A DNA stretch of 64,000 nt from Hongsoonwoonella zoysiae (GTDB lineage: Bacteria; Pseudomonadota; Alphaproteobacteria; Rhizobiales; Stappiaceae): positions 1,865,736-1,929,735 of the forward strand of contig NZ_JABRXF010000001.1 of the NCBI RefSeq assembly GCF_013266695.1, written 5' to 3'. The position numbers and the translations under genes are program-made. Below are positions 1 through 64,000 of this stretch, one piece after another. How positions within the stretch are numbered: position 1 is the stretch's first letter; each line of letters starts with the position of its first letter. Below the pieces are notes generated by a model. It ran no database searches, had not been told where the DNA came from, and saw only the letters and a program-made list of their open reading frames with translations.

Positions 1-16
1 TGCTCGACGGGCGGCG

Positions 17-184
17 TTAGCGCAGCTTGCGGATCGCCAGTAAGGAAATGATCACGGCCACGCTCGAAATCGCCAGCAGGATGTCGTGCGAATGGAAATG
101 GACCCCGCTCCCGTGCGCGTGGGAAACCGCCGGCGACAGCAGGAAGGGGATTGAGCAGGCCAGTACCTTCAGGGTTGTGGTCAT
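17..184 (-). CDS. Small His-rich single-span membrane protein
   Basis: A 55-residue protein. Residues 5-20 are a hydrophobic signal-like segment ending in SHA; residues 22-33 carry five histidines (H22, H24, H29, H31, H33); residues 35-51 form a second hydrophobic helix followed by a basic tail (RKLR). I chose the ATG at 184 because the strand reads AAAGGACAG just upstream; a longer in-frame start at 205 would swallow that ribosome site. It lies 42 bases downstream of the guanidine-hydrolase-like gene and in the same direction, so the two are probably co-transcribed. The histidine cluster at the membrane face suggests metal (nickel?) binding, and the AHG..H.H pattern recalls the N-terminus of HupE/UreJ proteins, but this is only an inference. 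No family is recognised with confidence. Confidence 0.6.
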   Translation of the reverse strand: MTTTLKVLACSIPFLLSPAVSHAHGSGVHFHSHDILLAISSVAVIISLLAIRKLR

Positions 185-226
185 GAACTGTCCTTTCTGT
201 TTCATCGTTCTGTTGCGGGTTTTCGC

Positions 227-1420
227 TCAGGAGGACGTTGTGCCGCGGTGTCCGAGCTTGCCCGCCGCGACCATGGAGCTGGTGACGTCCAGGATGACCC
301 GCGTGGCAAGCTGCGAGGTGTTGTCGTTGACATCGTAAGGCGGGGACACTTCGACCACTTCCATGCCGCACAAGCCTTCGCGGGCGATGATCTTGATCAT
401 CTCGAAGGCTTCCCGCGGCATGAATCCACCGGGTTCTGGAGTGCCCGTTCCCGGCGCGAACGCCGGATCGATGGAATCGATATCGAACGAAAGATAGACC
501 GCCTTGGCGTCTTTCCACGCCAGCTCAAGGGCGATTTCGGCCGTCTTGGCCGCGCCCATGCTTTCCACGTCATGCATGGTCAGCACGCTGGAGCCGCGCT
601 CGTGGGCGACCTGCGATCCGGGGCGGGAGCCGTACCACCCGCCGATGCCGATCTGGACGAGGTTCTTCGGCGGGCAATTGGCGAGGCCGACGTCGTGCAT
701 GTGGCTGTGATCGTGATGCTGGCCGGGCCCATGCGTGTGTGCCCGCGCGTCCGGATGGTTGTTGGACGTCCAGTACCAGGGGGTTGTGTGCATCCTTTCG
801 TCCATGTCCATCGCCTGCATGTCGATGTGCCGGTCGAAATGGATGATGCCCACGTTCCCGTCGATGTGGGGGGCGATACCGCGTACGTTCGGGTAGCCGA
901 GCGAGTGGTCGCCGCCGCAGATGATCGGAAATGCGCCTGACGTGTAGATATGCGAGATGGCTTTCGAGACCTGGTCGAAGGTCTTTTCTATATTGCCGGG
1001 AATGACGAAGACGTCGCCCGCGTCGCAAAGGTCCAGTTCCTCGGTAAGGTCGACGCCCTGATCCACGGAATATCCGTCGTAAAGCGCGGATATGCGCCGC
1101 ACGGCCTGCGGGCCGAAGCGCGTGCCCGGCCGATAGGTCGTGCCCGTATCGAAGGGCACGCCCACGAAGGCGGCCTCGAAGTTCCCCACCTTCGAGATAT
1201 CTTCGCAGTAGGGCGCGCGCATGAATGTGTTGATCCCGGCGAAAGCGGGCTGGCTGCCGCGCGCGAAGAGCGAGATCGAGCGGTCGTTGATGGAATCGGC
1301 CGCCTCCAGCCCGTACTTGAGCTGATGCTCGATTTCTTCTTGCTGTTTCGTCTTCGGCAGGCGTGAAATTTCCCGCAATTTTCTTGTGCCGTCGAATTCG
1401 CGTGTGGAATCGTCAGTCAT
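227..1420 (-). CDS. Ureohydrolase (arginase/agmatinase superfamily), guanidine-hydrolase (GdmH)-like
   Basis: A 397-residue binuclear-metal ureohydrolase. All metal-ligand motifs are visible: GGDHS (about residues 169-173), FDRHID (about 195-200, the family's DAHxD) and SFDIDSIDP followed by GTGTPEPGG. It is longer than classical agmatinases (about 300-320 residues) because of an N-terminal extension of roughly 80 residues and an insertion after the DRHID motif. The DRHID and DERMHTTPW features are what I remember of the nickel-dependent guanidine hydrolase subgroup (Synechocystis Sll1077 type), so guanidine to urea plus ammonia is the favoured reaction; agmatinase or guanidinobutyrase remain possible. 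The insertion (residues 228-242) has seven histidines in fifteen positions. The ATG at 1420 is preferred; a GTG at 1429 is in frame. It is transcribed divergently from the NMG dehydrogenase operon. Confidence 0.8.
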   Translation of the reverse strand: MTDDSTREFDGTRKLREISRLPKTKQQEEIEHQLKYGLEAADSINDRSISLFARGSQPAFAGINTFMRAPYCEDISKVGNFEAAFVGVPFDTGTTYRPGTRFGPQAVRRISALYDGYSVDQGVDLTEELDLCDAGDVFVIPGNIEKTFDQVSKAISHIYTSGAFPIICGGDHSLGYPNVRGIAPHIDGNVGIIHFDRHIDMQAMDMDERMHTTPWYWTSNNHPDARAHTHGPGQHHDHSHMHDVGLANCPPKNLVQIGIGGWYGSRPGSQVAHERGSSVLTMHDVESMGAAKTAEIALELAWKDAKAVYLSFDIDSIDPAFAPGTGTPEPGGFMPREAFEMIKIIAREGLCGMEVVEVSPPYDVNDNTSQLATRVILDVTSSMVAAGKLGHRGTTSS

Positions 1421-1677
1421 CGAACGCACCCGTCTTTTCTGTCTCTACGGCATGATTACGATTTGCCGCGAGCTGGAAAACTGTTCGAATTGCAATTCAT
1501 TGCATCATCGAAAGTGATGGTTCGTTCGCGCGGCGGTCCGGCGGGCGGTGGCCGGGCCCGCGCTCGTGCCGCCGCCGATGCGGATTTGTCCATTTTGAAT
1601 CGCATGAGGTCCATTTTCGCGCAGATGCGACGGGCCGTGCAGGCCAAGAATATCCGCCCGATAGGAAAGGAGCGGAT
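1421..1677. promoter_or_regulatory. Divergent promoter region between ureohydrolase and mgdA, with palindrome 1487-1498
   Basis: About 257 bases separate two divergent operons. It contains a perfect 12-bp palindrome GAATTGCAATTC at 1487-1498 and, next to it, a 5-bp inverted repeat CATCA/TGATG (1503-1507 and 1515-1519). Either could be an operator for the two regulators in the NMG cluster. GGAAAGGAGC at 1664-1673 is the ribosome site of mgdA. I saw no guanidine riboswitch (no paired ACGR-loop hairpins). Confidence 0.4.
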
Positions 1678-2928
1678 GTGGCTTACTCGGCATTTCGGAT
1701 CGCGCTGGAGGCTATAAGGGGCCACGCCGGTTGGTCCCCCGTTTGGCGCGACGCAACACCCCGGGCGGAATACGACGTCATCGTCATCGGCGGGGGAGGG
1801 CACGGCCTCGCCACGGCCTATTATCTTGCGAAGGCGTTCGGCGTCGCGCGCGTCGCGGTTCTGGAAAAGGGGTGGCTCGGCGGCGGCAATGTCGGGCGCA
1901 ATACCACCATCATTCGCTCCAACTACCTCCTCGACGCAAATGAGCCGTTTTACGAATTTTCCCTGAAGCTGTGGGAAGGGTTGTCGCGAGAGCTTAACTA
2001 CAACGCGATGGTCAGCCAGCGCGGTGTCCTGAACCTTTATCACTCGGATGCGCAGCGCGATGCCTTCGTGCGTCGCGGTAACGCCATGTTGCTGCATGGG
2101 GCGGACGCAGAGTTGCTGGACACGGAAGGCGTGCGCGAACTGGCGCCGTTTCTGAACTTTGAAAACGCGCGATTTCCCGTGAAGGGAGGTTTGCTGCAGC
2201 GGCGTGGCGGCACCGCGCGTCATGACGCGGTTGCCTGGGGTTATGCGCGCGGCGCAAGCCGGCTTGGTATCGATATCGTCCAGAATTGCGAGGTCACCGG
2301 ATTCCGCTTGAAGGAGGGACGCTGCGTGGGGGTGGAGACCACGCGCGGGCCGATCGCCGCGCGTACGGTGGGCTGCGCGGTGGCGGGTTCCTCGAGCCGT
2401 CTGATGGGCCTGGCGGGCCTGCGGTTGCCGTTGGAAAGCCACGTGCTCCAGGCGTTCGTGACCGAAGGTTTGAAACCGTGCGTTCCGGGCGTCATCACCT
2501 TCGGCGCCGGGCATTTCTACGTCAGCCAGTCCGACAAGGGCGGGCTCGTCTTCGGCGGGGATATCGACGGTTACAATTCCTATGCGCAGCGCGGCAACCT
2601 GCCGGTGGTCGAGGATGTCTGCGAAGGCGGAATGGCGCTGATGCCGATGATCGGCCGCGCCAAGGTCCTTCGCATGTGGGGCGGCAACGTCGACATGTCG
2701 ATGGACGGTTCGCCCATTATCGACCGTACGCCCGTGGACGGTCTCTTTCTCAACGGCGGCTGGTGTTACGGCGGCTTCAAGGCCACGCCGGCGAGCGGCT
2801 GGTGTTTCGCGCATCTTCTCGCGACCGGCGAGCCGCATCCGTTAGCCGCGCGCTACAGGCTGGGCCGTTTCCTCACCGGCGACCTGATCGACGAAAAAGG
2901 CATGGGCGCCCAGCCCAACCTTCATTGA
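1678..2928 (+). CDS. mgdA: N-methylglutamate dehydrogenase subunit A (sarcosine oxidase beta-like flavoprotein)
   Basis: A 416-residue FAD-dependent oxidoreductase of the heterotetrameric sarcosine oxidase beta (SoxB) type. The Rossmann motif VIVIGGGGHGLATAYYL lies at about residues 34-50 with the acidic end of the second strand at VLEKG. The segment GGTARHDAVAWG places H182 where characterised SoxB proteins attach FMN covalently (inference from the family). It starts with GTG after GGAAAGGAGC. It heads a four-gene operon mgdA-B-C-D that matches sarcosine oxidase in subunit order (B-D-A-G), but the mgsABC-gmaS genes nearby make N-methylglutamate the likelier substrate: oxidation to glutamate with transfer of the methyl carbon to tetrahydrofolate in the cytoplasm. 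Confidence 0.88.
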   Translation: MAYSAFRIALEAIRGHAGWSPVWRDATPRAEYDVIVIGGGGHGLATAYYLAKAFGVARVAVLEKGWLGGGNVGRNTTIIRSNYLLDANEPFYEFSLKLWEGLSRELNYNAMVSQRGVLNLYHSDAQRDAFVRRGNAMLLHGADAELLDTEGVRELAPFLNFENARFPVKGGLLQRRGGTARHDAVAWGYARGASRLGIDIVQNCEVTGFRLKEGRCVGVETTRGPIAARTVGCAVAGSSSRLMGLAGLRLPLESHVLQAFVTEGLKPCVPGVITFGAGHFYVSQSDKGGLVFGGDIDGYNSYAQRGNLPVVEDVCEGGMALMPMIGRAKVLRMWGGNVDMSMDGSPIIDRTPVDGLFLNGGWCYGGFKATPASGWCFAHLLATGEPHPLAARYRLGRFLTGDLIDEKGMGAQPNLH

Positions 2929-2940
2929 GGCCTGATCCGC

Positions 2941-3228
2941 ATGATTATCGAACATCCGCTTCTGGGACCGCGCGACGCGCAGGAATTCGTCTACTTGGGG
3001 GACGCCTCCCTGATCGACCGCCCGGATGGCATGGCGGAGGATTCAGTCGAGTGTTTTCACGACTACCTCTACCTCCGCTCCAATCCGGCGGGCCTTCACC
3101 GCGAGCTGTGGTTTCATGAAGGCGGCGACCGGTCGTGGCTCGTCGTCACGCGCGACACCGTGACCCATGAAATCGTGAAGGTCGAACTCGCGGCCGATGT
3201 CGCCCGGCAAAGGGGGCGTTGTCGATGA
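2941..3228 (+). CDS. mgdB: N-methylglutamate dehydrogenase subunit B (sarcosine oxidase delta-like)
   Basis: A 95-residue small subunit of the SoxD type; EFVYLGDASLIDRP and YLYLRSNPAGLHRELWFH are typical. Characterised delta subunits bind structural zinc with a CPYCG motif near the N-terminus and a HxxxC pair near residues 59-63. Here the N-terminal motif reads HPLLG (residues 5-9) and the second site reads H59-E-G-G-D63, so the cysteines are replaced and only H59 survives. The only cysteines are C38 and C94, not at those sites. It sits 12 bases after mgdA, and its stop overlaps the mgdC start (ATGA at 3225-3228), implying coupled translation. Confidence 0.85.
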   Translation: MIIEHPLLGPRDAQEFVYLGDASLIDRPDGMAEDSVECFHDYLYLRSNPAGLHRELWFHEGGDRSWLVVTRDTVTHEIVKVELAADVARQRGRCR

Positions 3229-6182
3229 GCGCCCCGAACCGCCTTTCGCACCGCCTTCCGGGCGGCCTGATCGACAGGAAGCGCACGCTCTCCTTCCGCT
3301 TCGATGGCCGCGAATATCATGGTCATCCCGGCGATACGCTCGCCTCCGCGCTTCTCGCCGGCGGCCGGATGCTGATGGGCCGTTCGTTCAAGTATCATCG
3401 CCCGCGCGGTCCCTTGACCGCCGGCTCGGAAGAGCCCAACGCGCTGGTGGAACTGGGCGGCGGCGCCTGTCGGGAGCCGAACGCCCGGGCGACGACCACC
3501 GAGCTTTTCGACGGACTCGAGGCCCGGAGCCAGAACCGCTGGCCGTCACTGTCGTTCGACGTTCTGGCCGTGAACGATCTTCTCGCGCCCTTCCTGACTG
3601 CGGGCTTCTACTACAAGACGTTCATGTGGCCGCGCTCGTTCTGGGACAAGGTCTACGAACCGGCGATCCGCCGTGCCGCCGGCCTCGGGCGTCTGTCGGG
3701 CGCTGCCGATCCGGACGTCTATGACAAGGGCTTCCTGCATTGCGACCTTCTCGTGGTGGGCGGCGGTCCCGCCGGACTGACGGCGGCCCTTGCCGCCGCG
3801 CGCGCCGGCGCAAGGGTGATCCTCGCGGAGGAGGATTTCCGGTTCGGCGGCCGTCTCAACTGCGATGCCGGCCTGTTTCTCGGCGCCGATCAGCAGGACT
3901 GGATTTCGGCTTGCGTGGAAGAGCTTTCCTCGCTCGAAAACGTTCGCCTGATGCCACGCACGATGGTGTTCGGCGCCTTCGATCACGGCATCTTCGGCGC
4001 GCTGGAGAATAATCCCCCGCAAGCGGCATCGGGGCCCAGGCAGGTGCTGTGGCGTATCTACGCCAGGCGTACCGTGCTTGCCGCGGGCGCCGTCGAGCGG
4101 CCGATCGCATTCGCCGACAACGATCGCCCGGGCATTATGCTTGCCGGGGCCGTGCGCGCCTATGCTAACCGCTGGGCCGTGGCCGTGGGCAGGCAGGTTG
4201 TCGTCTTCACCAACAATGACGACGGCTACAGGACGGCGGCGGACCTGATGGCGAAAGGCGTCGAGGTTCCGGCGATTGTCGATACGCGCTCCGATGCCGC
4301 CGTCGATGTCGGCGTGCCTGTTTTCGCGGGCGCCGCCGTCGTCGGCACGTCGGGCCGCTTGCGTTTGAGCGGAGTGAAACTGCGCCTTTCTTCGGGCGAG
4401 GAGCGTTCGTTGAAATGCGACGCGCTCGCGCTCGGCGGTGGCTGGAATCCGAACCTGCATCTCACCTGCCATCAGGGGCATCGCCCCGTCTGGCGGGAGG
4501 ATATCGCGGCCTTTGTGCCCGGCAAGGCCGGTCCTCCCGGCCTTCGCGCCGCCGGGGCGGCCTGCGGCGCGTTCTCCACGGCGAATGCGCTGGAAGGCGG
4601 CCGCGATGCCGCCAACGACGCGCTGGAGGACCTGGGTTTTCGCCGGCAGGACGTGAAGCTGCCGGAGGCGGAGGGCCGGACGCCGTCCATTGTCGCTTTC
4701 TGGCATGTGCGTTCGAAGGGCGGGCGCGCCTGGGTCGATTTCCAGAACGACGTGACGGTGAAAGATGTGGAGCTTGCGCATCGCGAGAACTTCCGCTCCG
4801 TGGAGCACCTGAAGCGCTACACCACGCTTGGCATGGCGCCCGACCAGGGCAAGACCGCGAATGTGATCGGACTTGCGGTGATGGCGGAACTGAGCGGGCG
4901 TACCATCCCCGAAACGGGCACGACGACCTTTCGGCCCCCCTATGCGCCGGTTTCGGTCGCCGCATTCGCCGGCCGCTCGACGGGGGAGGATTTCCGCCCG
5001 CGCCGTCTGACGCCGTCGCACGACTGGGCGGCGGAGCAGGGCGCGCATTTCGTCGAGGCGGGCTTGTGGCTGCGCGCGCAATGGTTTCCGAGGCCGGGCG
5101 AAAGCCACTGGCGCCAGACGGTGGACCGCGAGGTTCTGGCGACGCGCGGCTCCGTCGGGATTTGCGACGTGAGCACGCTCGGCAAGATCGACGTTCAGGG
5201 GACGGACGCCGCAGCCTTTCTTAACCGGGTCTACTGCAACGGCTTCGCGAAACTTCCCGTTGGCCGGGTCCGCTACGGGCTGATGCTGCGTGAAGACGGC
5301 ATGGCGATGGATGACGGCACCACCGCGCGGCTGGCGGAGGACCATTTCGTCACCACCACGACGACGGCGAACGCGGTCGCCGTCTTCCGCCATATGGAGT
5401 TCTGCCGTCAAAGCCTGTGGCCGGGGCTTGACGTGCAACTGGTTTCGACGACGGAAGCCTGGGCGCAATTCGCGGTCGCGGGCCCGAATTCCCGGCGCGT
5501 TCTTCAAAGGGTCGTCGATCCTGAGTTCGATATTTCCAATGAGGCCTTTCCCTTCATGGCCTGCGGCGAAATCACGGTCTGCGGCGGCCTCAGGGCGCGC
5601 CTTTTCCGGATTTCCTTTTCCGGCGAGCTTGCCTACGAGATCGCAGTGCCCACCCGCTATGGCGATGGCTTGATCAGGCGCCTCATGGAGGCGGGCAGGG
5701 ATTTCGACATCACACCCTACGGAACCGAGGCGCTGGGCGTCATGCGCGTGGAAAAGGGCCATGCCGCCGGCGGTGAATTGAACGGAACGGTCACGGCCCG
5801 CAACCTGGGCATGGAGCGGATGGTTTCCGCCAAGAAGGACAGCATCGGCGCGCCTCTTTCGCGGCGCGAAAGCCTGTCTGGCGAGGATGTCCTGAAGCTC
5901 GTGGGCTTTTGTCCGCTCGACCCGGCGCAGCCTCTTGTGGCGGGGTCGCATCTGCTGCCCGAAGGCGCTGCGGCCCAGGCGTCCAACGATCAGGGCTATC
6001 TCACCTCGGCGGTCTATTCGCCGACGCTCGCCACACCGATCGCGCTCGGGTTCCTGAAGCGCGGGGATGCGCGTTTGGGCGAGGTCGTAGATGTCGCCAA
6101 TCCGCTCATGGGAACGCGCGTCAGGGCGCGCGTCGTCTCACCGCATTTCTTCGATCCGGAAGGAGGGCGCCTGCGTGTCTGA
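3225..6182 (+). CDS. mgdC: N-methylglutamate dehydrogenase subunit C (sarcosine oxidase alpha-like)
   Basis: A 985-residue large subunit. Domain order as read: an N-terminal ferredoxin-like fold (about 1-100, with the GDTLASALLAGG segment), a pyridine-nucleotide binding Rossmann region (LLVVGGGPAGLTAAL near residue 170), and a C-terminal aminomethyltransferase (GcvT)-like folate-binding domain (about 600-960, with FSGELAYEIAVP and YGTEALGVMRVEKG). The last is where the oxidised methyl group meets tetrahydrofolate. Start at 3225 overlaps the mgdB stop and has AAAGGGGGCG upstream; a TTG six bases earlier is in frame. The length matches SoxA/MgdC proteins of about 970-1000 residues. Confidence 0.88.
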   Translation: MSAPNRLSHRLPGGLIDRKRTLSFRFDGREYHGHPGDTLASALLAGGRMLMGRSFKYHRPRGPLTAGSEEPNALVELGGGACREPNARATTTELFDGLEARSQNRWPSLSFDVLAVNDLLAPFLTAGFYYKTFMWPRSFWDKVYEPAIRRAAGLGRLSGAADPDVYDKGFLHCDLLVVGGGPAGLTAALAAARAGARVILAEEDFRFGGRLNCDAGLFLGADQQDWISACVEELSSLENVRLMPRTMVFGAFDHGIFGALENNPPQAASGPRQVLWRIYARRTVLAAGAVERPIAFADNDRPGIMLAGAVRAYANRWAVAVGRQVVVFTNNDDGYRTAADLMAKGVEVPAIVDTRSDAAVDVGVPVFAGAAVVGTSGRLRLSGVKLRLSSGEERSLKCDALALGGGWNPNLHLTCHQGHRPVWREDIAAFVPGKAGPPGLRAAGAACGAFSTANALEGGRDAANDALEDLGFRRQDVKLPEAEGRTPSIVAFWHVRSKGGRAWVDFQNDVTVKDVELAHRENFRSVEHLKRYTTLGMAPDQGKTANVIGLAVMAELSGRTIPETGTTTFRPPYAPVSVAAFAGRSTGEDFRPRRLTPSHDWAAEQGAHFVEAGLWLRAQWFPRPGESHWRQTVDREVLATRGSVGICDVSTLGKIDVQGTDAAAFLNRVYCNGFAKLPVGRVRYGLMLREDGMAMDDGTTARLAEDHFVTTTTTANAVAVFRHMEFCRQSLWPGLDVQLVSTTEAWAQFAVAGPNSRRVLQRVVDPEFDISNEAFPFMACGEITVCGGLRARLFRISFSGELAYEIAVPTRYGDGLIRRLMEAGRDFDITPYGTEALGVMRVEKGHAAGGELNGTVTARNLGMERMVSAKKDSIGAPLSRRESLSGEDVLKLVGFCPLDPAQPLVAGSHLLPEGAAAQASNDQGYLTSAVYSPTLATPIALGFLKRGDARLGEVVDVANPLMGTRVRARVVSPHFFDPEGGRLRV

Positions 6183-6816
6183 TGATCTTCTCAAACCACG
6201 TTTCCCGCTCGGCGGGGCCAGTCCCTTTCGATCGGAATATGAAGGCTTTTCCATTTCGGAATCGATGGCGAATTCGTTCGTCTGGCTCGCCTGCCGCTTG
6301 AACCGGCAGGCGGATTTCGAGCGGATGGCGCGCGAGGTTTTCGGCTTTGCCATGCCGGGCCCGGGCGGGCTTGCCCGGCGTAGCGCCTACTCCACGTTCT
6401 GGACCGGGCCGGGCCAATGGATGGTCGTGGCGCCTTTCTCCTGCCATCGCGATCTCGAAACGCTGATGAAGGAAGGCTTCGGCCCCTCGGCGTCCGTGAC
6501 GGACCAGACGGATGCCTGGCTCAGACTGGATCTGGAAGGGGTCGCCTGCCATACCGTGCTTGAAAGGCTGGTCGCGCTGCCGCTTCATACGGTGGGTGAG
6601 GGATCGGCGCACCGCGTGAGCGTCCATCACACCGGGTGCTTTCTCGGCTGCCTGGGCATGGCGGACCGTTATTTTCTGCTTGCGCCGCGGTCTTCCGCCC
6701 GCTCGGTGTTCCATGCCTTGCGCCAGGCGGCGGAAAGCGTGCTCACGCCATTGGCAGCGCCCCGGCATCCTCCGGTGTCAGGCCTGTCCGGTGGCGGCGC
6801 TCCGCACCGGGGCTGA
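6175..6816 (+). CDS. mgdD: N-methylglutamate dehydrogenase subunit D (sarcosine oxidase gamma-like)
   Basis: A 213-residue SoxG-type subunit; recognisable segments are WTGPGQWMVV and VTDQTDAWLRLDLEG. The GTG start at 6175 lies inside the end of mgdC (8-base overlap) behind GGAAGGAGGG. Its last 24 codons, rich in Pro and Gly (APRHPPVSGLSGGG), run through the 3' end of the convergent AraC-type gene, giving a 74-bp antisense overlap (6743-6816). It completes the mgdABCD operon. Confidence 0.85.
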   Translation: MSDDLLKPRFPLGGASPFRSEYEGFSISESMANSFVWLACRLNRQADFERMAREVFGFAMPGPGGLARRSAYSTFWTGPGQWMVVAPFSCHRDLETLMKEGFGPSASVTDQTDAWLRLDLEGVACHTVLERLVALPLHTVGEGSAHRVSVHHTGCFLGCLGMADRYFLLAPRSSARSVFHALRQAAESVLTPLAAPRHPPVSGLSGGGAPHRG

Positions 6817-7819
6817 TGCCGAATTCGCGCCGGTAGTGCCGTTTCAGGCTGGCCGTGCGCGCATAGCCTATGGCGTTGGAAATGCGCGGCAGCGGCGTAT
6901 CGGTGTAGCGGATCATCTGCCGCGCCAGCTTCAGTCGCTCCAGCCGGTAATAGCGGTGCGGCCCCAGCCCGGTGTGTTTTACGAACATGCGTTCCAGATG
7001 GCGGATCGAAACGCCGAGCCTTCGCGCGACCTCGCAAATGCCGAGCGGCTCTTCCATGTTCTCGCGAAACAGCCGGACCGCGCTTCTCACGGGTTCGGGC
7101 AGGATTTCGTGGGTGGCCGTCGTTCGCGTGGCCGGTATGCGCTGGGCAAAGTCTTCGTCGCGGCTGAAATGGTGCTGGAACCAGCAGCCGACCTCGTTGG
7201 CGATCTCCATCCCCAGGCGCTTTTCGATCAGCATGAGCATGAGGTCGAATACCGCCGAGGAGCCGGAGGCCGTCATGCGCCGTCCGTCTATGGAAATCAC
7301 CGAGCTTTCGGCCAGAACGTCCGGGAACTCATGCCTGAATGCGCCGTCGTAGCACCAGTGGACGCTGCATCGGTGGCCGTTCATCACGCCGGCGCGCGCA
7401 AGCGGGAATATCCCGCCGCTGAACCCCCCGACAACCGTGCCGTGGCTCAGGAGATAGCGCAGCCGCGCATCGGCCGCTTTCCGGTTTTCGAATTCGCCGG
7501 TGGGTGAGGACAGCAGGAACAGGTAATCGCCGTCGTCGGCCTCTTCCAGCGTACGGTCGGGGGTGAAGGTGACCCCGGCGCTGCAGGTGACGCTTTGCCC
7601 GCTTTCGGCGATGATCTTCCAGCGAAAGACCTCTTGTCCGGATATTTCGTTCGCCGCGCGCAGCGGTTCGATCGCCGATGTGAGGCATGCCATCGGAAAT
7701 TCGGGTAGAATCAGGAAACCTAGATCGATCGGATCTGCGTTGTCGTGATACATTGTTTTATCATGAAGGGAAAAATTTATTCCTTCAAGGGGTGATTTAC
7801 GCTTGGTTGTTTTCACCAT
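6743..7819 (-). CDS. AraC-family regulator with DJ-1/PfpI (GATase1-like) sensor domain
   Basis: A 358-residue GlxA-type regulator. The N-terminal two thirds form a class I amidotransferase-like domain (from LGFLILPEFPMACL; central GFSGGIFPLARAG), which in this family senses small amine or carboxylate ligands. The C-terminal third is an AraC helix-turn-helix pair (ICEVARRLGVSIRHLERMF and RISNAIGYARTASLKRHY). The start is uncertain: ATG at 7819 is used; TTG at 7843 and ATG at 7753 are in frame, none with a clear ribosome site. It lies between the mgd and mgs operons, convergent on mgdD and divergent from the XRE-cupin regulator, so it probably controls methylamine genes. Such regulators commonly control sarcosine, glycine betaine or carnitine use. 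Confidence 0.85.
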   Translation of the reverse strand: MVKTTKRKSPLEGINFSLHDKTMYHDNADPIDLGFLILPEFPMACLTSAIEPLRAANEISGQEVFRWKIIAESGQSVTCSAGVTFTPDRTLEEADDGDYLFLLSSPTGEFENRKAADARLRYLLSHGTVVGGFSGGIFPLARAGVMNGHRCSVHWCYDGAFRHEFPDVLAESSVISIDGRRMTASGSSAVFDLMLMLIEKRLGMEIANEVGCWFQHHFSRDEDFAQRIPATRTTATHEILPEPVRSAVRLFRENMEEPLGICEVARRLGVSIRHLERMFVKHTGLGPHRYYRLERLKLARQMIRYTDTPLPRISNAIGYARTASLKRHYRREFGISPGAERRHRTGLTPEDAGALPMA

Positions 7820-7959
7820 CGGGTTTAGAGAGACGATGCGCAAAGGTCTTCTGCTAGGAAATATTCGTCCCGGCGATCGTTGAACGCCTTGGTTTCAGGG
7901 CCTTTTCCGCTCTCAATGGCCGGATTCGACGGTTACCGGCCGTGGGGTATGGAGAGAAT

Positions 7960-8592
7960 ATGAGCAAAAGAACACGTCTGACCCAGAATCCACATGGCAC
8001 GGGCGAGGCCGGGCACAAGGTTCTGGAGGTTGCGATCGGGCGCGCCGTTCGCAAGCAGCGGCGCCAGCAGGGTCTGACCGTCTCCGAACTTTCGAAGCTC
8101 ACGGATCTTTCGGTCGGCATGCTGTCGAAAATCGAAACGGGCGCGACGTCGCCGTCGCTGACGACGCTGCAAACCCTGTCGAGGGCATTGCGCGTGCCGC
8201 TGACGTCGTTCTTCAGGGGGTTCGAGGAAAAGCGCGAAGTCGTCCACACGCCCGCCGGGCAGGCCGTGGAGGTGGAAAGGGCGGCGACCCGCGCCGGCCA
8301 TCAGTACAACCTCCTGGGCCATATCACGTCGAACGGCAGCGGCATCGTCGTTGAACCCTACATGATCACCCTGACGAAGGAATCCGATGTTTTCCCGAGC
8401 TTCCAGCACGGCGGACTGGAATTGCTCTACATGCTGGAGGGCGAGATCGATTATCGCCACGGTGATTCCGTGTTTCGGCTGAAGCCGGGCGATACGCTGT
8501 TTTTCGAAGCCGATGCTCCGCACGGGCCGGACAAGCACTACAAGCTGCCGGCGCGCTTCCTGTCGATCATCAGCTACCCCACGGCAGATTAG
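7960..8592 (+). CDS. XRE-type regulator with C-terminal cupin domain
   Basis: A 210-residue regulator: helix-turn-helix at about residues 30-80 (LTVSELSKLTDLSVGMLSKI, TTLQTLSRALRVPLTSFF) and a cupin domain at about 130-205 (LELLYMLEGEIDYRHGDSVF, LKPGDTLFFEADAPHGP). The ATG at 7960 follows GGAGAG; an upstream GTG at 7942 is in frame but would include that site. A hairpin GGCCGG/CCGGCC (7918-7923/7936-7941) sits in its leader. Proteins of this build often sit beside class II glutamine amidotransferase/glutamate synthase-like genes and glnT-like genes, as here, and probably regulate mgsABC-gmaS. Ligand unknown. Confidence 0.85.
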   Translation: MSKRTRLTQNPHGTGEAGHKVLEVAIGRAVRKQRRQQGLTVSELSKLTDLSVGMLSKIETGATSPSLTTLQTLSRALRVPLTSFFRGFEEKREVVHTPAGQAVEVERAATRAGHQYNLLGHITSNGSGIVVEPYMITLTKESDVFPSFQHGGLELLYMLEGEIDYRHGDSVFRLKPGDTLFFEADAPHGPDKHYKLPARFLSIISYPTAD

Positions 8593-8771
8593 GTCGTTAT
8601 CCGCATCCGTTTAGCTGCTTTTTGAAATGCTTCTCCCCTTGGCTCCGGCTTTCGGGCGGCCTCAAATCTGCAAGAAAATTATCACCGTAGGAATAATTTA
8701 TTCATATGAGTTGCGTCCGTCGCGAATTGGAGTTACGCTTTCAGCGAAGATTGCTTCCTGGAGCGTATGCC

Positions 8772-9683
8772 ATGTGCGGAATTGTCGGTCTTTTCCTGAA
8801 AGACAGATCCCTTCAACCGGAGCTCGGCAGTCTCCTTTCGGACATGCTGGTGACGATGACCGAGCGCGGGCCCGACAGCGCGGGGATCGCGATATACGGC
8901 GCTGATAGCGGGGCGGAAGGCCGGCTGACTATTCAGGCGGACGATCGCGGTACGGATTTCGACGCCGTTGCGGCAAGGCTCGGCGAAATCGCGCAGGCCC
9001 GCGTTACGGCGCACCGGCGCGACAGCCATGCGGTGCTCGTGTGCCCGCCGGCCGCGGTTGACGCGGTGAGGGAAGCCCTTGAACGAACCTTTCCCGAAAT
9101 CACGTTGATGAGCTTCGGCTCGAATATCGAAATCTACAAGGAAACCGGCCTTCCGAGCGATGTCGTCGACCGTTTCGGAATTCGCTCCATGGGCGGAACC
9201 CATGGTATCGGCCATACGCGCATGGCGACGGAATCCGCGGTCACGACCTGCGGAGCGCATCCGTTCTCCACGGGCGCGGACGAATGCCTGGTGCACAACG
9301 GCTCGCTTTCCAATCACAACCGCCTGCGCTCGGGGCTGGAGCGGGAGGGTATCCGCTTCGCCACGGATAACGACAGCGAAGTGGCGGCGGCCTATCTTTC
9401 GGGCAAGATGCGCGACGGAGCGGATCTGGGCGAGGCTTTGAACGCCGCCCTTTCCGATCTCGATGGCTTTTTCACCTTCGTCGTCGGCACGCGCAGCGGT
9501 TTCGGCGTGGTGCGTGACCCGATCGCCTGCAAGCCGGCGGTCATGGCGGAGAACGATCGATATGTCGCTTTCGGTTCGGAATATCGCGCCCTGGCCGGTC
9601 TGCCGGGCATAGAGGATGCGCGCGTGTGGGAGCCGGAACCCGCCACGGTCTATTTCTGGAGCCATCGCCATGCGGCGGCTTGA
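8772..9683 (+). CDS. mgsA: N-methylglutamate synthase subunit A (class II glutamine amidotransferase)
   Basis: A 303-residue Ntn-type glutamine amidotransferase. MCGIVGLF at the N-terminus gives Cys2, the catalytic nucleophile exposed after Met removal, which fixes the start at 8772 rather than the longer in-frame start at 8706. Further hallmarks are TERGPDSAGIAIYG (about 35-48), GIGHTRMATES, HPFSTG and CLVHNGSLSNHN. In the NMG pathway this subunit works with MgsB and MgsC, which together correspond to the domains of glutamate synthase, to transfer methylamine from gamma-glutamylmethylamide and form N-methylglutamate. A 14-base overlap with mgsB implies coupling. Confidence 0.87.
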   Translation: MCGIVGLFLKDRSLQPELGSLLSDMLVTMTERGPDSAGIAIYGADSGAEGRLTIQADDRGTDFDAVAARLGEIAQARVTAHRRDSHAVLVCPPAAVDAVREALERTFPEITLMSFGSNIEIYKETGLPSDVVDRFGIRSMGGTHGIGHTRMATESAVTTCGAHPFSTGADECLVHNGSLSNHNRLRSGLEREGIRFATDNDSEVAAAYLSGKMRDGADLGEALNAALSDLDGFFTFVVGTRSGFGVVRDPIACKPAVMAENDRYVAFGSEYRALAGLPGIEDARVWEPEPATVYFWSHRHAAA

Positions 9684-10347
9684 CCTTGCCGAAACGCCGC
9701 TGCGCGAGGTGAACGCGGCCCTCCAGGTGCCTGTTTCGGGCGAAACGTCCTGGGAGATCGTCAATCCTCGCGGCGCGCACGCTCTGGCCGTCGGTCTGGA
9801 TGCGCCGATCGACGTCGGCATTCGCGGTTCGGCCGGCTATTACTGCGCGGGCATGAACAAGCAGGCGACGGTGCATGTGCATGGTTCCGTCGGGCCGGGT
9901 GTGGCGGAAAACATGATGTCCGGCACCGTGATCGTCGAAGGCGACGCGAGCCAGTACGCGGGCGCGACGGGCCATGGCGGCCTTCTGGCGATAAAAGGCA
10001 ATGCCTCCTCGCGCTGCGGGGTGTCGATGAAGGGCATCGACATCGTTGTTCACGGCGATATCGGCCACAGCTCCGCCTTCATGGCGCAGACCGGCAACCT
10101 CGTCGTGCTTGGCGACGCCGGGGATGCGCTGGGCGATTCCATTTACGAGGCGCGGCTTTTCGTGCGCGGCAGCGTACGCAGCCTCGGCGCGGACTGCGTG
10201 CAAAAGGAGATGCGGCCGGAACATCTGGAACTGCTCGCCCGCCTTCTCGATCGCGCCGGCGCCGACGCGCGGCCGGAGGAGTTCAAGCGCTACGGTTCGG
10301 CGCGCAGGCTTTACAATTTCGACGTTGACAACGCCACGTCCTACTGA
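9670..10347 (+). CDS. mgsB: N-methylglutamate synthase subunit B (GXGXG domain protein)
   Basis: A 225-residue right-handed beta-helix protein matching the C-terminal GXGXG domain of glutamate synthase: repeats such as VHVHGSVGPGVAENMMSG, VEGDASQYAGATGHGG and IKGNASSRCGVSMKG. It starts inside the end of mgsA (overlap 9670-9683) and ends eight bases before mgsC. It is the structural subunit joining the amidotransferase and FMN subunits. Confidence 0.86.
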   Translation: MRRLDLAETPLREVNAALQVPVSGETSWEIVNPRGAHALAVGLDAPIDVGIRGSAGYYCAGMNKQATVHVHGSVGPGVAENMMSGTVIVEGDASQYAGATGHGGLLAIKGNASSRCGVSMKGIDIVVHGDIGHSSAFMAQTGNLVVLGDAGDALGDSIYEARLFVRGSVRSLGADCVQKEMRPEHLELLARLLDRAGADARPEEFKRYGSARRLYNFDVDNATSY

Positions 10348-10355
10348 GGGTCCTG

Positions 10356-11696
10356 ATGGCCGAAGACACGAAAAACCAACCGCCGCGCACTCCGCCGATT
10401 CAATCGGCGACTTTCACGAACGCGGTGAATGCGGAAATCCGCCGGGCTGCCGCCACGGGCATTTATGACATTCGCGGCGGCGGGGCCAAGCGCGCGGTGC
10501 CGCATTTCGACGATCTTCTCTTCCTGGGCGCGTCGATCTCGCGCTATCCGCTGGAAGGGTACCGGGAACGGTGCGGTACCGATGTCGTTCTCGGCGGCCG
10601 CTTCGCGAAGAAGCCCGTGAAGCTCGATATCCCGGTCACCATCGCGGGCATGAGCTTCGGCGCGCTTTCGGGCCCCGCCAAGGAGGCTCTGGGCAGGGGC
10701 GCGAGCGCCGTCGGCACCTCCACGACGACGGGCGATGGCGGCATGACGGAGGAAGAGCGCGGACATTCGAAGACGCTCGTCTACCAGTATCTGCCGTCGC
10801 GCTATGGCATGAACCCGGATGACCTGCGCCGTGCCGACGCGATTGAGGTCGTGGTCGGGCAGGGGGCGAAGCCCGGCGGCGGGGGCATGCTGCTCGGCCA
10901 AAAGATTTCGGATCGGGTCGCCGAAATGCGCGATCTCCCTCAAGGGGTGGACCAGCGGTCGGCCTGCCGCCATCCGGACTGGACCGGGCCGGACGACCTG
11001 GAAATCAAGATCCTCGAGCTGCGGGAAATCACGGGCTGGGAAAAGCCGATCTACGTGAAGGTCGGCGGCGCGCGGCCTTATTACGATACCGCGCTTGCCG
11101 CCAAGGCGGGTGCAGATGTCGTCGTGCTCGACGGCATGCAGGGCGGCACTGCTGCCACGCAGGACGTCTTCATCGAGCATGTGGGCCTTCCCACGCTTGC
11201 CTGCATTCGTCCCGCCGTCGACGCGCTGCAGGACATGCGCCTTCACCGGAAGGTTCAGCTTGTCGTTTCCGGCGGCATCCGCAATGGCGCGGATGTGGCC
11301 AAGGCGCTCGCGCTCGGCGCCGATGCGGTGTCGATCGGCACGGCGGCGCTGATCGCGCTCGGCGACAACGATCCCCGCTGGGAAGAGGAGTACCGCAAGC
11401 TCGGCACCACCGCCGGCGCCTATGACGACTGGCATGAGGGCCGGGATCCTGCCGGGATCACCACGCAGGATCCGGAGCTTGCAGCTCGCTTCGATCCCGA
11501 GCTCGGCGGCAGGCGGCTTGCCAACTACCTGCGCGTTCTGACGCTGGAGGCGCAGACCATCGCGCGCGCCTGCGGCAAGAGCCACGTGCGCAACCTCGAA
11601 CCGGAGGACCTGTGCGCTCTGACAGTCGAAGCCGCCGCGATGGCGCGGGTTCCGCTTGCCGGAACAAGCTGGGTGCCTGGGCAGACGATGCTTTGA
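10356..11696 (+). CDS. mgsC: N-methylglutamate synthase subunit C (FMN glutamate-synthase-like)
   Basis: A 446-residue protein of the glutamate synthase central/FMN-binding family. Motifs include TIAGMSFGALSGPAKEALG, GQGAKPGGGGMLLGQKIS, YVKVGGARPYYDTALAAKAG, VVLDGMQGGTAATQ and SGGIRNGADVAKALALGAD (phosphate-binding loop of the FMN barrel). It lacks the CxxxxxCxxxxC cluster-binding pattern of classic GltB as far as I can see. With MgsA and MgsB it would form N-methylglutamate from gamma-glutamylmethylamide or methylamine. It ends 35 bases before gmaS. Confidence 0.87.
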   Translation: MAEDTKNQPPRTPPIQSATFTNAVNAEIRRAAATGIYDIRGGGAKRAVPHFDDLLFLGASISRYPLEGYRERCGTDVVLGGRFAKKPVKLDIPVTIAGMSFGALSGPAKEALGRGASAVGTSTTTGDGGMTEEERGHSKTLVYQYLPSRYGMNPDDLRRADAIEVVVGQGAKPGGGGMLLGQKISDRVAEMRDLPQGVDQRSACRHPDWTGPDDLEIKILELREITGWEKPIYVKVGGARPYYDTALAAKAGADVVVLDGMQGGTAATQDVFIEHVGLPTLACIRPAVDALQDMRLHRKVQLVVSGGIRNGADVAKALALGADAVSIGTAALIALGDNDPRWEEEYRKLGTTAGAYDDWHEGRDPAGITTQDPELAARFDPELGGRRLANYLRVLTLEAQTIARACGKSHVRNLEPEDLCALTVEAAAMARVPLAGTSWVPGQTML

Positions 11697-11731
11697 AGGC
11701 GCATTGAAGAAATAACCGAGGAGGGGACAGG

Positions 11732-13039
11732 ATGAACGAGCAACTGTCCGATTTTGCGAAAGAAAGAGGCGTTGAGTATTTCCTGATTTCCTATACCGAT
11801 CTGTTCGGTGCGCAGCGGGCGAAGCTCGTCCCCGCCGCCGCGATCGACGACATACAGGAAGGCGGTGCCGGTTTCGCCGGTTTCGCGAGCTGGCTCGATA
11901 TGACGCCCGCCGATCCGGATCTCCTGGCGATGCCGGATTCAGCCTCCGCGATACAGCTTCCGTGGAAGCCGGAGGTTGCCTGGGTCGCGGCCGATTGCAC
12001 GATGAACGAAAGGCTCGTCGAACAGGCCCCGCGCAACGTGCTCAAGGCTCTTGTCGCGCGTGCGGGTGAACGCGGCATGCGCGTCAAGACCGGGGTCGAG
12101 CCGGAGTTCTTTCTTCTGAGCGCCGATGGCAGCGAGATTTCGGACAGCCACGATACGGCGGAAAAGCCCTGTTACGACCAGCAGGCGCTGATGCGCCGCT
12201 ACGACGTAATCGCGCAGATCTGCACCTATATGCAGGATCTCGGCTGGAAGCCCTATCAGAACGACCATGAGGACGCGAACGGCCAGTTCGAGATGAACTG
12301 GGAATTCGACGACGCCCTGGCGACCGCCGACAAGCATTCCTTCTTCAAGTTCATGGTCAAGTCCGTCGCCGAGATGCACGGCCTGCGGGCAACCTTCATG
12401 CCCAAGCCGATCGCAGGGCTTACCGGCAGCGGCTGCCATGCGCACATCTCCGTGTGGGACGGTGCGGGTGAGGTCAATCGCTTCGCCTCCCGTGAGGATG
12501 AACTCGGCCTTTCCGAAGAGGGGCGTCACTTCCTGGGCGGTATCGTCCGGCATGCGACCGCCTATACGGCCATCACCAACCCGACAGTGAATTCCTACAA
12601 GCGCATCAACGCGCCGCGTACGGCATCCGGCGCCACTTGGGCGCCCAACAGCGTCACCTGGTCGGGCAACAATCGCACGCACATGGTGCGCGTACCGGGC
12701 CCCGGGCGGATCGAGCTTCGCCTGGCCGACGGCGCGGCCAATCCCTACCTGCTTCAGGCGGTCATCATCGCCGCCGGTCTGGACGGGATCGACACCAGGG
12801 CCGATCCGGGCAAGCGTCAAGACATCAACATGTATACCGAGGGTCATCTGGTCGAGGATGCGCCGCGTCTGCCGCTGAACCTTCTCGACGCCCTGCGCGA
12901 GCTGGATCGCAATGGCGCGCTGAAAGCCGCTCTGGGCGAGGAGTTCTGCGAGGCCTACCTGAAGCTGAAGAAGGACGAGTGGAACGCCTTCGTCTCCCAC
13001 TTCTCCCGGTGGGAAAAGGAAAACGCCATCGATATCTGA
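11732..13039 (+). CDS. gmaS: Gamma-glutamylmethylamide synthetase (glutamine synthetase-like)
   Basis: A 435-residue glutamine synthetase-fold enzyme. Visible motifs: GVEPEFFLLS (metal-binding Glu), NDHEDANGQFEMNW, the ATP-site segment KPIAGLTGSGCHAHIS, and NSYKRINAPRTASGATWAPN followed by RVPGPGRIELRLADG. It resembles the GlnT/GlnA-III-like branch that includes GmaS. It would ligate methylamine to glutamate with ATP, making gamma-glutamylmethylamide, the first step of the NMG pathway. GAGGAGGGGACAG precedes the ATG. It closes the mgsABC-gmaS operon and a terminator follows. Confidence 0.87.
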   Translation: MNEQLSDFAKERGVEYFLISYTDLFGAQRAKLVPAAAIDDIQEGGAGFAGFASWLDMTPADPDLLAMPDSASAIQLPWKPEVAWVAADCTMNERLVEQAPRNVLKALVARAGERGMRVKTGVEPEFFLLSADGSEISDSHDTAEKPCYDQQALMRRYDVIAQICTYMQDLGWKPYQNDHEDANGQFEMNWEFDDALATADKHSFFKFMVKSVAEMHGLRATFMPKPIAGLTGSGCHAHISVWDGAGEVNRFASREDELGLSEEGRHFLGGIVRHATAYTAITNPTVNSYKRINAPRTASGATWAPNSVTWSGNNRTHMVRVPGPGRIELRLADGAANPYLLQAVIIAAGLDGIDTRADPGKRQDINMYTEGHLVEDAPRLPLNLLDALRELDRNGALKAALGEEFCEAYLKLKKDEWNAFVSHFSRWEKENAIDI

Positions 13040-13108
13040 CCGTCGGGGGGCCGGCCTCAGACGTTCTCCCTACCGCGGCAGCCCCACCCTCCATGCCGCG
13101 GGACTTGC

Positions 13109-13135
13109 AAGGGCGGCCTCTGGTCGCCCTTTTTT
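13109..13135 (+). terminator. Rho-independent terminator after gmaS
   Basis: Inverted repeat AAGGGCG (13109-13115) and CGCCCTT (13125-13131), extended inward by three pairs, followed by a run of T. Confidence 0.8.
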
Positions 13136-13236
13136 CCTTGGTGCGTGACGTTTGAACGCCGTTCCCGAGGCTCTGGCCATTGTGTTGCCTGTCAGGCTAT
13201 AGTCCATTCACATGCATGGAATGATGGTCGGGTGCG

Positions 13237-13767
13237 ATGACGGACATGGGGCGGATGAGCGGGCCGAAACTGAAGTCCGGCGGCGCTGCGGCGCATGAGG
13301 CGGACGTCGGCAGCCAGCCGGCGACGCTCGGCGAAATCGGGCTGGACCGTTTCGCGCCTTATCTCATGAATCGGGTGATGGGCCGCTGGAATGCCGATAT
13401 CCAGAAGGCGCTGCGTGAATTCGGGCTGACGACCGCGCAGATGCGAGCGCTTGCCGTGCTTTCGGTCATTCCGGGCCTCACGATCATGGAGTTGTCCGTC
13501 TATACGGTCACCGAGCAGTCGACCATGAGCCGCACGCTCGACGGTCTGGAATCTCAAGGCTTCGTACGGCGCGTTGCGCGTGCCGACGACGCCCGCGCGC
13601 GGGAGATTTTCCTGACCGACGCGGGGGCCGCAGCCTTCGCTCGTGTCTGGCCGTTGATGCGCGATGCTTACGAGAAAATGCTTGCCGGCATCGGCGAGGA
13701 AGAGCGCGAGGCGTTTTTGGGCACCTTGCGCAGGATCGTCCGCAACGTCCGGCGGCATAATCTTTGA
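13237..13767 (+). CDS. MarR-family transcriptional regulator
   Basis: A 176-residue winged-helix regulator. The DNA-binding core reads LRALAVLS/ITIMELSVYTVTEQSTMSRT (recognition helix) then the wing with DARAREIFLTDAG. N- and C-terminal helices for dimerisation surround it. It lies 100 bases upstream of iorA in the same direction and is the probable controller of the following six genes. An ATGCAT core occurs both upstream of this gene (13212-13217) and in front of iorA (13818-13823), a candidate shared operator. Confidence 0.88.
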   Translation: MTDMGRMSGPKLKSGGAAAHEADVGSQPATLGEIGLDRFAPYLMNRVMGRWNADIQKALREFGLTTAQMRALAVLSVIPGLTIMELSVYTVTEQSTMSRTLDGLESQGFVRRVARADDARAREIFLTDAGAAAFARVWPLMRDAYEKMLAGIGEEEREAFLGTLRRIVRNVRRHNL

Positions 13768-13786
13768 CGGGGCTTGATTATCGCGA

Positions 13787-13825
13787 TTGACCGTACGGTT
13801 GGTTTAAGCTTAAATATATGCATAT
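13787..13825 (+). promoter_or_regulatory. iorA promoter with three stacked palindromes
   Basis: A -35-like TTGACC (13787-13792) and -10-like TTAAAT (13810-13815) are separated by 17 bases. Three perfect palindromes overlay them: ACCGTACGGT (13790-13799), TTTAAGCTTAAA (13803-13814) and ATATGCATAT (13816-13825). A MarR dimer binding any of these would block the promoter. Confidence 0.5.
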
Positions 13826-13869
13826 GGATATAATCGAGCCTTGGCTCCAATTGACGTGAGGAGAGGCAA

Positions 13870-16029
13870 TTGGCCGAACGGTCCTTCGCGAGGGAAGTGG
13901 AGCAATTGCGCGTCGGCGCCGGCGAGGAGTTCCACGGCGAAGGCATCCTCGCGATCACAAAGGCGCTGCTCCAATGCGGCGTCGGTTACGTCGGCGGCTA
14001 CCAGGGCGCGCCGATCTCGCATCTGATGGATGTGTTGGCGGACGCAGAGGAACTCCTCGGCGAATATGGCGTTCGCTTCGAGGCGAGCGCTTCGGAAGCG
14101 ACCGCCGCTGCAACCCTTGCCGCTTCCGTGCATTACCCGATCCGGGGCGCCGTTACCTTCAAGTCGACGGTCGGCCTGAACGTCGCCTCCGATGCGCTAG
14201 CCAATCTCGCCTCCGGCGGGGTGACGGGCGGCGCCCTTCTCATCATCGGCGAGGATTACGGCGAAGGCTCCTCCATCATGCAGGAGCGCAGTCATGCCTT
14301 CGCCATGAAGTCGCAGGTCTGGCTTTTGGACCCGCGCCCCAATCTCCCGTCCATCGTCAAGGCGGTGGAGGATGGGTTTGCGCTCAGCGAAGCGTCCAAC
14401 ACGCCGGTCATGCTCCAGGTGCGCATTCGTGCGTGCCATGTCACCGGTTCCTTCATTGCGAAGGACAACCAGCGCCCGCCGATGACGGTGGCGGAAGCGC
14501 AGAATGCGCCCCGGCGCGACACGCAGCGCGTCGTCCTCCCGCCCGCGTCTTACCAGCATGAGCAGGAAAAGATCGCGAAGCGCTGGCCGGCGGCGGAAGC
14601 CTTCATCCGCGAGCACGGGCTGAACGAACGTTTCGGGCCCGATGAGGCGCCCGTCGGCATCGTCCTTCAGGGCGGCATGTACAACGGCGTCATTCGCGCA
14701 CTGCAACGCCTCGGCCTGGCCGATATCCATGGGCAGACCAGCGTTCCCCTTTATGTGCTCAACGTCACCTATCCGCTGATCGAGAGCGAGTTCCTTGAAT
14801 TCTGCGAGGGCAAGCGTTCGGTTCTCGTCGTGGAAGAAGGCCAGCCGGATCATATCGCGCAAAGCTTCGGCGCGATGCTCCACAAGGCCGGCTCGGATGT
14901 GAAGCTTACGGGCAAGGATTACCTGCCGATGGCGGGCGAATATACCGGCCGCGTCATGCTGGAGGGGATTGGCAAGTTCCTGCGCGCCCACGGGGCCGAA
15001 CTTCTTCCCGATGCCGCGCGTGCGCCCAACGAGCCGCAACCGTCAAAGCCGGACGCGCGGGATCTTTCAGGCGTCGTGCCGCCGCGCCCGCCGGGCTTTT
15101 GCACGGGCTGTCCCGAACGGCCGATCTTCGCTGCCACCAAGCTTGTCGAGCAGGAACTGGGCTCCCATCATATCGCGGGCGACATCGGCTGCCATCTCTT
15201 TGCCTCGCTGCCGCCGTTCGAGATCGGTTCGTCGACCATGGGTTACGGTCTCGGTCCGGCCTCCGCTTCCGCCTTCAACGCGCCGGGCGCGAAACGCACG
15301 ATCTCCTTCATCGGCGACGGCGGCTTCTGGCACAACGGCTTGAATTCCTCCATCGGCAACGCGGTCTACAACAAGGCCGATGGCGTCATCGTCATAGTTG
15401 ACAACAATTATTCGGCCGCCACCGGCGGACAGGACATCCTGTCGACGCGCGCGCCGAACGCAAGCCGCTCTACGGGCCATTCCATCGTCGATGCGGTAAA
15501 GGGGCTTGGCGTTCAATGGGTGCGCCATATCGACCGCACCTATGACGTGCCGAAAATGCGCGACACATTGCGCGAGGCGCTGACGACCGACGTTACGGGT
15601 CCGAAAGTCATCGTCGCCTCGTCGGAATGCATGTTGAACCGGCAGCGGCGCGAAAAGCCGCTTGAGACGAAGGCGATCAGGTCGGGCGCACGTGTCGTCA
15701 AGCCGCGCTTCGGCGTGGATGAGGACGTATGCACTGGCGATCATGCCTGCATGCGGCTTTCCGGCTGCCCCTCGCTCACGGTGAAGCATCTCGACGATCC
15801 GCTGAGGGACGATCCTGTCGCCCATATCGACGAAAGCTGCGTGGGCTGCGGCAATTGCGGCGAGGTGGCGGATGCCGCCGTGCTCTGCCCCTCTTTCTAC
15901 CGTGCCGATGTCGTTCACAACCCGCGCCCGTTCGAGCGTTGGCTGTCGCGCGTTCGTGCGCGCCTCATCGCCCGGCTTCAGGCGCGCCGGGCAAAGCGCC
16001 GCCTCATGTTTGATGAGGTGTCGGCATGA
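13870..16029 (+). CDS. iorA: Indolepyruvate:ferredoxin oxidoreductase, alpha-type subunit (TPP and Fe-S)
   Basis: A 719-residue 2-oxoacid:ferredoxin oxidoreductase subunit. The N-terminal pyrimidine-binding half (GGYQGAPISHLMDVL; FKSTVGLNVASDALANL) is followed by the TPP-pyrophosphate motif FIGDGGFWHNGLNSSIGN...DNNYSAATGG (about residues 475-520). The C-terminal part has iron-sulfur cysteines: CTGDHACMRLSGC and CVGCGNC with a further C nine residues later. It would oxidatively decarboxylate an aryl-pyruvate to an aryl-acetyl-CoA. The start is TTG at 13870, chosen for GAGGAGAGG just upstream. The stop overlaps iorB (ATGA). Confidence 0.85.
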   Translation: MAERSFAREVEQLRVGAGEEFHGEGILAITKALLQCGVGYVGGYQGAPISHLMDVLADAEELLGEYGVRFEASASEATAAATLAASVHYPIRGAVTFKSTVGLNVASDALANLASGGVTGGALLIIGEDYGEGSSIMQERSHAFAMKSQVWLLDPRPNLPSIVKAVEDGFALSEASNTPVMLQVRIRACHVTGSFIAKDNQRPPMTVAEAQNAPRRDTQRVVLPPASYQHEQEKIAKRWPAAEAFIREHGLNERFGPDEAPVGIVLQGGMYNGVIRALQRLGLADIHGQTSVPLYVLNVTYPLIESEFLEFCEGKRSVLVVEEGQPDHIAQSFGAMLHKAGSDVKLTGKDYLPMAGEYTGRVMLEGIGKFLRAHGAELLPDAARAPNEPQPSKPDARDLSGVVPPRPPGFCTGCPERPIFAATKLVEQELGSHHIAGDIGCHLFASLPPFEIGSSTMGYGLGPASASAFNAPGAKRTISFIGDGGFWHNGLNSSIGNAVYNKADGVIVIVDNNYSAATGGQDILSTRAPNASRSTGHSIVDAVKGLGVQWVRHIDRTYDVPKMRDTLREALTTDVTGPKVIVASSECMLNRQRREKPLETKAIRSGARVVKPRFGVDEDVCTGDHACMRLSGCPSLTVKHLDDPLRDDPVAHIDESCVGCGNCGEVADAAVLCPSFYRADVVHNPRPFERWLSRVRARLIARLQARRAKRRLMFDEVSA

Positions 16030-17564
16030 CGGTTCAACCGCGCGAGGTCCACACTCAAATGGCCGGCGTGGTGAAGATCGCCGTGCTTGCGCTGGGCGGG
16101 CAGGGGGGCGGCGTTCTCTCCACGTGGATCGCCGATCTCGCGCGACGTCGCGGCTGGCTGGCGCAGGTCACCTCCGTTGCCGGCGTCGCGCAGCGTACGG
16201 GTGCGACGATCTATTATATCGAGGCCATGCCGGATGCGGGCCGCGCGCCTGTTTTCGCGCTGTCTCCGTCGGAAGGCGATGTCGATATCCTGCTTGCGGC
16301 GGAAATGATGGAGGCCGGCCGCGCAATCCAGCGCGGCTTCGTCACGCCGGACCGCACGGTGTTGATCGCCTCATCGCATCGTGCCTATGCGACCGCTGAA
16401 AAAACGGTGCCGGGAGATGGGCTCGCCTCATCGGAGGAGGTCGCGACGGCTGCCACAATCGCCGCGAAGGAGCTTGTCCTCTTCGACATGCAGAAGATCG
16501 CCGAGGATGCGGGTAGCGTCATTTCGGCAAGCCTCTTCGGCGCGCTCGGCGGCTCCGGCGCGCTGCCGTTTCCCCGTTCGGAATATGAGGCGACGATCCG
16601 CGCAAGCGGGCGCGGCGTGGACGCGAGCCTCAAGGCTTTCGCCGACGCCTGGGCACTTGCGGAAAATGGCGAGGCTCCGCAACACGACGATGCCACCGCT
16701 ACGACGCACTTTATTGCCGAACCGCAAGGCCCCACGAAGGCGCTTGAGGAATGGCGCAAGCTTGAAGCGCGCGTCGCCGCGCTGCCGGAGCCTGCGCGGA
16801 CCATGGCTCACGCGGGCCTCAGGAAGGTCGTGGATTTTCTCGACCCCGCCTATGGCGCGGAATATATGGACAGGCTCGATCAGGCGCTTGCGCTCGACAG
16901 CGCGGATCGTGGCTGGACGCTTGTCGAACGCGCGGCGAAATATCTCGCCAATGCGATGGTTTATGACGATGTCATCCGCGTTGCGGACCTGAAGACGCGC
17001 AAGGCCCGCTTTTCGCGTATTCGCGGCGAAATGAACGTCGGCGACGATCACGTCCTTCATCTCACGGAATTCATGCATCCGCGTATTGAGGAAGTCGTCG
17101 GTGTCCTGCCGGCCGGATGGGCGCGCCGGATCGAGGCCCGCCCGCGCCTTTACCAATGGATCGGCAGGCGTATCGATCGCGGACGGCGCGTGCGCACGGA
17201 TGGTCTTTTCTGGTTCGGCGCGCTTTATCTCCTTGCCGGGCTTCGCCCCTATCGCCGTTCGCTGCGCCGTCACGAAATCGAGCTTGAGCACCTTGAGCGC
17301 TGGTTTGCGCTCGCCCTTGACACGGCAAGGCGCGATTATGCGCTGGGCGCGGAAATTCTCGCCTGCCGCCGGCTGATCAAGGGCTACAGCGACACCCACT
17401 CGCGTGGGATCTCGAAGTTTGACCGTGTGCTTTCGGCACTTGACCTGCTCGACGGCCGGGAGGACGCCGCCGACTGGCTGCGCCGCCTGCGCGAGGCCGC
17501 TCTTCAGGACGAAAAGGGGGAAGCCCTGGAGGGCGCGTTGAAAACCGTGAAATCCTTCGCGTGA
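16026..17564 (+). CDS. iorB: Indolepyruvate:ferredoxin oxidoreductase, beta-type subunit with long C-terminal domain
   Basis: A 512-residue partner of iorA. The N-terminal 200 residues are the gamma-type oxidoreductase domain (LALGGQGGGVLSTWIADLA; SVAGVAQRTGATIYYIEAM). The remaining 300 residues form a helical domain of the kind found at the C-terminus of large proteobacterial indolepyruvate oxidoreductases (DUF6537-type, from memory). Thus the two genes together equal the single-chain enzymes of about 1150-1200 residues, split in two. Translation is coupled to iorA by ATGA at 16026-16029. Forty bases separate it from the TRAP receptor gene. Confidence 0.83.
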   Translation: MTVQPREVHTQMAGVVKIAVLALGGQGGGVLSTWIADLARRRGWLAQVTSVAGVAQRTGATIYYIEAMPDAGRAPVFALSPSEGDVDILLAAEMMEAGRAIQRGFVTPDRTVLIASSHRAYATAEKTVPGDGLASSEEVATAATIAAKELVLFDMQKIAEDAGSVISASLFGALGGSGALPFPRSEYEATIRASGRGVDASLKAFADAWALAENGEAPQHDDATATTHFIAEPQGPTKALEEWRKLEARVAALPEPARTMAHAGLRKVVDFLDPAYGAEYMDRLDQALALDSADRGWTLVERAAKYLANAMVYDDVIRVADLKTRKARFSRIRGEMNVGDDHVLHLTEFMHPRIEEVVGVLPAGWARRIEARPRLYQWIGRRIDRGRRVRTDGLFWFGALYLLAGLRPYRRSLRRHEIELEHLERWFALALDTARRDYALGAEILACRRLIKGYSDTHSRGISKFDRVLSALDLLDGREDAADWLRRLREAALQDEKGEALEGALKTVKSFA

Positions 17565-17603
17565 GGAGCGCGAACCGAACAACCGTAAACGGGAGGAACT
17601 GAA

Positions 17604-18560
17604 ATGAAACGCATTCTGCTCGCCGCCGCTGTTGCCGCCATAACCGCCTCGCCTGTATTGGCCGAGGAAGTCACGCTTCGCGGCGTCAGCGCCTTTGCCG
17701 CCGGCACCACCTTTTCGCGCCCGTTCGAGGCCTTCGTCGAATGGGTCAATGAAAACGGCAAGGGTGTGGTCCAGATCGAGCTTGTCGGCGGGCCGGAAGC
17801 CGTCCCGCCGTTCGAGCTTGGCAACGCGGTCTCCACCGGCGTCGTCGACATCGCCAACAACACGACCGCCTATTATCCCAACCTTCTGCCCTGGGGGGAC
17901 GCGCTGCATCTCGCCACCAACACGGTGCAGGAACAGCGCGAAAACGGCTGCCTCGACCTGATCGACCAGCGCCACCAGCAGGATATGAATGTGAAGTTCC
18001 TCGCCCGCACGGGCGATCATATCGAGTTTCACCTCTATCTCACGAAGTCCATCGACAAGCCGGACCTTTCGGGCCTCACGATCCGCACCACGCCGGTCTA
18101 TCGCGCCATGTTCGAAAAGCTCGGCGCAACGCTCGTTCGCACCGCTCCGGGCGAGGTCTATACCGCGCTTGAGCGCGGCGCGATCGACGGTTACGGCTGG
18201 CCGGTTCAGGGCGTGACCGATCTCGGCTGGGACGAGCAGACCAAATACCGCATCGACCCCGGCTTTTATCAGGTCGATGTGAATTTCCTCGTCAATCTCG
18301 ACAAGTGGAACGAACTGACGGACGAGCAGCGCGCCGTTCTGGAAGAGGGTGCGAAGTGGATCGAGGCGAAGAACGCCGAGAACGTCGACATCAACGCGAA
18401 GGAAGCGGCGAAACAGGCCGAGTCCGGCATTGAGACCATCGAGTTTTCGGATGCCGACCGCGATCTCTGGCTTGAAACCGCGCAGACGGAAGGTTGGGCC
18501 GCGGTGACGGAGGTCGATGCGGATCTGTCTGAAAAGCTTCAGGCCTGCCTCGTCAAGTAA
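17604..18560 (+). CDS. dctP: TRAP transporter substrate-binding protein (DctP family)
   Basis: A 318-residue periplasmic receptor with a Sec signal peptide (hydrophobic 4-18, cleavage near LAEE). The DctP signature is clear: LSGLTIRTTPVYRAMFEKLG includes the conserved Arg that grips the ligand carboxylate in this family. Its position between iorAB and the permease genes points to a carboxylate related to the IorAB substrate, likely an aromatic or branched keto acid; that link is inference. GGGAGG precedes the ATG. Confidence 0.88.
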   Translation: MKRILLAAAVAAITASPVLAEEVTLRGVSAFAAGTTFSRPFEAFVEWVNENGKGVVQIELVGGPEAVPPFELGNAVSTGVVDIANNTTAYYPNLLPWGDALHLATNTVQEQRENGCLDLIDQRHQQDMNVKFLARTGDHIEFHLYLTKSIDKPDLSGLTIRTTPVYRAMFEKLGATLVRTAPGEVYTALERGAIDGYGWPVQGVTDLGWDEQTKYRIDPGFYQVDVNFLVNLDKWNELTDEQRAVLEEGAKWIEAKNAENVDINAKEAAKQAESGIETIEFSDADRDLWLETAQTEGWAAVTEVDADLSEKLQACLVK

Positions 18561-18569
18561 GGTCCGGCA

Positions 18570-19070
18570 ATGAACCGCTTCGACCGTTCGTTCGATCGGC
18601 TCCTGGTCGCGCTCGCCGCTTTGGCGGGCGCGATCTTCGCCGCGATTGCGCTCCTCATTCCCGTGAATGTCGTGCTCAGGAATGCCTTCGACACGTCGAT
18701 CTACGGCCTGCTGGATGCGATCGAGTACGGCCTGCTCGCCGCGACATTTCTGGCCGCGCCCTGGGTTCTGGCGAAAAACGCCCATGTCACGGTCGATCTT
18801 CTGGTCTCAAGTCTCAGGCCTGGTGCAAGACGCATTGCCGATATGGCTGTCAACCTCATGGGTGCCGCCGTTTCCGCGGTCTTTCTCTGGTATGCGCTTG
18901 AAGCGCTCGGCCTTTCCTATTCGCGCGGATCGATGATCCGCACAGCCTTCATCATCCCCGAATGGTGGACGCTCACCGTCGCGCCGCTGTCGATGGCGCT
19001 CATCTTCGTCGAATTCCTGCGCAAGCTCGCGCGGCCGGCTTCCGGTCAGCGCGCCGCGACCGGCCTTTGA
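18570..19070 (+). CDS. dctQ: TRAP transporter small permease (DctQ family)
   Basis: A 166-residue inner-membrane protein with four predicted helices (about 12-38, 48-70, 85-110, 128-150). It begins ten bases after dctP and is followed by dctM at 13 bases. It pairs with DctM in the Na+-driven tripartite importer. Confidence 0.85.
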   Translation: MNRFDRSFDRLLVALAALAGAIFAAIALLIPVNVVLRNAFDTSIYGLLDAIEYGLLAATFLAAPWVLAKNAHVTVDLLVSSLRPGARRIADMAVNLMGAAVSAVFLWYALEALGLSYSRGSMIRTAFIIPEWWTLTVAPLSMALIFVEFLRKLARPASGQRAATGL

Positions 19071-19083
19071 GGACTTCTGTTTT

Positions 19084-20400
19084 ATGGAATGGCAACTCGC
19101 GCTTGCGCTGATGCTCGGCGGTCTCGGGGCGCTCCTGCTTCTCGGCCTGCCGGTGGCTTTCGCCTTTCTCGCCGTCACCCTCGTCGGCGCGTTCGAGGTT
19201 CTGGGCGGCGAGCGCGGCCTTGTGCAGCTTGCGCGCAACGCTGCGCAGTCGATCGCCAATTTCCAGCTCGCGCCCATTCCGCTTTTCATCCTCATGGGCG
19301 AGCTTTTGTTCCAGACGGGCGTCGCTCATCGCGCCATAGATGCGGTGGAGCGCATCGTCACCCGCATTCCGGGCCGGCTCAGCGTCGTCACCGTTTTCGG
19401 CGGCACGATTTTTGCGGCCCTTTCAGGCTCCACCATCGCGAATACCGCGATGCTCGGCTCCACGCTCCTGCCGGGCATGCTCAAGCGCGGCTACCATCCG
19501 TCGATGGCCATGGGCCCGATCATGGCGTCGGGCGCAATCGCCATGTTGATCCCGCCATCTGCGCTCGCCGTCCTCGTCGGCAGTCTCGCCGGCATTTCGA
19601 TTGCCGGGCTGCTCGTTGCCGGCGTCGTTCCGGCGCTCCTGCTCGCCGCCCTTTTCGTCGTCTGGATCGTCGGTCGCAGCATCGCCAATCCCAAGCTCGC
19701 CCCGCCGGACGATCTGCCTGAAATGACGCTTGCCGAGCGCTGGCGCCCGTTCCTGATTTATGTCGCCCCGCTTTCCATCCTCTTCGCCGTCGTCATCGGC
19801 AGCCTGCTGGCAGGTCTCGCCACGCCCACGGAATCGGCGGCCCTCGGCTGCCTCGCCGCGCTCGGTGTGGGGGCCGCCTATCGCGCGCTGACATGGAAAG
19901 GGGTCAAAAAGGCGGTCATGGAAACGGTCAAGCTTTCGGTGATGATCCTATTCATCATCGCCGCCAGCCAGACGTTTTCCCAGGTGCTTTCCTTTTCGGG
20001 CGCCACCGGCGGTCTCATCCGCACCATCTCCGCATTCGAGCTCGGGCCGACGGAAGTGCTGGTCGGCATGATCCTGCTCCTTCTTCTGCTCGGCTGTTTC
20101 GTCGATCAGGTTTCCATGCTCATGGTCACCGTGCCGGTTTTCGTGCCGCTTGCCCAAAGTGTCGGCATCAACGATCTGGTGCTCGGCGTCGTCTATCTTC
20201 TGACGATGGAAATTGGCCTGCTTACGCCACCCTTCGGCCTGCTTTTGTTCGTCATGCGCGGCGTCGCGCCGCCTGGCATCGGCATGCGCCAGATTTACGC
20301 GGCCATACTTCCGTTCGTTGTCATTAAGCTTGCCGTTCTTGCCGCACTCGTCTGGCTTCCGGGTCTTGGAACCTGGCTGCCGGCCCAGATTGCCCGGTAG
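19084..20400 (+). CDS. dctM: TRAP transporter large permease (DctM family)
   Basis: A 438-residue permease with about twelve hydrophobic segments. Typical DctM stretches are PLFILMGELLFQTGVAHRAI, FAALSGSTIANTAMLGSTLL and GAIAMLIPPSALAVLVGS, plus MLLGCFVDQ-like and TMEIGLLTPPFGLLLFV near the end. It is the transport-channel subunit for the DctP receptor upstream. Length is normal for the family (about 425-440). Confidence 0.9.
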   Translation: MEWQLALALMLGGLGALLLLGLPVAFAFLAVTLVGAFEVLGGERGLVQLARNAAQSIANFQLAPIPLFILMGELLFQTGVAHRAIDAVERIVTRIPGRLSVVTVFGGTIFAALSGSTIANTAMLGSTLLPGMLKRGYHPSMAMGPIMASGAIAMLIPPSALAVLVGSLAGISIAGLLVAGVVPALLLAALFVVWIVGRSIANPKLAPPDDLPEMTLAERWRPFLIYVAPLSILFAVVIGSLLAGLATPTESAALGCLAALGVGAAYRALTWKGVKKAVMETVKLSVMILFIIAASQTFSQVLSFSGATGGLIRTISAFELGPTEVLVGMILLLLLLGCFVDQVSMLMVTVPVFVPLAQSVGINDLVLGVVYLLTMEIGLLTPPFGLLLFVMRGVAPPGIGMRQIYAAILPFVVIKLAVLAALVWLPGLGTWLPAQIAR

Positions 20401-20422
20401 GCATTAGCCTTCCGGGAAAATG

Positions 20423-20450
20423 GCGATCAAAGCCTGCGGGCATTGATCGC
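20423..20450 (+). other. Intercistronic hairpin between dctM and the cyclase gene
   Basis: Perfect 8-bp inverted repeat GCGATCAA/TTGATCGC (20423-20430, 20443-20450) with three further inner pairs (GCC/GGC). It is not followed by a T run, so it may be an mRNA-stabilising or processing element rather than a terminator. Confidence 0.5.
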
Positions 20451-20471
20451 AATTTCAAGGGAGGAATTGAC

Positions 20472-21563
20472 ATGAGGAAACTGGCACTTTGCACGGGCCT
20501 TGCGGCGTTGATCGCTTCCGGTGCGGCGCTTGCGCAGGGCGATGAGGATCGCAGCTTGATTGAGCGTTCGCTCGAGTTGACGCCCACCGCTCCCTGGCCC
20601 GATGGCGATCAGGCGGGCATGGGCAACACGCAAGGGTCCGGAACCTGGATGCGCTGTGCAGCACACCTCATGAAGCCGGGAGCGAAGCTTTACGAACTCA
20701 GCCACCTCCGCTCCAACGACATGCCGATGTCGCCCTTTGGCGCGCCGCTTGCCTATGAATACCGCCCGACGGTCGGCATTCCCGGTACCCGCCATGCCTT
20801 CAATGGCGAGGATGTGAAGTCCGGCGAACCGGGCGCGCAAGGCACGCAGATGGATGCGCTCGGCCATTTCGCCTACCTCGCCGAGCCCTGGACGGGGGAG
20901 GGCGATTTTCCGGCGGATGGCGCGACCTATTACGGCGGGCGCAAGCAGTCGGAGGTGAAGCCCGCGCCGGACAGCCCCCTATTGCAACTCGGCATCGAAC
21001 AGGCAAAGCCCATCGTCACCTCCGCCGTGCTTCTTGACGCAGCGGCGCATTTGAACGGCGGCGAGCCGCTGGAGCCGGGTACGCTCGTCACCGCCGCCGA
21101 TATCGAGGCGATGCTGGAAGCCCAGGGGCTTACGTGGCGTGGCATCGTGCCGGGCGACGCCGTCTTCATCCATACCGGCTGGGGCACGCTCTGGGATGAT
21201 GCGGAAGCGTCAAAACGCTATTACACCATGGGGCCGGGGCTTGCGCGCGACGGCGCGGAAATGCTGGCGGAAAACAACGTCGTGCTCGTCGCCCTCGACA
21301 ACCCGTTCACCGATCCGGTCGCCGATGGTCAGCTTCAGGGCAAGGCCGCCCCGCCGCAAGGGATGGAGGAGGGGCTTCCCTTCGTCATCCACCATCTGAA
21401 CCTTGCGGTGAACGGCATCCACAACATCCAGAACGCGCGGTTGAAGGAAATCGCCGCCGACAAGGTGTGGACGTCTTGCGCGATCATCCTGCCGATACGC
21501 TCGCAAGGTGCGTCCGGCTCGCCGGTTCGTCCGATCGCGATCGGTGCGCCGCAGGGCGGCTGA
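20472..21563 (+). CDS. Secreted cyclase-family metal hydrolase (kynurenine formamidase-like)
   Basis: A 363-residue protein of the cyclase family (PF04199 type). A Sec signal peptide is present (AALIASGAALAQ, cleavage about residue 22), so it is likely periplasmic. The family metal motif HxGTHxDxxxH appears as A122-Q-G-T-Q126-M-D128-A-L-G-H132: D128 and H132 are kept, the two upstream His are Ala and Gln. A Gln in the second place is seen in the larger-type cyclase branch, as far as I recall. Homologues open cyclic amides or formamides (kynurenine formamidase, isatin hydrolase). GGGAGG precedes the ATG. It ends the MarR-IorAB-TRAP unit. Confidence 0.8.
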   Translation: MRKLALCTGLAALIASGAALAQGDEDRSLIERSLELTPTAPWPDGDQAGMGNTQGSGTWMRCAAHLMKPGAKLYELSHLRSNDMPMSPFGAPLAYEYRPTVGIPGTRHAFNGEDVKSGEPGAQGTQMDALGHFAYLAEPWTGEGDFPADGATYYGGRKQSEVKPAPDSPLLQLGIEQAKPIVTSAVLLDAAAHLNGGEPLEPGTLVTAADIEAMLEAQGLTWRGIVPGDAVFIHTGWGTLWDDAEASKRYYTMGPGLARDGAEMLAENNVVLVALDNPFTDPVADGQLQGKAAPPQGMEEGLPFVIHHLNLAVNGIHNIQNARLKEIAADKVWTSCAIILPIRSQGASGSPVRPIAIGAPQGG

Positions 21564-21584
21564 TCGGTATTGCCCATGCATGGC

Positions 21585-21627
21585 CGCCCGGCCGAGGCAC
21601 TCACGGCCGGGCGCAGTTTCGTTTGTC
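21585..21627 (+). terminator. Terminator after the cyclase gene
   Basis: Ten-bp stem CGCCCGGCCG (21585-21594) / CGGCCGGGCG (21604-21613), nine-base loop, then a T-rich tail (CAGTTTCGTTTG). Confidence 0.7.
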
Positions 21628-21652
21628 GGGAGAAAGGCCGGGTCTCAACGGA

Positions 21653-22483
21653 CTATGGGGTCAGTATGCAGGTGTCGGCCTTCCTGTGATATGGCCGATT
21701 GCATTTCCAGTCGGTACCGAGAAAATCGATATGCGCATTCGCCGGTACGGCAATTTCTCTGCAAGTGCCCTGATGCTCGCGATAACCATGCTCGCACTCC
21801 CAGCCCTGGCCGATACCCGACCGCGAAAGATAACCGTTCTGCGGCACCGATATGGCTTCGCAATTGCCCTCGACTGCACGGTATCCGCGCTCGCAAGTCC
21901 AGCCCGACCCGAAGCTGTCATCCGAAAGATATGCGTGCTCGGGCACCTTGATTGGTTCGCACCCGTCGCCGACAGGACGATACCCTCTGTTGCAGTCCCA
22001 TCCGTCGCCGTAGGAGCGGGTGTTCAGGTAGGCGTTTGCAGGAATTTCGATCGCGACGCAGCCACTGTTCGTAGCCTGAAAACCCCTGCGGCATTTCCAG
22101 CCAGGGCCGTGATAGCTATCTTCCAGAAATGCGTTTTCCGGAACATCTATGGTCGCGCAGGCCGCGCCCTCCTGCCGAAAGCCGAAATTGCACTCCCAGC
22201 CACCGTCGTAGCGGTTACCTGTCAGATAAGCGTTTTCGGGCGCCGTTATCGCAGCGCATATTCCGTTGTACTCGATGTATCCATCATTGCACTCCCAACC
22301 TTGTCCATAATCTTTGGTATGTGCGTTCTGAGGTATTTCAGCCGCGAACGCGCCCGATAAGGTGGAAATACATAACGCAGATACCAAGGCTGAAATAATC
22401 CATATAGATCTTGTAAAATTAAGATTTATAATTTTTTTTGAAAAAAGCGTGATTTCAACGAGTATTTTTCTCAAGTTATTCAT
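21653..22483 (-). CDS. Secreted protein of seven tandem Cys-containing repeats
   Basis: A 276-residue protein with an N-terminal signal/anchor (hydrophobic about 27-46, cleavage near AFAAE). From residue 50 to the end it is seven imperfect repeats of about 33 residues. The consensus is I-x-V-P-x-N-A-x-L, then G-x-G-W-x-C-x-x-G-Y, then G-x-x-C-x-x-I. Each repeat has exactly two cysteines, presumably one disulfide per repeat in the periplasm or outside. AAGGGAAG precedes the ATG. The first 60 codons and upstream region are much more AT-rich than neighbours. I do not recognise a named family; function unknown. It is convergent with the cyclase gene. Confidence 0.8.
   Translation of the reverse strand: MNNLRKILVEITLFSKKIINLNFTRSIWIISALVSALCISTLSGAFAAEIPQNAHTKDYGQGWECNDGYIEYNGICAAITAPENAYLTGNRYDGGWECNFGFRQEGAACATIDVPENAFLEDSYHGPGWKCRRGFQATNSGCVAIEIPANAYLNTRSYGDGWDCNRGYRPVGDGCEPIKVPEHAYLSDDSFGSGWTCERGYRAVEGNCEAISVPQNGYLSRSGIGQGWECEHGYREHQGTCREIAVPANAHIDFLGTDWKCNRPYHRKADTCILTP
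21656..22336 (-). repeat. Seven degenerate in-frame coding repeats of about 99 bp
   Basis: The protein-level repeats (starts IPQNAH, ITAPENAY, IDVPENAF, IEIPANAY, IKVPEHAY, ISVPQNGY, IAVPANAH) translate to direct DNA repeats of about 99 bp. They have diverged in sequence, so the repeat is old rather than a recent slippage expansion. Confidence 0.8.
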
Positions 22484-22914
22484 ATTAATTCTTCCCTTTG
22501 CGCGCCAAGCCTCCAGAAATACATTACAGTAAATATCAAAAAATATCTATCAATACGTCCATTGCGGATGGCATGCAGGATGCCCTTGGCCTCGGTCCGC
22601 AATCTCATGCGTGTGAGCGTCCATAAAATCCACGAAGAGGAAGGGGGTCTTTTCGATGCAAACATCGACGGGGATAACTCCCGATAATCGTTTCGACGGG
22701 ATAACCCGTGGAGTGCACCCGTTTTTTGAATGGCTAACCTGGTGCTGACGCTTTAGGAATTAAAAGGCGTTCGAATTGCCGCTTCCGGAATTCTCTTTGC
22801 CCCGGATTGCCACGAAAGTGACCCTTTTCGCCGCCGGTTCCTGATATAGTTTTCGTGCGATCCGCAGCGCGTCGGATGACGTAGACGGGGGATGATCAAT
22901 AGGGAAATTGCGGG
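22484..22914. other. Intergenic region, no supported gene
   Basis: About 430 bases between divergent genes. It is AT-rich near 22500-22560. I see no RNA gene or convincing coding sequence; a 61-codon leftward frame (22480-22665) overlaps the start of the repeat protein and lacks a good ribosome site. Confidence 0.5.
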
Positions 22915-23490
22915 ATGCTGATACGGGTTCTTATGGTTTTCTCTCTGTTTTTCGGCGCTTCGGCCGTCAATGCGGCGGAAACCGGCCAGTCCGCGCATGA
23001 CTTCACCTTCACCGCCATCGAGGGCCATGAACTGCCGATGTCCGATTATGCGGGCAAGGCTGTTCTGGTGGTCAACACCGCAAGTTTCTGCGGTTTCACC
23101 CATCAATATTCCGATCTTCAGGCCGTTTGGGAAAAATATCGCGACCGCGGCCTCGTCGTTCTCGGCGTTCCGTCCAACGATTTCGGCAGCCAGGAGCCGG
23201 GAAGCGAAGCGGAAATCAAGCAGTTCTGCGAGGTCAATTTTTCGATCGACTTTCCCTTGACGGAAAAGGAAGTCGTGAAAGGTGATGGCGCCCATCCGTT
23301 TTACGTCTGGGCGCGCGCTGCGCTCGGCGCGAAAGCCGCGCCCCGCTGGAATTTTCACAAGTATCTAGTCGGCCCCGACGGCCACCTCGTTGCCTGGTTC
23401 CCGACCGCCGTCAGCCCGTCGTCGAAGCGCGTGACACAGGCGATCGAAGCGCAGCTTTCGAAGGTCGGGGCGGGTAAATCCGGCTCATGA
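22915..23490 (+). CDS. Glutathione peroxidase-family thiol peroxidase, secreted
   Basis: A 191-residue peroxidase of the GPx fold. The catalytic triad of the Cys-type family is visible: C59 in NTASFCGFT, Q93 in PSNDFGSQEPG and W145-N146 in PRWNFHKYLV. A signal peptide (residues 1-20, ending NA-AE) predicts a periplasmic location, unlike the usual cytoplasmic BtuE. It would reduce hydrogen or lipid peroxides with thioredoxin or glutathione. The start is ATG at 22915 after AGGGAAATTGCGGG. It is convergent with the universal stress gene, 12 bases away. Confidence 0.9.
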   Translation: MLIRVLMVFSLFFGASAVNAAETGQSAHDFTFTAIEGHELPMSDYAGKAVLVVNTASFCGFTHQYSDLQAVWEKYRDRGLVVLGVPSNDFGSQEPGSEAEIKQFCEVNFSIDFPLTEKEVVKGDGAHPFYVWARAALGAKAAPRWNFHKYLVGPDGHLVAWFPTAVSPSSKRVTQAIEAQLSKVGAGKSGS

Positions 23491-23502
23491 CGCGGCTGTC
23501 TC

Positions 23503-24375
23503 CTACCTGAACAGCATCACTGGGACCTTGCACGAGCGGATCATTTCCGTCGTCGTGGATCCGATGATGAGGCTGCGCATACGCGAATGGCCGTAGGCGC
23601 CCATCACCAGAATGCCGATATCGTCGGATTCGACCGTTGCCGCAATCGCGGCTTCCGGCGTTCCCTGCACGATGCCGGAGCGCACTTCGTAACTGCCAGC
23701 CTCCAGAACGGAGCGGGCGTCGTCGAGTTTCTTGCGCGTGTCCGCCGTTTCCGCGCCGACCATGAGAAGCCTGCATTCAAGACCTGCGAACAGCGGGCTG
23801 CGCGAAACATGGTCCACCGCCTTCATGCTGCTGGTGCCGCCGTCGAAAGCGATCAGGAAACGTTCGACCGGCTTGAAGGCGCGCGATGCGACGAAAACGG
23901 GCTTTTTCGCCGCACGCACGATCCGTTCCAGATTGGAGCCAAGGTGGAGCTTGGCGAAATCGGCGGCTTCACCGCGCTTGCCGATCACCACCATTTCCGC
24001 GTTCTTCTCGAATTCGCCGACCGTCTCGACGATGTCGCCGATCCTCAGCTTTGTGGATACATCGCTTATCCCGTCGGCCTCGACGATTTCCTTGGCGTCT
24101 TCCAGGATCGCGCGGCCGCGCTTCTGGGCAAGCTTGGCCTTCTGCTCGTCCAGCGCGCTCAACTCCTCCAGAAGGGCCGTGCGTGCTCCTAGCGTAATAT
24201 TACCGCTCAGGTTCGTCGGCGCGCTCGCCGTTTCCCGCCGGCCGATGACATGTAAAAGGTCGACGGCGGCGGAGGTGCGTCCGGCAATCCAAGCGGCGTG
24301 GTCGCATACGCTTTTGGAGTAGATGGAGCCGTCGACGAGGGCGATCAGCCGTTTTTCGGTGTTTTCGGTGGTCAT
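23503..24375 (-). CDS. Tandem-domain universal stress protein
   Basis: A 290-residue protein made of two UspA domains. Domain 1 (about 8-150) begins RLIALVDGS and ends GKRGEAADFAKLHLGSNLER; domain 2 (about 160-290) begins RFLIAFDGG and ends GAYGHSRMRSLIIGSTT, the ATP-binding G-2x-G-9x-G(S/T) pattern. Its ATG overlaps the stop of the SulP transporter by one base (TGATG), so the two are translationally coupled. A regulatory or stress role for the transporter is a reasonable inference. Confidence 0.9.
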   Translation of the reverse strand: MTTENTEKRLIALVDGSIYSKSVCDHAAWIAGRTSAAVDLLHVIGRRETASAPTNLSGNITLGARTALLEELSALDEQKAKLAQKRGRAILEDAKEIVEADGISDVSTKLRIGDIVETVGEFEKNAEMVVIGKRGEAADFAKLHLGSNLERIVRAAKKPVFVASRAFKPVERFLIAFDGGTSSMKAVDHVSRSPLFAGLECRLLMVGAETADTRKKLDDARSVLEAGSYEVRSGIVQGTPEAAIAATVESDDIGILVMGAYGHSRMRSLIIGSTTTEMIRSCKVPVMLFR

Positions 24376-25859
24376 CAGTGCCCCATCAGCTTTTCGAGTT
24401 CGCCCGGCTTGTCGTGAACGGCAAGCTGATCGACGATCGTCTCGCTCGCTTCATTAAGCCCGACGATATTCACCTCGGCCCCTTCGCGGCGGAACTTCAG
24501 CACGATCATGTCAAGTGCTGCAACGCTCGAAATATCCCAGATATGTGCGCGGCTGACGTCGATCGTCACCTTCTCCAGCGCTTCCTTGAAGTCGAAGCTC
24601 GCGGCAAAATCATCGGCGGATGCAAAGAAAATCTGCCCCTCCACGACATAGGTTCGCGCCGTTTCGTCTTCCGAAAGCTTCGAGGTGACGCGGAAAATCT
24701 GCGCGATCTTCCATGCAAAAAAGATGCCGGAAAGGAGCACGCCCGCGAGCACGCCGATGGCGAGATTATGCGTGAAGACCACGCAGATGACGGTTGCCAG
24801 CATCACCACGGACGAAGAGCGCGGATGGTCCTTGAGGTTCTTGATCGACGACCAGCTGAAGGTCCCCACGGAAACCATGATCATGATCGCGACGAGAGCG
24901 GCCATGGGGATCTGCTTCACCCATTCGCCGAGAACGACGATCATGAAAAGCAGGAATATGCCGGCGCAAAAGGTGGAAAGGCGCCCGCGCCCGCCTGATT
25001 TCACGTTGATCATCGACTGGCCGATCATCGCGCAGCCGGCCATGCCGCCGATGAAGGCGGTCGCCGTATTGGCAATGCCCTGGCCAATGCATTCCTGGTT
25101 CCGGTCGCTCGGCGTGTCCGTGAGATCGTCGACGATCTGCGCCGTCATCAGCGATTCCAGCAGGCCCACCGCCGCGACAGCCGCCGAATAGGGAAGAATG
25201 ATCATCAGCGTCTCGAGGTTGAGCGGGATATCCGGAATGAGGAATACGGGCAGGGTCGAGGGCAATTCGCCCATATCTCCGACGGTGCGAAGATTGAGGC
25301 CGAGTGCTATCGAAACGGTAGTCAGCACGATAATGCAGATGAGCGGAGAGGGGATGGATTTCGTGACGAGCGGAAAAAGATAAATGATCGCAAGGCCCGC
25401 CGCGACCATGACGTAGGTAAGAGATGGCACGCCGATAAGCTCGGGAAGCTGCGCCATGAAGATCAGGATCGCGAGCGCATTGACGAAGCCGGTCATCACG
25501 GAGCGGGAGACGAAGCGCATCACATAGCCAAGCTTCAGGAGACCCGCGCCGATCTGTAGGAACCCGGCGAGCACGGTCGCCGCCAGCAGGTACTGCAGCC
25601 CGTGCTCCTTGACCAGCGTGACCATGAGTACGGCGGTTGCGGCGGTCGCGGCGGAAATCATTCCGGGTCGCCCGCCGGCGATTGCCGTGATCACGGCTAT
25701 GGAGAAGGAGGCGTAGAGCCCGACTTTCGGATCGACACCGGCGATGATCGAAAAGGCGATTGCTTCGGGAATGAGGGCGAGCGCGACGACGAGACCGGCG
25801 AGCACATCCGCGCGGATATTGCCGAACCACTGCTGGCGATAGGCATCTATTGAGGGCAT
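24375..25859 (-). CDS. SulP-family anion transporter with STAS domain
   Basis: A 494-residue inner-membrane transporter. About ten to twelve helices occupy residues 15-385 ([51 protein letters not shown] are typical SulP), followed by a cytoplasmic STAS domain (about 395-490, with [18 protein letters not shown]-like [12 protein letters not shown]). Substrates in the family include sulfate, bicarbonate and dicarboxylates; sequence alone does not decide. The start used is the ATG at 25859 ([11 protein letters not shown]); ATG at 25886 and an upstream start at 25979 are in frame. It forms an operon with the universal stress protein downstream. Confidence 0.85.
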
Positions 25860-26164
25860 GGACCGTCCGAGATCAAAACATGGCATGGCGCGGATCGGGG
25901 AGGACAACCCGCGCACAAACAAGCCGTTTCCTGGAGATTCCGGCGGATAAGCGGCCGGAGGAGCCACCCGGAATTTCACCGGGTCCTGATGAGTTGCATG
26001 GGGAATACTACGGATTTATGCCGCGACGCAACATGAGGGGCGCGCAAATCTCGTGCAATCAGATCGCTTTCGTGATCGGAATTCGGCTCAGAATCAAAGT
26101 TCTGGCAGTGAAAATTCGTGCTGCAGGGGCCTGTCTGCCCGGAAGAAAGCTGGTCGTCCCGCTC

Positions 26165-27019
26165 TCAGCGAACCTGAAGCGCGGCTATATGCTCATGAAC
26201 GCGGTCCGCGCCGACTTCCGACACCCGGATCAGATGGTCGAAGCGGGTCGTAAGCGCACGGATCTGGTCCACCGAATGGGTGACCAGATACATGCTGCCG
26301 AGGTAGATGGCCGCTCGCTTCGGCCCGAATATGGTGAGGGGCGCGCAAAAATGCTGCCGCCCGTCGTAGAGAAATAGCCGGAACGTCGGGTAAAGTTCAT
26401 CCAGAAGCTCCGCCATATACAAAAGCTGCGCCTGTCGTTCCCCGCGCGGGAGGCCGCCCCATATGCCGGTTCCCGACGCGAGATCTTCAAGGCGCTGGCG
26501 AGGCATCACCACTTCCATGTCCGTTTCCGGCCGGCGCGAATAGTCGAGCTGGCTTTTTGTCTGGTCCGATTTCGCATCGAGAAGGGCGGGCTGAACCTCG
26601 CCGAACTCGTATCGCAACAGCGCTTCGGTGCGCAGGAGATCGGGCAGCGTCGCTGGCACGTAACGGATCTTGTGGCCGATCGCCTCGCGGTGCCATTCGG
26701 CAAGCTTCGGCTCGTGCGCGCCATTTCCCGAAAGCTCGATGCCGATTTGTGGGGCCACTTCGCCTAGCGCGCTTTCGCTCTGGCTCAGGCCCAAAAGCCA
26801 GTCGACGCTGACACTTTCGGCAATGGCAATGGCGCTCAGAGTTTCCGCTCTCGGCAGGCGCGCGCCGTCCTTGTTCAGGAATTGGCTGAGTGCCGATCGA
26901 TCGAGGCCGCATCGCTTTGCGAAAGCCGACAGCGTGAGCGATTGCCTTTCAAGAAGCTGGACAAGGCGTGAGCGGAAGCTTTCGGCGATCTGGCGTTTGT
27001 CGGGGGCGGGGCGAGCCAT
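26165..27019 (-). CDS. XRE-type HTH regulator
   Basis: A 284-residue regulator. Helix-turn-helix at about residues 28-75 (LTLSAFAKRCGLDRSALSQF; LSAIAIAESVSVDWLLGL). The C-terminal 200 residues include a stretch YMAELLDELYPTFRLFLYDG and FGPKRAAIYLGSMYLVTHS, which I do not recognise as a named ligand domain. It is divergent from the desaturase gene, with an inverted repeat in the 159-base gap, so control of lipid desaturation is a fair guess. Confidence 0.82.
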   Translation of the reverse strand: MARPAPDKRQIAESFRSRLVQLLERQSLTLSAFAKRCGLDRSALSQFLNKDGARLPRAETLSAIAIAESVSVDWLLGLSQSESALGEVAPQIGIELSGNGAHEPKLAEWHREAIGHKIRYVPATLPDLLRTEALLRYEFGEVQPALLDAKSDQTKSQLDYSRRPETDMEVVMPRQRLEDLASGTGIWGGLPRGERQAQLLYMAELLDELYPTFRLFLYDGRQHFCAPLTIFGPKRAAIYLGSMYLVTHSVDQIRALTTRFDHLIRVSEVGADRVHEHIAALQVR

Positions 27020-27045
27020 CGTGCGTGATTTCCGGTTTCTTGTTT

Positions 27046-27082
27046 CGCAACAATATTATTTATTTTATCAACATTTGTTGCG
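27046..27082. promoter_or_regulatory. Inverted repeat in the divergent XRE/desaturase promoter
   Basis: CGCAACAA (27046-27053) and TTGTTGCG (27075-27082) are perfect inverted arms, centre spacing 29 bp. With one mismatch the arms extend three bases outward. The spacer is AT-rich. Two copies of CAATATT (27051-27057, 27092-27098) also occur. Probable operator of the adjacent regulator. Confidence 0.45.
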
Positions 27083-27178
27083 TAAACACAGCAATATTGG
27101 TGATCGGTTGCGCACTGACTCATTGTGACGCTGCGGTAATTATGGCGACCTCAATCGAGAAGCGATTGGAGTTGCTGG

Positions 27179-28099
27179 ATGATTCGGAAGCTTGCGCAGG
27201 AAATCGAGTGGCCCACGGTCGCGCTGATCCTGGCCTGCTACGCGGCCTGGTTCTGGCTGACCCTGGGCAGCGGGCAGGGTCTTGCCGCGCCTTTGTGGGT
27301 CGTCGCGACCGGACTCGTCACCACGCTCTACTGGTCGCTGACGCATGAGGTCGTCCATGGCCATCCGACGCGCAACGCTTGCGCAAATGCGGCTTTGGTC
27401 TTCATTCCGATCGGATGGATATTTCCTTTCGGGAGGTTTCGCGACACGCATCTTGCCCACCACGCCACGGGTGAGCTGACAGACCCGTTCGACGATCCGG
27501 AAAGCTGGTATCTTGCGAGGTCGAGATGGAAAGAACTGTCCCGCCCGTTGCAGGCCGTGCTTTCCTTCAACAACACGCTGGCCGGCAGGCTCCTGATCGG
27601 TCCTGCCGTTTCGACATTGAGGTTCGTCTCGTCGGATGTCCGGCTCGTGTCGAAACGGGATGCGCCGGCCCGCCGGGTGCGTCGGTGCTGGTGGTTACAT
27701 CTTCTTTCGGCCGGTGCATTGGCACTGTCGATGGCGCGATGGTCCGCCATCCCGTTCTGGCAGTTCGCGGCGGCCACATACCTTGGGTTTTCAATTCTGC
27801 TAATACGCACTTTCGCCGAACATCAGGCCGCGAAAGGTGAAGGGGAACGGACGGTTGTCATCGAGGATCGCGGGCCGCTCGCCTGGCTCTTCCTCTTCAA
27901 CAATCTGCATGCAGCTCATCATCATCGTCCCGGCCTTGCGTGGTATCGCCTGCCGGCTTTTTACCAGCGCCATCGCGAAGTACTGCTTACCGGGAACGAC
28001 GGATATGCCTATCCATCCTATTTCGCGCTCATGCGGCGGCATTTCCTGAAGGCCAAAGAGCCCGTGGCGCATCCCTTCACGCGTCGGCGTGATGTGTGA
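27179..28099 (+). CDS. Membrane fatty-acid desaturase
   Basis: A 306-residue di-iron membrane desaturase/hydroxylase. The three histidine boxes are intact: HEVVHGH (56-62), HLAHH (91-95) and HAAHHH (near 244-249). Hydrophobic segments at about 13-30, 35-52, 72-86, 180-200 and 205-220 fit four to five membrane spans. It introduces a double bond (or hydroxyl) into lipid acyl chains or related molecules; carotenoid-type substrates are possible because the protein is short. It is transcribed away from the XRE regulator and ends at a bidirectional terminator. Confidence 0.88.
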   Translation: MIRKLAQEIEWPTVALILACYAAWFWLTLGSGQGLAAPLWVVATGLVTTLYWSLTHEVVHGHPTRNACANAALVFIPIGWIFPFGRFRDTHLAHHATGELTDPFDDPESWYLARSRWKELSRPLQAVLSFNNTLAGRLLIGPAVSTLRFVSSDVRLVSKRDAPARRVRRCWWLHLLSAGALALSMARWSAIPFWQFAAATYLGFSILLIRTFAEHQAAKGEGERTVVIEDRGPLAWLFLFNNLHAAHHHRPGLAWYRLPAFYQRHREVLLTGNDGYAYPSYFALMRRHFLKAKEPVAHPFTRRRDV

Positions 28100-28110
28100 G
28101 GCACGAAAAA

Positions 28111-28129
28111 GGCCGGCGAAACGCCGGCC
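28111..28129. terminator. Bidirectional terminator
   Basis: Perfect 8-bp stem GGCCGGCG (28111-28118), loop AAA, CGCCGGCC (28122-28129). An A run at 28106-28110 gives a T tract on the minus strand; the plus side is moderately T-rich. It separates the convergent desaturase and the small gene at 28153. Confidence 0.8.
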
Positions 28130-28152
28130 CGGATAGTTTCTTTCGATGCGGA

Positions 28153-28371
28153 TCATTCCGGCTGCTGGTATCGGGCAATCCGTTCCAGAGCGTCATGCGC
28201 CTGATCGAGGGAAGGTGATGAATCCACCTCCGCCGTATCCGCCCCCAAGTCATTGAGAATGCCGTAAGGCCGCTTTTTCCGCCCCGTTGGCGCTTGCACC
28301 CCCGGCGCTTCGTTCGACAGAGCGTCCTTGTCACCCGCCCAGTGGTCGACCCACCGCAAAGACCAGCTCAT
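28153..28371 (-). CDS. Small hypothetical soluble protein
   Basis: A 72-residue protein starting MSWSLRWVDHW; it is charged and hydrophilic, with the C-terminal half rich in D, E, A (DSSPSLDQAHDALERIARY). GAGGGGG lies eight bases upstream of the ATG, and a strong terminator follows, which support it as real. No family recognised; no membrane or signal segment. Confidence 0.5.
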   Translation of the reverse strand: MSWSLRWVDHWAGDKDALSNEAPGVQAPTGRKKRPYGILNDLGADTAEVDSSPSLDQAHDALERIARYQQPE

Positions 28372-28697
28372 CACAAACCCCCTCGTCGCTTCGCTCGATC
28401 AACCGATCCCGAAACATGCGTCACGACTTCGGGATCAAAAGTCCGATCGGTATCAAAACGTTGAAGCATCCCGCGCCCGGTCAGCGCGGCATGTTCAAGG
28501 TGTGCTGCCGCCTATTTTACATAGGCCGCCTCCGTGTCGATCCCATGACCTTATGCGATCGAATTCGAAGGCGCTGTTGAACACTTGGTGATCACGCTAG
28601 CGTTACCCAACGGGAGAAACGCGATTTTTCGCGCAGTGAAATGCTGCTGATTTAGGCGGTCTGGCGACAATCGCCCCGGCCCTGCGGAGAAGGGCGA
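28372..28697. other. Intergenic region, nothing recognised
   Basis: About 325 bases upstream of the small hypothetical gene and downstream of the lipoprotein gene. No coding sequence, repeat or RNA gene is supported here. Confidence 0.4.
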
Positions 28698-28955
28698 TCA
28701 GCAGCGGTTGGGGCGCTGCGGGCCGAGGTCGATATCGCATTCGCTCGTCAGCGCGCCGACTGCCGCGCCGCCGATCGCGCCGACCGCCGCACCCGCAAGC
28801 ACGGGCCCACCGGCCGCCACGGCGATACCGGCGCCCGCAAGACCACCTATTCCCGCGCCCGAGGCGCCGCGTTCGAAGCGGCTCGATCCGCAAGCCGCAA
28901 GCCCAAGGGCAAGGCCGCAGATGACGAGCGTATTCAGGATTGGCTTTGCACGCAT
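28698..28955 (-). CDS. Glycine-zipper lipoprotein
   Basis: An 85-residue lipoprotein. A signal peptide ends in the lipobox LAAC (Cys about residue 21). The body is an extended glycine zipper (GASGAGIGGLAGAGIAVAAG and GAAVGAIGGAAVGALT), a segment that packs in or against membranes in the OmpA-associated/17-kDa antigen type of proteins. Two cysteines remain near the C-terminus. The ATG at 28955 is preceded by AAGGAG at the ideal distance, so it is preferred over the in-frame ATG at 28970. Confidence 0.75.
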   Translation of the reverse strand: MRAKPILNTLVICGLALGLAACGSSRFERGASGAGIGGLAGAGIAVAAGGPVLAGAAVGAIGGAAVGALTSECDIDLGPQRPNRC

Positions 28956-29167
28956 GTCGTACTCCTTCAAGCCGCACCCCCCGTTTCGCGGCAGAAGGTA
29001 AAGGAAATATTTAAATCATTGGTAAAAAGCCGCAGTCGCCGCGGACGAAATTCCGGCTCCGGCGGTACCGCCCACATTCCGTGGTCTATTGATACGCGCG
29101 GGGGCTTCGACTAAGACTGCCCGCCAGTTTCCCGCAATCCGGAATCCACGGAGCACCAAGTCCCGAA

Positions 29168-30823
<1,656 letters not shown>

Positions 30824-30834
30824 CGGTGAAAATG

Positions 30835-30859
30835 ACGGCGGGCCAGGGCCCGCCGTTTT
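30835..30859 (+). terminator. Rho-independent terminator after ettA
   Basis: Ten-bp stem ACGGCGGGCC/GGCCCGCCGT (30835-30844, 30847-30856) followed by TTTT. It also serves the convergent tautomerase gene weakly. Confidence 0.8.
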
Positions 30860-30883
30860 GACTTGCGGACTTTGTGCCGGATT

Positions 30884-31108
30884 CTATTTGCCGCCGCTTG
30901 CCTGCTCGGCGAGTTTCTTGCGGTATTCGGCGGTTGGCAACCCGCCAACGCCCCAGTTGTCCATTTCAACCTCGTCGATGACGACGACCGTCGTAGCCGG
31001 GTTCTTGTTGAGGACGTTCACAAGAAGTTCCGTCGCGCCCTTGATCAGCGCCTTTTTTTGTTCTGCGGTAACCCCTTCACGTGTGACCTTGATATTCACA
31101 TAGGGCAT
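30884..31108 (-). CDS. 4-oxalocrotonate tautomerase-family protein
   Basis: A 74-residue tautomerase-fold protein. MPYVNIKVTREG gives the catalytic N-terminal proline after Met removal, and the alternating helix (TAEQKKALIKGATELLVNVL) and strand (TTVVVIDEVEMDNWGVGG) match 4-OT. Native forms are hexamers that isomerise 2-hydroxymuconate-like enols; the physiological substrate here is unknown. No aromatic meta-pathway genes lie nearby. Convergent with ettA. Confidence 0.88.
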   Translation of the reverse strand: MPYVNIKVTREGVTAEQKKALIKGATELLVNVLNKNPATTVVVIDEVEMDNWGVGGLPTAEYRKKLAEQASGGK

Positions 31109-31262
31109 GAGTGCTCTCCGTTGCGAGTTGCGGTCGGCGCTGGCGCCGATGGTTTCGCAAGGAAGCTAGAAAGGCTTGCGTCAAGTTTGAAGCGGCACGC
31201 GGCCGATAGCGTGATTTTCCGGTTTCGGTATGGTAACCGGCCGCTCGAAAAAAGTGTCTGTT

Positions 31263-31595
31263 TCAGTCATTTCCGATGACGCCGGAATCGGTGTCGTCCG
31301 GGTCGATATGCCGTCCGCAGCCCCATTCCGTCAGCACGAAGTTCATATGGTCGATCACGAAAAACCGGGCGGCGTCCCGGTCGTAGCCTTCTTCCAGCAA
31401 GGCGTCGTATTCGGTGTGGGCGTGACGCACTCTTGCCGTCGTGGCCTGCCAGATGGCGATCGATGGCGGCAGGTGCCGCAGGTGGCGCGATTGAGCCATT
31501 TCCAAAATCGCCTGCGCATCGAGATAAGGCACGCGCGGAACGAGACGGCCGAGCACCCTGAAAATTTCCCGCTGGCGCCTGGTCCCGCCGCTCAT
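31263..31595 (-). CDS. DUF2293-type protein
   Basis: A 110-residue protein. The core LPPSIAIWQATTARVRHAHT and YDALLEEGYDRDAARFFV is, from memory, the DUF2293 domain found in alphaproteobacteria. Function is unknown; no signal or membrane segment. GAGGGG precedes the ATG. It lies downstream of, and in line with, the LuxR-type regulator gene (58-base gap), so the two may be co-transcribed. Confidence 0.7.
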   Translation of the reverse strand: MSGGTRRQREIFRVLGRLVPRVPYLDAQAILEMAQSRHLRHLPPSIAIWQATTARVRHAHTEYDALLEEGYDRDAARFFVIDHMNFVLTEWGCGRHIDPDDTDSGVIGND

Positions 31596-31652
31596 GTTCC
31601 CCTCGCAAAAGACTTCCAGACCGTGGAAACGTTATGCGAGGGAGTAACCCCT

Positions 31653-32306
31653 TCAGGCGAGCCGGTGCAACAGGAGCGTGAGATCGACGCGATTTGCGAC
31701 ATTTAGCTTGGCGTAGATCGTCTTGCGGTGGGAGCGCAGCGTATTGGTGGAGATGCCCAGCGACAGGGCGATTTCGGCTTCCGTCAGCGGTGTAGCCATG
31801 AGGCGCGCGATGTCGGCCTCCCGGCTTGTCAGATCGAATACCTGCCGAAGCCTCGCCATCGGCCCGATCGACGTGTCGTTCAGGTCGACGGCGATAATGA
31901 GGAAATGGTCTACGCCGGAGATTTTCTGTATTTCCACGTGAATGGGCCGGCGCCCCGTGCTGGGCCGTTCTATGATGAACTCCCTGCGGGAGCCGGTCGA
32001 TCTGTCGTGAAGCTCTGTCAGCGTATCTGAGAAGCTGTGCTGCCGGTTCTTTTCGGCGAACTCGATGAAGCTGCCGCGCAAACGCACGTCCGCCCCGCAT
32101 TCGAGCAGCCGGCCGGCATGTTCGTTGGCCTCGATCAGGCGGGCTTCGCTATCGACGACGAATGCGGCGCGTTCGTACCGATCGTTCAGTTCGAGCAAAG
32201 GTGCATGATCGTTGGTCTCACCAAGTTGGCCGTCGAAGCCGGTGTCTGTCGTCTTCACGCTTTCGCGCCGCTTTTCCGCGAAGGGCGCTTCCTTGGTGCC
32301 GGTCAT
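31653..32306 (-). CDS. LuxR-type HTH regulator with PAS-like N-terminus
   Basis: A 217-residue regulator. The C-terminal 65 residues are a LuxR/FixJ-type helix-turn-helix (FDLTSREADIARLMATPLTE; ISTNTLRSHRKTIYAKL). Residues about 35-140 look like a PAS fold (ERAAFVVDSEARLIEANEHA), with no visible phosphoacceptor receiver domain, so it senses a small molecule or redox state rather than a kinase. AAGGTG precedes the ATG. Target unknown. Confidence 0.82.
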   Translation of the reverse strand: MTGTKEAPFAEKRRESVKTTDTGFDGQLGETNDHAPLLELNDRYERAAFVVDSEARLIEANEHAGRLLECGADVRLRGSFIEFAEKNRQHSFSDTLTELHDRSTGSRREFIIERPSTGRRPIHVEIQKISGVDHFLIIAVDLNDTSIGPMARLRQVFDLTSREADIARLMATPLTEAEIALSLGISTNTLRSHRKTIYAKLNVANRVDLTLLLHRLA

Positions 32307-32733
32307 GGGGACACCTTTTTCAGCGAGCTGCTCATTTTAAGATCGGGGCCCTGCATCCGCGTCCGTCGTTTCCGGAAGCCAGACGCGCATTGAATGGGTA
32401 GTGAAGCCGGTAGCTCTCCAACACCTTTAAATCTAGCGTTATTTGGTCAAAATGCAAAAGAAATTGATTATTTATTCAGTATATTGTGCAGCTTTGATTG
32501 AGATATTTAATTTTTCAAATAAAATATTTGAATTTATGAAGGGGAAAGAGGCGAAAATAAAAACGTATTACTTTTTGTTACATTGGCGCAAATCTGCCGA
32601 GCCTGGTTTTGATGTTTTTCGAGCGTTGCGGATTACGTCGGAAATGACGCCCCAACGTAGAGACTGTCCTGCGACCAGGTGCTTGCGCATCCGCGTTGAA
32701 CCTACGAATGACCATCTCGGCAGGCTGTTTCGT
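32307..32733. other. AT-rich intergenic island with perfect inverted repeat
   Basis: About 425 bases, strikingly AT-rich between 32430 and 32585. It contains a perfect inverted repeat TTCAAATA/TATTTGAA with a three-base loop (32514-32532). No supported gene. It is the upstream region of the LuxR-type regulator and the downstream flank of oxyR. Confidence 0.5.
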
Positions 32734-33624
32734 CTAAGGCGTTCCGGACTTGCGGATGCTATCTCCGAGTGCCGCGAAATCGTGCTTTCGCGGCGATGAT
32801 TTTCGCCAGACCAGACCAACCGTGCGTTCCGGCTGCGGGTCTTTGAAGCGAAGCAGCGCAACTCGCTCGTCGCGCACCTCGACGGAGGCGCATAGTTCCG
32901 GCAACAGCGTGACGCCGTATCCGGCAGCGACCATTTGCATTACGGTCGAAAGGCTTGTGGCACCGAAGGTTGATTCACCTGAAGGCTTGAGCCCGCGGCA
33001 GTAATTCAGCGCCTGGTCGCGCAGGCAGTGGCCTTCCTCGAGCAAAAGCAGGTTTCGGGACTCAACCGAAGCGGCATCGACCCGGATGCGCTCGTCCAGT
33101 CCGGGTTCGGCATGCACCGCGAGCAGGAAGCGGTCGGCGAAGAGGCTTTCACATTCGAACTCCTTTTCGTCGACAGGCAGGGCGATCAGGATAACGTCAA
33201 GCTCGCCATGGCGAAGTTCTCTGACAAGCGTTTCGGTCATGGTTTCCCGGACCCTGAGGTCAAGGTCCGGATAGTCCTGCATCAGGCCCGGCAGAATGCG
33301 CGGCAGCAGATAGGGCGCGATCGAGGGGATGATGCCAAGGCGCAACGGCCCGCCAAGGACACGTGCCGCATGGCGGCCATAATCCTCCAGATCCCGGATT
33401 TCGGAAAGGATGGCTGCTGCGCGCCGGGCAACCTCGCTGCCTTCGCGGGTGAGGCGCGTCGAGTGTGCGGTCCGTTCCACGAGTTGTATGCCGAGATCGG
33501 TCTCAAGTTCCTTGATCTGCATGGAAAGCGCAGGTTGGGAAATCGCGACGTCTTCCGCCGCCCGGCCGAAGTGCATGTGCCGTGCCAGGGCGTCGAAATA
33601 CCGGAGTTGTTTGAAAGTCAGCAT
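32734..33624 (-). CDS. oxyR: Peroxide-sensing LysR regulator OxyR
   Basis: A 296-residue LysR-family protein. N-terminal helix-turn-helix at about 15-55 (FGRAAEDVAISQPALSMQIK). The redox motif EEGHCLRDQALNYC places cysteines at C200 and C209, equivalent to C199 and C208 of E. coli OxyR, which form the disulfide on peroxide exposure. Length is usual. In many alphaproteobacteria oxyR is divergent from katG or katA; here no catalase gene is adjacent, only an AT-rich gap. The ATG is at 33624; an inverted repeat GATAATCTTATC lies ten bases upstream of it. Confidence 0.92.
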   Translation of the reverse strand: MLTFKQLRYFDALARHMHFGRAAEDVAISQPALSMQIKELETDLGIQLVERTAHSTRLTREGSEVARRAAAILSEIRDLEDYGRHAARVLGGPLRLGIIPSIAPYLLPRILPGLMQDYPDLDLRVRETMTETLVRELRHGELDVILIALPVDEKEFECESLFADRFLLAVHAEPGLDERIRVDAASVESRNLLLLEEGHCLRDQALNYCRGLKPSGESTFGATSLSTVMQMVAAGYGVTLLPELCASVEVRDERVALLRFKDPQPERTVGLVWRKSSPRKHDFAALGDSIRKSGTP

Positions 33625-34165
33625 GGATGATCAGATAATCTTATCGCATTGTCTATGCAACGACATTTGAACCAGGGTCTGGGCCCATAGAATTGATGTA
33701 AATGGCACCTGAAACGGCAATGAGATGTGAGACGAAGGGCGCGGAGCGGGATTGCCGAACGTCGGGTTGGAGTTCAACCGCGCATCGGGGCGTTGCATTT
33801 TTCCGCTGCCCCTGCATTCCGCAAAGCTTGCCCGATCTGCGCTATGAAGCCGCATTCAATGCCGCGATTTCATGATGTTGTGGTGTTTCTTTCGTGCGCC
33901 ATGTATAGATAAGTAATATTTGAGATTATTCCCGTATTTTGTTTATGAAATCTAATTTTAATTGACGATAGCGCGTTTTTTAACGGTGCTTTTCCCGTTA
34001 TTTTAAATTATTAATCCATTAATTTCATAATATATCCAATTTAATTCAATTTATAATAAAAGTATATATGTATTTCAATTGAAATTCGCGTGTGGATATT
34101 ACTGATTTATTTAAGCCACCCGGTGTATGGATTGACCTGTATCGATTTTTGGTAAGGGTGACGCC
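33625..34165. promoter_or_regulatory. AT-rich region upstream of oxyR and the DUF2336 gene, two palindromes
   Basis: About 540 bases with no supported gene. GATAA-TC-TTATC at 33634-33645 is an inverted repeat beside the oxyR start, a candidate autoregulatory site. ATTTCAATTGAAAT at 34072-34085 is a perfect 14-bp palindrome about 80 bases before the DUF2336 gene. The stretch 33905-34090 is much more AT-rich than the flanks. Confidence 0.45.
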
Positions 34166-35251
34166 ATGTCGAGAGCGCTGGAAACAGAGCTTGTGAATTT
34201 TGAGGCGCTTGCGCGAGACGGCGACAAGTCGCGGGGCAATGAACTGGCGAGACACGTCGCCATGCTCTTTTCGCTGACCTCCGAAAACTGCTCCGAGGAG
34301 CAGATGGAGATTTACGATTCCGTGCTGACGCGTCTTGCCAGCATGGTGGAGGAGGAGGCGCGTTGCTTCATTGCCGAAAGGCTTTGCAAGCTTCGTCGTG
34401 CGCCTGAGGCGACGATCAAGACGCTGGCCTCCGACACGTTCAAGGTCGCGGAATCCATTTTGCGCCATTCAACCGTGTTGCGCGATCCCGATCTCGTTGA
34501 AATCGCCCGTGAGAAGGGCGAGGAGTATCAAGTCGCAATCGCGACGCGAGAGGTGCTGTCGGAGATCGTCACCGATGTGCTGATCGAGGAAGGCGGCGCC
34601 ACGGTAAAGCGCAAGGTTGCTGAGAACGAGGGGGCCGCCGTCTCGGAAGTCGGCCTCAACAGGCTCATGGAGGCCGCTCGGGAAGACGAGGAGCTGCAGT
34701 TTGCCATCGGCTCGCGCACCGACCTTGCGGAGCAGAACATCCTCGCTCTCGTGGAAATCGCCAGCGAGAGAGTGCGCGCGCGCCTGATCGAAGTGGACGA
34801 CACGGCGGGCGTGAGCAGGCTGCCGCAGGCAACGCGCCTGGCCGCGCAGCGCATGTCGAACGAATATTGGCTCGCACGCTACGATTTCGAAACGGCGACC
34901 GGACGCGTTGCGGCACTTGCGCGCGGGGAAGGCCTGAGCGAGGCGGTGCTTCGCCGGTTTTCGGCCGAAGATCGCTTCCCGGAGGCGGTAGCGACTTTCG
35001 CCCTCATCTGCGATATCGGGCTGGAAGAGGCCAAGCACTGGCTGGTGCGCCTTGATACCGATCCGTTCCTGATCGTTGCCAAGGCGAACGAATTTTCGCC
35101 GATGACCGTCCAAGCGCTCTTGAAAATCGGCCCATGGCGTCATCGCCTTGGAAACGAGGCCCGCCGCGACGCGCTTGAACGCTACGAAAGCATGAAAGCG
35201 ACGACCGCCCGGCGAATGCTCGATCAATGGCAGGGACGCATCGCCGTATGA
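34166..35251 (+). CDS. DUF2336 protein (first paralogue)
   Basis: A 361-residue all-helical protein. Repeated helix pairs such as LFSLTSENCSEEQMEIYDSV, ILRHSTVLRDPDLVEIAREK and LALVEIASERVRARLIEVDD fit the DUF2336 repeat family seen in alphaproteobacteria. No signal or membrane segment, so cytoplasmic. The function is not established. A paralogue of similar length (353 residues) lies at 46551. A strong terminator follows. Confidence 0.8.
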   Translation: MSRALETELVNFEALARDGDKSRGNELARHVAMLFSLTSENCSEEQMEIYDSVLTRLASMVEEEARCFIAERLCKLRRAPEATIKTLASDTFKVAESILRHSTVLRDPDLVEIAREKGEEYQVAIATREVLSEIVTDVLIEEGGATVKRKVAENEGAAVSEVGLNRLMEAAREDEELQFAIGSRTDLAEQNILALVEIASERVRARLIEVDDTAGVSRLPQATRLAAQRMSNEYWLARYDFETATGRVAALARGEGLSEAVLRRFSAEDRFPEAVATFALICDIGLEEAKHWLVRLDTDPFLIVAKANEFSPMTVQALLKIGPWRHRLGNEARRDALERYESMKATTARRMLDQWQGRIAV

Positions 35252-35336
35252 ACAGGACTCTCCACAAACGGCCCTAACCGGGTTCAACACCCTTTTCGTT
35301 CAAGCCTCTGACAAATCGTATGCCTCTTGCCAACTC

Positions 35337-35362
35337 AGGCCTCCCTTGCGGAGGCCTTTTTT
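35337..35362 (+). terminator. Rho-independent terminator after DUF2336 gene
   Basis: Eight-bp stem AGGCCTCC/GGAGGCCT (35337-35344, 35350-35357), loop CTTGC, then a run of six T. Confidence 0.85.
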
Positions 35363-35502
35363 ATTGCCCGGCGCTCATTGTCCGGACAAGGCGTAGCGAT
35401 GCTTGATCTGCTTGCAAATCCGCCATCAAATATAATTTCCGTTGCGGTATATTGACTTGGCATTCGGGGTTTGCCCGGGATGGGCGCTGGAGGCAGGGCA
35501 TA

Positions 35503-37806
35503 ATGGATTGGAATATAAGATGCGGTTCCGCTCTGCTGGTGGCGGCGCTCGTGGCGTTCATCATCGCAATGCCTGCAAGCTTCGCGTTTGCGCAAGCGAC
35601 TGAGACGTCTGCCCTCTCGACTTCCGGAAAGCCGGCTGCGGCCCTGGGCACAGCGGAAAGGCAGGCCGCCGCCGACGCCATGGAAGCAACCATGTCCAAG
35701 GCCTTCAGGGCGCGCGCGGCTGCTGCCGATGTTCTGCAGGGCCTCGATGGCGCGTGGGAACGTTCATACGTCAAGCTGGCTGAAATCGACGGCGGCGATG
35801 CGGGCTGGCTTTGGACGGCACTCATGGTGCTCGTCGGTGCGGTTGTCGCCGGCATTGCCGCCCTGAAGCTTTTCGAACAATGGGCAGACCACAGGTTTCT
35901 GCGCAATTTTGCCGCTACGCCCGCAACCCGGGCCGATCAACTCGGCTATCTCTTCGCCAAATCTTTCGTCATGCTCGGCGGCGTGCTTGCCTTCGCGCTC
36001 GTCGGCATCCTCATCGTGCTTGCCTTCGACGTCGGCCATCCCGGCATTCGCGTGACCGGTTTCCAGGGGCTTCGCGCGGTCGCGACGGTCCTCCTTCTCA
36101 GGGTCGTATTCAGAGGCGTCATTTCGCCGGATAATTCGGCATATCGAGTCGTCGGCTTTACAGATCGGGAAGCCGGCGGGCTTTACCGGAGCCTGATTTC
36201 CCTCGCATCGATAGCCTATATCGTGTTCGCGGTCTGCGTCTGGATGTTCAAGCTGGGCCTCGACGAGAATGCGCACAAGGCTCTCGTGATGGCATCCATG
36301 TTGTTTACGTGCCTTGCGCTTAGTGTAATCGCCGTCATCTTTTCGCCTGCCATATCGCGGGTGCTCGGCAGGAACGAAAGGGAATTGCCGTTGTGGCGCC
36401 GCTTGATCTTGCGACTGTGGCTGCCTTTGACGGTTGTCTATTTTCTCTTCGCGTTCTTTTCTTCCACGGTCAGGACACTTCTCGACCTGCCGGCGGCGAC
36501 CGGGCTTATCGGTGCGCCGATCATGGCGCTTCTTCTGGGGTTCGTACTCTACGGCCTGATGGTCTTCGCGATCGAGCGCTGGTTCCTGCCACGCCGCGAC
36601 AGCGCGGCCGAACTGCGGGTGATCGCCGAAGACCTTGAGCGTGCCGCCACGAGCGAAGGTGAGGACACGGATCCCGGCGCCGTCGCATCGCACGCCGAAG
36701 CCGAGGCCATCGAGCGCGAAGCCGCACGCGCGCCCTATCGCGCCTTGTTCGACCATGCGGGTGCAATTCTCGCCTTCGCCGCCGCGCTCGCCTATCTGCT
36801 CTTCACCTGGGGCGTGCCGATCACCGACGACCGGTTCGTCCTGAGCAATCTCTTCGATGTCCTCCTCGTCGTCTTTGCCGGTTATCTGGCCTACAAGGCA
36901 GTCCAGATCGCTGTCGACCACCGGATAAGGCTCGAAAAGGGAGAAGAGGAAGATACAGGCGAGGAAGTGGAGATTGGCGGCAAGGGCGAAAGCCGGCTTG
37001 CAACGCTGCTTCCCATCTTCCGCAATTTCCTGCTGATCACCATCGTCGTCATCGTCGGCATGATCGCGCTTTCGGAACTGGGCGTGAACATCGCCCCGCT
37101 CTTCGCCGGCGCTGGCGTGGTCGGTCTTGCGGTCGGCTTCGGCGCGCAGACGCTGATCCGCGATATCTTTTCCGGCGCTTTCTTCCTGATCGACGACGCA
37201 TTCCGAAAGGGCGAATACATCGATATCGGCACGGTGAAAGGCACTGTCGAGAAAATCTCCATCCGCTCCATGCAGCTCAGGCATCACCGCGGGCCGCTCA
37301 ACACCGTACCCTTCGGCGAAATCCAGTTCGTGACCAACTATTCGCGCGACTGGGCGATCATGAAACTTGCCTTCCGCGTTACCTATGACACGGACGTGGA
37401 AAAGATGCGCAAGCTCATCAAGAAATTCGGCCAGGAACTGCTGCAGCATCCCGAATACGGACCGAAGTTCCTTCAGCCCGTGAAGTCGCAAGGCGTTACG
37501 GCGCTGGAGGATTCCGCCATGATCGTGCGTGTCAAGTTCATGACGCGCCCCGGCGATCAGTTCGAGCTTCGCAAGGTGGTTTATGCGGGTATTCGCGATC
37601 TTTGCGCGCGGGAAGGCATCAAGTTCGCTCACCGCGAGGTCACGGTTCGCGTCGCCCATGAAGACGTGGATGAGAATGAAGAGCAGGGCGGCGACGAAAA
37701 GGCCCTGAGCGAGGCGGAAAAGAAAGCCATTGGCGCAGCGGTGCTACCTATCGTCGAAGAGCAGGCGGCGCGGGAGAAATCTCCCGGGTCCGCCGATACC
37801 CGTTAG
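35503..37806 (+). CDS. Large mechanosensitive channel of the MscS family
   Basis: A 767-residue membrane protein with a signal peptide (ends FAFAQA, about residue 31) and around ten predicted helices in the N-terminal two thirds. The MscS core is in the C-terminal third: the pore-lining helix GAGVVGLAVGFGAQTLIRD (about residues 535-553), then FSGAFFLIDDAFRKGEYIDI and the beta domain PFGEIQFVTNYSRDW. A charged tail (EDVDENEEQGGDEKAL) is cytoplasmic. It resembles the long MscS relatives (MscM/YbdG-type size classes) that release osmolytes on hypo-osmotic shock. The ATG at 35503 follows GGAGGCAGGG. An earlier in-frame start at 35452 lacks such a site. Confidence 0.88.
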   Translation: MDWNIRCGSALLVAALVAFIIAMPASFAFAQATETSALSTSGKPAAALGTAERQAAADAMEATMSKAFRARAAAADVLQGLDGAWERSYVKLAEIDGGDAGWLWTALMVLVGAVVAGIAALKLFEQWADHRFLRNFAATPATRADQLGYLFAKSFVMLGGVLAFALVGILIVLAFDVGHPGIRVTGFQGLRAVATVLLLRVVFRGVISPDNSAYRVVGFTDREAGGLYRSLISLASIAYIVFAVCVWMFKLGLDENAHKALVMASMLFTCLALSVIAVIFSPAISRVLGRNERELPLWRRLILRLWLPLTVVYFLFAFFSSTVRTLLDLPAATGLIGAPIMALLLGFVLYGLMVFAIERWFLPRRDSAAELRVIAEDLERAATSEGEDTDPGAVASHAEAEAIEREAARAPYRALFDHAGAILAFAAALAYLLFTWGVPITDDRFVLSNLFDVLLVVFAGYLAYKAVQIAVDHRIRLEKGEEEDTGEEVEIGGKGESRLATLLPIFRNFLLITIVVIVGMIALSELGVNIAPLFAGAGVVGLAVGFGAQTLIRDIFSGAFFLIDDAFRKGEYIDIGTVKGTVEKISIRSMQLRHHRGPLNTVPFGEIQFVTNYSRDWAIMKLAFRVTYDTDVEKMRKLIKKFGQELLQHPEYGPKFLQPVKSQGVTALEDSAMIVRVKFMTRPGDQFELRKVVYAGIRDLCAREGIKFAHREVTVRVAHEDVDENEEQGGDEKALSEAEKKAIGAAVLPIVEEQAAREKSPGSADTR

Positions 37807-37822
37807 GTGGAACTTTGCGCGC

Positions 37823-38467
37823 TCAGGCGCTTGCGGCCTCTTGCGGCGGCGGGGGAAGGGTAGCCTCCGCGCTTTCCCGCGCGGCGAGACGGTCATGCAG
37901 CGCAAGCAGATTGGGCGATGCGTTCAGCATTTCTCCCGATTCCGGCATTTGCCGCAGGTAGTGCATCATGGTGAAGAGGTTCCAGTCGGCGAAGCTCGGG
38001 GCTTTCCCGGCGAAATAGCCCGTTTCCGCCAGCGCGGCGTCAATCGCCTTGAAATAGGGGCGCATTTCCTCGGCCGCTTTATCGATCACCGCACGGTCCG
38101 GTTCGCCGTTTTCCCCCTTCGGGAAAATATAGGCGAAGAGAAAGCGGCGGATGAAAAGCGGGTCGAAAACCGTATTCGTCAGCGAGATCCACTGTTCGGC
38201 CTTCGCGGCTTCGACAGGATCGCGCGGAAAAAGATCGGGCCCGTCGAAAACGGCATCGATATATCCGGCGATTGCACGCGATTCCGCCAGTTCCACACCG
38301 CCGTGCCGCATGACGGGGATGCGGCCTGCCGGCGATATGCGGTTCACCGGTTCGCTGTGGGGCGAGGCGGGATGAAGCGTGTAGGCCACGCCTTTTTCCT
38401 GGGCTGCGATACGCACTGCTCGCACGTATGTCGAAATCGGCAAGCCGATGATTTCCAGTTCCGTCAT
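37823..38467 (-). CDS. Glutathione S-transferase-family protein
   Basis: A 214-residue GST. The thioredoxin-like N-terminal domain (LEIIGLPISTYVRAVRIAAQ; SPAGRIPVMRHGG; LAESRAIAGYID, the conserved SxAI glutathione site) is followed by the all-helical domain (about 90-205). The active-site residue is probably Ser12 in the ISTY segment. AAGGA precedes the ATG. Substrate unknown. It is convergent with the MscS gene, 16 bases apart. Confidence 0.88.
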   Translation of the reverse strand: MTELEIIGLPISTYVRAVRIAAQEKGVAYTLHPASPHSEPVNRISPAGRIPVMRHGGVELAESRAIAGYIDAVFDGPDLFPRDPVEAAKAEQWISLTNTVFDPLFIRRFLFAYIFPKGENGEPDRAVIDKAAEEMRPYFKAIDAALAETGYFAGKAPSFADWNLFTMMHYLRQMPESGEMLNASPNLLALHDRLAARESAEATLPPPPQEAASA

Positions 38468-38521
38468 GATCGAATTCCTTCAGGCCGACACGGCGGTCGC
38501 CGCGACGTTGACAAATTAAAC

Positions 38522-38971
38522 TCAGGCGAACATGCGCTCCAGCCTGTCGAGCGAAGACGTCCAGCCCTTTTGGTGGTTGTCGCGGTGCTCGACTTCCTTG
38601 AAAACCTTCTGCACCAGCGTCATCAGCGTCTTGTCGCCTTTCGCGGTGAAGGTGACCTCGATTTCCGTTTCGTGCCCTTTCGATCCGTCGTCCTGCGTCC
38701 AGCTCCAGGTGAAAACGAGCCGGTTCGGCCGGTCGATGGTTTTGTAGACGCCGCTCACGTGATGGCGGCTACCTTCCGGCGACAGCATGACCGTGGACCA
38801 GGCTCCTCCCTCGCGCACGTCCATGTCCAGTTCGGGGGTCGTGAAGCCTTCCGGGCCCCACCACTTGACGAGCGTTTCAGGATTGACCCACGCATCGAAC
38901 GCCGATTCCCGGCCGGTATTGAGCGTGCGGGAGAGCGTCAGTGTTCGTGCCTCTGTCGTGTCAGTGGTCAT
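38522..38971 (-). CDS. SRPBCC/AHSA1-type lipid-binding-fold protein
   Basis: A 149-residue START-like fold protein. Typical segments: GRESAFDAWVNPETLVKWWG, PEGFTTPELDMDVREGG, ARHHVSGVYK-type RHHVSGVYKTIDRPNRLVFTW is seen here and GWTSSLDRLERMFA closes it. The ATG at 38971 overlaps the ArsR gene by 11 bases, a common ArsR-AHSA1 pairing. Members bind small hydrophobic ligands; the natural ligand is unknown. Confidence 0.85.
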   Translation of the reverse strand: MTTDTTEARTLTLSRTLNTGRESAFDAWVNPETLVKWWGPEGFTTPELDMDVREGGAWSTVMLSPEGSRHHVSGVYKTIDRPNRLVFTWSWTQDDGSKGHETEIEVTFTAKGDKTLMTLVQKVFKEVEHRDNHQKGWTSSLDRLERMFA

Positions 38972-39341
38972 GGTCGTCCTCCATCTTCGATTTGCCTTGT
39001 TCTGCGTCGTCATTTTCCGCGCCTGGAAAAAGCTTCTCGAGGCGGTCGAAAGAGGTTTCCCAGAAGCGGCGATAGCGTTCGATCCAGCTTGCAAGGTCCT
39101 TCATCGTTTCTCCGCGCACGCGCAGGAACCGGAATTGACGATCCACCCGGCGCTCTATGATGCCGGCCTTCTCGAGAACGGAGATGTGGCGCGAGATGGC
39201 AGGCTTGGAAATCGGGAAAGGTGCAGCGATATCGCCGGCGGAAACTTCGCCCTCCTTCATCAGCCGTTCGACGATCGAAAGTCGTATCGGATCACCAAGT
39301 GCGCCGAATACGTCCGGCAGGGAAATTTGCGGTTCAGGCAT
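38961..39341 (-). CDS. ArsR-family transcriptional regulator
   Basis: A 126-residue winged-helix repressor: FGALGDPIRLSIVERLMKEG, then the recognition helix ISKPAISRHISVLEKAGI and the wing RRVDRQFRFLRVRG. It lacks the ELCVCDL metal-site cysteines of metal-sensing ArsR proteins. It precedes and overlaps the AHSA1 gene and presumably autoregulates the pair. ATG at 39341; a TTG four codons earlier is possible. Confidence 0.88.
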   Translation of the reverse strand: MPEPQISLPDVFGALGDPIRLSIVERLMKEGEVSAGDIAAPFPISKPAISRHISVLEKAGIIERRVDRQFRFLRVRGETMKDLASWIERYRRFWETSFDRLEKLFPGAENDDAEQGKSKMEDDHDH

Positions 39342-39526
39342 GTATTGCCCCAAATCATTTAGCGAAAGTGTTAATTAACACATCAGTTAATGAATAACAA
39401 GCCGAAATCGCCGCCGTCGATATCGGCGCCTCGTAGCGCACGGCCGAGGCTTCCTCCTTTGTGGTGGCGAGAGGGGTCGGGCTTGCCCGGTTAGCGTCAG
39501 GCCCCTTGCAAATCAGGCTATGTACG

Positions 39527-39544
39527 TATAAAGATATCTTTATA
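39527..39544. promoter_or_regulatory. 18-bp perfect palindrome: candidate methionine-cycle operator
   Basis: TATAAAGATATCTTTATA at 39527-39544 is a perfect 18-bp palindrome, 25 bases before the ArsR-methyltransferase start. It resembles what I recall of the site for SahR, the S-adenosylhomocysteine-responsive ArsR-type regulator of methionine-cycle genes. Confidence 0.6.
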
Positions 39545-39569
39545 TCCAGCTTTCATATTGCGGCCCGCC

Positions 39570-40580
39570 ATGACAGATGAAACCGTTCTCGGCCTCGAAC
39601 AACTGCTTTCCGGCCTCAAGACCGTGGGGGAGCCCACCAGGCTCAGGCTCATCGCGCTGCTTGCCGAAAGCGAGCTTACCGTGAAGGACGCCACGGCGAT
39701 CCTCGGCCAGAGCCAACCGCGCATTTCGCGCCATCTTAAGCTTCTGACGGAAGCCGGCCTCGTGCAGCGCTTTCCGGAAGGCTCCTGGGTCTTCTACAGG
39801 CTTGGCGACGGGGCGATGGGCGCCTTCGCCCGCGACCTTCTAAATCGTCTCGACGGGGAAGAACCTATCCTTACGGCCGACCGGATGCGCCTTGACGCGA
39901 TCCGCAAGGCCAAGGCGGAGGAGGCGGCCCGTTATTTCGCCGACCGCGCCAAGACCTGGGATCAGGAGCGTTCCATGCATGTGCCGGAAGAGGCCGTGGA
40001 AGATGCGCTTAAGGAAATGCTGGGTGAGAAGCCTTTCGACGCCCTGCTCGATCTTGGTACCGGAACGGGCAGGCTTCTGGAGGTTTTTCGCAATCAATAC
40101 GCAAGGGCGCTTGGTGTCGACGCCAGCCACGATATGCTCGCGGTCGCACGTGCGAACCTTGCCGAAGCCGGGATCGGCGAGGCGCAGGTGCGCCATGGTG
40201 ACGTCTACGCCCTCACCGTGCCGCGCGAAAGTTACGACGTTGTGTGCATTCACCAGGTGCTGCACTTCCTGGACGATCCGGGCCGCGCAATTGGCGAGGC
40301 GGCAAGGGCCCTGCGCCCGGGCGGGCGGCTTCTGATCGTCGATTTCGCTCCGCATGATTTCGAGTTCCTGCGCGAGGCGCATGCCCACCGGCGCCTCGGC
40401 TTTGCTCATGAGCAGATGACGCGCTGGCTGGAGGAGGCCGGCCTAGATGTGGTCGAGGTCCGTGATCTCACCGCCGAGGATCACAACGAGGGAATGCTGA
40501 CGGTGAGCGTCTGGCTTGCTCGCGATCCGCGCATCATCACCGATTTGCCACAGAAAAATACGACCCGGGAGGTCGCATAA
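39570..40580 (+). CDS. ArsR-type regulator fused to SAM-dependent methyltransferase domain (SahR-like)
   Basis: A 336-residue two-domain protein. Residues about 10-95 are an ArsR winged helix (LKTVGEPTRLRLIALLAES; LGQSQPRISRHLKLLTEAGL). Residues about 145-310 are a class I methyltransferase fold (LLDLGTGTGRLLEVF, LGVDASHDMLAVARANL, VCIHQVLHFLDDPGRAI, LRPGGRLLIVDFAPHD). Fused proteins of this kind in alphaproteobacteria probably use the methyltransferase pocket to bind SAM or S-adenosylhomocysteine. It is immediately followed by metF and metH, supporting a methionine-cycle regulator (SahR-like). Confidence 0.87.
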   Translation: MTDETVLGLEQLLSGLKTVGEPTRLRLIALLAESELTVKDATAILGQSQPRISRHLKLLTEAGLVQRFPEGSWVFYRLGDGAMGAFARDLLNRLDGEEPILTADRMRLDAIRKAKAEEAARYFADRAKTWDQERSMHVPEEAVEDALKEMLGEKPFDALLDLGTGTGRLLEVFRNQYARALGVDASHDMLAVARANLAEAGIGEAQVRHGDVYALTVPRESYDVVCIHQVLHFLDDPGRAIGEAARALRPGGRLLIVDFAPHDFEFLREAHAHRRLGFAHEQMTRWLEEAGLDVVEVRDLTAEDHNEGMLTVSVWLARDPRIITDLPQKNTTREVA

Positions 40581-40581
40581 T

Positions 40582-41496
40582 ATGACGCTCAACCATTCGA
40601 TCCGCCGCTTTCAGCTTGGCGAGAAAAGTGACGTATCCGTTTCCTTCGAATTTTTTCCGCCGAAGAACGACAAGATGGAAGCGTCGCTTTGGTCGGCTGT
40701 CGACCGGCTCGAGCCACTAGCCCCGAATTTCGTCTCCGTGACCTATGGCGCTGGTGGATCGACGCGCGAGCGCACCCATCGCACCGTTGCGCGCCTTGTC
40801 AATGAAACCGGCCTCCATCCGGCCGCGCATCTGACATGCGTCGGCGCGTCTCGCGAAGAAATCGACGCGGTCGTGCGCGACTACCGCGAGCTTGGCGTGA
40901 AGCATATCGTCGCCCTGCGCGGCGATCCGCTGGAAGGTATCGGGGCGATCTACAAGCCGCGCGAGGACGGTTATGCCTATGCCTCCGACCTCGTGGAGGG
41001 CATCCGCAAGATCGGCGACTTTGAGATTTCCGTTGCCGCCTATCCGGAGCGCCACCCGGAAAGCCCGAGTTGGGACTTCGAGATCGACAATCTGAAACGC
41101 AAGGTGGACGCGGGCGCGACGCGCGTCATCACCCAATATTTCTTCGACAACGACCAGTTCGAGGAATTCCTGAACCGCGTGCGTGCCGCCGGCATCAACG
41201 TGCCGGTGGTGCCGGGCATTCTGCCGATCACCAATTTCGAGCAGACGATGGTTTTCTCCGCCAAATGCGGAGCGTCGATCCCCGACTGGCTGACCCGCCG
41301 TTTCAAGGGCCTGGAAAAGGATCCCGAGACCCGCAAGCTGGTTTCCTCCGCGGTTGTCGGCGAGCAGGTGCTCGACCTCGTCGACCGTGGCGTCAACGAG
41401 TTCCACTTCTATACGATGAATCGGGCGGAACTGACGTTCGCGATCTGCCACATGCTTGGCGTGCGCCCCGTTACACCCGAAAAACAAGCTGCCTGA
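40582..41496 (+). CDS. metF: 5,10-methylenetetrahydrofolate reductase
   Basis: A 304-residue flavoenzyme. [63 protein letters not shown] and [17 protein letters not shown] are hallmark MetF segments. It makes 5-methyltetrahydrofolate for MetH. ATG at 40582 follows GGGAGG and lies two bases after the regulator's stop; metH follows at ten bases, so one operon. Confidence 0.95.
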
Positions 41497-41506
41497 AGAG
41501 AAGAAA

Positions 41507-45238
<3,732 letters not shown>

Positions 45239-45251
45239 CAATTGCCGATCA

Positions 45252-45285
45252 GCCACGGCGCCGGTCCATTTTCCGGCGTCGTGGC
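45252..45285 (+). terminator. Hairpin after metH
   Basis: Thirteen-base arms GCCACGGCGCCGG (45252-45264) / CCGGCGTCGTGGC (45273-45285) with one G-T wobble. The tail lacks a clear T run, so termination here is uncertain. Confidence 0.45.
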
Positions 45286-45397
45286 GGTTGATGCATTGTT
45301 CATCGATTCAGATCTAATCATTCCAGCAAAGCTGATTATCTTTTCCTGCAAGTGAACAAACGAAAAGGGTGCACCGCCCCGATGCAGGAGAGATACG

Positions 45398-46012
45398 ATG
45401 GACAAGCCGCTTAACATTCTCCAGATCGAGTCCTCTGCCCGAAAAGCGGGTTCCGTTACGCGGGACCTCGCGCAAGACCTCGTCAGCCGGCTTGCCGCCG
45501 GCCGTCAGGTGAATATCGTCAGGCGCGACGTATCCCCGGGCCTTCCGGTCATCGACGACGCCTGGGTCGCCGCCAATTTCACCGACCCGGCGGAGCGAAC
45601 CGGCGAACAAAAGGCGAGGCTTTCTCTTTCCGATGAGTTGGTCGCCGAGTTGAAGGCGGCGGATATCCTCGTGATCGGCGCCCCGGTCTATAATTTCGGG
45701 ATCCCGGCATCGCTCAAGGCGTGGGTCGACCTGATCGCCCGTGCGCGGGAAACGTTCAGATATACCGAAAACGGTCCTGTGGGCCTGCTTGAAGGAAAGA
45801 AGGCTTATGTGGTCATGGCGTCCGGAGGAACGCAAATCGGCTCCGAGATCGATTTCGCAAGCGGTTACCTGCGCCATGTCCTCGGGTTTATCGGGATAGG
45901 CGATGTGGAAATCATAGCCGCAGAGCGTCTGATGGCTTCAGCGGACAGCGCAGTTGCCAATGCAAGGGCTTCGCTCGGCGATGCGGCGCAGCGCTTCAAG
46001 ATGGCGGCGTGA
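45398..46012 (+). CDS. azoR: FMN-dependent NADH-azoreductase
   Basis: A 204-residue flavodoxin-like reductase. LQIESSARKAGSVTRDLA (phosphate loop), ILVIGAPVYNFGIPASLKAW (flavin-binding) and VVMASGG are diagnostic of AzoR. It reduces quinones or azo compounds with NADH. Free-standing gene 160 bases after metH. Confidence 0.92.
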   Translation: MDKPLNILQIESSARKAGSVTRDLAQDLVSRLAAGRQVNIVRRDVSPGLPVIDDAWVAANFTDPAERTGEQKARLSLSDELVAELKAADILVIGAPVYNFGIPASLKAWVDLIARARETFRYTENGPVGLLEGKKAYVVMASGGTQIGSEIDFASGYLRHVLGFIGIGDVEIIAAERLMASADSAVANARASLGDAAQRFKMAA

Positions 46013-46097
46013 ATCGTGGATGTAGAATGAGCAGGGAAACAAACGATATCGCCGGTGGAATCTTACGGAATTCCATCGGCGAGCTTCCTTGCGAACT

Positions 46098-46151
46098 GCC
46101 GGCAAGCGCCGGCAAGCGAAGAAAATGCGGCGGTTTTTCCGCCTTCTTTTT
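46098..46151 (+). terminator. Hairpins and 10-bp tandem repeat after azoR
   Basis: A direct repeat GCCGGCAAGC twice (46098-46117) also folds as GCCGGC/GCCGGC. A second hairpin GGCGG/CCGCC with a TTTTT loop (46129-46143) is followed by TTCTTTTT, fitting a terminator for azoR. Confidence 0.6.
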
Positions 46152-46233
46152 AAAGAATTCCGACAACGATGCCTGTGACGAATAAAAACGCTATCAGGAA
46201 CATGATAAGGTTCAGATTGCGGACGATGGTCAT
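46150..46233 (-). CDS. 27-residue single-span membrane protein
   Basis: Reading leftwards from ATG at 46233 the codons give MTIVRNLNLIMFLIAFLFVT then GIVVGIL and a TAA stop at 46150-46152. Residues 8-27 are one unbroken hydrophobic helix preceded by R5. GGGAGG lies eight bases upstream of the ATG on the same strand, a near-ideal ribosome site. The protein is below common annotation length limits. No family is claimed; small proteins of this type often join respiratory or transport complexes, which is unproven here. Confidence 0.65.
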   Translation of the reverse strand: MTIVRNLNLIMFLIAFLFVTGIVVGIL

Positions 46234-46550
46234 TCTATGGCCTCCCGCTCTTCAGGCTTTCGTGAGTTTATGTGAGGTGCGGGGGCGCGAAAAGGTAAAA
46301 AAGTTGTTGCAGCGCCGAAGACAACTGTTGAGACATTCTTACGCTGCGTCATATGAGCGAGGGTATCGTAAGGAAATCAGTATCTAAGCGATTTTTGGAA
46401 AATATGTACGATTAAACCGCATCGGCTCTGGTTGCCGTTTTCGTGAAGATCGGTGCGGCGGCGTGAGCGAGAATCTCTTGCCATTAACTACCGGGCAACA
46501 CCTCTTCGCGACAATTCCTGAAAGATAACAACTTGTGGTGAGGGTCCAGG
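46234..46550. other. Intergenic region upstream of second DUF2336 gene
   Basis: About 317 bases between divergent small ORF and DUF2336 gene. Contains the ribosome site of the small gene; nothing else supported. Confidence 0.4.
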
Positions 46551-47612
46551 ATGGATCTTGCGCAACTGAACGACCTGGCCCGCGACAGCTCGAAAGACGG
46601 GCGCGATGCTCTGGTATCCGCACTGACCGATCTGTTTCTTGCCTCCGGCGGCGAAGAATCGGAGCGTGTGAGCGAACTTTATGGCGACATCGTCTGCCAC
46701 GTGTTCGACCAGCTTCAGACAGAGGCGAGGCGGTCCCTCGCCGACCGGGTCTCCTCTCATCCGGAAGCGCCGCCCGACCTCATGCGCCGCCTCGCGCATG
46801 ACGTGATCGAGGTTGCCCGCCCCGTCCTGCAACGTGCCGTGGTTCTGACCGCGGACGATCTTGTCGAAGTCGCGGAACAGCAATCGCAGGCGCATCTTTG
46901 CGCGATCGCAGAACGCGATCGCGTCGAGCCGGAGGTTTCGAAGGCCGTGGCCAAGCGTGGCCAGATGGAAGCCCTGCTGACAATCCTGAAAAATTCCGGC
47001 GCGGCGATCGATGACGAGGGCTTCAAGCACATTACCAACCGAGCCCGCAAAGTGCCCAGGCTTCAGGAAGCGTTGCTGGAACGGGACGACTTGACGAAAG
47101 CGGCGGCGGATGCGCTGGTGCCTTTCCTGACCCGCGAACTGGAGCGCCGGGTGCGTGAACTCGGCGATAACGAGGTCATTCTGAAGGCCCTGGACGAACG
47201 TCCGCGACATAAGGTCAATGTGCATTTGCACGACCTCGGCGACAAGCCTTCCAAGGTGCAGCTTCTTATCGAAAGCGTCGTCGCCGGCAAGACCAAAATC
47301 GACGAGGCGGTCGAGATATTCACCTCCCGCGACCGGCCGATCGATCTCGGCACCATGATAGCCAAGGTGGTCGACGTGCCGGAAAATTCGGTTCTCAGGA
47401 TTATTTTCCGCGAGGAGGATGCGCCTCTCGTCATCCTCTGCCGCGCCGCCGGCGTGTCGGACAAGGCATACGAGAAGATCATCGCCATGCGCGCGAAACG
47501 GCTGAAGATGACGTCTTCCGCCATCTCCGATGCGTTGCAGCGCTATCGGTCGATGACGCCGGAACTGGCGGCCCGCTCGCTGGAAACGATAAAGCCGAAA
47601 CTCGCTTCTTAG
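46551..47612 (+). CDS. DUF2336 protein (second paralogue)
   Basis: A 353-residue helical protein with the same architecture as the gene at 34166: VLQRAVVLTADDLVEVAEQQ matches ILRHSTVLRDPDLVEIAREK of the first, and both carry about eight paired helices. The C-terminal end differs (YRSMTPELAARSLETIKPKL). No signal or membrane segment. Function unknown. It may have arisen by duplication; the two are 11 kb apart. Confidence 0.8.
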   Translation: MDLAQLNDLARDSSKDGRDALVSALTDLFLASGGEESERVSELYGDIVCHVFDQLQTEARRSLADRVSSHPEAPPDLMRRLAHDVIEVARPVLQRAVVLTADDLVEVAEQQSQAHLCAIAERDRVEPEVSKAVAKRGQMEALLTILKNSGAAIDDEGFKHITNRARKVPRLQEALLERDDLTKAAADALVPFLTRELERRVRELGDNEVILKALDERPRHKVNVHLHDLGDKPSKVQLLIESVVAGKTKIDEAVEIFTSRDRPIDLGTMIAKVVDVPENSVLRIIFREEDAPLVILCRAAGVSDKAYEKIIAMRAKRLKMTSSAISDALQRYRSMTPELAARSLETIKPKLAS

Positions 47613-47650
47613 GGTCTGGACGCTAACGGTCGGCGGGACGCGGTGAAGCG

Positions 47651-48907
47651 TCAGCCATGCTTCTTCAGCAAGCCTTCGAGCCAATGTGCCGCAAGCAGCG
47701 TCTTCCGATCTTGCCCGTAAGCGCCGACAAGCTGGACGCCGAGGGGCAGAGCGTTCGCCGACATGAGACCGGGCACGTTGATGCAGGGAACACCCATCAG
47801 CGTCCAGATCCGGTTGAAGATGGATGAGCCCGTGGATCCCAACCCGTTCGGCGCCGCGCCGGGTGCCGACGGCGTCAGGATGACGTCGAATTCCCCGAAA
47901 AGATCGCCCAGACTTCGCCGTGCTTCCCGCGCGGTTTCCTGAGCGCTATCATAGTCTTCCGGCAAAATTTCGCGCCCGGCGGCTAGCGTCTCCCGCAACA
48001 CCTGGCTGAGCGAGGCGGCATGGCGGTCGAATTCGAAACCAAGCGCAAGTGCGGCCTCATGGTCCTGAATGACCTGATGGGCGGCGAAGGCATCTGAAAA
48101 AATGCCCGGAAGGTCGACCGTGCTGACCTTCGCACCCGCTTTTTCGGCAAGCCTTGCCGCGGTTTCCACCGCCTGGCGCATCTCGCCGCTTGCTTCCTTC
48201 CAAAGGTGGGTGTGAACGACGGCGATATGGGGGGCACCCGGCGAAGTGCCGTCCACGCGCCAGTTCCGCCCGGTGAGAGTGGCCGCACCGAACGCTGCGT
48301 CTTCAACGCCTTTTCCGAAGACGCCGATGGTGTCAAGGCTCCATGAAAAGACCTTCAACCCTTCGCGCGGCAACCGCCCGTAGGTTGGCTTGAAGCCTGC
48401 GATACCGCAGAAAGCTGCGGGTCTTACGACCGAACCGCCGGTCTGCGTGCCGAGGCTCAAGGGAAAGAACCCGGCGGCAATTCCCGCCGCCGAACCGGAC
48501 GAAGAGCCGCCGGGGGTGTGGAGCGGGTTCCAGGGGTTTCGCGTCGGCCCCGGTTCGAAAAAGGCGAATTCGGTCGTCACCGTCTTGCCGATTATCCCCG
48601 CGCCGAGACGCCGCGCGAGGGCGACGACAGCCGCATCGGCGGCTGGAGTGTGTCCCTCGTAGATCGGCGAACCATAGGCTGCCGGCATGTCGGCGGTGTC
48701 GAGATTGTCCTTGACGCCAAGCGGCAGTCCGAAGAGCGGGCCATGGCTGTTTTCCGCCGTTTTGCGCGCTTCATCCAGGGCAAGATGGGTAAAGGCGGAG
48801 ATGGTTTCCTCGCGTTCGGCAATCGCCGCCGCGCATGTTTCGTAGATCGCTTCGACGGAAGTTCCCCCGGCTTCGATTTCCCGGGCGAGTTTGACGGCTG
48901 AGAGCAT
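47651..48907 (-). CDS. Amidase (amidase-signature family)
   Basis: A 418-residue amidase-signature hydrolase. The Ser-cisSer-Lys triad is visible: K66 in LPLGVKDNLD, a serine cluster at 135-137 in TPGGSSSGSAAG, and nucleophile S159 in TQTGGSVVRPAAF. The ATG at 48907 follows GGAGG by six bases; longer in-frame starts reach 49201 but overlap the divergent dehydrogenase promoter. Substrate not determined; members act on glutamyl amides, indole acetamide, allophanate and others. It is divergent from the alcohol dehydrogenase gene. Confidence 0.88.
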   Translation of the reverse strand: MLSAVKLAREIEAGGTSVEAIYETCAAAIAEREETISAFTHLALDEARKTAENSHGPLFGLPLGVKDNLDTADMPAAYGSPIYEGHTPAADAAVVALARRLGAGIIGKTVTTEFAFFEPGPTRNPWNPLHTPGGSSSGSAAGIAAGFFPLSLGTQTGGSVVRPAAFCGIAGFKPTYGRLPREGLKVFSWSLDTIGVFGKGVEDAAFGAATLTGRNWRVDGTSPGAPHIAVVHTHLWKEASGEMRQAVETAARLAEKAGAKVSTVDLPGIFSDAFAAHQVIQDHEAALALGFEFDRHAASLSQVLRETLAAGREILPEDYDSAQETAREARRSLGDLFGEFDVILTPSAPGAAPNGLGSTGSSIFNRIWTLMGVPCINVPGLMSANALPLGVQLVGAYGQDRKTLLAAHWLEGLLKKHG

Positions 48908-49128
48908 GTTATCCTCCGGCTGAAGCGCCAAGATCGGCCAGGATCCGCCGGAACGCAAGCCTTGCGAAATTGGCGATGAGAAAGGTGAAATCAAGGGAGC
49001 GTTGGTGGATTTTCGGGGCGATAAGGGCGACTTTCGTGGCTTTTCGACGCTGGCGCGATTGATGGTCATCAAAGCGCAGGATCCGATCGGGACCGAGGAT
49101 AGGTGCGTTTGAGCGAAGGGGGATAAAG

Positions 49129-50112
49129 ATGCGGGCGATGGTGCTGGAGGCGGCCGGGCAACCATTAAAACTGACACAACGGGAAATTCCGTCGCCCGCA
49201 TCAGGCCAGCTCCTGATCGAAATCCTGGCCTGCGGCGTCTGCCGGACGGACCTGCATGTGATCGATGGCGAACTGCCCGACCCGAAACTGCCGATCGTGC
49301 CGGGCCACGAAATCGTCGGCCGTGTTCTGGGTCTTGGCAGGGGTGTCACCGGTTTCGCCGAAGGCGAGCGCGTCGGCGTTCCCTGGCTTGGCCATACCTG
49401 CGGTTCTTGCGCCTATTGCCGCCGGCGTCAGGAAAACCTCTGCGACCGGCCGAGCTTCACCGGATACACGATCGACGGCGGCTACGCGAGCCATTGCGTG
49501 GCCGATGCCGACTATACGTTCAAGCTGCCCGAAGGCTATTCGGACGCTGAAGCCGCCCCCTTGCTCTGCGCCGGGCTGATCGGCCACCGGTCGCTGAAAA
49601 TGGCGGGCGATGCGGTAAAGCTCGGCATTTACGGCTTCGGTGCCGCAGCCCATATCGTGGCGCAGGTCGCCAAATTCGAAGGACGCGAGATCTACGCCTT
49701 CACGAGACCGGGCGATGCCCAGGCGCAAGATTTCGCAAGGTCGCTCGGGGCGGTCTGGGCCGGCGGATCGGACGAAAAAACACCGGAGGAACTGGATGCT
49801 GCCATCATCTTCGCCCCCGTCGGCGCGCTGGTGCCGATTGCGCTGAAGGCGGTGCGAAAGGGCGGAACGGTGGTGTGCGGCGGCATTCACATGTCCGATA
49901 TCCCGGGCTTTCCTTATGCGGACCTCTGGGGCGAGCGGGCGATCCGCTCTGTCGCCAACCTGGCGCGAAACGACGCGGTCGAGTTCCTCGATATCGCGCC
50001 GAAGGCGGGTGTTACGACCCATGTCACGGAATACCCGCTGGAGAAGGCGAACGAAGCGCTGGCTGATCTTCGCGACGGACGCCTGAGCGGGGCGGCGGTG
50101 CTGATCCCCTGA
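49129..50112 (+). CDS. Zinc-dependent alcohol dehydrogenase
   Basis: A 327-residue medium-chain dehydrogenase. Catalytic zinc ligands: C38 in CGVCRTDLHV and H60-E61 in PGHEIVG. Structural zinc: C91, C94, C97 and C105 in CGSCAYCRRRQENLC. The NAD(P) site GIYGFGAAAHIVAQ (about residue 165) is intact. It oxidises a primary alcohol or reduces an aldehyde; cofactor preference cannot be told. ATG at 49129 overlaps no other gene; it is 10 bases before the convergent LysE gene end. Confidence 0.9.
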   Translation: MRAMVLEAAGQPLKLTQREIPSPASGQLLIEILACGVCRTDLHVIDGELPDPKLPIVPGHEIVGRVLGLGRGVTGFAEGERVGVPWLGHTCGSCAYCRRRQENLCDRPSFTGYTIDGGYASHCVADADYTFKLPEGYSDAEAAPLLCAGLIGHRSLKMAGDAVKLGIYGFGAAAHIVAQVAKFEGREIYAFTRPGDAQAQDFARSLGAVWAGGSDEKTPEELDAAIIFAPVGALVPIALKAVRKGGTVVCGGIHMSDIPGFPYADLWGERAIRSVANLARNDAVEFLDIAPKAGVTTHVTEYPLEKANEALADLRDGRLSGAAVLIP

Positions 50113-50122
50113 CGGTTTGCCT

Positions 50123-50749
50123 TCACCCGGCCGCGCGGCGGAGCGTCGCCGTCATGATGCCGGCGGCGACAAGAACGCTGCCGCCGAGCCGGTTCATGAC
50201 CTTGAGCGTGGAAGGCTTGCGTACGCGCTCGCGCACGGAAGAAGCGAGAAAGGCGTAAAGCGCGGCGTTGACCATGCCTAGCACGACGAAGGTGGTGCCG
50301 AGAACGAAGAACTGCGGCACGACCGGGCTCGCCGGCACGATGAAATGCGGCAGGAAGGCCACGAAGAAGGCGATCCCCTTGGGATTGAGGGCGGTGACAG
50401 TGAAGGTGTGAAGGAAGACCCTGCGTTTGCTTGCCGTTTTCGTCTCGACGGTTTCGAGCGCATGAGGCTTTGCCCGCCACATCTGAACGCCGAGATAAAT
50501 GATATAGAGCCCGCCGACCCACTTCAGCACCGTGAAAAGCGTGGCGGAGGCCGCAAGCACCGCGCCAAGGCCGAGCAGGGAAGCGCTTGCGGCCAAGGCG
50601 TCGCCCGCGCCGACACCGGCAACGCTTGCCGCCGCCGATTTGCGCCCCTGCGCCAGCGCGTAGCTGACGACGAGCATGACCGTGGGCCCTGGAACCGCAA
50701 GCAGGATGAGGCTGGCGACGACATAGGCGGAATATATCTCAAGCGTCAT
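50123..50749 (-). CDS. LysE/RhtB-family exporter
   Basis: A 208-residue inner-membrane protein with five to six helices (about 5-25, 40-62, 70-90, 115-140, 150-175, 185-205). VPGPTVMLVVSYALAQGRK is the LysE/RhtB signature near the N-terminus. It exports an amino acid or derivative. Confidence 0.87.
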   Translation of the reverse strand: MTLEIYSAYVVASLILLAVPGPTVMLVVSYALAQGRKSAAASVAGVGAGDALAASASLLGLGAVLAASATLFTVLKWVGGLYIIYLGVQMWRAKPHALETVETKTASKRRVFLHTFTVTALNPKGIAFFVAFLPHFIVPASPVVPQFFVLGTTFVVLGMVNAALYAFLASSVRERVRKPSTLKVMNRLGGSVLVAAGIMTATLRRAAG

Positions 50750-51015
50750 CTATCAAAGGCCTTTTGGAGGCAGCATCACACAACCGAATAATCGGTCTTT
50801 ATCACCTGGAACGCCGCTCAAAAAGCCCAGGATTTCACGATCCGGGCGTCGATTGTTATTGCGGATGGTTGAAAGCTTTGGCGAGCGCTGCCGCGAATGC
50901 CGTGTCCTGCCGGGGTAAGCGGCAGGCGGATATTATTCGGCAAGGTTTGGAAAAAGCGATGACTCACGTAACGTGAATCGCAGGATAGGTGACTGGATAA
51001 TTGGAGAGGCGGCCT

Positions 51016-51483
51016 ATGCATCGGGTCGGGATCATTCCCTTCGACATGCGCGACCAGTTGATCGCGGTTCTGTTCGTCACCTCGCAGACGCGGGGACGAT
51101 GGATCCTGCCCAAGGGGCTGTTGAAGCCGGGCGAAAGCCATATAGAGGCGTGCCACCGGGAAGGCTTCGAGGAAGCCGGCGTGCGCGGCACCGTGCTGGA
51201 GGACTTTCCGATCACCGTGCCGGTCACCAAACAGGCGAAATCGGGCAAGGTGACGGTGCCTGTCACCTATTACCCCTTTCTGGTGAGCGAACAGGCCGAC
51301 GACTGGCCGGAAAAGGACAGGCGCCAGCGCCACTGGGCGTTGCTTCAGGAGGCCGCGCGCGTGGCCTACCGCGAAGACTATCTGGAAGTCATCAAGCAGT
51401 TCGAGACGCTGAAGCCCTGGATCACAGAAGCCGCAGCAGCCAGTAAAGCGTTGCAGCCAGAAGAGCCGATGCCGGGACGGTGA
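51016..51483 (+). CDS. Nudix hydrolase
   Basis: A 155-residue Nudix protein. The Nudix box GLLKPGESHIEACHREGFEE followed by AGV (about residues 34-55) has all conserved residues (G, E, R, E, E, G). ATG at 51016 follows GGAGAGG. The last 20 codons overlap the convergent phosphate transporter gene by 62 bp; the tail (ITEAAAASKALQPEEPMPGR) is low in motif content. Substrate class (e.g. diadenosine polyphosphate or ADP-ribose) is not clear. Confidence 0.85.
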   Translation: MHRVGIIPFDMRDQLIAVLFVTSQTRGRWILPKGLLKPGESHIEACHREGFEEAGVRGTVLEDFPITVPVTKQAKSGKVTVPVTYYPFLVSEQADDWPEKDRRQRHWALLQEAARVAYREDYLEVIKQFETLKPWITEAAAASKALQPEEPMPGR

Positions 51484-52915
51484 TGAACCAGGCGGCTGCG
51501 ATCGACAGGGCGAAGCGCCGCCGCACAAGCTTCCTGACAGAGCGGAAGCCAAGGCTGTTGAATGCGTCTTCGGCGGTTTCATTCAGCTTGTGACCCGGCC
51601 GCAGGGTGCGCTTGTTCGGGTTTTCCAGGAACTCGCGCAGGAAACCGACGCCGAAGACGGCGCCGACGGCAATATGCGTCGAACTGACGGGAAGGCCGAG
51701 CGAGGTTGCGATCAGCACCGTTATCGCCGCTGACAGAGCCACGGAAAAGGCCCGCGGCGAATTGAGCCGGGTGATCTTCTGGCCCACGACGCGGATCAGT
51801 TTCGGGCCGAAAAGGCCAAGCCCGAAGGATATCCCGATCGCCCCGACGACCATGACCCAAAGCGGAATGGAAACCTGGCTCGCGATTCCCGAATGGTCCT
51901 GAACGGTGGAGACGATGGCGGCAAGCGGCCCGACCGCATTGGCGACATCGTTCGCCCCATGGGCGAAAGACAGAAGTGCGGCGCCGGCGATCAAGGGCGC
52001 GTCGAACAGGCCGTAGATATCCTTCTTGCGGTTTTGAAGCTTCATGGTGCGCGCGGCAACGGCGGGGCGGGAGGCGAGATAGGCGACCAGGAAGGCGGCG
52101 CCCGAGTAGGCGACGATCTCCACCAGGGACGGGGACCAGATCTTCTTCAGCCCCTTCATGGCCATATATGCGGTGAAGGCGCTGGCCATCAGCGCGATCA
52201 GGACCGGCACCCAGAACCTTGCCGCTTCGAGCCTGTTTTCGACGTTCAGGATGCGTTTCTTGATAAAGAACAGGATGGCGGCGGCGCAGGCCGCGCCGAA
52301 GACCGGCGAGATGACCCAGCTTGCAGCAATCTGGGCCATGGTGATCCAGTTGATCAGAGCGAAGCCCGAGGCTGCGATGCCCCCGCCCAACACGCCGCCG
52401 ACGATGGAATGCGTGGTGGAAACCGGCGCGCTCAGGATGGTGGCGAGATTGATCCACAGCGCGGCGGCGAATAGCGCGCTCAGCATGAGATCGCGAAACT
52501 GCGAGACGCCTATGCTTGTTCCAGGCGAAATGATGCCCTTGGACACCGTCTTGACGACATCGCCGCCGGCAAGGATTGCACCCGCGCTTTCGCAAACGGC
52601 GGCGATCAGGACGGCTGCGATCACCGTCAGAACCTTGCCGCCGACGGCCGGCCCCATGTTGTTGGCGACATCGTTCGCGCCGATGTTCAGCGCCATGTAG
52701 CCGCCGACGACGGCGGCGACCGCGACGATCAGCCATTCCTGTCCGAAACTGTCTTGCGACCAGGCGACGAAAATGGCGGTCAATGCCAGGAAGATGCCCG
52801 ACAGCGTGATCGGCACCATGGCGCGCAGAACGTTCGGGAACTGCGACTGGCTGACGCCGTAGCGCTTCAGGTCGCTTACGTAGCGGTTGGCGAGGTTTTT
52901 TTCTTGGCTGCTCAC
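51422..52915 (-). CDS. Low-affinity inorganic phosphate transporter (Pit family)
   Basis: A 497-residue Pit-type transporter with about twelve helices. The two GANDVAN signatures are present: GANDVANNMGPAVGGKVLT in the first half and HGANDVANAVGPLAAIV in the second, as expected for an inverted repeat fold. It moves metal-phosphate with protons. GTG start at 52915 follows AAGGTCCC. The last 62 bases overlap the convergent Nudix gene. No clear Pho box was found upstream. Confidence 0.92.
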   Translation of the reverse strand: MSSQEKNLANRYVSDLKRYGVSQSQFPNVLRAMVPITLSGIFLALTAIFVAWSQDSFGQEWLIVAVAAVVGGYMALNIGANDVANNMGPAVGGKVLTVIAAVLIAAVCESAGAILAGGDVVKTVSKGIISPGTSIGVSQFRDLMLSALFAAALWINLATILSAPVSTTHSIVGGVLGGGIAASGFALINWITMAQIAASWVISPVFGAACAAAILFFIKKRILNVENRLEAARFWVPVLIALMASAFTAYMAMKGLKKIWSPSLVEIVAYSGAAFLVAYLASRPAVAARTMKLQNRKKDIYGLFDAPLIAGAALLSFAHGANDVANAVGPLAAIVSTVQDHSGIASQVSIPLWVMVVGAIGISFGLGLFGPKLIRVVGQKITRLNSPRAFSVALSAAITVLIATSLGLPVSSTHIAVGAVFGVGFLREFLENPNKRTLRPGHKLNETAEDAFNSLGFRSVRKLVRRRFALSIAAAWFITVPASALLAATLYWLLRLL

Positions 52916-53095
52916 GGGACCTTACGGAATGGTCAGTTTGGTTAGTCACCTCATCCCATATCGATGACGTAATGTAAATTCACCGTAGGCTTGGCGGTGG
53001 AAGGGCCTGAATTGAGCTTGAAGATTTATTTACTATACAGACATGCAATTTAAAATTGAATCGACACGAATTGGTGCCGTGGGCATTTGCAAGCT

Positions 53096-53641
53096 ATGAG
53101 AAAAACAATTTGGTTCGATCTGGAGCGAAGCGAAGCATATCTCCCGTGGCGAGTTTATCATTTTTCCGCTCGCCAGATCGCCGGCTTCACAGTTGCAATC
53201 GTCGTTATCATCATAATTTCCGCTTTCGTCGACGGACGGGCGATTGGCCCCTACCTGACGGCTGCGCTCTACACGGCAGTTCTTCTTCCGTTCGGATTGA
53301 AGTTGTCCAGCTATCTATTGTCGCCAAATCCGGTCGGCGTGAGCCCGGAAGCAATGGTGGCCTCTGGCTGGTGGCGCCCACGCCGTATCAACTGGTCCGA
53401 GGTGCGGGCTCTGGTCCATACGCATACGATGCTGGGCAGCATGGCGCCGATCGATCGAAATCTCATCGTCATCATGAAAGACAATCGCAAGACGCGGGTG
53501 TTTCTGCCGGTCCTGTCGAACGAAGAAATGTCCTATCTGGTGACGATATTGCGTGACATCGCAGGCCGGCACGGATTCGAATTCGTTCTTGACCACACCG
53601 ATGAAGGGCAGAAACGGGCGCGGGAACTCGGGGCGATTTGA
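53096..53641 (+). CDS. Membrane protein of unknown function, possible PH-like cytosolic domain
   Basis: A 181-residue protein with two helices (about 28-48 and 55-75) near the N-terminus, then a soluble region (about 80-180). The soluble part ([53 protein letters not shown]) resembles bacterial PH-like (YcxB-type) domains, though this is only a guess. The start is ATG at 53096. A DUF3604 gene follows in line. Confidence 0.6.
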
Positions 53642-53811
53642 GAACAGGCCGGCAAGGCATCGCGTATCCGAGGATGCAGCCCACGGAAATTGCTGGCGAT
53701 GATAGTGGAAAACACCGGATTGATGCTATCTGCCGGAGTGGGTTTAATAATGATGTAACGGAAATAAGAATCTTGCCGGGGGCGGAACAACAGATTTGCC
53801 GGAGGATTGTC

Positions 53812-55734
53812 ATGCATCGTCTGTTCATTGGAGCCGCCATCGCCGCCTTGCTGACGGCGCCGGCCGCGGCACAGTTCATCCCCTCCGAGTCATCGCTTTC
53901 CGGTATGTATCCCGGCAAAGCCTATTCTCCTTATGCCGAGCGCGATTTCCCGAGCCGGGTGTTCTGGGGCGACACGCACCTTCACACCGGGCTTTCTGTC
54001 GATGCCGGACTGTTCGGCGCGCGCCTTGGCCTTGACGATGCCTACCGCTTCGCCAAGGGAGAGCAGGTGACCTCCAACACCGGGCAGCCGGTGAAGCTTT
54101 CCCGCCCCCTCGACTGGCTGGTGATCGCCGATCATTCCGACGCCATGGGCTTTTTCAACGATCTTGCGAAGGGCGCGCCCAATATCATCGCTTTCGAAGA
54201 TGGGAAACGCTGGTACGAGGGGCTGCAGGCGGGCGGCGAGGCTTCCGCCAAGGCCGCGCTCGACCTGATCACGAATTTCGCGCAAGGTAATATCCCGCCC
54301 GACCTCCTGAAAGACTATTCGCCCGGCGCGAAGACCTACGCGAGCGTTTGGGAAAAGGTGGTGAACGCAGCGGAAGCCCACAACGAGCCGGGTAATTTTT
54401 CGACGATAATCGGCTTCGAGTGGACCTCGCTTGTCAGCGGCAACAACCTGCACCGCAATGTCCTGTTCCGTGACGGAGCGGAAAAGGCCGGCCAGGTGGT
54501 GCCTTTTACAACCCAACCGCCTATCGGCTCGACAGACCCGCTCGACCTTTACGAATGGCTTGAGAACTACGAGGCGAAGACGGGCGGGACCGTGCTGGCG
54601 CTTGCCCACAACGGCAACCTTTCGAACGGGCTGATGTTCCCGGTCGATGCGCAATACACCGGCCGTGCGCTGGACGCCGAATACGTGGAAAAACGCGCCC
54701 GCTGGGAAAAGATGTACGAGGCGACGCAGATCAAGGGCGACGGCGAAGCCCATCCGCTGCTTTCGCCCGATGACGCCTTCGCGAACTACGAGACATGGGA
54801 CGTCGGCAACCTGGACCTGACCCAGGCCAAGACGCCGGAAATGCTGCAGTACGAATACGCCCGGGAGGCGCTGAAGAACGGGCTGAAACTTGAGGCGCGG
54901 CTTGGCAGCAACCCCTATAAATTCGGCCTTGTCGGCTCCACCGACAGCCACACCGCTCTTTCAACCGCGGAAGAAGACAACTTCTTCGGCAAGGCGGCCA
55001 ATGCCGAACCCAAGCCCGAACGCATGAGCCACCCTTTCGCCAAGACGAACATCGGCGCCTACGAGGGATATCAGCTCGTGTCTTCCGGATATGCCGCCGT
55101 CTGGGCGCAGGAAAACACGCGTACATCGATCTTCGACGCGATGGCGCGAAAGGAGGTTTATGCCACCACCGGCCCGCGCATGATCGTGCGCTTCTTCGGT
55201 GGATGGGACTATACGGATGACGACCTGAACAGTCGCCAGCCGGCCTTTCGCGGCTATGGCAAGGGTGTGCCCATGGGAGGCGATCTGCCCGCACGCGGGG
55301 AGGCCGCCGCGCCGACCTTCATGGTCTATGCGCTGCGCGACCCCATCGGCGCCAATCTCGACCGCATACAGATCGTCAAGGGCTGGCTCGATGCCGAGGG
55401 CAACACGCATGAGAAGGTCTATGACGTTGCATGGTCGCCGGGTCGGGAGCCGGATGACAACGGCGTGCTGCCGGATGTCGGCAACACGGTGGATGTCGCG
55501 GCGGCGAACTGGACCAACACAATCGGCGCATCCGAATTGGGCACTGTGTGGACGGATCCTGATTTCGACCCTGCACAGTCCGCATTCTATTACGCCCGGG
55601 TCCTTGAGATCCCCACGCCGCGCTGGGTGGTCTATGACGCATTCCGCTATGGCATCGAGATACCCGAAGCAGCCGAAAAAAGCGCTCAGGAACGGGCTTA
55701 TACCTCGCCGATCTGGTACGGCCCCGAGGGGTAA
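53812..55734 (+). CDS. DUF3604 secreted protein
   Basis: A 640-residue protein with a signal peptide (residues 1-21, ending AAAQ). Residues about 45-640 match, from memory, the DUF3604 family with a PHP-like HxH metal motif in [16 protein letters not shown] and later [15 protein letters not shown] and [12 protein letters not shown]. Such motifs suggest a metal-dependent phosphoesterase-type fold, activity unproven. The ATG follows GGAGG by six bases. No evident operon partner. Confidence 0.82.
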
Positions 55735-56067
55735 CGGATTGTCCGGGCCAGCCCGCAATCCCTCGCGGCGCTTTTCACCAAGCAGACCTTTCGGGACGGT
55801 GACGGGGCCCGATCTCAGGTAATTTTTACGCTTGCCGATGTATAGAATCCGCTCTGTAAAGACGTTGAGGCCGGAACGTCTGAATATACTATTGAAGGGT
55901 TGTATTTTATTTCGAAAAATGAATTAATTTCGCCAGAGCATGTCCCGCCGAAACCGGCCTGGAATTGGTGACAAGGGTCTGCTCGAGGTATTGATCCCGG
56001 GGCGGTTTCCTGTTGTGCGGGTGCCCCCAACCAGTCGAAAGCGCGCCGGATCAGGCAGGAGCGGGGC
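55735..56067. other. Intergenic region, nothing recognised
   Basis: About 333 bases between the DUF3604 gene and the first extensin-like gene. AT-rich near 55880-55930. No gene, RNA or repeat supported. Confidence 0.4.
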
Positions 56068-57000
56068 ATGTTTCGGAGTGACGCTGAGCCGTGTGTCCCA
56101 GCGGATGGGCGCATATGCGGGTTTTTTCCGATGGGCGCCAGGAGCGCCCTTTTTCGGGGAGCCGCGCGGCACGGCAAGGGAAATTCCGCAAGGGACCGTT
56201 CGACCGCATATCGCCGGCCGATTGCGGCTGTCATGATGCTGGCAGCGGTTCTGGCGCCAGATACGGCCGTCATCGCGGAGCAGGAAAACGCGGCACCTTC
56301 CCAAACCTCCGTCCTGCTGGCGCCGTCGCAAGATGCGGTGAAACCCAAGCACAGCCTGCGGTCGGCTCCCGTGCAAGCTGCCGTGCCAAGGCCCAAGGCG
56401 GGCTCAAAAGAACGGATAGGAGTGGCTTTCGGACTTGTCGATTTCGAAAGGAAGCACGACGGGCCGGTATGTCCGCTGAATTCCGGTGAACGCCGGGTGT
56501 TGCCCGAAGCGCTTGTGGCCGGGGAATGCGAAATGGCCGCGCCGGTGGATGTGGATTCCTTCGGGCCGGGCGGTGTGGTGCGGCTGCGGGAGAGCGTGAC
56601 CCTCGATTGCGACTTCGCCATCGCCGTCGAAAATTTCGTCGCCAACGAGATGAGCGACATGACCTTGATCCAGTTCGGGCAGCGCCTCGTCGGGCTGGAT
56701 GCCGCCGCTTCCTCCGGCTGTCCGAAAGGCGATGCGGCTGCAAAAGCCGGTGATGATGCGACGGGTGGCCGGACGATCGAGTTTATCGGCTTCAAGCTTG
56801 CGAACGACAGCGAGGTCGTGGTTTCCGACAGTTGGGGGAAGGAAACGCCGGAAGGAAACTTTCTCATGGTGCTGCAGCGAAAAGGCTGCGCCCGCTTCGA
56901 GAAGGTTCACGCGCCTGGCGAGCAGCGCATCGGGGGCGAGGGGCTTCGTTTCGCCGAACCGTGCGACGGCAATAAATGCAAGAACCGGCCTTGCCCGTGA
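56068..57000 (+). CDS. Degenerate extensin-like protein, secreted
   Basis: A 310-residue protein. Hydrophobic segment about 51-66 (IAAVMMLAAVLAPDTAVIA) fits a late signal peptide. Residues about 145-300 align by eye to the extensin-like C-terminal domain of the neighbouring gene at 57046: CEMAAPVDVDSFGPGG matches CGIDHPFEVTALQGG, and IEFIGFKLANDSEVVVSDSW matches LDISSFKLADGREITVEGGW. However the SYSCRGRN and SEHAFAN segments with the metal/catalytic His are absent, and so is the C-terminal RDHFHLD. It is probably a catalytically dead paralogue. ATG at 56068 has GGAG upstream. Confidence 0.65.
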   Translation: MFRSDAEPCVPADGRICGFFPMGARSALFRGAARHGKGNSARDRSTAYRRPIAAVMMLAAVLAPDTAVIAEQENAAPSQTSVLLAPSQDAVKPKHSLRSAPVQAAVPRPKAGSKERIGVAFGLVDFERKHDGPVCPLNSGERRVLPEALVAGECEMAAPVDVDSFGPGGVVRLRESVTLDCDFAIAVENFVANEMSDMTLIQFGQRLVGLDAAASSGCPKGDAAAKAGDDATGGRTIEFIGFKLANDSEVVVSDSWGKETPEGNFLMVLQRKGCARFEKVHAPGEQRIGGEGLRFAEPCDGNKCKNRPCP

Positions 57001-57045
57001 AACAGCGTTAATCCTTTCTTATTTCCGCTGCGTGACAGTCGCCGC

Positions 57046-57708
57046 ATGCGGATAGGGATCTTCAATATCGCGCTTGCGTCTGCCGTCTTCCTGCTGCTTG
57101 CCGGATGCGGCGGGTTTTGGGACATCGAGGAGCGCGAGCGCTGGCGCGCGCGCGAGGAAGCGCAATGCCTTGCCTCCGGTGATGTGAAGCGCACGCCCTT
57201 CATCCGGCCTTCGCGGGCGATATCCGGCCCCGGCATCTGCGGTATCGACCACCCCTTCGAGGTGACGGCGCTGCAAGGGGGACAGGTGGCCTTTTCCAAT
57301 TCGGCGACGATGAGCTGCGGCCATATCCGCGAGACCGAAGACTGGTTGTCCGAGAGCGTCCAGCCGGCGGCCATGGCCATTTTCGGCTCACCCGTCAGCG
57401 AAATGAAGATCGCCGCGTCCTATTCCTGCCGGGGACGTAACGGGGCAGCCAAGGGGCCGCTTTCCGAACATGCCTTCGCGAACGCGCTCGACATCTCTTC
57501 CTTCAAGCTGGCCGACGGGCGCGAGATCACCGTGGAAGGCGGGTGGGGCGATATCTACGAAGGCGCATTCCTGCGCAATGCGCATTCGGGCGCATGCGAG
57601 CGGTTTTCAACGGTGCTGGGGCCGGAGGCCGACCGCCACCACCGGGACCATTTCCACCTGGACCTTGCCCGACACGGGCGCTACGGCGACCACCGCGTCT
57701 GCCAATGA
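57046..57708 (+). CDS. Extensin-family lipoprotein
   Basis: A 220-residue lipoprotein with lipobox LLAGC (Cys21). The extensin-like C-terminal domain (PF06904 type) is intact: IAASYSCRGRN, LSEHAFANALDISSFKLADG, VEGGWGDIYEGAFLR and DRHHRDHFHLDLARHG. Members resemble D-alanyl-D-alanine carboxypeptidase folds and are common in Hyphomicrobiales envelopes; exact role unknown. Weak ribosome site. It is 45 bases after its degenerate paralogue. Confidence 0.85.
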   Translation: MRIGIFNIALASAVFLLLAGCGGFWDIEERERWRAREEAQCLASGDVKRTPFIRPSRAISGPGICGIDHPFEVTALQGGQVAFSNSATMSCGHIRETEDWLSESVQPAAMAIFGSPVSEMKIAASYSCRGRNGAAKGPLSEHAFANALDISSFKLADGREITVEGGWGDIYEGAFLRNAHSGACERFSTVLGPEADRHHRDHFHLDLARHGRYGDHRVCQ

Positions 57709-57742
57709 GACGTGCCGGATGCGTCCGTTCGCAAACAATAAT

Positions 57743-57772
57743 AGGCCGCGCACCCGAAAGGACGCGCGGCCT
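57743..57772. terminator. Terminator between convergent extensin and BA14K genes
   Basis: Nine-bp arms AGGCCGCGC (57743-57751) / GCGCGGCCT (57764-57772), T-rich flank on the plus side. Likely bidirectional. Confidence 0.65.
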
Positions 57773-57792
57773 TGTTTGTCACCGTCCAGCCG

Positions 57793-58194
57793 TTATCGGC
57801 AGAAGCGGTATTCACCCGAATAGGCGATGAAATAGCCGGAGCGCGGATCGAAGCTGCGGTATTTGCGCCCGCAGTAGGAATACCACTCCGGCGTCCAGGG
57901 CTCCGGCGCATATTCGACGTAGACCCGCTCGCGGTAAACGGGTGCCGGTTCCACGTAATATTCGCGGTAGACGCGCCGGGGCGGGGGAGGCGCGACGTAT
58001 ACGGGTGCCGGCGGATCGATGTACTGCGGGCCGGAAAGCATGGTGCCCAGAAGCGTACCTGCGGCAAGACCGGCCGCACCGGCCGCGATCGCCGCGCCCG
58101 CATCGCCGGCATCCGCCGTGGATGCCATCGGCAGCATCATCGCGCCGGCAAGGGCGGCTGCAAGGCCTTTTGAAAGTTTCATTCCACGAAGCAT
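57793..58194 (-). CDS. BA14K-family envelope protein, copy 1
   Basis: A 133-residue secreted protein. Signal peptide then glycine/alanine membrane-like segment (AGDAGAAIAAGAAGLAAG), a Pro/Tyr linker and the BA14K domain WYSYCGRKYRSFDPRSGYF plus AYSGEYRFCR with its conserved cysteine pair. The name comes from a Brucella 14-kDa immunoreactive antigen; a lectin-like role has been suggested for that family. GGAGA precedes the ATG at 58194. First of four tandem copies. Confidence 0.85.
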   Translation of the reverse strand: MLRGMKLSKGLAAALAGAMMLPMASTADAGDAGAAIAAGAAGLAAGTLLGTMLSGPQYIDPPAPVYVAPPPPRRVYREYYVEPAPVYRERVYVEYAPEPWTPEWYSYCGRKYRSFDPRSGYFIAYSGEYRFCR

Positions 58195-58328
58195 TCGTTC
58201 ATCTCCGAAGATATGTCCGGCCCGCATTTTTCAGCCAGGCCGCGTGTTCCGATTCTTCAATCCGATTAGAAGGCCGGAAAACGCCGAAACCATGTCCGGC
58301 GCTTGTCGAATCCGGGGAAATTTTCGCC

Positions 58329-58808
58329 TTACTGGCAAAGCTTCCTGACACCCGAATAGGTGGTGTAGAGGCCTGTCTCCGGCTCAAAGGAGCGGAACTT
58401 CGCCGAACAGTAGCGATACCACTCCGGCGTCCAGGGGCGCGGCGAATAATCGACCGTGACCGGGCCGCCATAGCCGCCGCCGTAGGCGGGAGCGCGCGGC
58501 GGGCCATAGACGCGGCGCGGCGGGTCGATGTATTGGCGCGGCTGCGACAGGGCGGAGCCGAGGATTGCGCCTGCGGCAAAGCCGATCACGCCAGCGGCGA
58601 CAGCCGCGCCGGCATCATTGTTGTGGCGCTTGCGCTTGTGCCAGCGCGGGCGGTGATGGTTCTGGTAATGGCCGTGATTGTCGCGCCAGCCGTGACGGTG
58701 GCCGGCTTCCGCAGCCGTGGTGACGCTCGGCAGAACGAGAGCGCTGGCAAGAAGGGCGGCAACGGCCTTGGTGGTGAATGTCTTTGCGGTCGTGGTTCTG
58801 GAGGTCAT
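58329..58808 (-). CDS. BA14K-family envelope protein, copy 2
   Basis: A 159-residue secreted protein: signal peptide (ends AAEAGH), a His/Arg-rich stretch (HRHGWRDNHGHYQNHHRPRW), a Gly/Ala segment (AGAAVAAGVIGFAAGAILG) and the domain WYRYCSAKFRSFEPETGLY then TYSGVRKLC. Basic and His-rich in its central part. Confidence 0.85.
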   Translation of the reverse strand: MTSRTTTAKTFTTKAVAALLASALVLPSVTTAAEAGHRHGWRDNHGHYQNHHRPRWHKRKRHNNDAGAAVAAGVIGFAAGAILGSALSQPRQYIDPPRRVYGPPRAPAYGGGYGGPVTVDYSPRPWTPEWYRYCSAKFRSFEPETGLYTTYSGVRKLCQ

Positions 58809-58944
58809 GGGTTTCGGTCTCCGCTTGCATCGCCGGGCGATGCGTTGAATTCGATGAGACCGTTATATAGACCGGTGCGTGAACCCGTTCTGAGACGTGC
58901 GTTCATCTGCCGTTCAGGTTTCAAAACGGGCGCAGGTTCGGAAA

Positions 58945-58971
58945 AAAAGCGCCGGCAGGGCCGGCGCTTTT
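58945..58971 (-). terminator. Terminator after BA14K copy 3
   Basis: Twelve-bp stem AAAAGCGCCGGC (58945-58956) / GCCGGCGCTTTT (58960-58971) with a 3-base loop; minus-strand side ends in a T run. Confidence 0.8.
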
Positions 58972-58998
58972 CGCTGTTGCGCTTTAAAGAATGTCCGC

Positions 58999-59541
58999 TT
59001 ACCGGCAGAACCTGTATTTGCCGGAATAGGCGAGATAGTAACCGGTATCGGGATTGAAGCTGCGGTAGCGCGAGCCGCAGTAGCTGTACCATTCCGGCGT
59101 CCAGGGTGCATAGGCGCCGCGCCGGTATGCCGGAGCGGGCGCAACGTAGCGCGGTTGCGACAACGCGCCAGCGATGATGGCTCCGGTGGCAAGTCCGATG
59201 ATACCAGCCGCCGCGGCCGCACCCGGATTATAGTAGCGTTTGCCGTAATAATACCCGCGGCCGCCACGATAATAGCGCCGTTTGGCATGGTAGCGGCGTC
59301 CGCCACGATAGCCGCGTCCTCTGCGATAGTTCCGGCCGTTGCGGACACCGGCCCGGCCTTGCCGCCAGCGGCGCCCGCGCGACTGCACCTTCTGGATCAG
59401 ATTGGAATTGTCGGTCTGTGCGGCAGGGGGCAATACGGCCTTTGCCAAAGGCATGGCAGCGAAAGCCGGCGCTTGAGGCAGGAATGACGTCACCGTCAAT
59501 GCGAGCGCGACCGCCAAGGCGGGTGTCTTTCTTCCAAGCAT
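58999..59541 (-). CDS. BA14K-family envelope protein, copy 3 (Arg/Tyr/Gly-rich)
   Basis: A 180-residue secreted protein: signal peptide (ends AFAAM), then residues 50-105 are unusually basic and tyrosine-rich (RNYRRGRGYRGGRRYHAKRR, YYRGGRGYYYGKRYY), then a Gly/Ala segment and the BA14K domain WYSYCGSRYRSFNPDTGYY with AYSGKYRFCR. AAGGGA precedes the ATG. The low-complexity basic block could bind nucleic acid or cell-wall polymers; this is speculation. Confidence 0.83.
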   Translation of the reverse strand: MLGRKTPALAVALALTVTSFLPQAPAFAAMPLAKAVLPPAAQTDNSNLIQKVQSRGRRWRQGRAGVRNGRNYRRGRGYRGGRRYHAKRRYYRGGRGYYYGKRYYNPGAAAAAGIIGLATGAIIAGALSQPRYVAPAPAYRRGAYAPWTPEWYSYCGSRYRSFNPDTGYYLAYSGKYRFCR

Positions 59542-59721
59542 GGGACTATCCCTTTTCGTTTACCCGCGTCAGTTCACCCGATACGGGGGCGCGGGAAATA
59601 AAGAGTGCCAGCTGGAGAATATCTTCGAACGTATCGCTGGCATTTAAAGTGGTTAATTATATAACAAAATATAGGGTTTTGCGAGTATTCGGCAATGAGT
59701 CTTTGCTATCACTATAAAAAG

Positions 59722-59744
59722 AGCGCCGTAATTTATGCGGCGCT
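59722..59744 (-). terminator. Hairpin after BA14K copy 4
   Basis: Seven-bp arms AGCGCCG (59722-59728) / CGGCGCT (59738-59744); A run upstream gives T tract on the minus strand. Confidence 0.55.
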
Positions 59745-59780
59745 TTCTGTAATTTTGCTTTGAATATCAGATAATTCCTG

Positions 59781-60178
59781 TCATTCGCAAAATCGGTATT
59801 GCCCGGAGTATGCGATATAATATCCCGTATCCGGGTTGAAGCTGCGGTACTTCGCCCTGCAGTAGCGATACCACTCAGGCGTCCACGGCTCGTAGGAAAT
59901 CTGCGGCCGAGGCGGGCCGATATATTCCGGGCGCTGGGGTTTGGAGAGTGTGCTGCCAAGGATCGCGCCGGCAGCAAGGCCGATGATGCCGGCAGCCACG
60001 GCCGCGCCGGCATTGTTCTTGTCGCGCTTCTTGCGGGGAGGCTGGTGGTGGTCATGATGATCGTGCCCGTGGTGGCGGCGGGAGCGCCAGCCGCCGGCAT
60101 GGCTATGGCTGACGGCGGCGCAAGGGAGGTCGTCGCAAGCGCAAGGGCCGCCATGGCAATGGGCAATTTTCTTCTCAC
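59781..60178 (-). pseudogene. BA14K-family gene, copy 4, interrupted by a frameshift
   Basis: The signal peptide (from GTG at 60178, preceded by GGAGAG; RKLPIAMAALALATTSLAPP and SAIA) and the mature protein lie in different frames. The signal frame continues MPAAGAPAATTG, whereas the frame that keeps the family sequence reads HAGGWRSRRHHGHDHHDHH and then AGAAVAAGIIGLAAGAILG and the domain WYRYCRAKYRSFNPDTGYY, AYSGQYRFCE. One extra base at about 60100-60103 (a C in a GCC-CAT run) would rejoin them as SAIA-HAGGW. Either a true one-base deletion or a sequence error. Confidence 0.75.
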
Positions 60179-60375
60179 TAAAATCTCTCCATGGAAGTTC
60201 GAGCCTGCATCGATTGTGCGCGCAGATTTTGTTACGGCCGTTCGTCCGCGACCTGCGACGGAGTTCTCCGCAGCCTGCAACCGATGTTGACGATAAGATG
60301 GCCGGCTCGATCTGTAACGGCTTGACGGGATCAATGTTCCATCACATGCGTGAGAGAAGTAGAAAAAGGGCTGAA

Positions 60376-61137
60376 ATGGCAGACATCGGCAACGTGATAC
60401 GCCCGACAGACGAGGGGGCGAGGCGGCTCGCGCGCAGGCTCATGCGTACGGCGAGATTTGCCGCGATCGCGGTGAAGGAGGCGGAAAGCGAGGTGCCCTT
60501 CGTCTCGCGCGTGGCCTGCGCCACCGATATCGACGGCTCGCCGATGATCCTGATCTCGACCCTTTCGGCGCATACACGCGGGCTGATCGAATATCCCGTC
60601 TGCTCGCTCATGTTCGGGGAACCCGGCAAGGGCGATCCACTGGCGCATCCGCGCGTGACCGTTATCGGCCGGGCGGAACGGCTGGAGCGCGGCAGCGAGG
60701 AAGAGGAACGCGCGCGGGCACGCTATCTCGCCCGCCAGCCGAAGGCGAAGCTTTATGCCGATTTCGGAGATTTCGCGCTCTACCGGATCGGGGTCGAGCG
60801 GGCGAGCCTCAACGGCGGCTTCGGCAAGGCCTTCGAACTGTCGCGCGAGGATATTGTCGTTCCCGACGAAAGGCTCGCCGGATTTGCCGAGATGGAAGCG
60901 GGCGCCGTGGAGCATATGAACGAGGACCATGCCGACGCAATCGCGCTTTACGCGAAAGCATTCGGCAAGGCGGAAAAGGCGGTGGGATGGATCATTACCG
61001 GCCTCGACCCGGACGGTTTCGACCTGATGGCGGGTGATGAGGTGCTGCGCATAGACTTCGATCCGTCGCTGTCATCGGCGGCGGAGGTTCGCCCGAGGCT
61101 CGTGGAGATGGCGAAGGCTGCCCGTGCCGCAGGTTGA
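60376..61137 (+). CDS. HugZ-like heme-utilisation/PNP-oxidase-fold protein
   Basis: A 253-residue protein of the HugZ/pyridoxamine phosphate oxidase-fold family. A split-barrel part (VPFVSRVACATDIDGSPMIL, SLMFGEPGKGDPLAHPRVTV) is followed by the DUF2470-type C-terminal domain (GAVEHMNEDHADAIALYAKA), the region that binds heme in HugZ. Likely in heme iron release or handling; a FMN role is also possible. ATG at 60376 with AAAGGG upstream; longer in-frame starts lack a site. Confidence 0.8.
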   Translation: MADIGNVIRPTDEGARRLARRLMRTARFAAIAVKEAESEVPFVSRVACATDIDGSPMILISTLSAHTRGLIEYPVCSLMFGEPGKGDPLAHPRVTVIGRAERLERGSEEEERARARYLARQPKAKLYADFGDFALYRIGVERASLNGGFGKAFELSREDIVVPDERLAGFAEMEAGAVEHMNEDHADAIALYAKAFGKAEKAVGWIITGLDPDGFDLMAGDEVLRIDFDPSLSSAAEVRPRLVEMAKAARAAG

Positions 61138-61228
61138 GTTCCGTTTTCCCTTTGCGGTTTCGATTGATGCATGTTTTGCGAGCCGGTAGTTTCTTGCCGA
61201 CATACCGCAAGCGAATCCGGGATCTTTC

Positions 61229-62125
61229 ATGAGCCGATTATTTCGCGTTATCGCCATTCTTTTGGCTTTGATGCTGTCGACAACAGGTGTCGCCGAGGCC
61301 GCCTTCAGGCTCGATCCGCACAAGGATCGCCTGTTCCGCTATCCAGGCCTGCTTGCCGGAAAGTCCGGCGACGACTTCGTCATCGTCGACTACGACAAGC
61401 GCCGCGACATCCACCGCCGCGACAAGGAGTGGGAGCGAAAGGTTCACGGCGAATATGTGTCGGCCTACCCGAACCGCTCGGAAGAAGACCTGAAACTGCA
61501 GGCGAACGGGCGCACGATCAGCTATATCCGCGTCGGCAAGGCGGAGCGCAATGCGCGGGCAATCGTCATTTATATCCACGGCCAGGGCGGAAACCGCTTC
61601 CAGGGCAACAACGACTGGAGCTTCGGCGGCAATTTCAACCGCATCAAGAACCTGATGGCGCGAAACGGCGGGCTTTATATTTCGCCGGATTTCATGGACT
61701 TCAAGGGGCGCGGGGAGGCGGATATCGCCGCTCTCATGCGCCACTACAAGCAGAAGTCGCCGAACGCGCCGATCTTCGTCGCCTGCGGTTCCATGGGCAG
61801 TTTCCTGTGTTGGCGGCTTGCCAAAAACCCGGAGACCGCGTCGATGATGGGCGGAATGCTGCTGATGGGCGCGGCCTGGGACGACAGTTTCTTCTCAAGC
61901 TCCACGTTCAGGGCGCGAAAGCTGCCGATCTATTTCGGCCACGGAAGCTGGGACAAGGTTTACGACTGGCAGAGGCAGGCGGCGTTTTACACCAAACTCA
62001 AGAAGCTTTCGCCGAGCTATCCGGCGAAATTCACGCTCTTCGAGACGGGCACGCATGGAACGCCGATCCGCATGACCGACTGGCGGCTGATCCTCAACTG
62101 GATGCTGGAGGTCGGCGGGTATTGA
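61229..62125 (+). CDS. Secreted alpha/beta hydrolase
   Basis: A 298-residue protein with a signal peptide (MLSTTGVAEA, cleavage about residue 24). The alpha/beta hydrolase pieces are IVIYIHGQGGNRFQG (oxyanion), CGSMGSFLC (nucleophile Ser in GSMGS), GHGSWDKVY (acid Asp) and GTHGTPIRM (catalytic His). Likely periplasmic; esterase or lipase-like. Separated from HugZ by 91 bases. Confidence 0.85.
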   Translation: MSRLFRVIAILLALMLSTTGVAEAAFRLDPHKDRLFRYPGLLAGKSGDDFVIVDYDKRRDIHRRDKEWERKVHGEYVSAYPNRSEEDLKLQANGRTISYIRVGKAERNARAIVIYIHGQGGNRFQGNNDWSFGGNFNRIKNLMARNGGLYISPDFMDFKGRGEADIAALMRHYKQKSPNAPIFVACGSMGSFLCWRLAKNPETASMMGGMLLMGAAWDDSFFSSSTFRARKLPIYFGHGSWDKVYDWQRQAAFYTKLKKLSPSYPAKFTLFETGTHGTPIRMTDWRLILNWMLEVGGY

Positions 62126-62143
62126 CCTGCCGCTCGGGCGCCG

Positions 62144-62911
62144 GTGCTTGACCTATCCGTTTTCGACCCCGGATTTTCGCTCGCCCAGCTTGCGGTGATC
62201 GCCTTCGGCTTCGCGTTCGCCGCATTCGTGAAGGGGGCGACGGGGCTGGGCTTTTCGACGACCTGCCTGCCGTTTCTCGTGCTGGCGGTGGGCCTCAAGT
62301 CCGCGCTGCCGCTCATCATCCTGCCGTCGATCGCCAGCAACATCTTCGTCATGCGTCAGGCCGGCCATTTCCGCGAAACGGTCTCCCGCTTCTGGCCGAT
62401 GCTGCTGGCGAGCGTGCCGGGGCTTATCCTCGGGCTCTGGCTGCTCGATACTGTCGACGGCGAACGGGCGGCGATCGTGCTCGGCGGCGTGCTCGTCGCC
62501 TATAGCCTCTACGCGTTGCGGAGCCCGGATTTCATGCTTTCGGCGCCTGCGGCGCGGGCGCTTGCGCCCTTGTCGGGCTTCGCGACCGGGCTCGTCAACG
62601 GCGTCACGGGCTCGCAGATCATGCCCGTTCTGCCCTATCTCATTTCGCTCAATCTTTCGCGCGAACGCTTCGTCCAGGCGATAAATTGTTCCTTCACCAT
62701 CGGCAGCATCGTCATGGCGCTCGGCCTGTCGAAACTGGGGTTGATGACGGTGGCGAGCCTTGCCGTCTCCGTGGGCGGGCTCGGCTTCGTCTATGCGGGC
62801 ACGAAAGCGGGCGGAGCCTTGCGCCGCCGCCTCGACGAGACGGCATTCCGCAGGCTGGTGCTGATCCTGCTCCTGACCCTCGGCATGGCGCTGGTGGTGC
62901 GGGGGATATAA
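62144..62911 (+). CDS. TauE/SafE-family anion exporter
   Basis: A 255-residue membrane protein with about eight helices. The opening VIAFGFAFAAFVKGATGLGF and the second-half GFATGLVNGVTGSQIMPVLP are the paired TauE/SafE motifs. Members export sulfite or organosulfonates. GTG start at 62144, 18 bases after the hydrolase gene; probably co-transcribed. A terminator follows at 62918-62946. Confidence 0.85.
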   Translation: MLDLSVFDPGFSLAQLAVIAFGFAFAAFVKGATGLGFSTTCLPFLVLAVGLKSALPLIILPSIASNIFVMRQAGHFRETVSRFWPMLLASVPGLILGLWLLDTVDGERAAIVLGGVLVAYSLYALRSPDFMLSAPAARALAPLSGFATGLVNGVTGSQIMPVLPYLISLNLSRERFVQAINCSFTIGSIVMALGLSKLGLMTVASLAVSVGGLGFVYAGTKAGGALRRRLDETAFRRLVLILLLTLGMALVVRGI

Positions 62912-62917
62912 ACGAGC

Positions 62918-62947
62918 GGGCAGGCCGGAGCCTGCCCTGCCATTTTT
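62918..62947 (+). terminator. Terminator after tauE-like gene
   Basis: Eight-bp stem GGGCAGGC/GCCTGCCC (62918-62925, 62930-62937) with loop CGGA, then TGCCATTTTT; it abuts the end of the convergent hydantoinase gene. Confidence 0.7.
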
Positions 62948-64000
62948 ACGCCTTGCCCCAGCCGCCAGCCGTCGGCGTCACCACGATGACGGCTTCGCCG
63001 GCTTTCAGCACCGTCTGGTCGCAGCCCTTGAGCTCTTCCGTCTCGCCGGAATTCCGGCGCACATAGGTGTGGCCGACCTCGCCATCCGCCCCGCCGTCGA
63101 GACCCTTCGGCGGGACCGTGCGGTGGGAGGAAAGGATTGCGCAGTCCATCTCCTCAAGGAAACGGATCGTGCGGCGCGTGCCGTCACCGGCCGACCACTG
63201 ACCTTTGCCGCCGGAATTTTTCCGGATGTGGAAGTCTTCCAGCAGGACCGGATAGCGGAACTCCAGCACTTCCGGATCGGTCAGGCGCGAGTTCGTCATG
63301 TGAACGTGCACGCCGTCCGTGCCGTCGAAACCGGGCCCCGCCGGGGAGCCGGAGCAGATCGTCTCGTAATACTGGTACTGATCGTTGCCGAAGGTGAGGT
63401 TGTTCATCGTGCCCTGGCTGTTCGCCATGGCCTTCAGCGCGCCGAAGAGCGCGTTCGTCACGTGCTGGCTCGTCTCCACGTTGCCGGCGACGACGGCTGC
63501 GGGATAAGCCGGCTTCAGCATGCATCCATCGGGTATCACGATGTTGATGGGGCGGAGACACCCCGCGTTCATCGGGATGTGGCCTTCCACCATGACGCGG
63601 AAACAGTAAAGCACCGCCGCGCGGGTGACCGGTTCCGGCGCGTTGAAGTTGTTCGGCTTCACGTCCGACGTGCCGGTGAAATCGACCGTTGCCTCGCGGG
63701 CGGCCTTGTCGACGGTGATCTTCACCTTGATCACCGAGCCCTGATCGGTCGGATATTCGTATTCGGAATCGGTGAGCGCCTCGATCACGCGGCGCACGCT
63801 TTCCTCAGCGTTGTCCTGAACGTGGCCCATGTAGGCCTGCACGACGTCGAGCCCGAAGTGGGCGACCATCTTGCGAAGCTCCTTCACGCCTTTCTCGTTG
63901 GCGGCGATCTGGGCTTTCAGGTCGGCAACGTTCTGCGTGACGTTGCGGACCGGGTAGGGATGGTCGGTGAGGATCTTCACCAGAGCCTCTTCCTGGAAGG
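62946..64000 (-). CDS. Hydantoinase B/5-oxoprolinase, C-terminal part (cut by window edge)
   Basis: At least 350 residues of a HyuB/5-oxoprolinase-type subunit open to the right window edge, reading [20 protein letters not shown] at the edge end. Characteristic segments: [80 protein letters not shown] and [18 protein letters not shown]. It is either the C-terminal half of an ATP-dependent 5-oxoprolinase (about 1200 residues) or a separate HyuB; which cannot be told here. Start lies outside the window. Confidence 0.85.

Follow-up and report, generated by a model that had tools for sequence, protein, structure and literature searches.

A guanidinase-related ureohydrolase clade with a conserved histidine-rich insert, encoded beside methylamine genes: a candidate N-alkylguanidine hydrolase

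The window, which is the whole stretch of 64 000 nucleotides analysed from Hongsoonwoonella zoysiae, contains a ureohydrolase gene with an unusual histidine-rich insert. The gene is divergent from a group of methylamine genes and forms part of an operon-like series that also includes two SDRs, a PuuE-like deacetylase and a PotD-type importer. The features of the locus are as follows.

17..205, minus strand: small protein with a signal peptide, the His cluster HAHGSGVHFHSHD and one membrane helix, just downstream of the ureohydrolase
227..1420, minus strand: ureohydrolase gene, 397 aa, with an alternative GTG start at 1429
440..442, minus strand: Thr327, at the position of the guanidine-specificity Trp (Synechocystis W305, N. 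inopinata W313)
674..718, minus strand: conserved core H235-x2-H238-x-H240-M-H242-D-[VY]-G-L-x-N-C249, named positions invariant in 38/38 loop proteins
698..772, minus strand: His-rich insert, residues 217-241, WTSNNHPDARAHTHGPGQHHDHSHM
821..835, minus strand: DRHID metal motif, residues 196-200
1678..6816, plus strand: soxBDAG-type four-gene set (TIGR01373/01374/01372/01375), read as N-methylglutamate dehydrogenase mgdABCD, divergent from the ureohydrolase
8706..11696, plus strand: mgsABC-type glutamate-synthase-like genes (N-methylglutamate synthase by context)
11732..13039, plus strand: gmaS, gamma-glutamylmethylamide synthetase (methylamine-glutamate ligase), TIGR03105 656.7 bits

The ureohydrolase matched PF00491 at 258.7 bits (cut-off 22), which places it in the arginase/agmatinase superfamily, and equivalents of all the superfamily metal ligands (H182, D207, H209, D211, D299 and D301) were present. 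GdmH was nearest in both sequence and fold; the best PDB matches were 7esr (450 bits) and 9fek (442 bits), and identity in the fold comparison was 52-55% to the Synechocystis (Sll1077, 7esr/7oi1) and N. inopinata (9fek) guanidinases, which have the fold, all the metal ligands and the T105, H222 and E344 equivalents in common with the window protein. The AlphaFold2 model outside the loop also fitted the guanidinases best. These comparisons place the protein in the guanidinase branch; the preliminary assignment to guanidine hydrolase is right as to branch but not as to likely substrate.

The insert comprises 25 residues with seven His, between HTTPW[FY] and HDVGL. The preliminary description had reported a 15-residue insertion with seven His directly after DRHID. 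A 15-residue run with seven His was indeed present (residues 228-242, HTHGPGQHHDHSHMH) and would be expected ∼3e-5 times per protein at 2.9% His, the frequency in this protein outside the run; however, the insert itself is longer than was described and begins 17 residues C-terminal of DRHID. A scan of species genomes yielded 80 relatives, giving with the window protein 81 sequences, of which 38 have the loop and 43 are loopless. Identity to the window protein was 68-86% for the other 37 loop proteins and about 55-61% for the 43 loopless proteins. Across the loop proteins the insert ranged from 17 to 31 aa with four to nine His, and W217, T218, H235, H238, H240, M241, H242, D243, G245, L246, N248 and C249 were invariant in 38/38. 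Within the insert only H235, H238 and H240 are invariant His, followed after it by the equally invariant H242, D243 and C249; the other insert His of the window protein are lineage-specific and fall in the variable linker part. The codons of the conserved His showed synonymous variation (CAC/CAT). The insert is therefore genuine coding sequence, as the His are conserved in 38 proteins while their codons vary synonymously, and an origin by chance or frameshift was ruled out.

The 43 closest loopless relatives lack the insert, as do the solved guanidinases 7esr/7oi1 and 9fek; the alignment of these structures to the query is interrupted at precisely this point. The active-site His of ERMH precedes the insert by six residues in the primary sequence, and Asp243 and Val/Tyr244 of the loop proteins stand where the loopless proteins have an invariant A-T. 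Both AlphaFold2 models had low confidence in the loop, and the loop-to-metal distance was taken from neither. Judged by its sequence, the core, which is strictly invariant, resembles a defined site more than a loose buffer.

In a quick tree of the 38 + 43 proteins the loop proteins formed one clade with an SH-aLRT of 99, part of which may come from the insert columns, as these were included in the alignment. The nearest loopless proteins were seven sequences, mainly from Actinomycetota, that are sister to the loop clade (L044-L049, L057). Within the family of the window genome the ureohydrolase gene was found in 1/87 genomes, the window genome only, and its two congeners lacked both the ureohydrolase and gmaS, which is consistent with joint acquisition of the two. 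Plasmid-borne spread of the loop enzyme was not backed, since all 11 plasmid matches had less than 60% identity. tRNA genes lie directly beside the loop enzyme genes of L009 (9867-9938), L010 (9867-9938) and L020 (9780-9867 and 11504-11577), and the gene of L029 stands between two identical transposase-like gene pairs (4413-6700 and 12589-14876); these tRNA neighbours and transposase-like flanks are marks of horizontal transfer.

All 81 proteins kept the six metal ligands together with residues equivalent to T105, H222 and E344 of the N. inopinata enzyme. The specificity Trp position was occupied by Thr/Ser in 38/38 loop proteins, while the loopless proteins had Trp in 36/43 and Thr/Ser in 7/43. 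These seven are the sister group of the loop clade, and the loop is thus not required for loss of the Trp. The window protein keeps the Thr of the GdmH specificity pair (T97/T105) and has Thr in place of the Trp (W305/W313). This Trp, the fourth guanidinase residue, marks guanidine specificity, and the Trp-type N. inopinata enzyme gave no detectable urea from methylguanidine (PMC11410670); of the sequence features, loss of the Trp therefore gives the strongest hint that the substrate is larger. A guanidine-I riboswitch was found near the gene at 8/11 Trp-type loci. No guanidine riboswitch was found at the gene in the 26 loop loci searched, including L005/L006 (window side); a single borderline Guanidine-II match lay ∼3 kb from the L034 gene, the second copy in Hyphomicrobium facile (26 loop versus 11 Trp-type loci, Fisher 4e-6, with loci treated as independent of shared ancestry). 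The motifs had initially been read as those of a nickel guanidine hydrolase, and this stands as regards the branch, the ligands and the closest structures, but the key Trp is Thr and the guanidine riboswitch is missing.

In the soxBDAG-type set, soxB and soxA scored above the TIGR cut-offs and soxD and soxG below, and the identity of the set as mgdABCD is given by context; a GbdR-like regulator adjoins it. The order soxBDAG, mgsABC-like genes, gmaS is the layout of the N-methylglutamate pathway of methylamine. The window GmaS matched the crystallised Rhodovulum enzyme RhGmaS (7cql) over its whole length at 616 bits, with DHEDANGQFE conserved. Ethylamine is also accepted by GmaS (PMC7948447). 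At a threshold of E ≤ 1e-100, gmaS was present in 32/35 genomes with a loop enzyme, against 10/35 with a Trp-type enzyme and 68/385 across the class (Fisher 9e-8). After proteins at least 90% identical were merged the counts were 15/16 loop versus 2/10 Trp-type (p 2e-4), and the signal was weaker at the coarser 85% merging (5/6 versus 0/5). The association is correlational, and the loop genomes have ancestry and habitat in common.

A GmaS-like gene lay no more than 10 kb from the ureohydrolase gene at 11/38 loop loci versus 0/36 Trp-type loci; the nearest solved protein to the copy in L037 is a glutamate-methylamine ligase. Glutamate-synthase-like genes were found nearby only in the window, L029, L008 and L043. 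L025 has HypB and, right after the loop enzyme, two tandem genes with matches to subunits A and B of metformin hydrolase (575 and 508 bits), and in L027 a metformin/dimethylguanidine-hydrolase-type pair stands right before it. The neighbour lists were made by automatic codon-based gene picking, with no curated annotation, and for L027 stop-to-stop ORFs were used. Downstream of the enzyme, both the window genome and L007 have importer, SDR and PuuE-like genes; the row in the window does not obviously meet a need of a methylguanidine pathway. Molybdenum-hydroxylase-like genes, PuuE-like deacetylases and a guanine-deaminase-like amidohydrolase were seen near loop enzymes at the following loci.

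L009, 15608-19441 and 8111-9007; L025, 7211-8179; L007, 7208-8704; L005, 16628-17578: molybdenum-hydroxylase-like, PuuE-like and guanine-deaminase-like neighbours

Such neighbours prompt the speculative idea that methyl- and dimethylguanidine might derive from methylated guanine bases.

About half of the loop loci had nickel uptake genes (NicO, HupE or HupE-like mini-proteins) directly behind the enzyme gene. By reading of the neighbour lists, a NicO-type transporter took this place at six loci, HupE at eight, with a ninth HupE after importer genes, and a small protein with signal peptide, His and membrane helix at five, window included. This gene company suggests Ni for the loop enzyme. The small protein at 17..205 had no Pfam match but is probably a HupE-like nickel mini-protein; its counterpart in L013 resembles the start of HupE and matched HupE_UreJ at E 1.5e-4, just under the cut-off. 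The tiny secreted or membrane proteins of this kind, 53-75 aa long and with His immediately behind the signal peptide (window 17-205 minus; L007, L013, L016 and L027 at +15, +30, +42 and +23 behind the gene), are possibly mini-HupE nickel proteins; similar ones were also seen at Trp-type loci, e.g. L056 at +472.

No HypA, and no HypB above the cut-off, was found in the whole window genome; the single sub-threshold HypB match adjoins urease and is probably UreG. The preliminary description had pointed to the left of the window as a place for hypA/hypB-like genes, and none was seen there in 20 kb. HypA and HypB were both present in 8/18 loop genomes searched and HypA was missing from 3/8 loopless genomes searched, so that absence of HypA/HypB does not follow the distribution of the loop. 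A general replacement of HypA/B by the loop was not supported, nearly half of the loop genomes searched keeping both.

At Trp-type alphaproteobacterial loci a very His-rich protein (∼10-30 His) is encoded directly after the enzyme, by motif at 23/36 Trp-type and 0/38 loop loci; it was found in 1/18 loop genomes searched. The family has about 120-190 aa, with a His-rich start and a conserved domain, gave no Pfam match, and is encoded a few bases downstream of most guanidinase genes of Alphaproteobacteria.

L051 11135, L056 11139, L060, L061, L067, L071, L075, L076, L078 and L080-L086: His-rich partner downstream of the Trp-type guanidinase

This family is a candidate new nickel chaperone for guanidinase. 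The distribution of loop and partner fits an internal versus an external His device, but each trait is essentially one evolutionary event, and their exclusion is therefore weak evidence.

From sequence and gene context together we infer that the protein depends on nickel and represents a distinct clade of ureohydrolases related to the guanidinases, acting on an N-alkylguanidine, most likely methylguanidine, which would yield methylamine and urea (probability roughly 0.55). A di-nickel site would hydrolyse methylguanidine with water, the change of the pocket Trp to Thr/Ser giving room for the N-methyl group. The methylamine would enter GmaS and the N-methylglutamate pathway encoded alongside, and the urea would pass to the urease that is present in the window genome. 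The invariant H-x2-H-x-H-M-H-D...C of the loop is probably a binding site for a metal ion, nickel being the most likely, near the mouth of the active site, and may either pass nickel on or keep the mouth in shape.

The role of the loop was weighed between these last two functions. A nickel buffer or self-loading device, as first suggested for this protein, is one possibility. Here the His would bind Ni(II) and hand it to the di-metal site, as HypA/HypB-type proteins do for Synechocystis GdmH. The adjoining Ni transporters and the lack of HypA and of clear HypB in the window genome, which sets it apart from GdmH, agree with this, as do the separate His-rich protein of Trp-type loci and the poor loading of the N. 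inopinata guanidinase, which is without known chaperones (PMC11410670). In its dense His cluster and nickel gene company the enzyme resembles the His-rich nickel chaperones of the HypB/UreE type, but its cluster lies inside an enzyme loop, has a short invariant core rather than a variable tail, and comes with no GTPase or chaperone domain; strict invariance also departs from the variable His tails of Ni storage proteins. With the HypA/HypB distribution and the weakness of the loop/partner exclusion counted against it as well, a pure nickel loader is a rather doubtful reading. It is preferred less than a metal-binding or lid element at the active-site mouth (HxxHxHxHD...C, with or without a structural metal) that sets the substrate together with the Trp-to-Thr/Ser change, for which the chances seem about even. 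The position beside ERMH, which contributes an active-site His in guanidinases, the replacement of A-T and the combination of invariant core and variable linker argue for such a lid; the existence of loopless Thr/Ser-type relatives and the low-confidence models weigh against it.

As regards the substrate, an ordinary guanidine hydrolase with a decorative insert would agree with the closest solved relatives being guanidinases and with NitT/TauT-type importers and Ni transporters near both loop and Trp-type genes, but is unlikely given the loss of the Trp in every loop protein, the riboswitch result and the strong gmaS company. Hydrolysis of creatine or guanidinoacetate, with sarcosine or glycine feeding the adjacent soxBDAG as a true sarcosine oxidase, draws on the match of the four genes to sarcosine oxidase models and on the GbdR-like regulator. 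It appears very improbable, since the set is followed by mgsABC and gmaS in the arrangement of N-methylglutamate dehydrogenase clusters (as read by context) and loop genomes co-occur with gmaS. The relatives are labelled 'agmatinase family protein' in public records and superfamily membership would allow a Mn agmatinase, but the protein scored 165.3 bits against the TIGR01230 agmatinase equivalog, under the 174.3 cut-off, and is far closer to guanidinases, leaving this alternative scarcely credible.

The proposed methylguanidine hydrolase would stand between enzymes already described. Methylguanidine is a decay product of creatinine. We know of no gene or sequence for methylguanidine amidinohydrolase activity, and a literature search for the gene of this enzyme (EC 3.5.3.16) found none. 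Chromosomal DmgH-type enzymes hydrolyse dimethylguanidine and metformin hydrolases do not take methylguanidine (PMC11399263); the Trp-type N. inopinata guanidinase gave no detectable urea from it, and methylguanidine thus falls in the gap between two known specificities. The DmgH/MefH enzymes (8ryi, 8snf, 8x3g) resemble the loop enzyme in their ureohydrolase fold, in Ni handling genes nearby and in the pairs of their type that adjoin it in L025 and L027. They need two unlike subunits, whereas the loop enzyme is encoded by one gene, not an alpha/beta gene pair, and carries every metal ligand on the same chain; its identity to MefH-type subunits is 25-27%. Methylguanidine amidinohydrolase (EC number from PMC11764249) was described in Alcaligenes sp. 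N-42 (Nakajima et al. 1980, as cited in PMC11970497); its reaction, known there as an activity, is the same as that proposed here from genomic context.

That the clade is the missing EC 3.5.3.16, a Ni enzyme whose own loading loop replaces HypA/HypB-type chaperones, is in its entirety an unlikely proposition. A clade with methylguanidine hydrolase activity would supply the gene for a reaction measured in 1980 and complete a set in which guanidine, methylguanidine and dimethylguanidine are each hydrolysed by a Ni enzyme clade of their own; in marine and soil bacteria it would also tie methylguanidine to the assimilation of methylamine. The window genome, which lacks HypA and a clear HypB and encodes a probable Ni enzyme, is also a clean case that suits testing of nickel loading by an internal loop.

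Elsewhere in the window, a secreted protein (21653-22483, minus strand) contains about five Cys-rich repeats (GxGWECxxGYxxxxxxCxxIxVPxNAYL).
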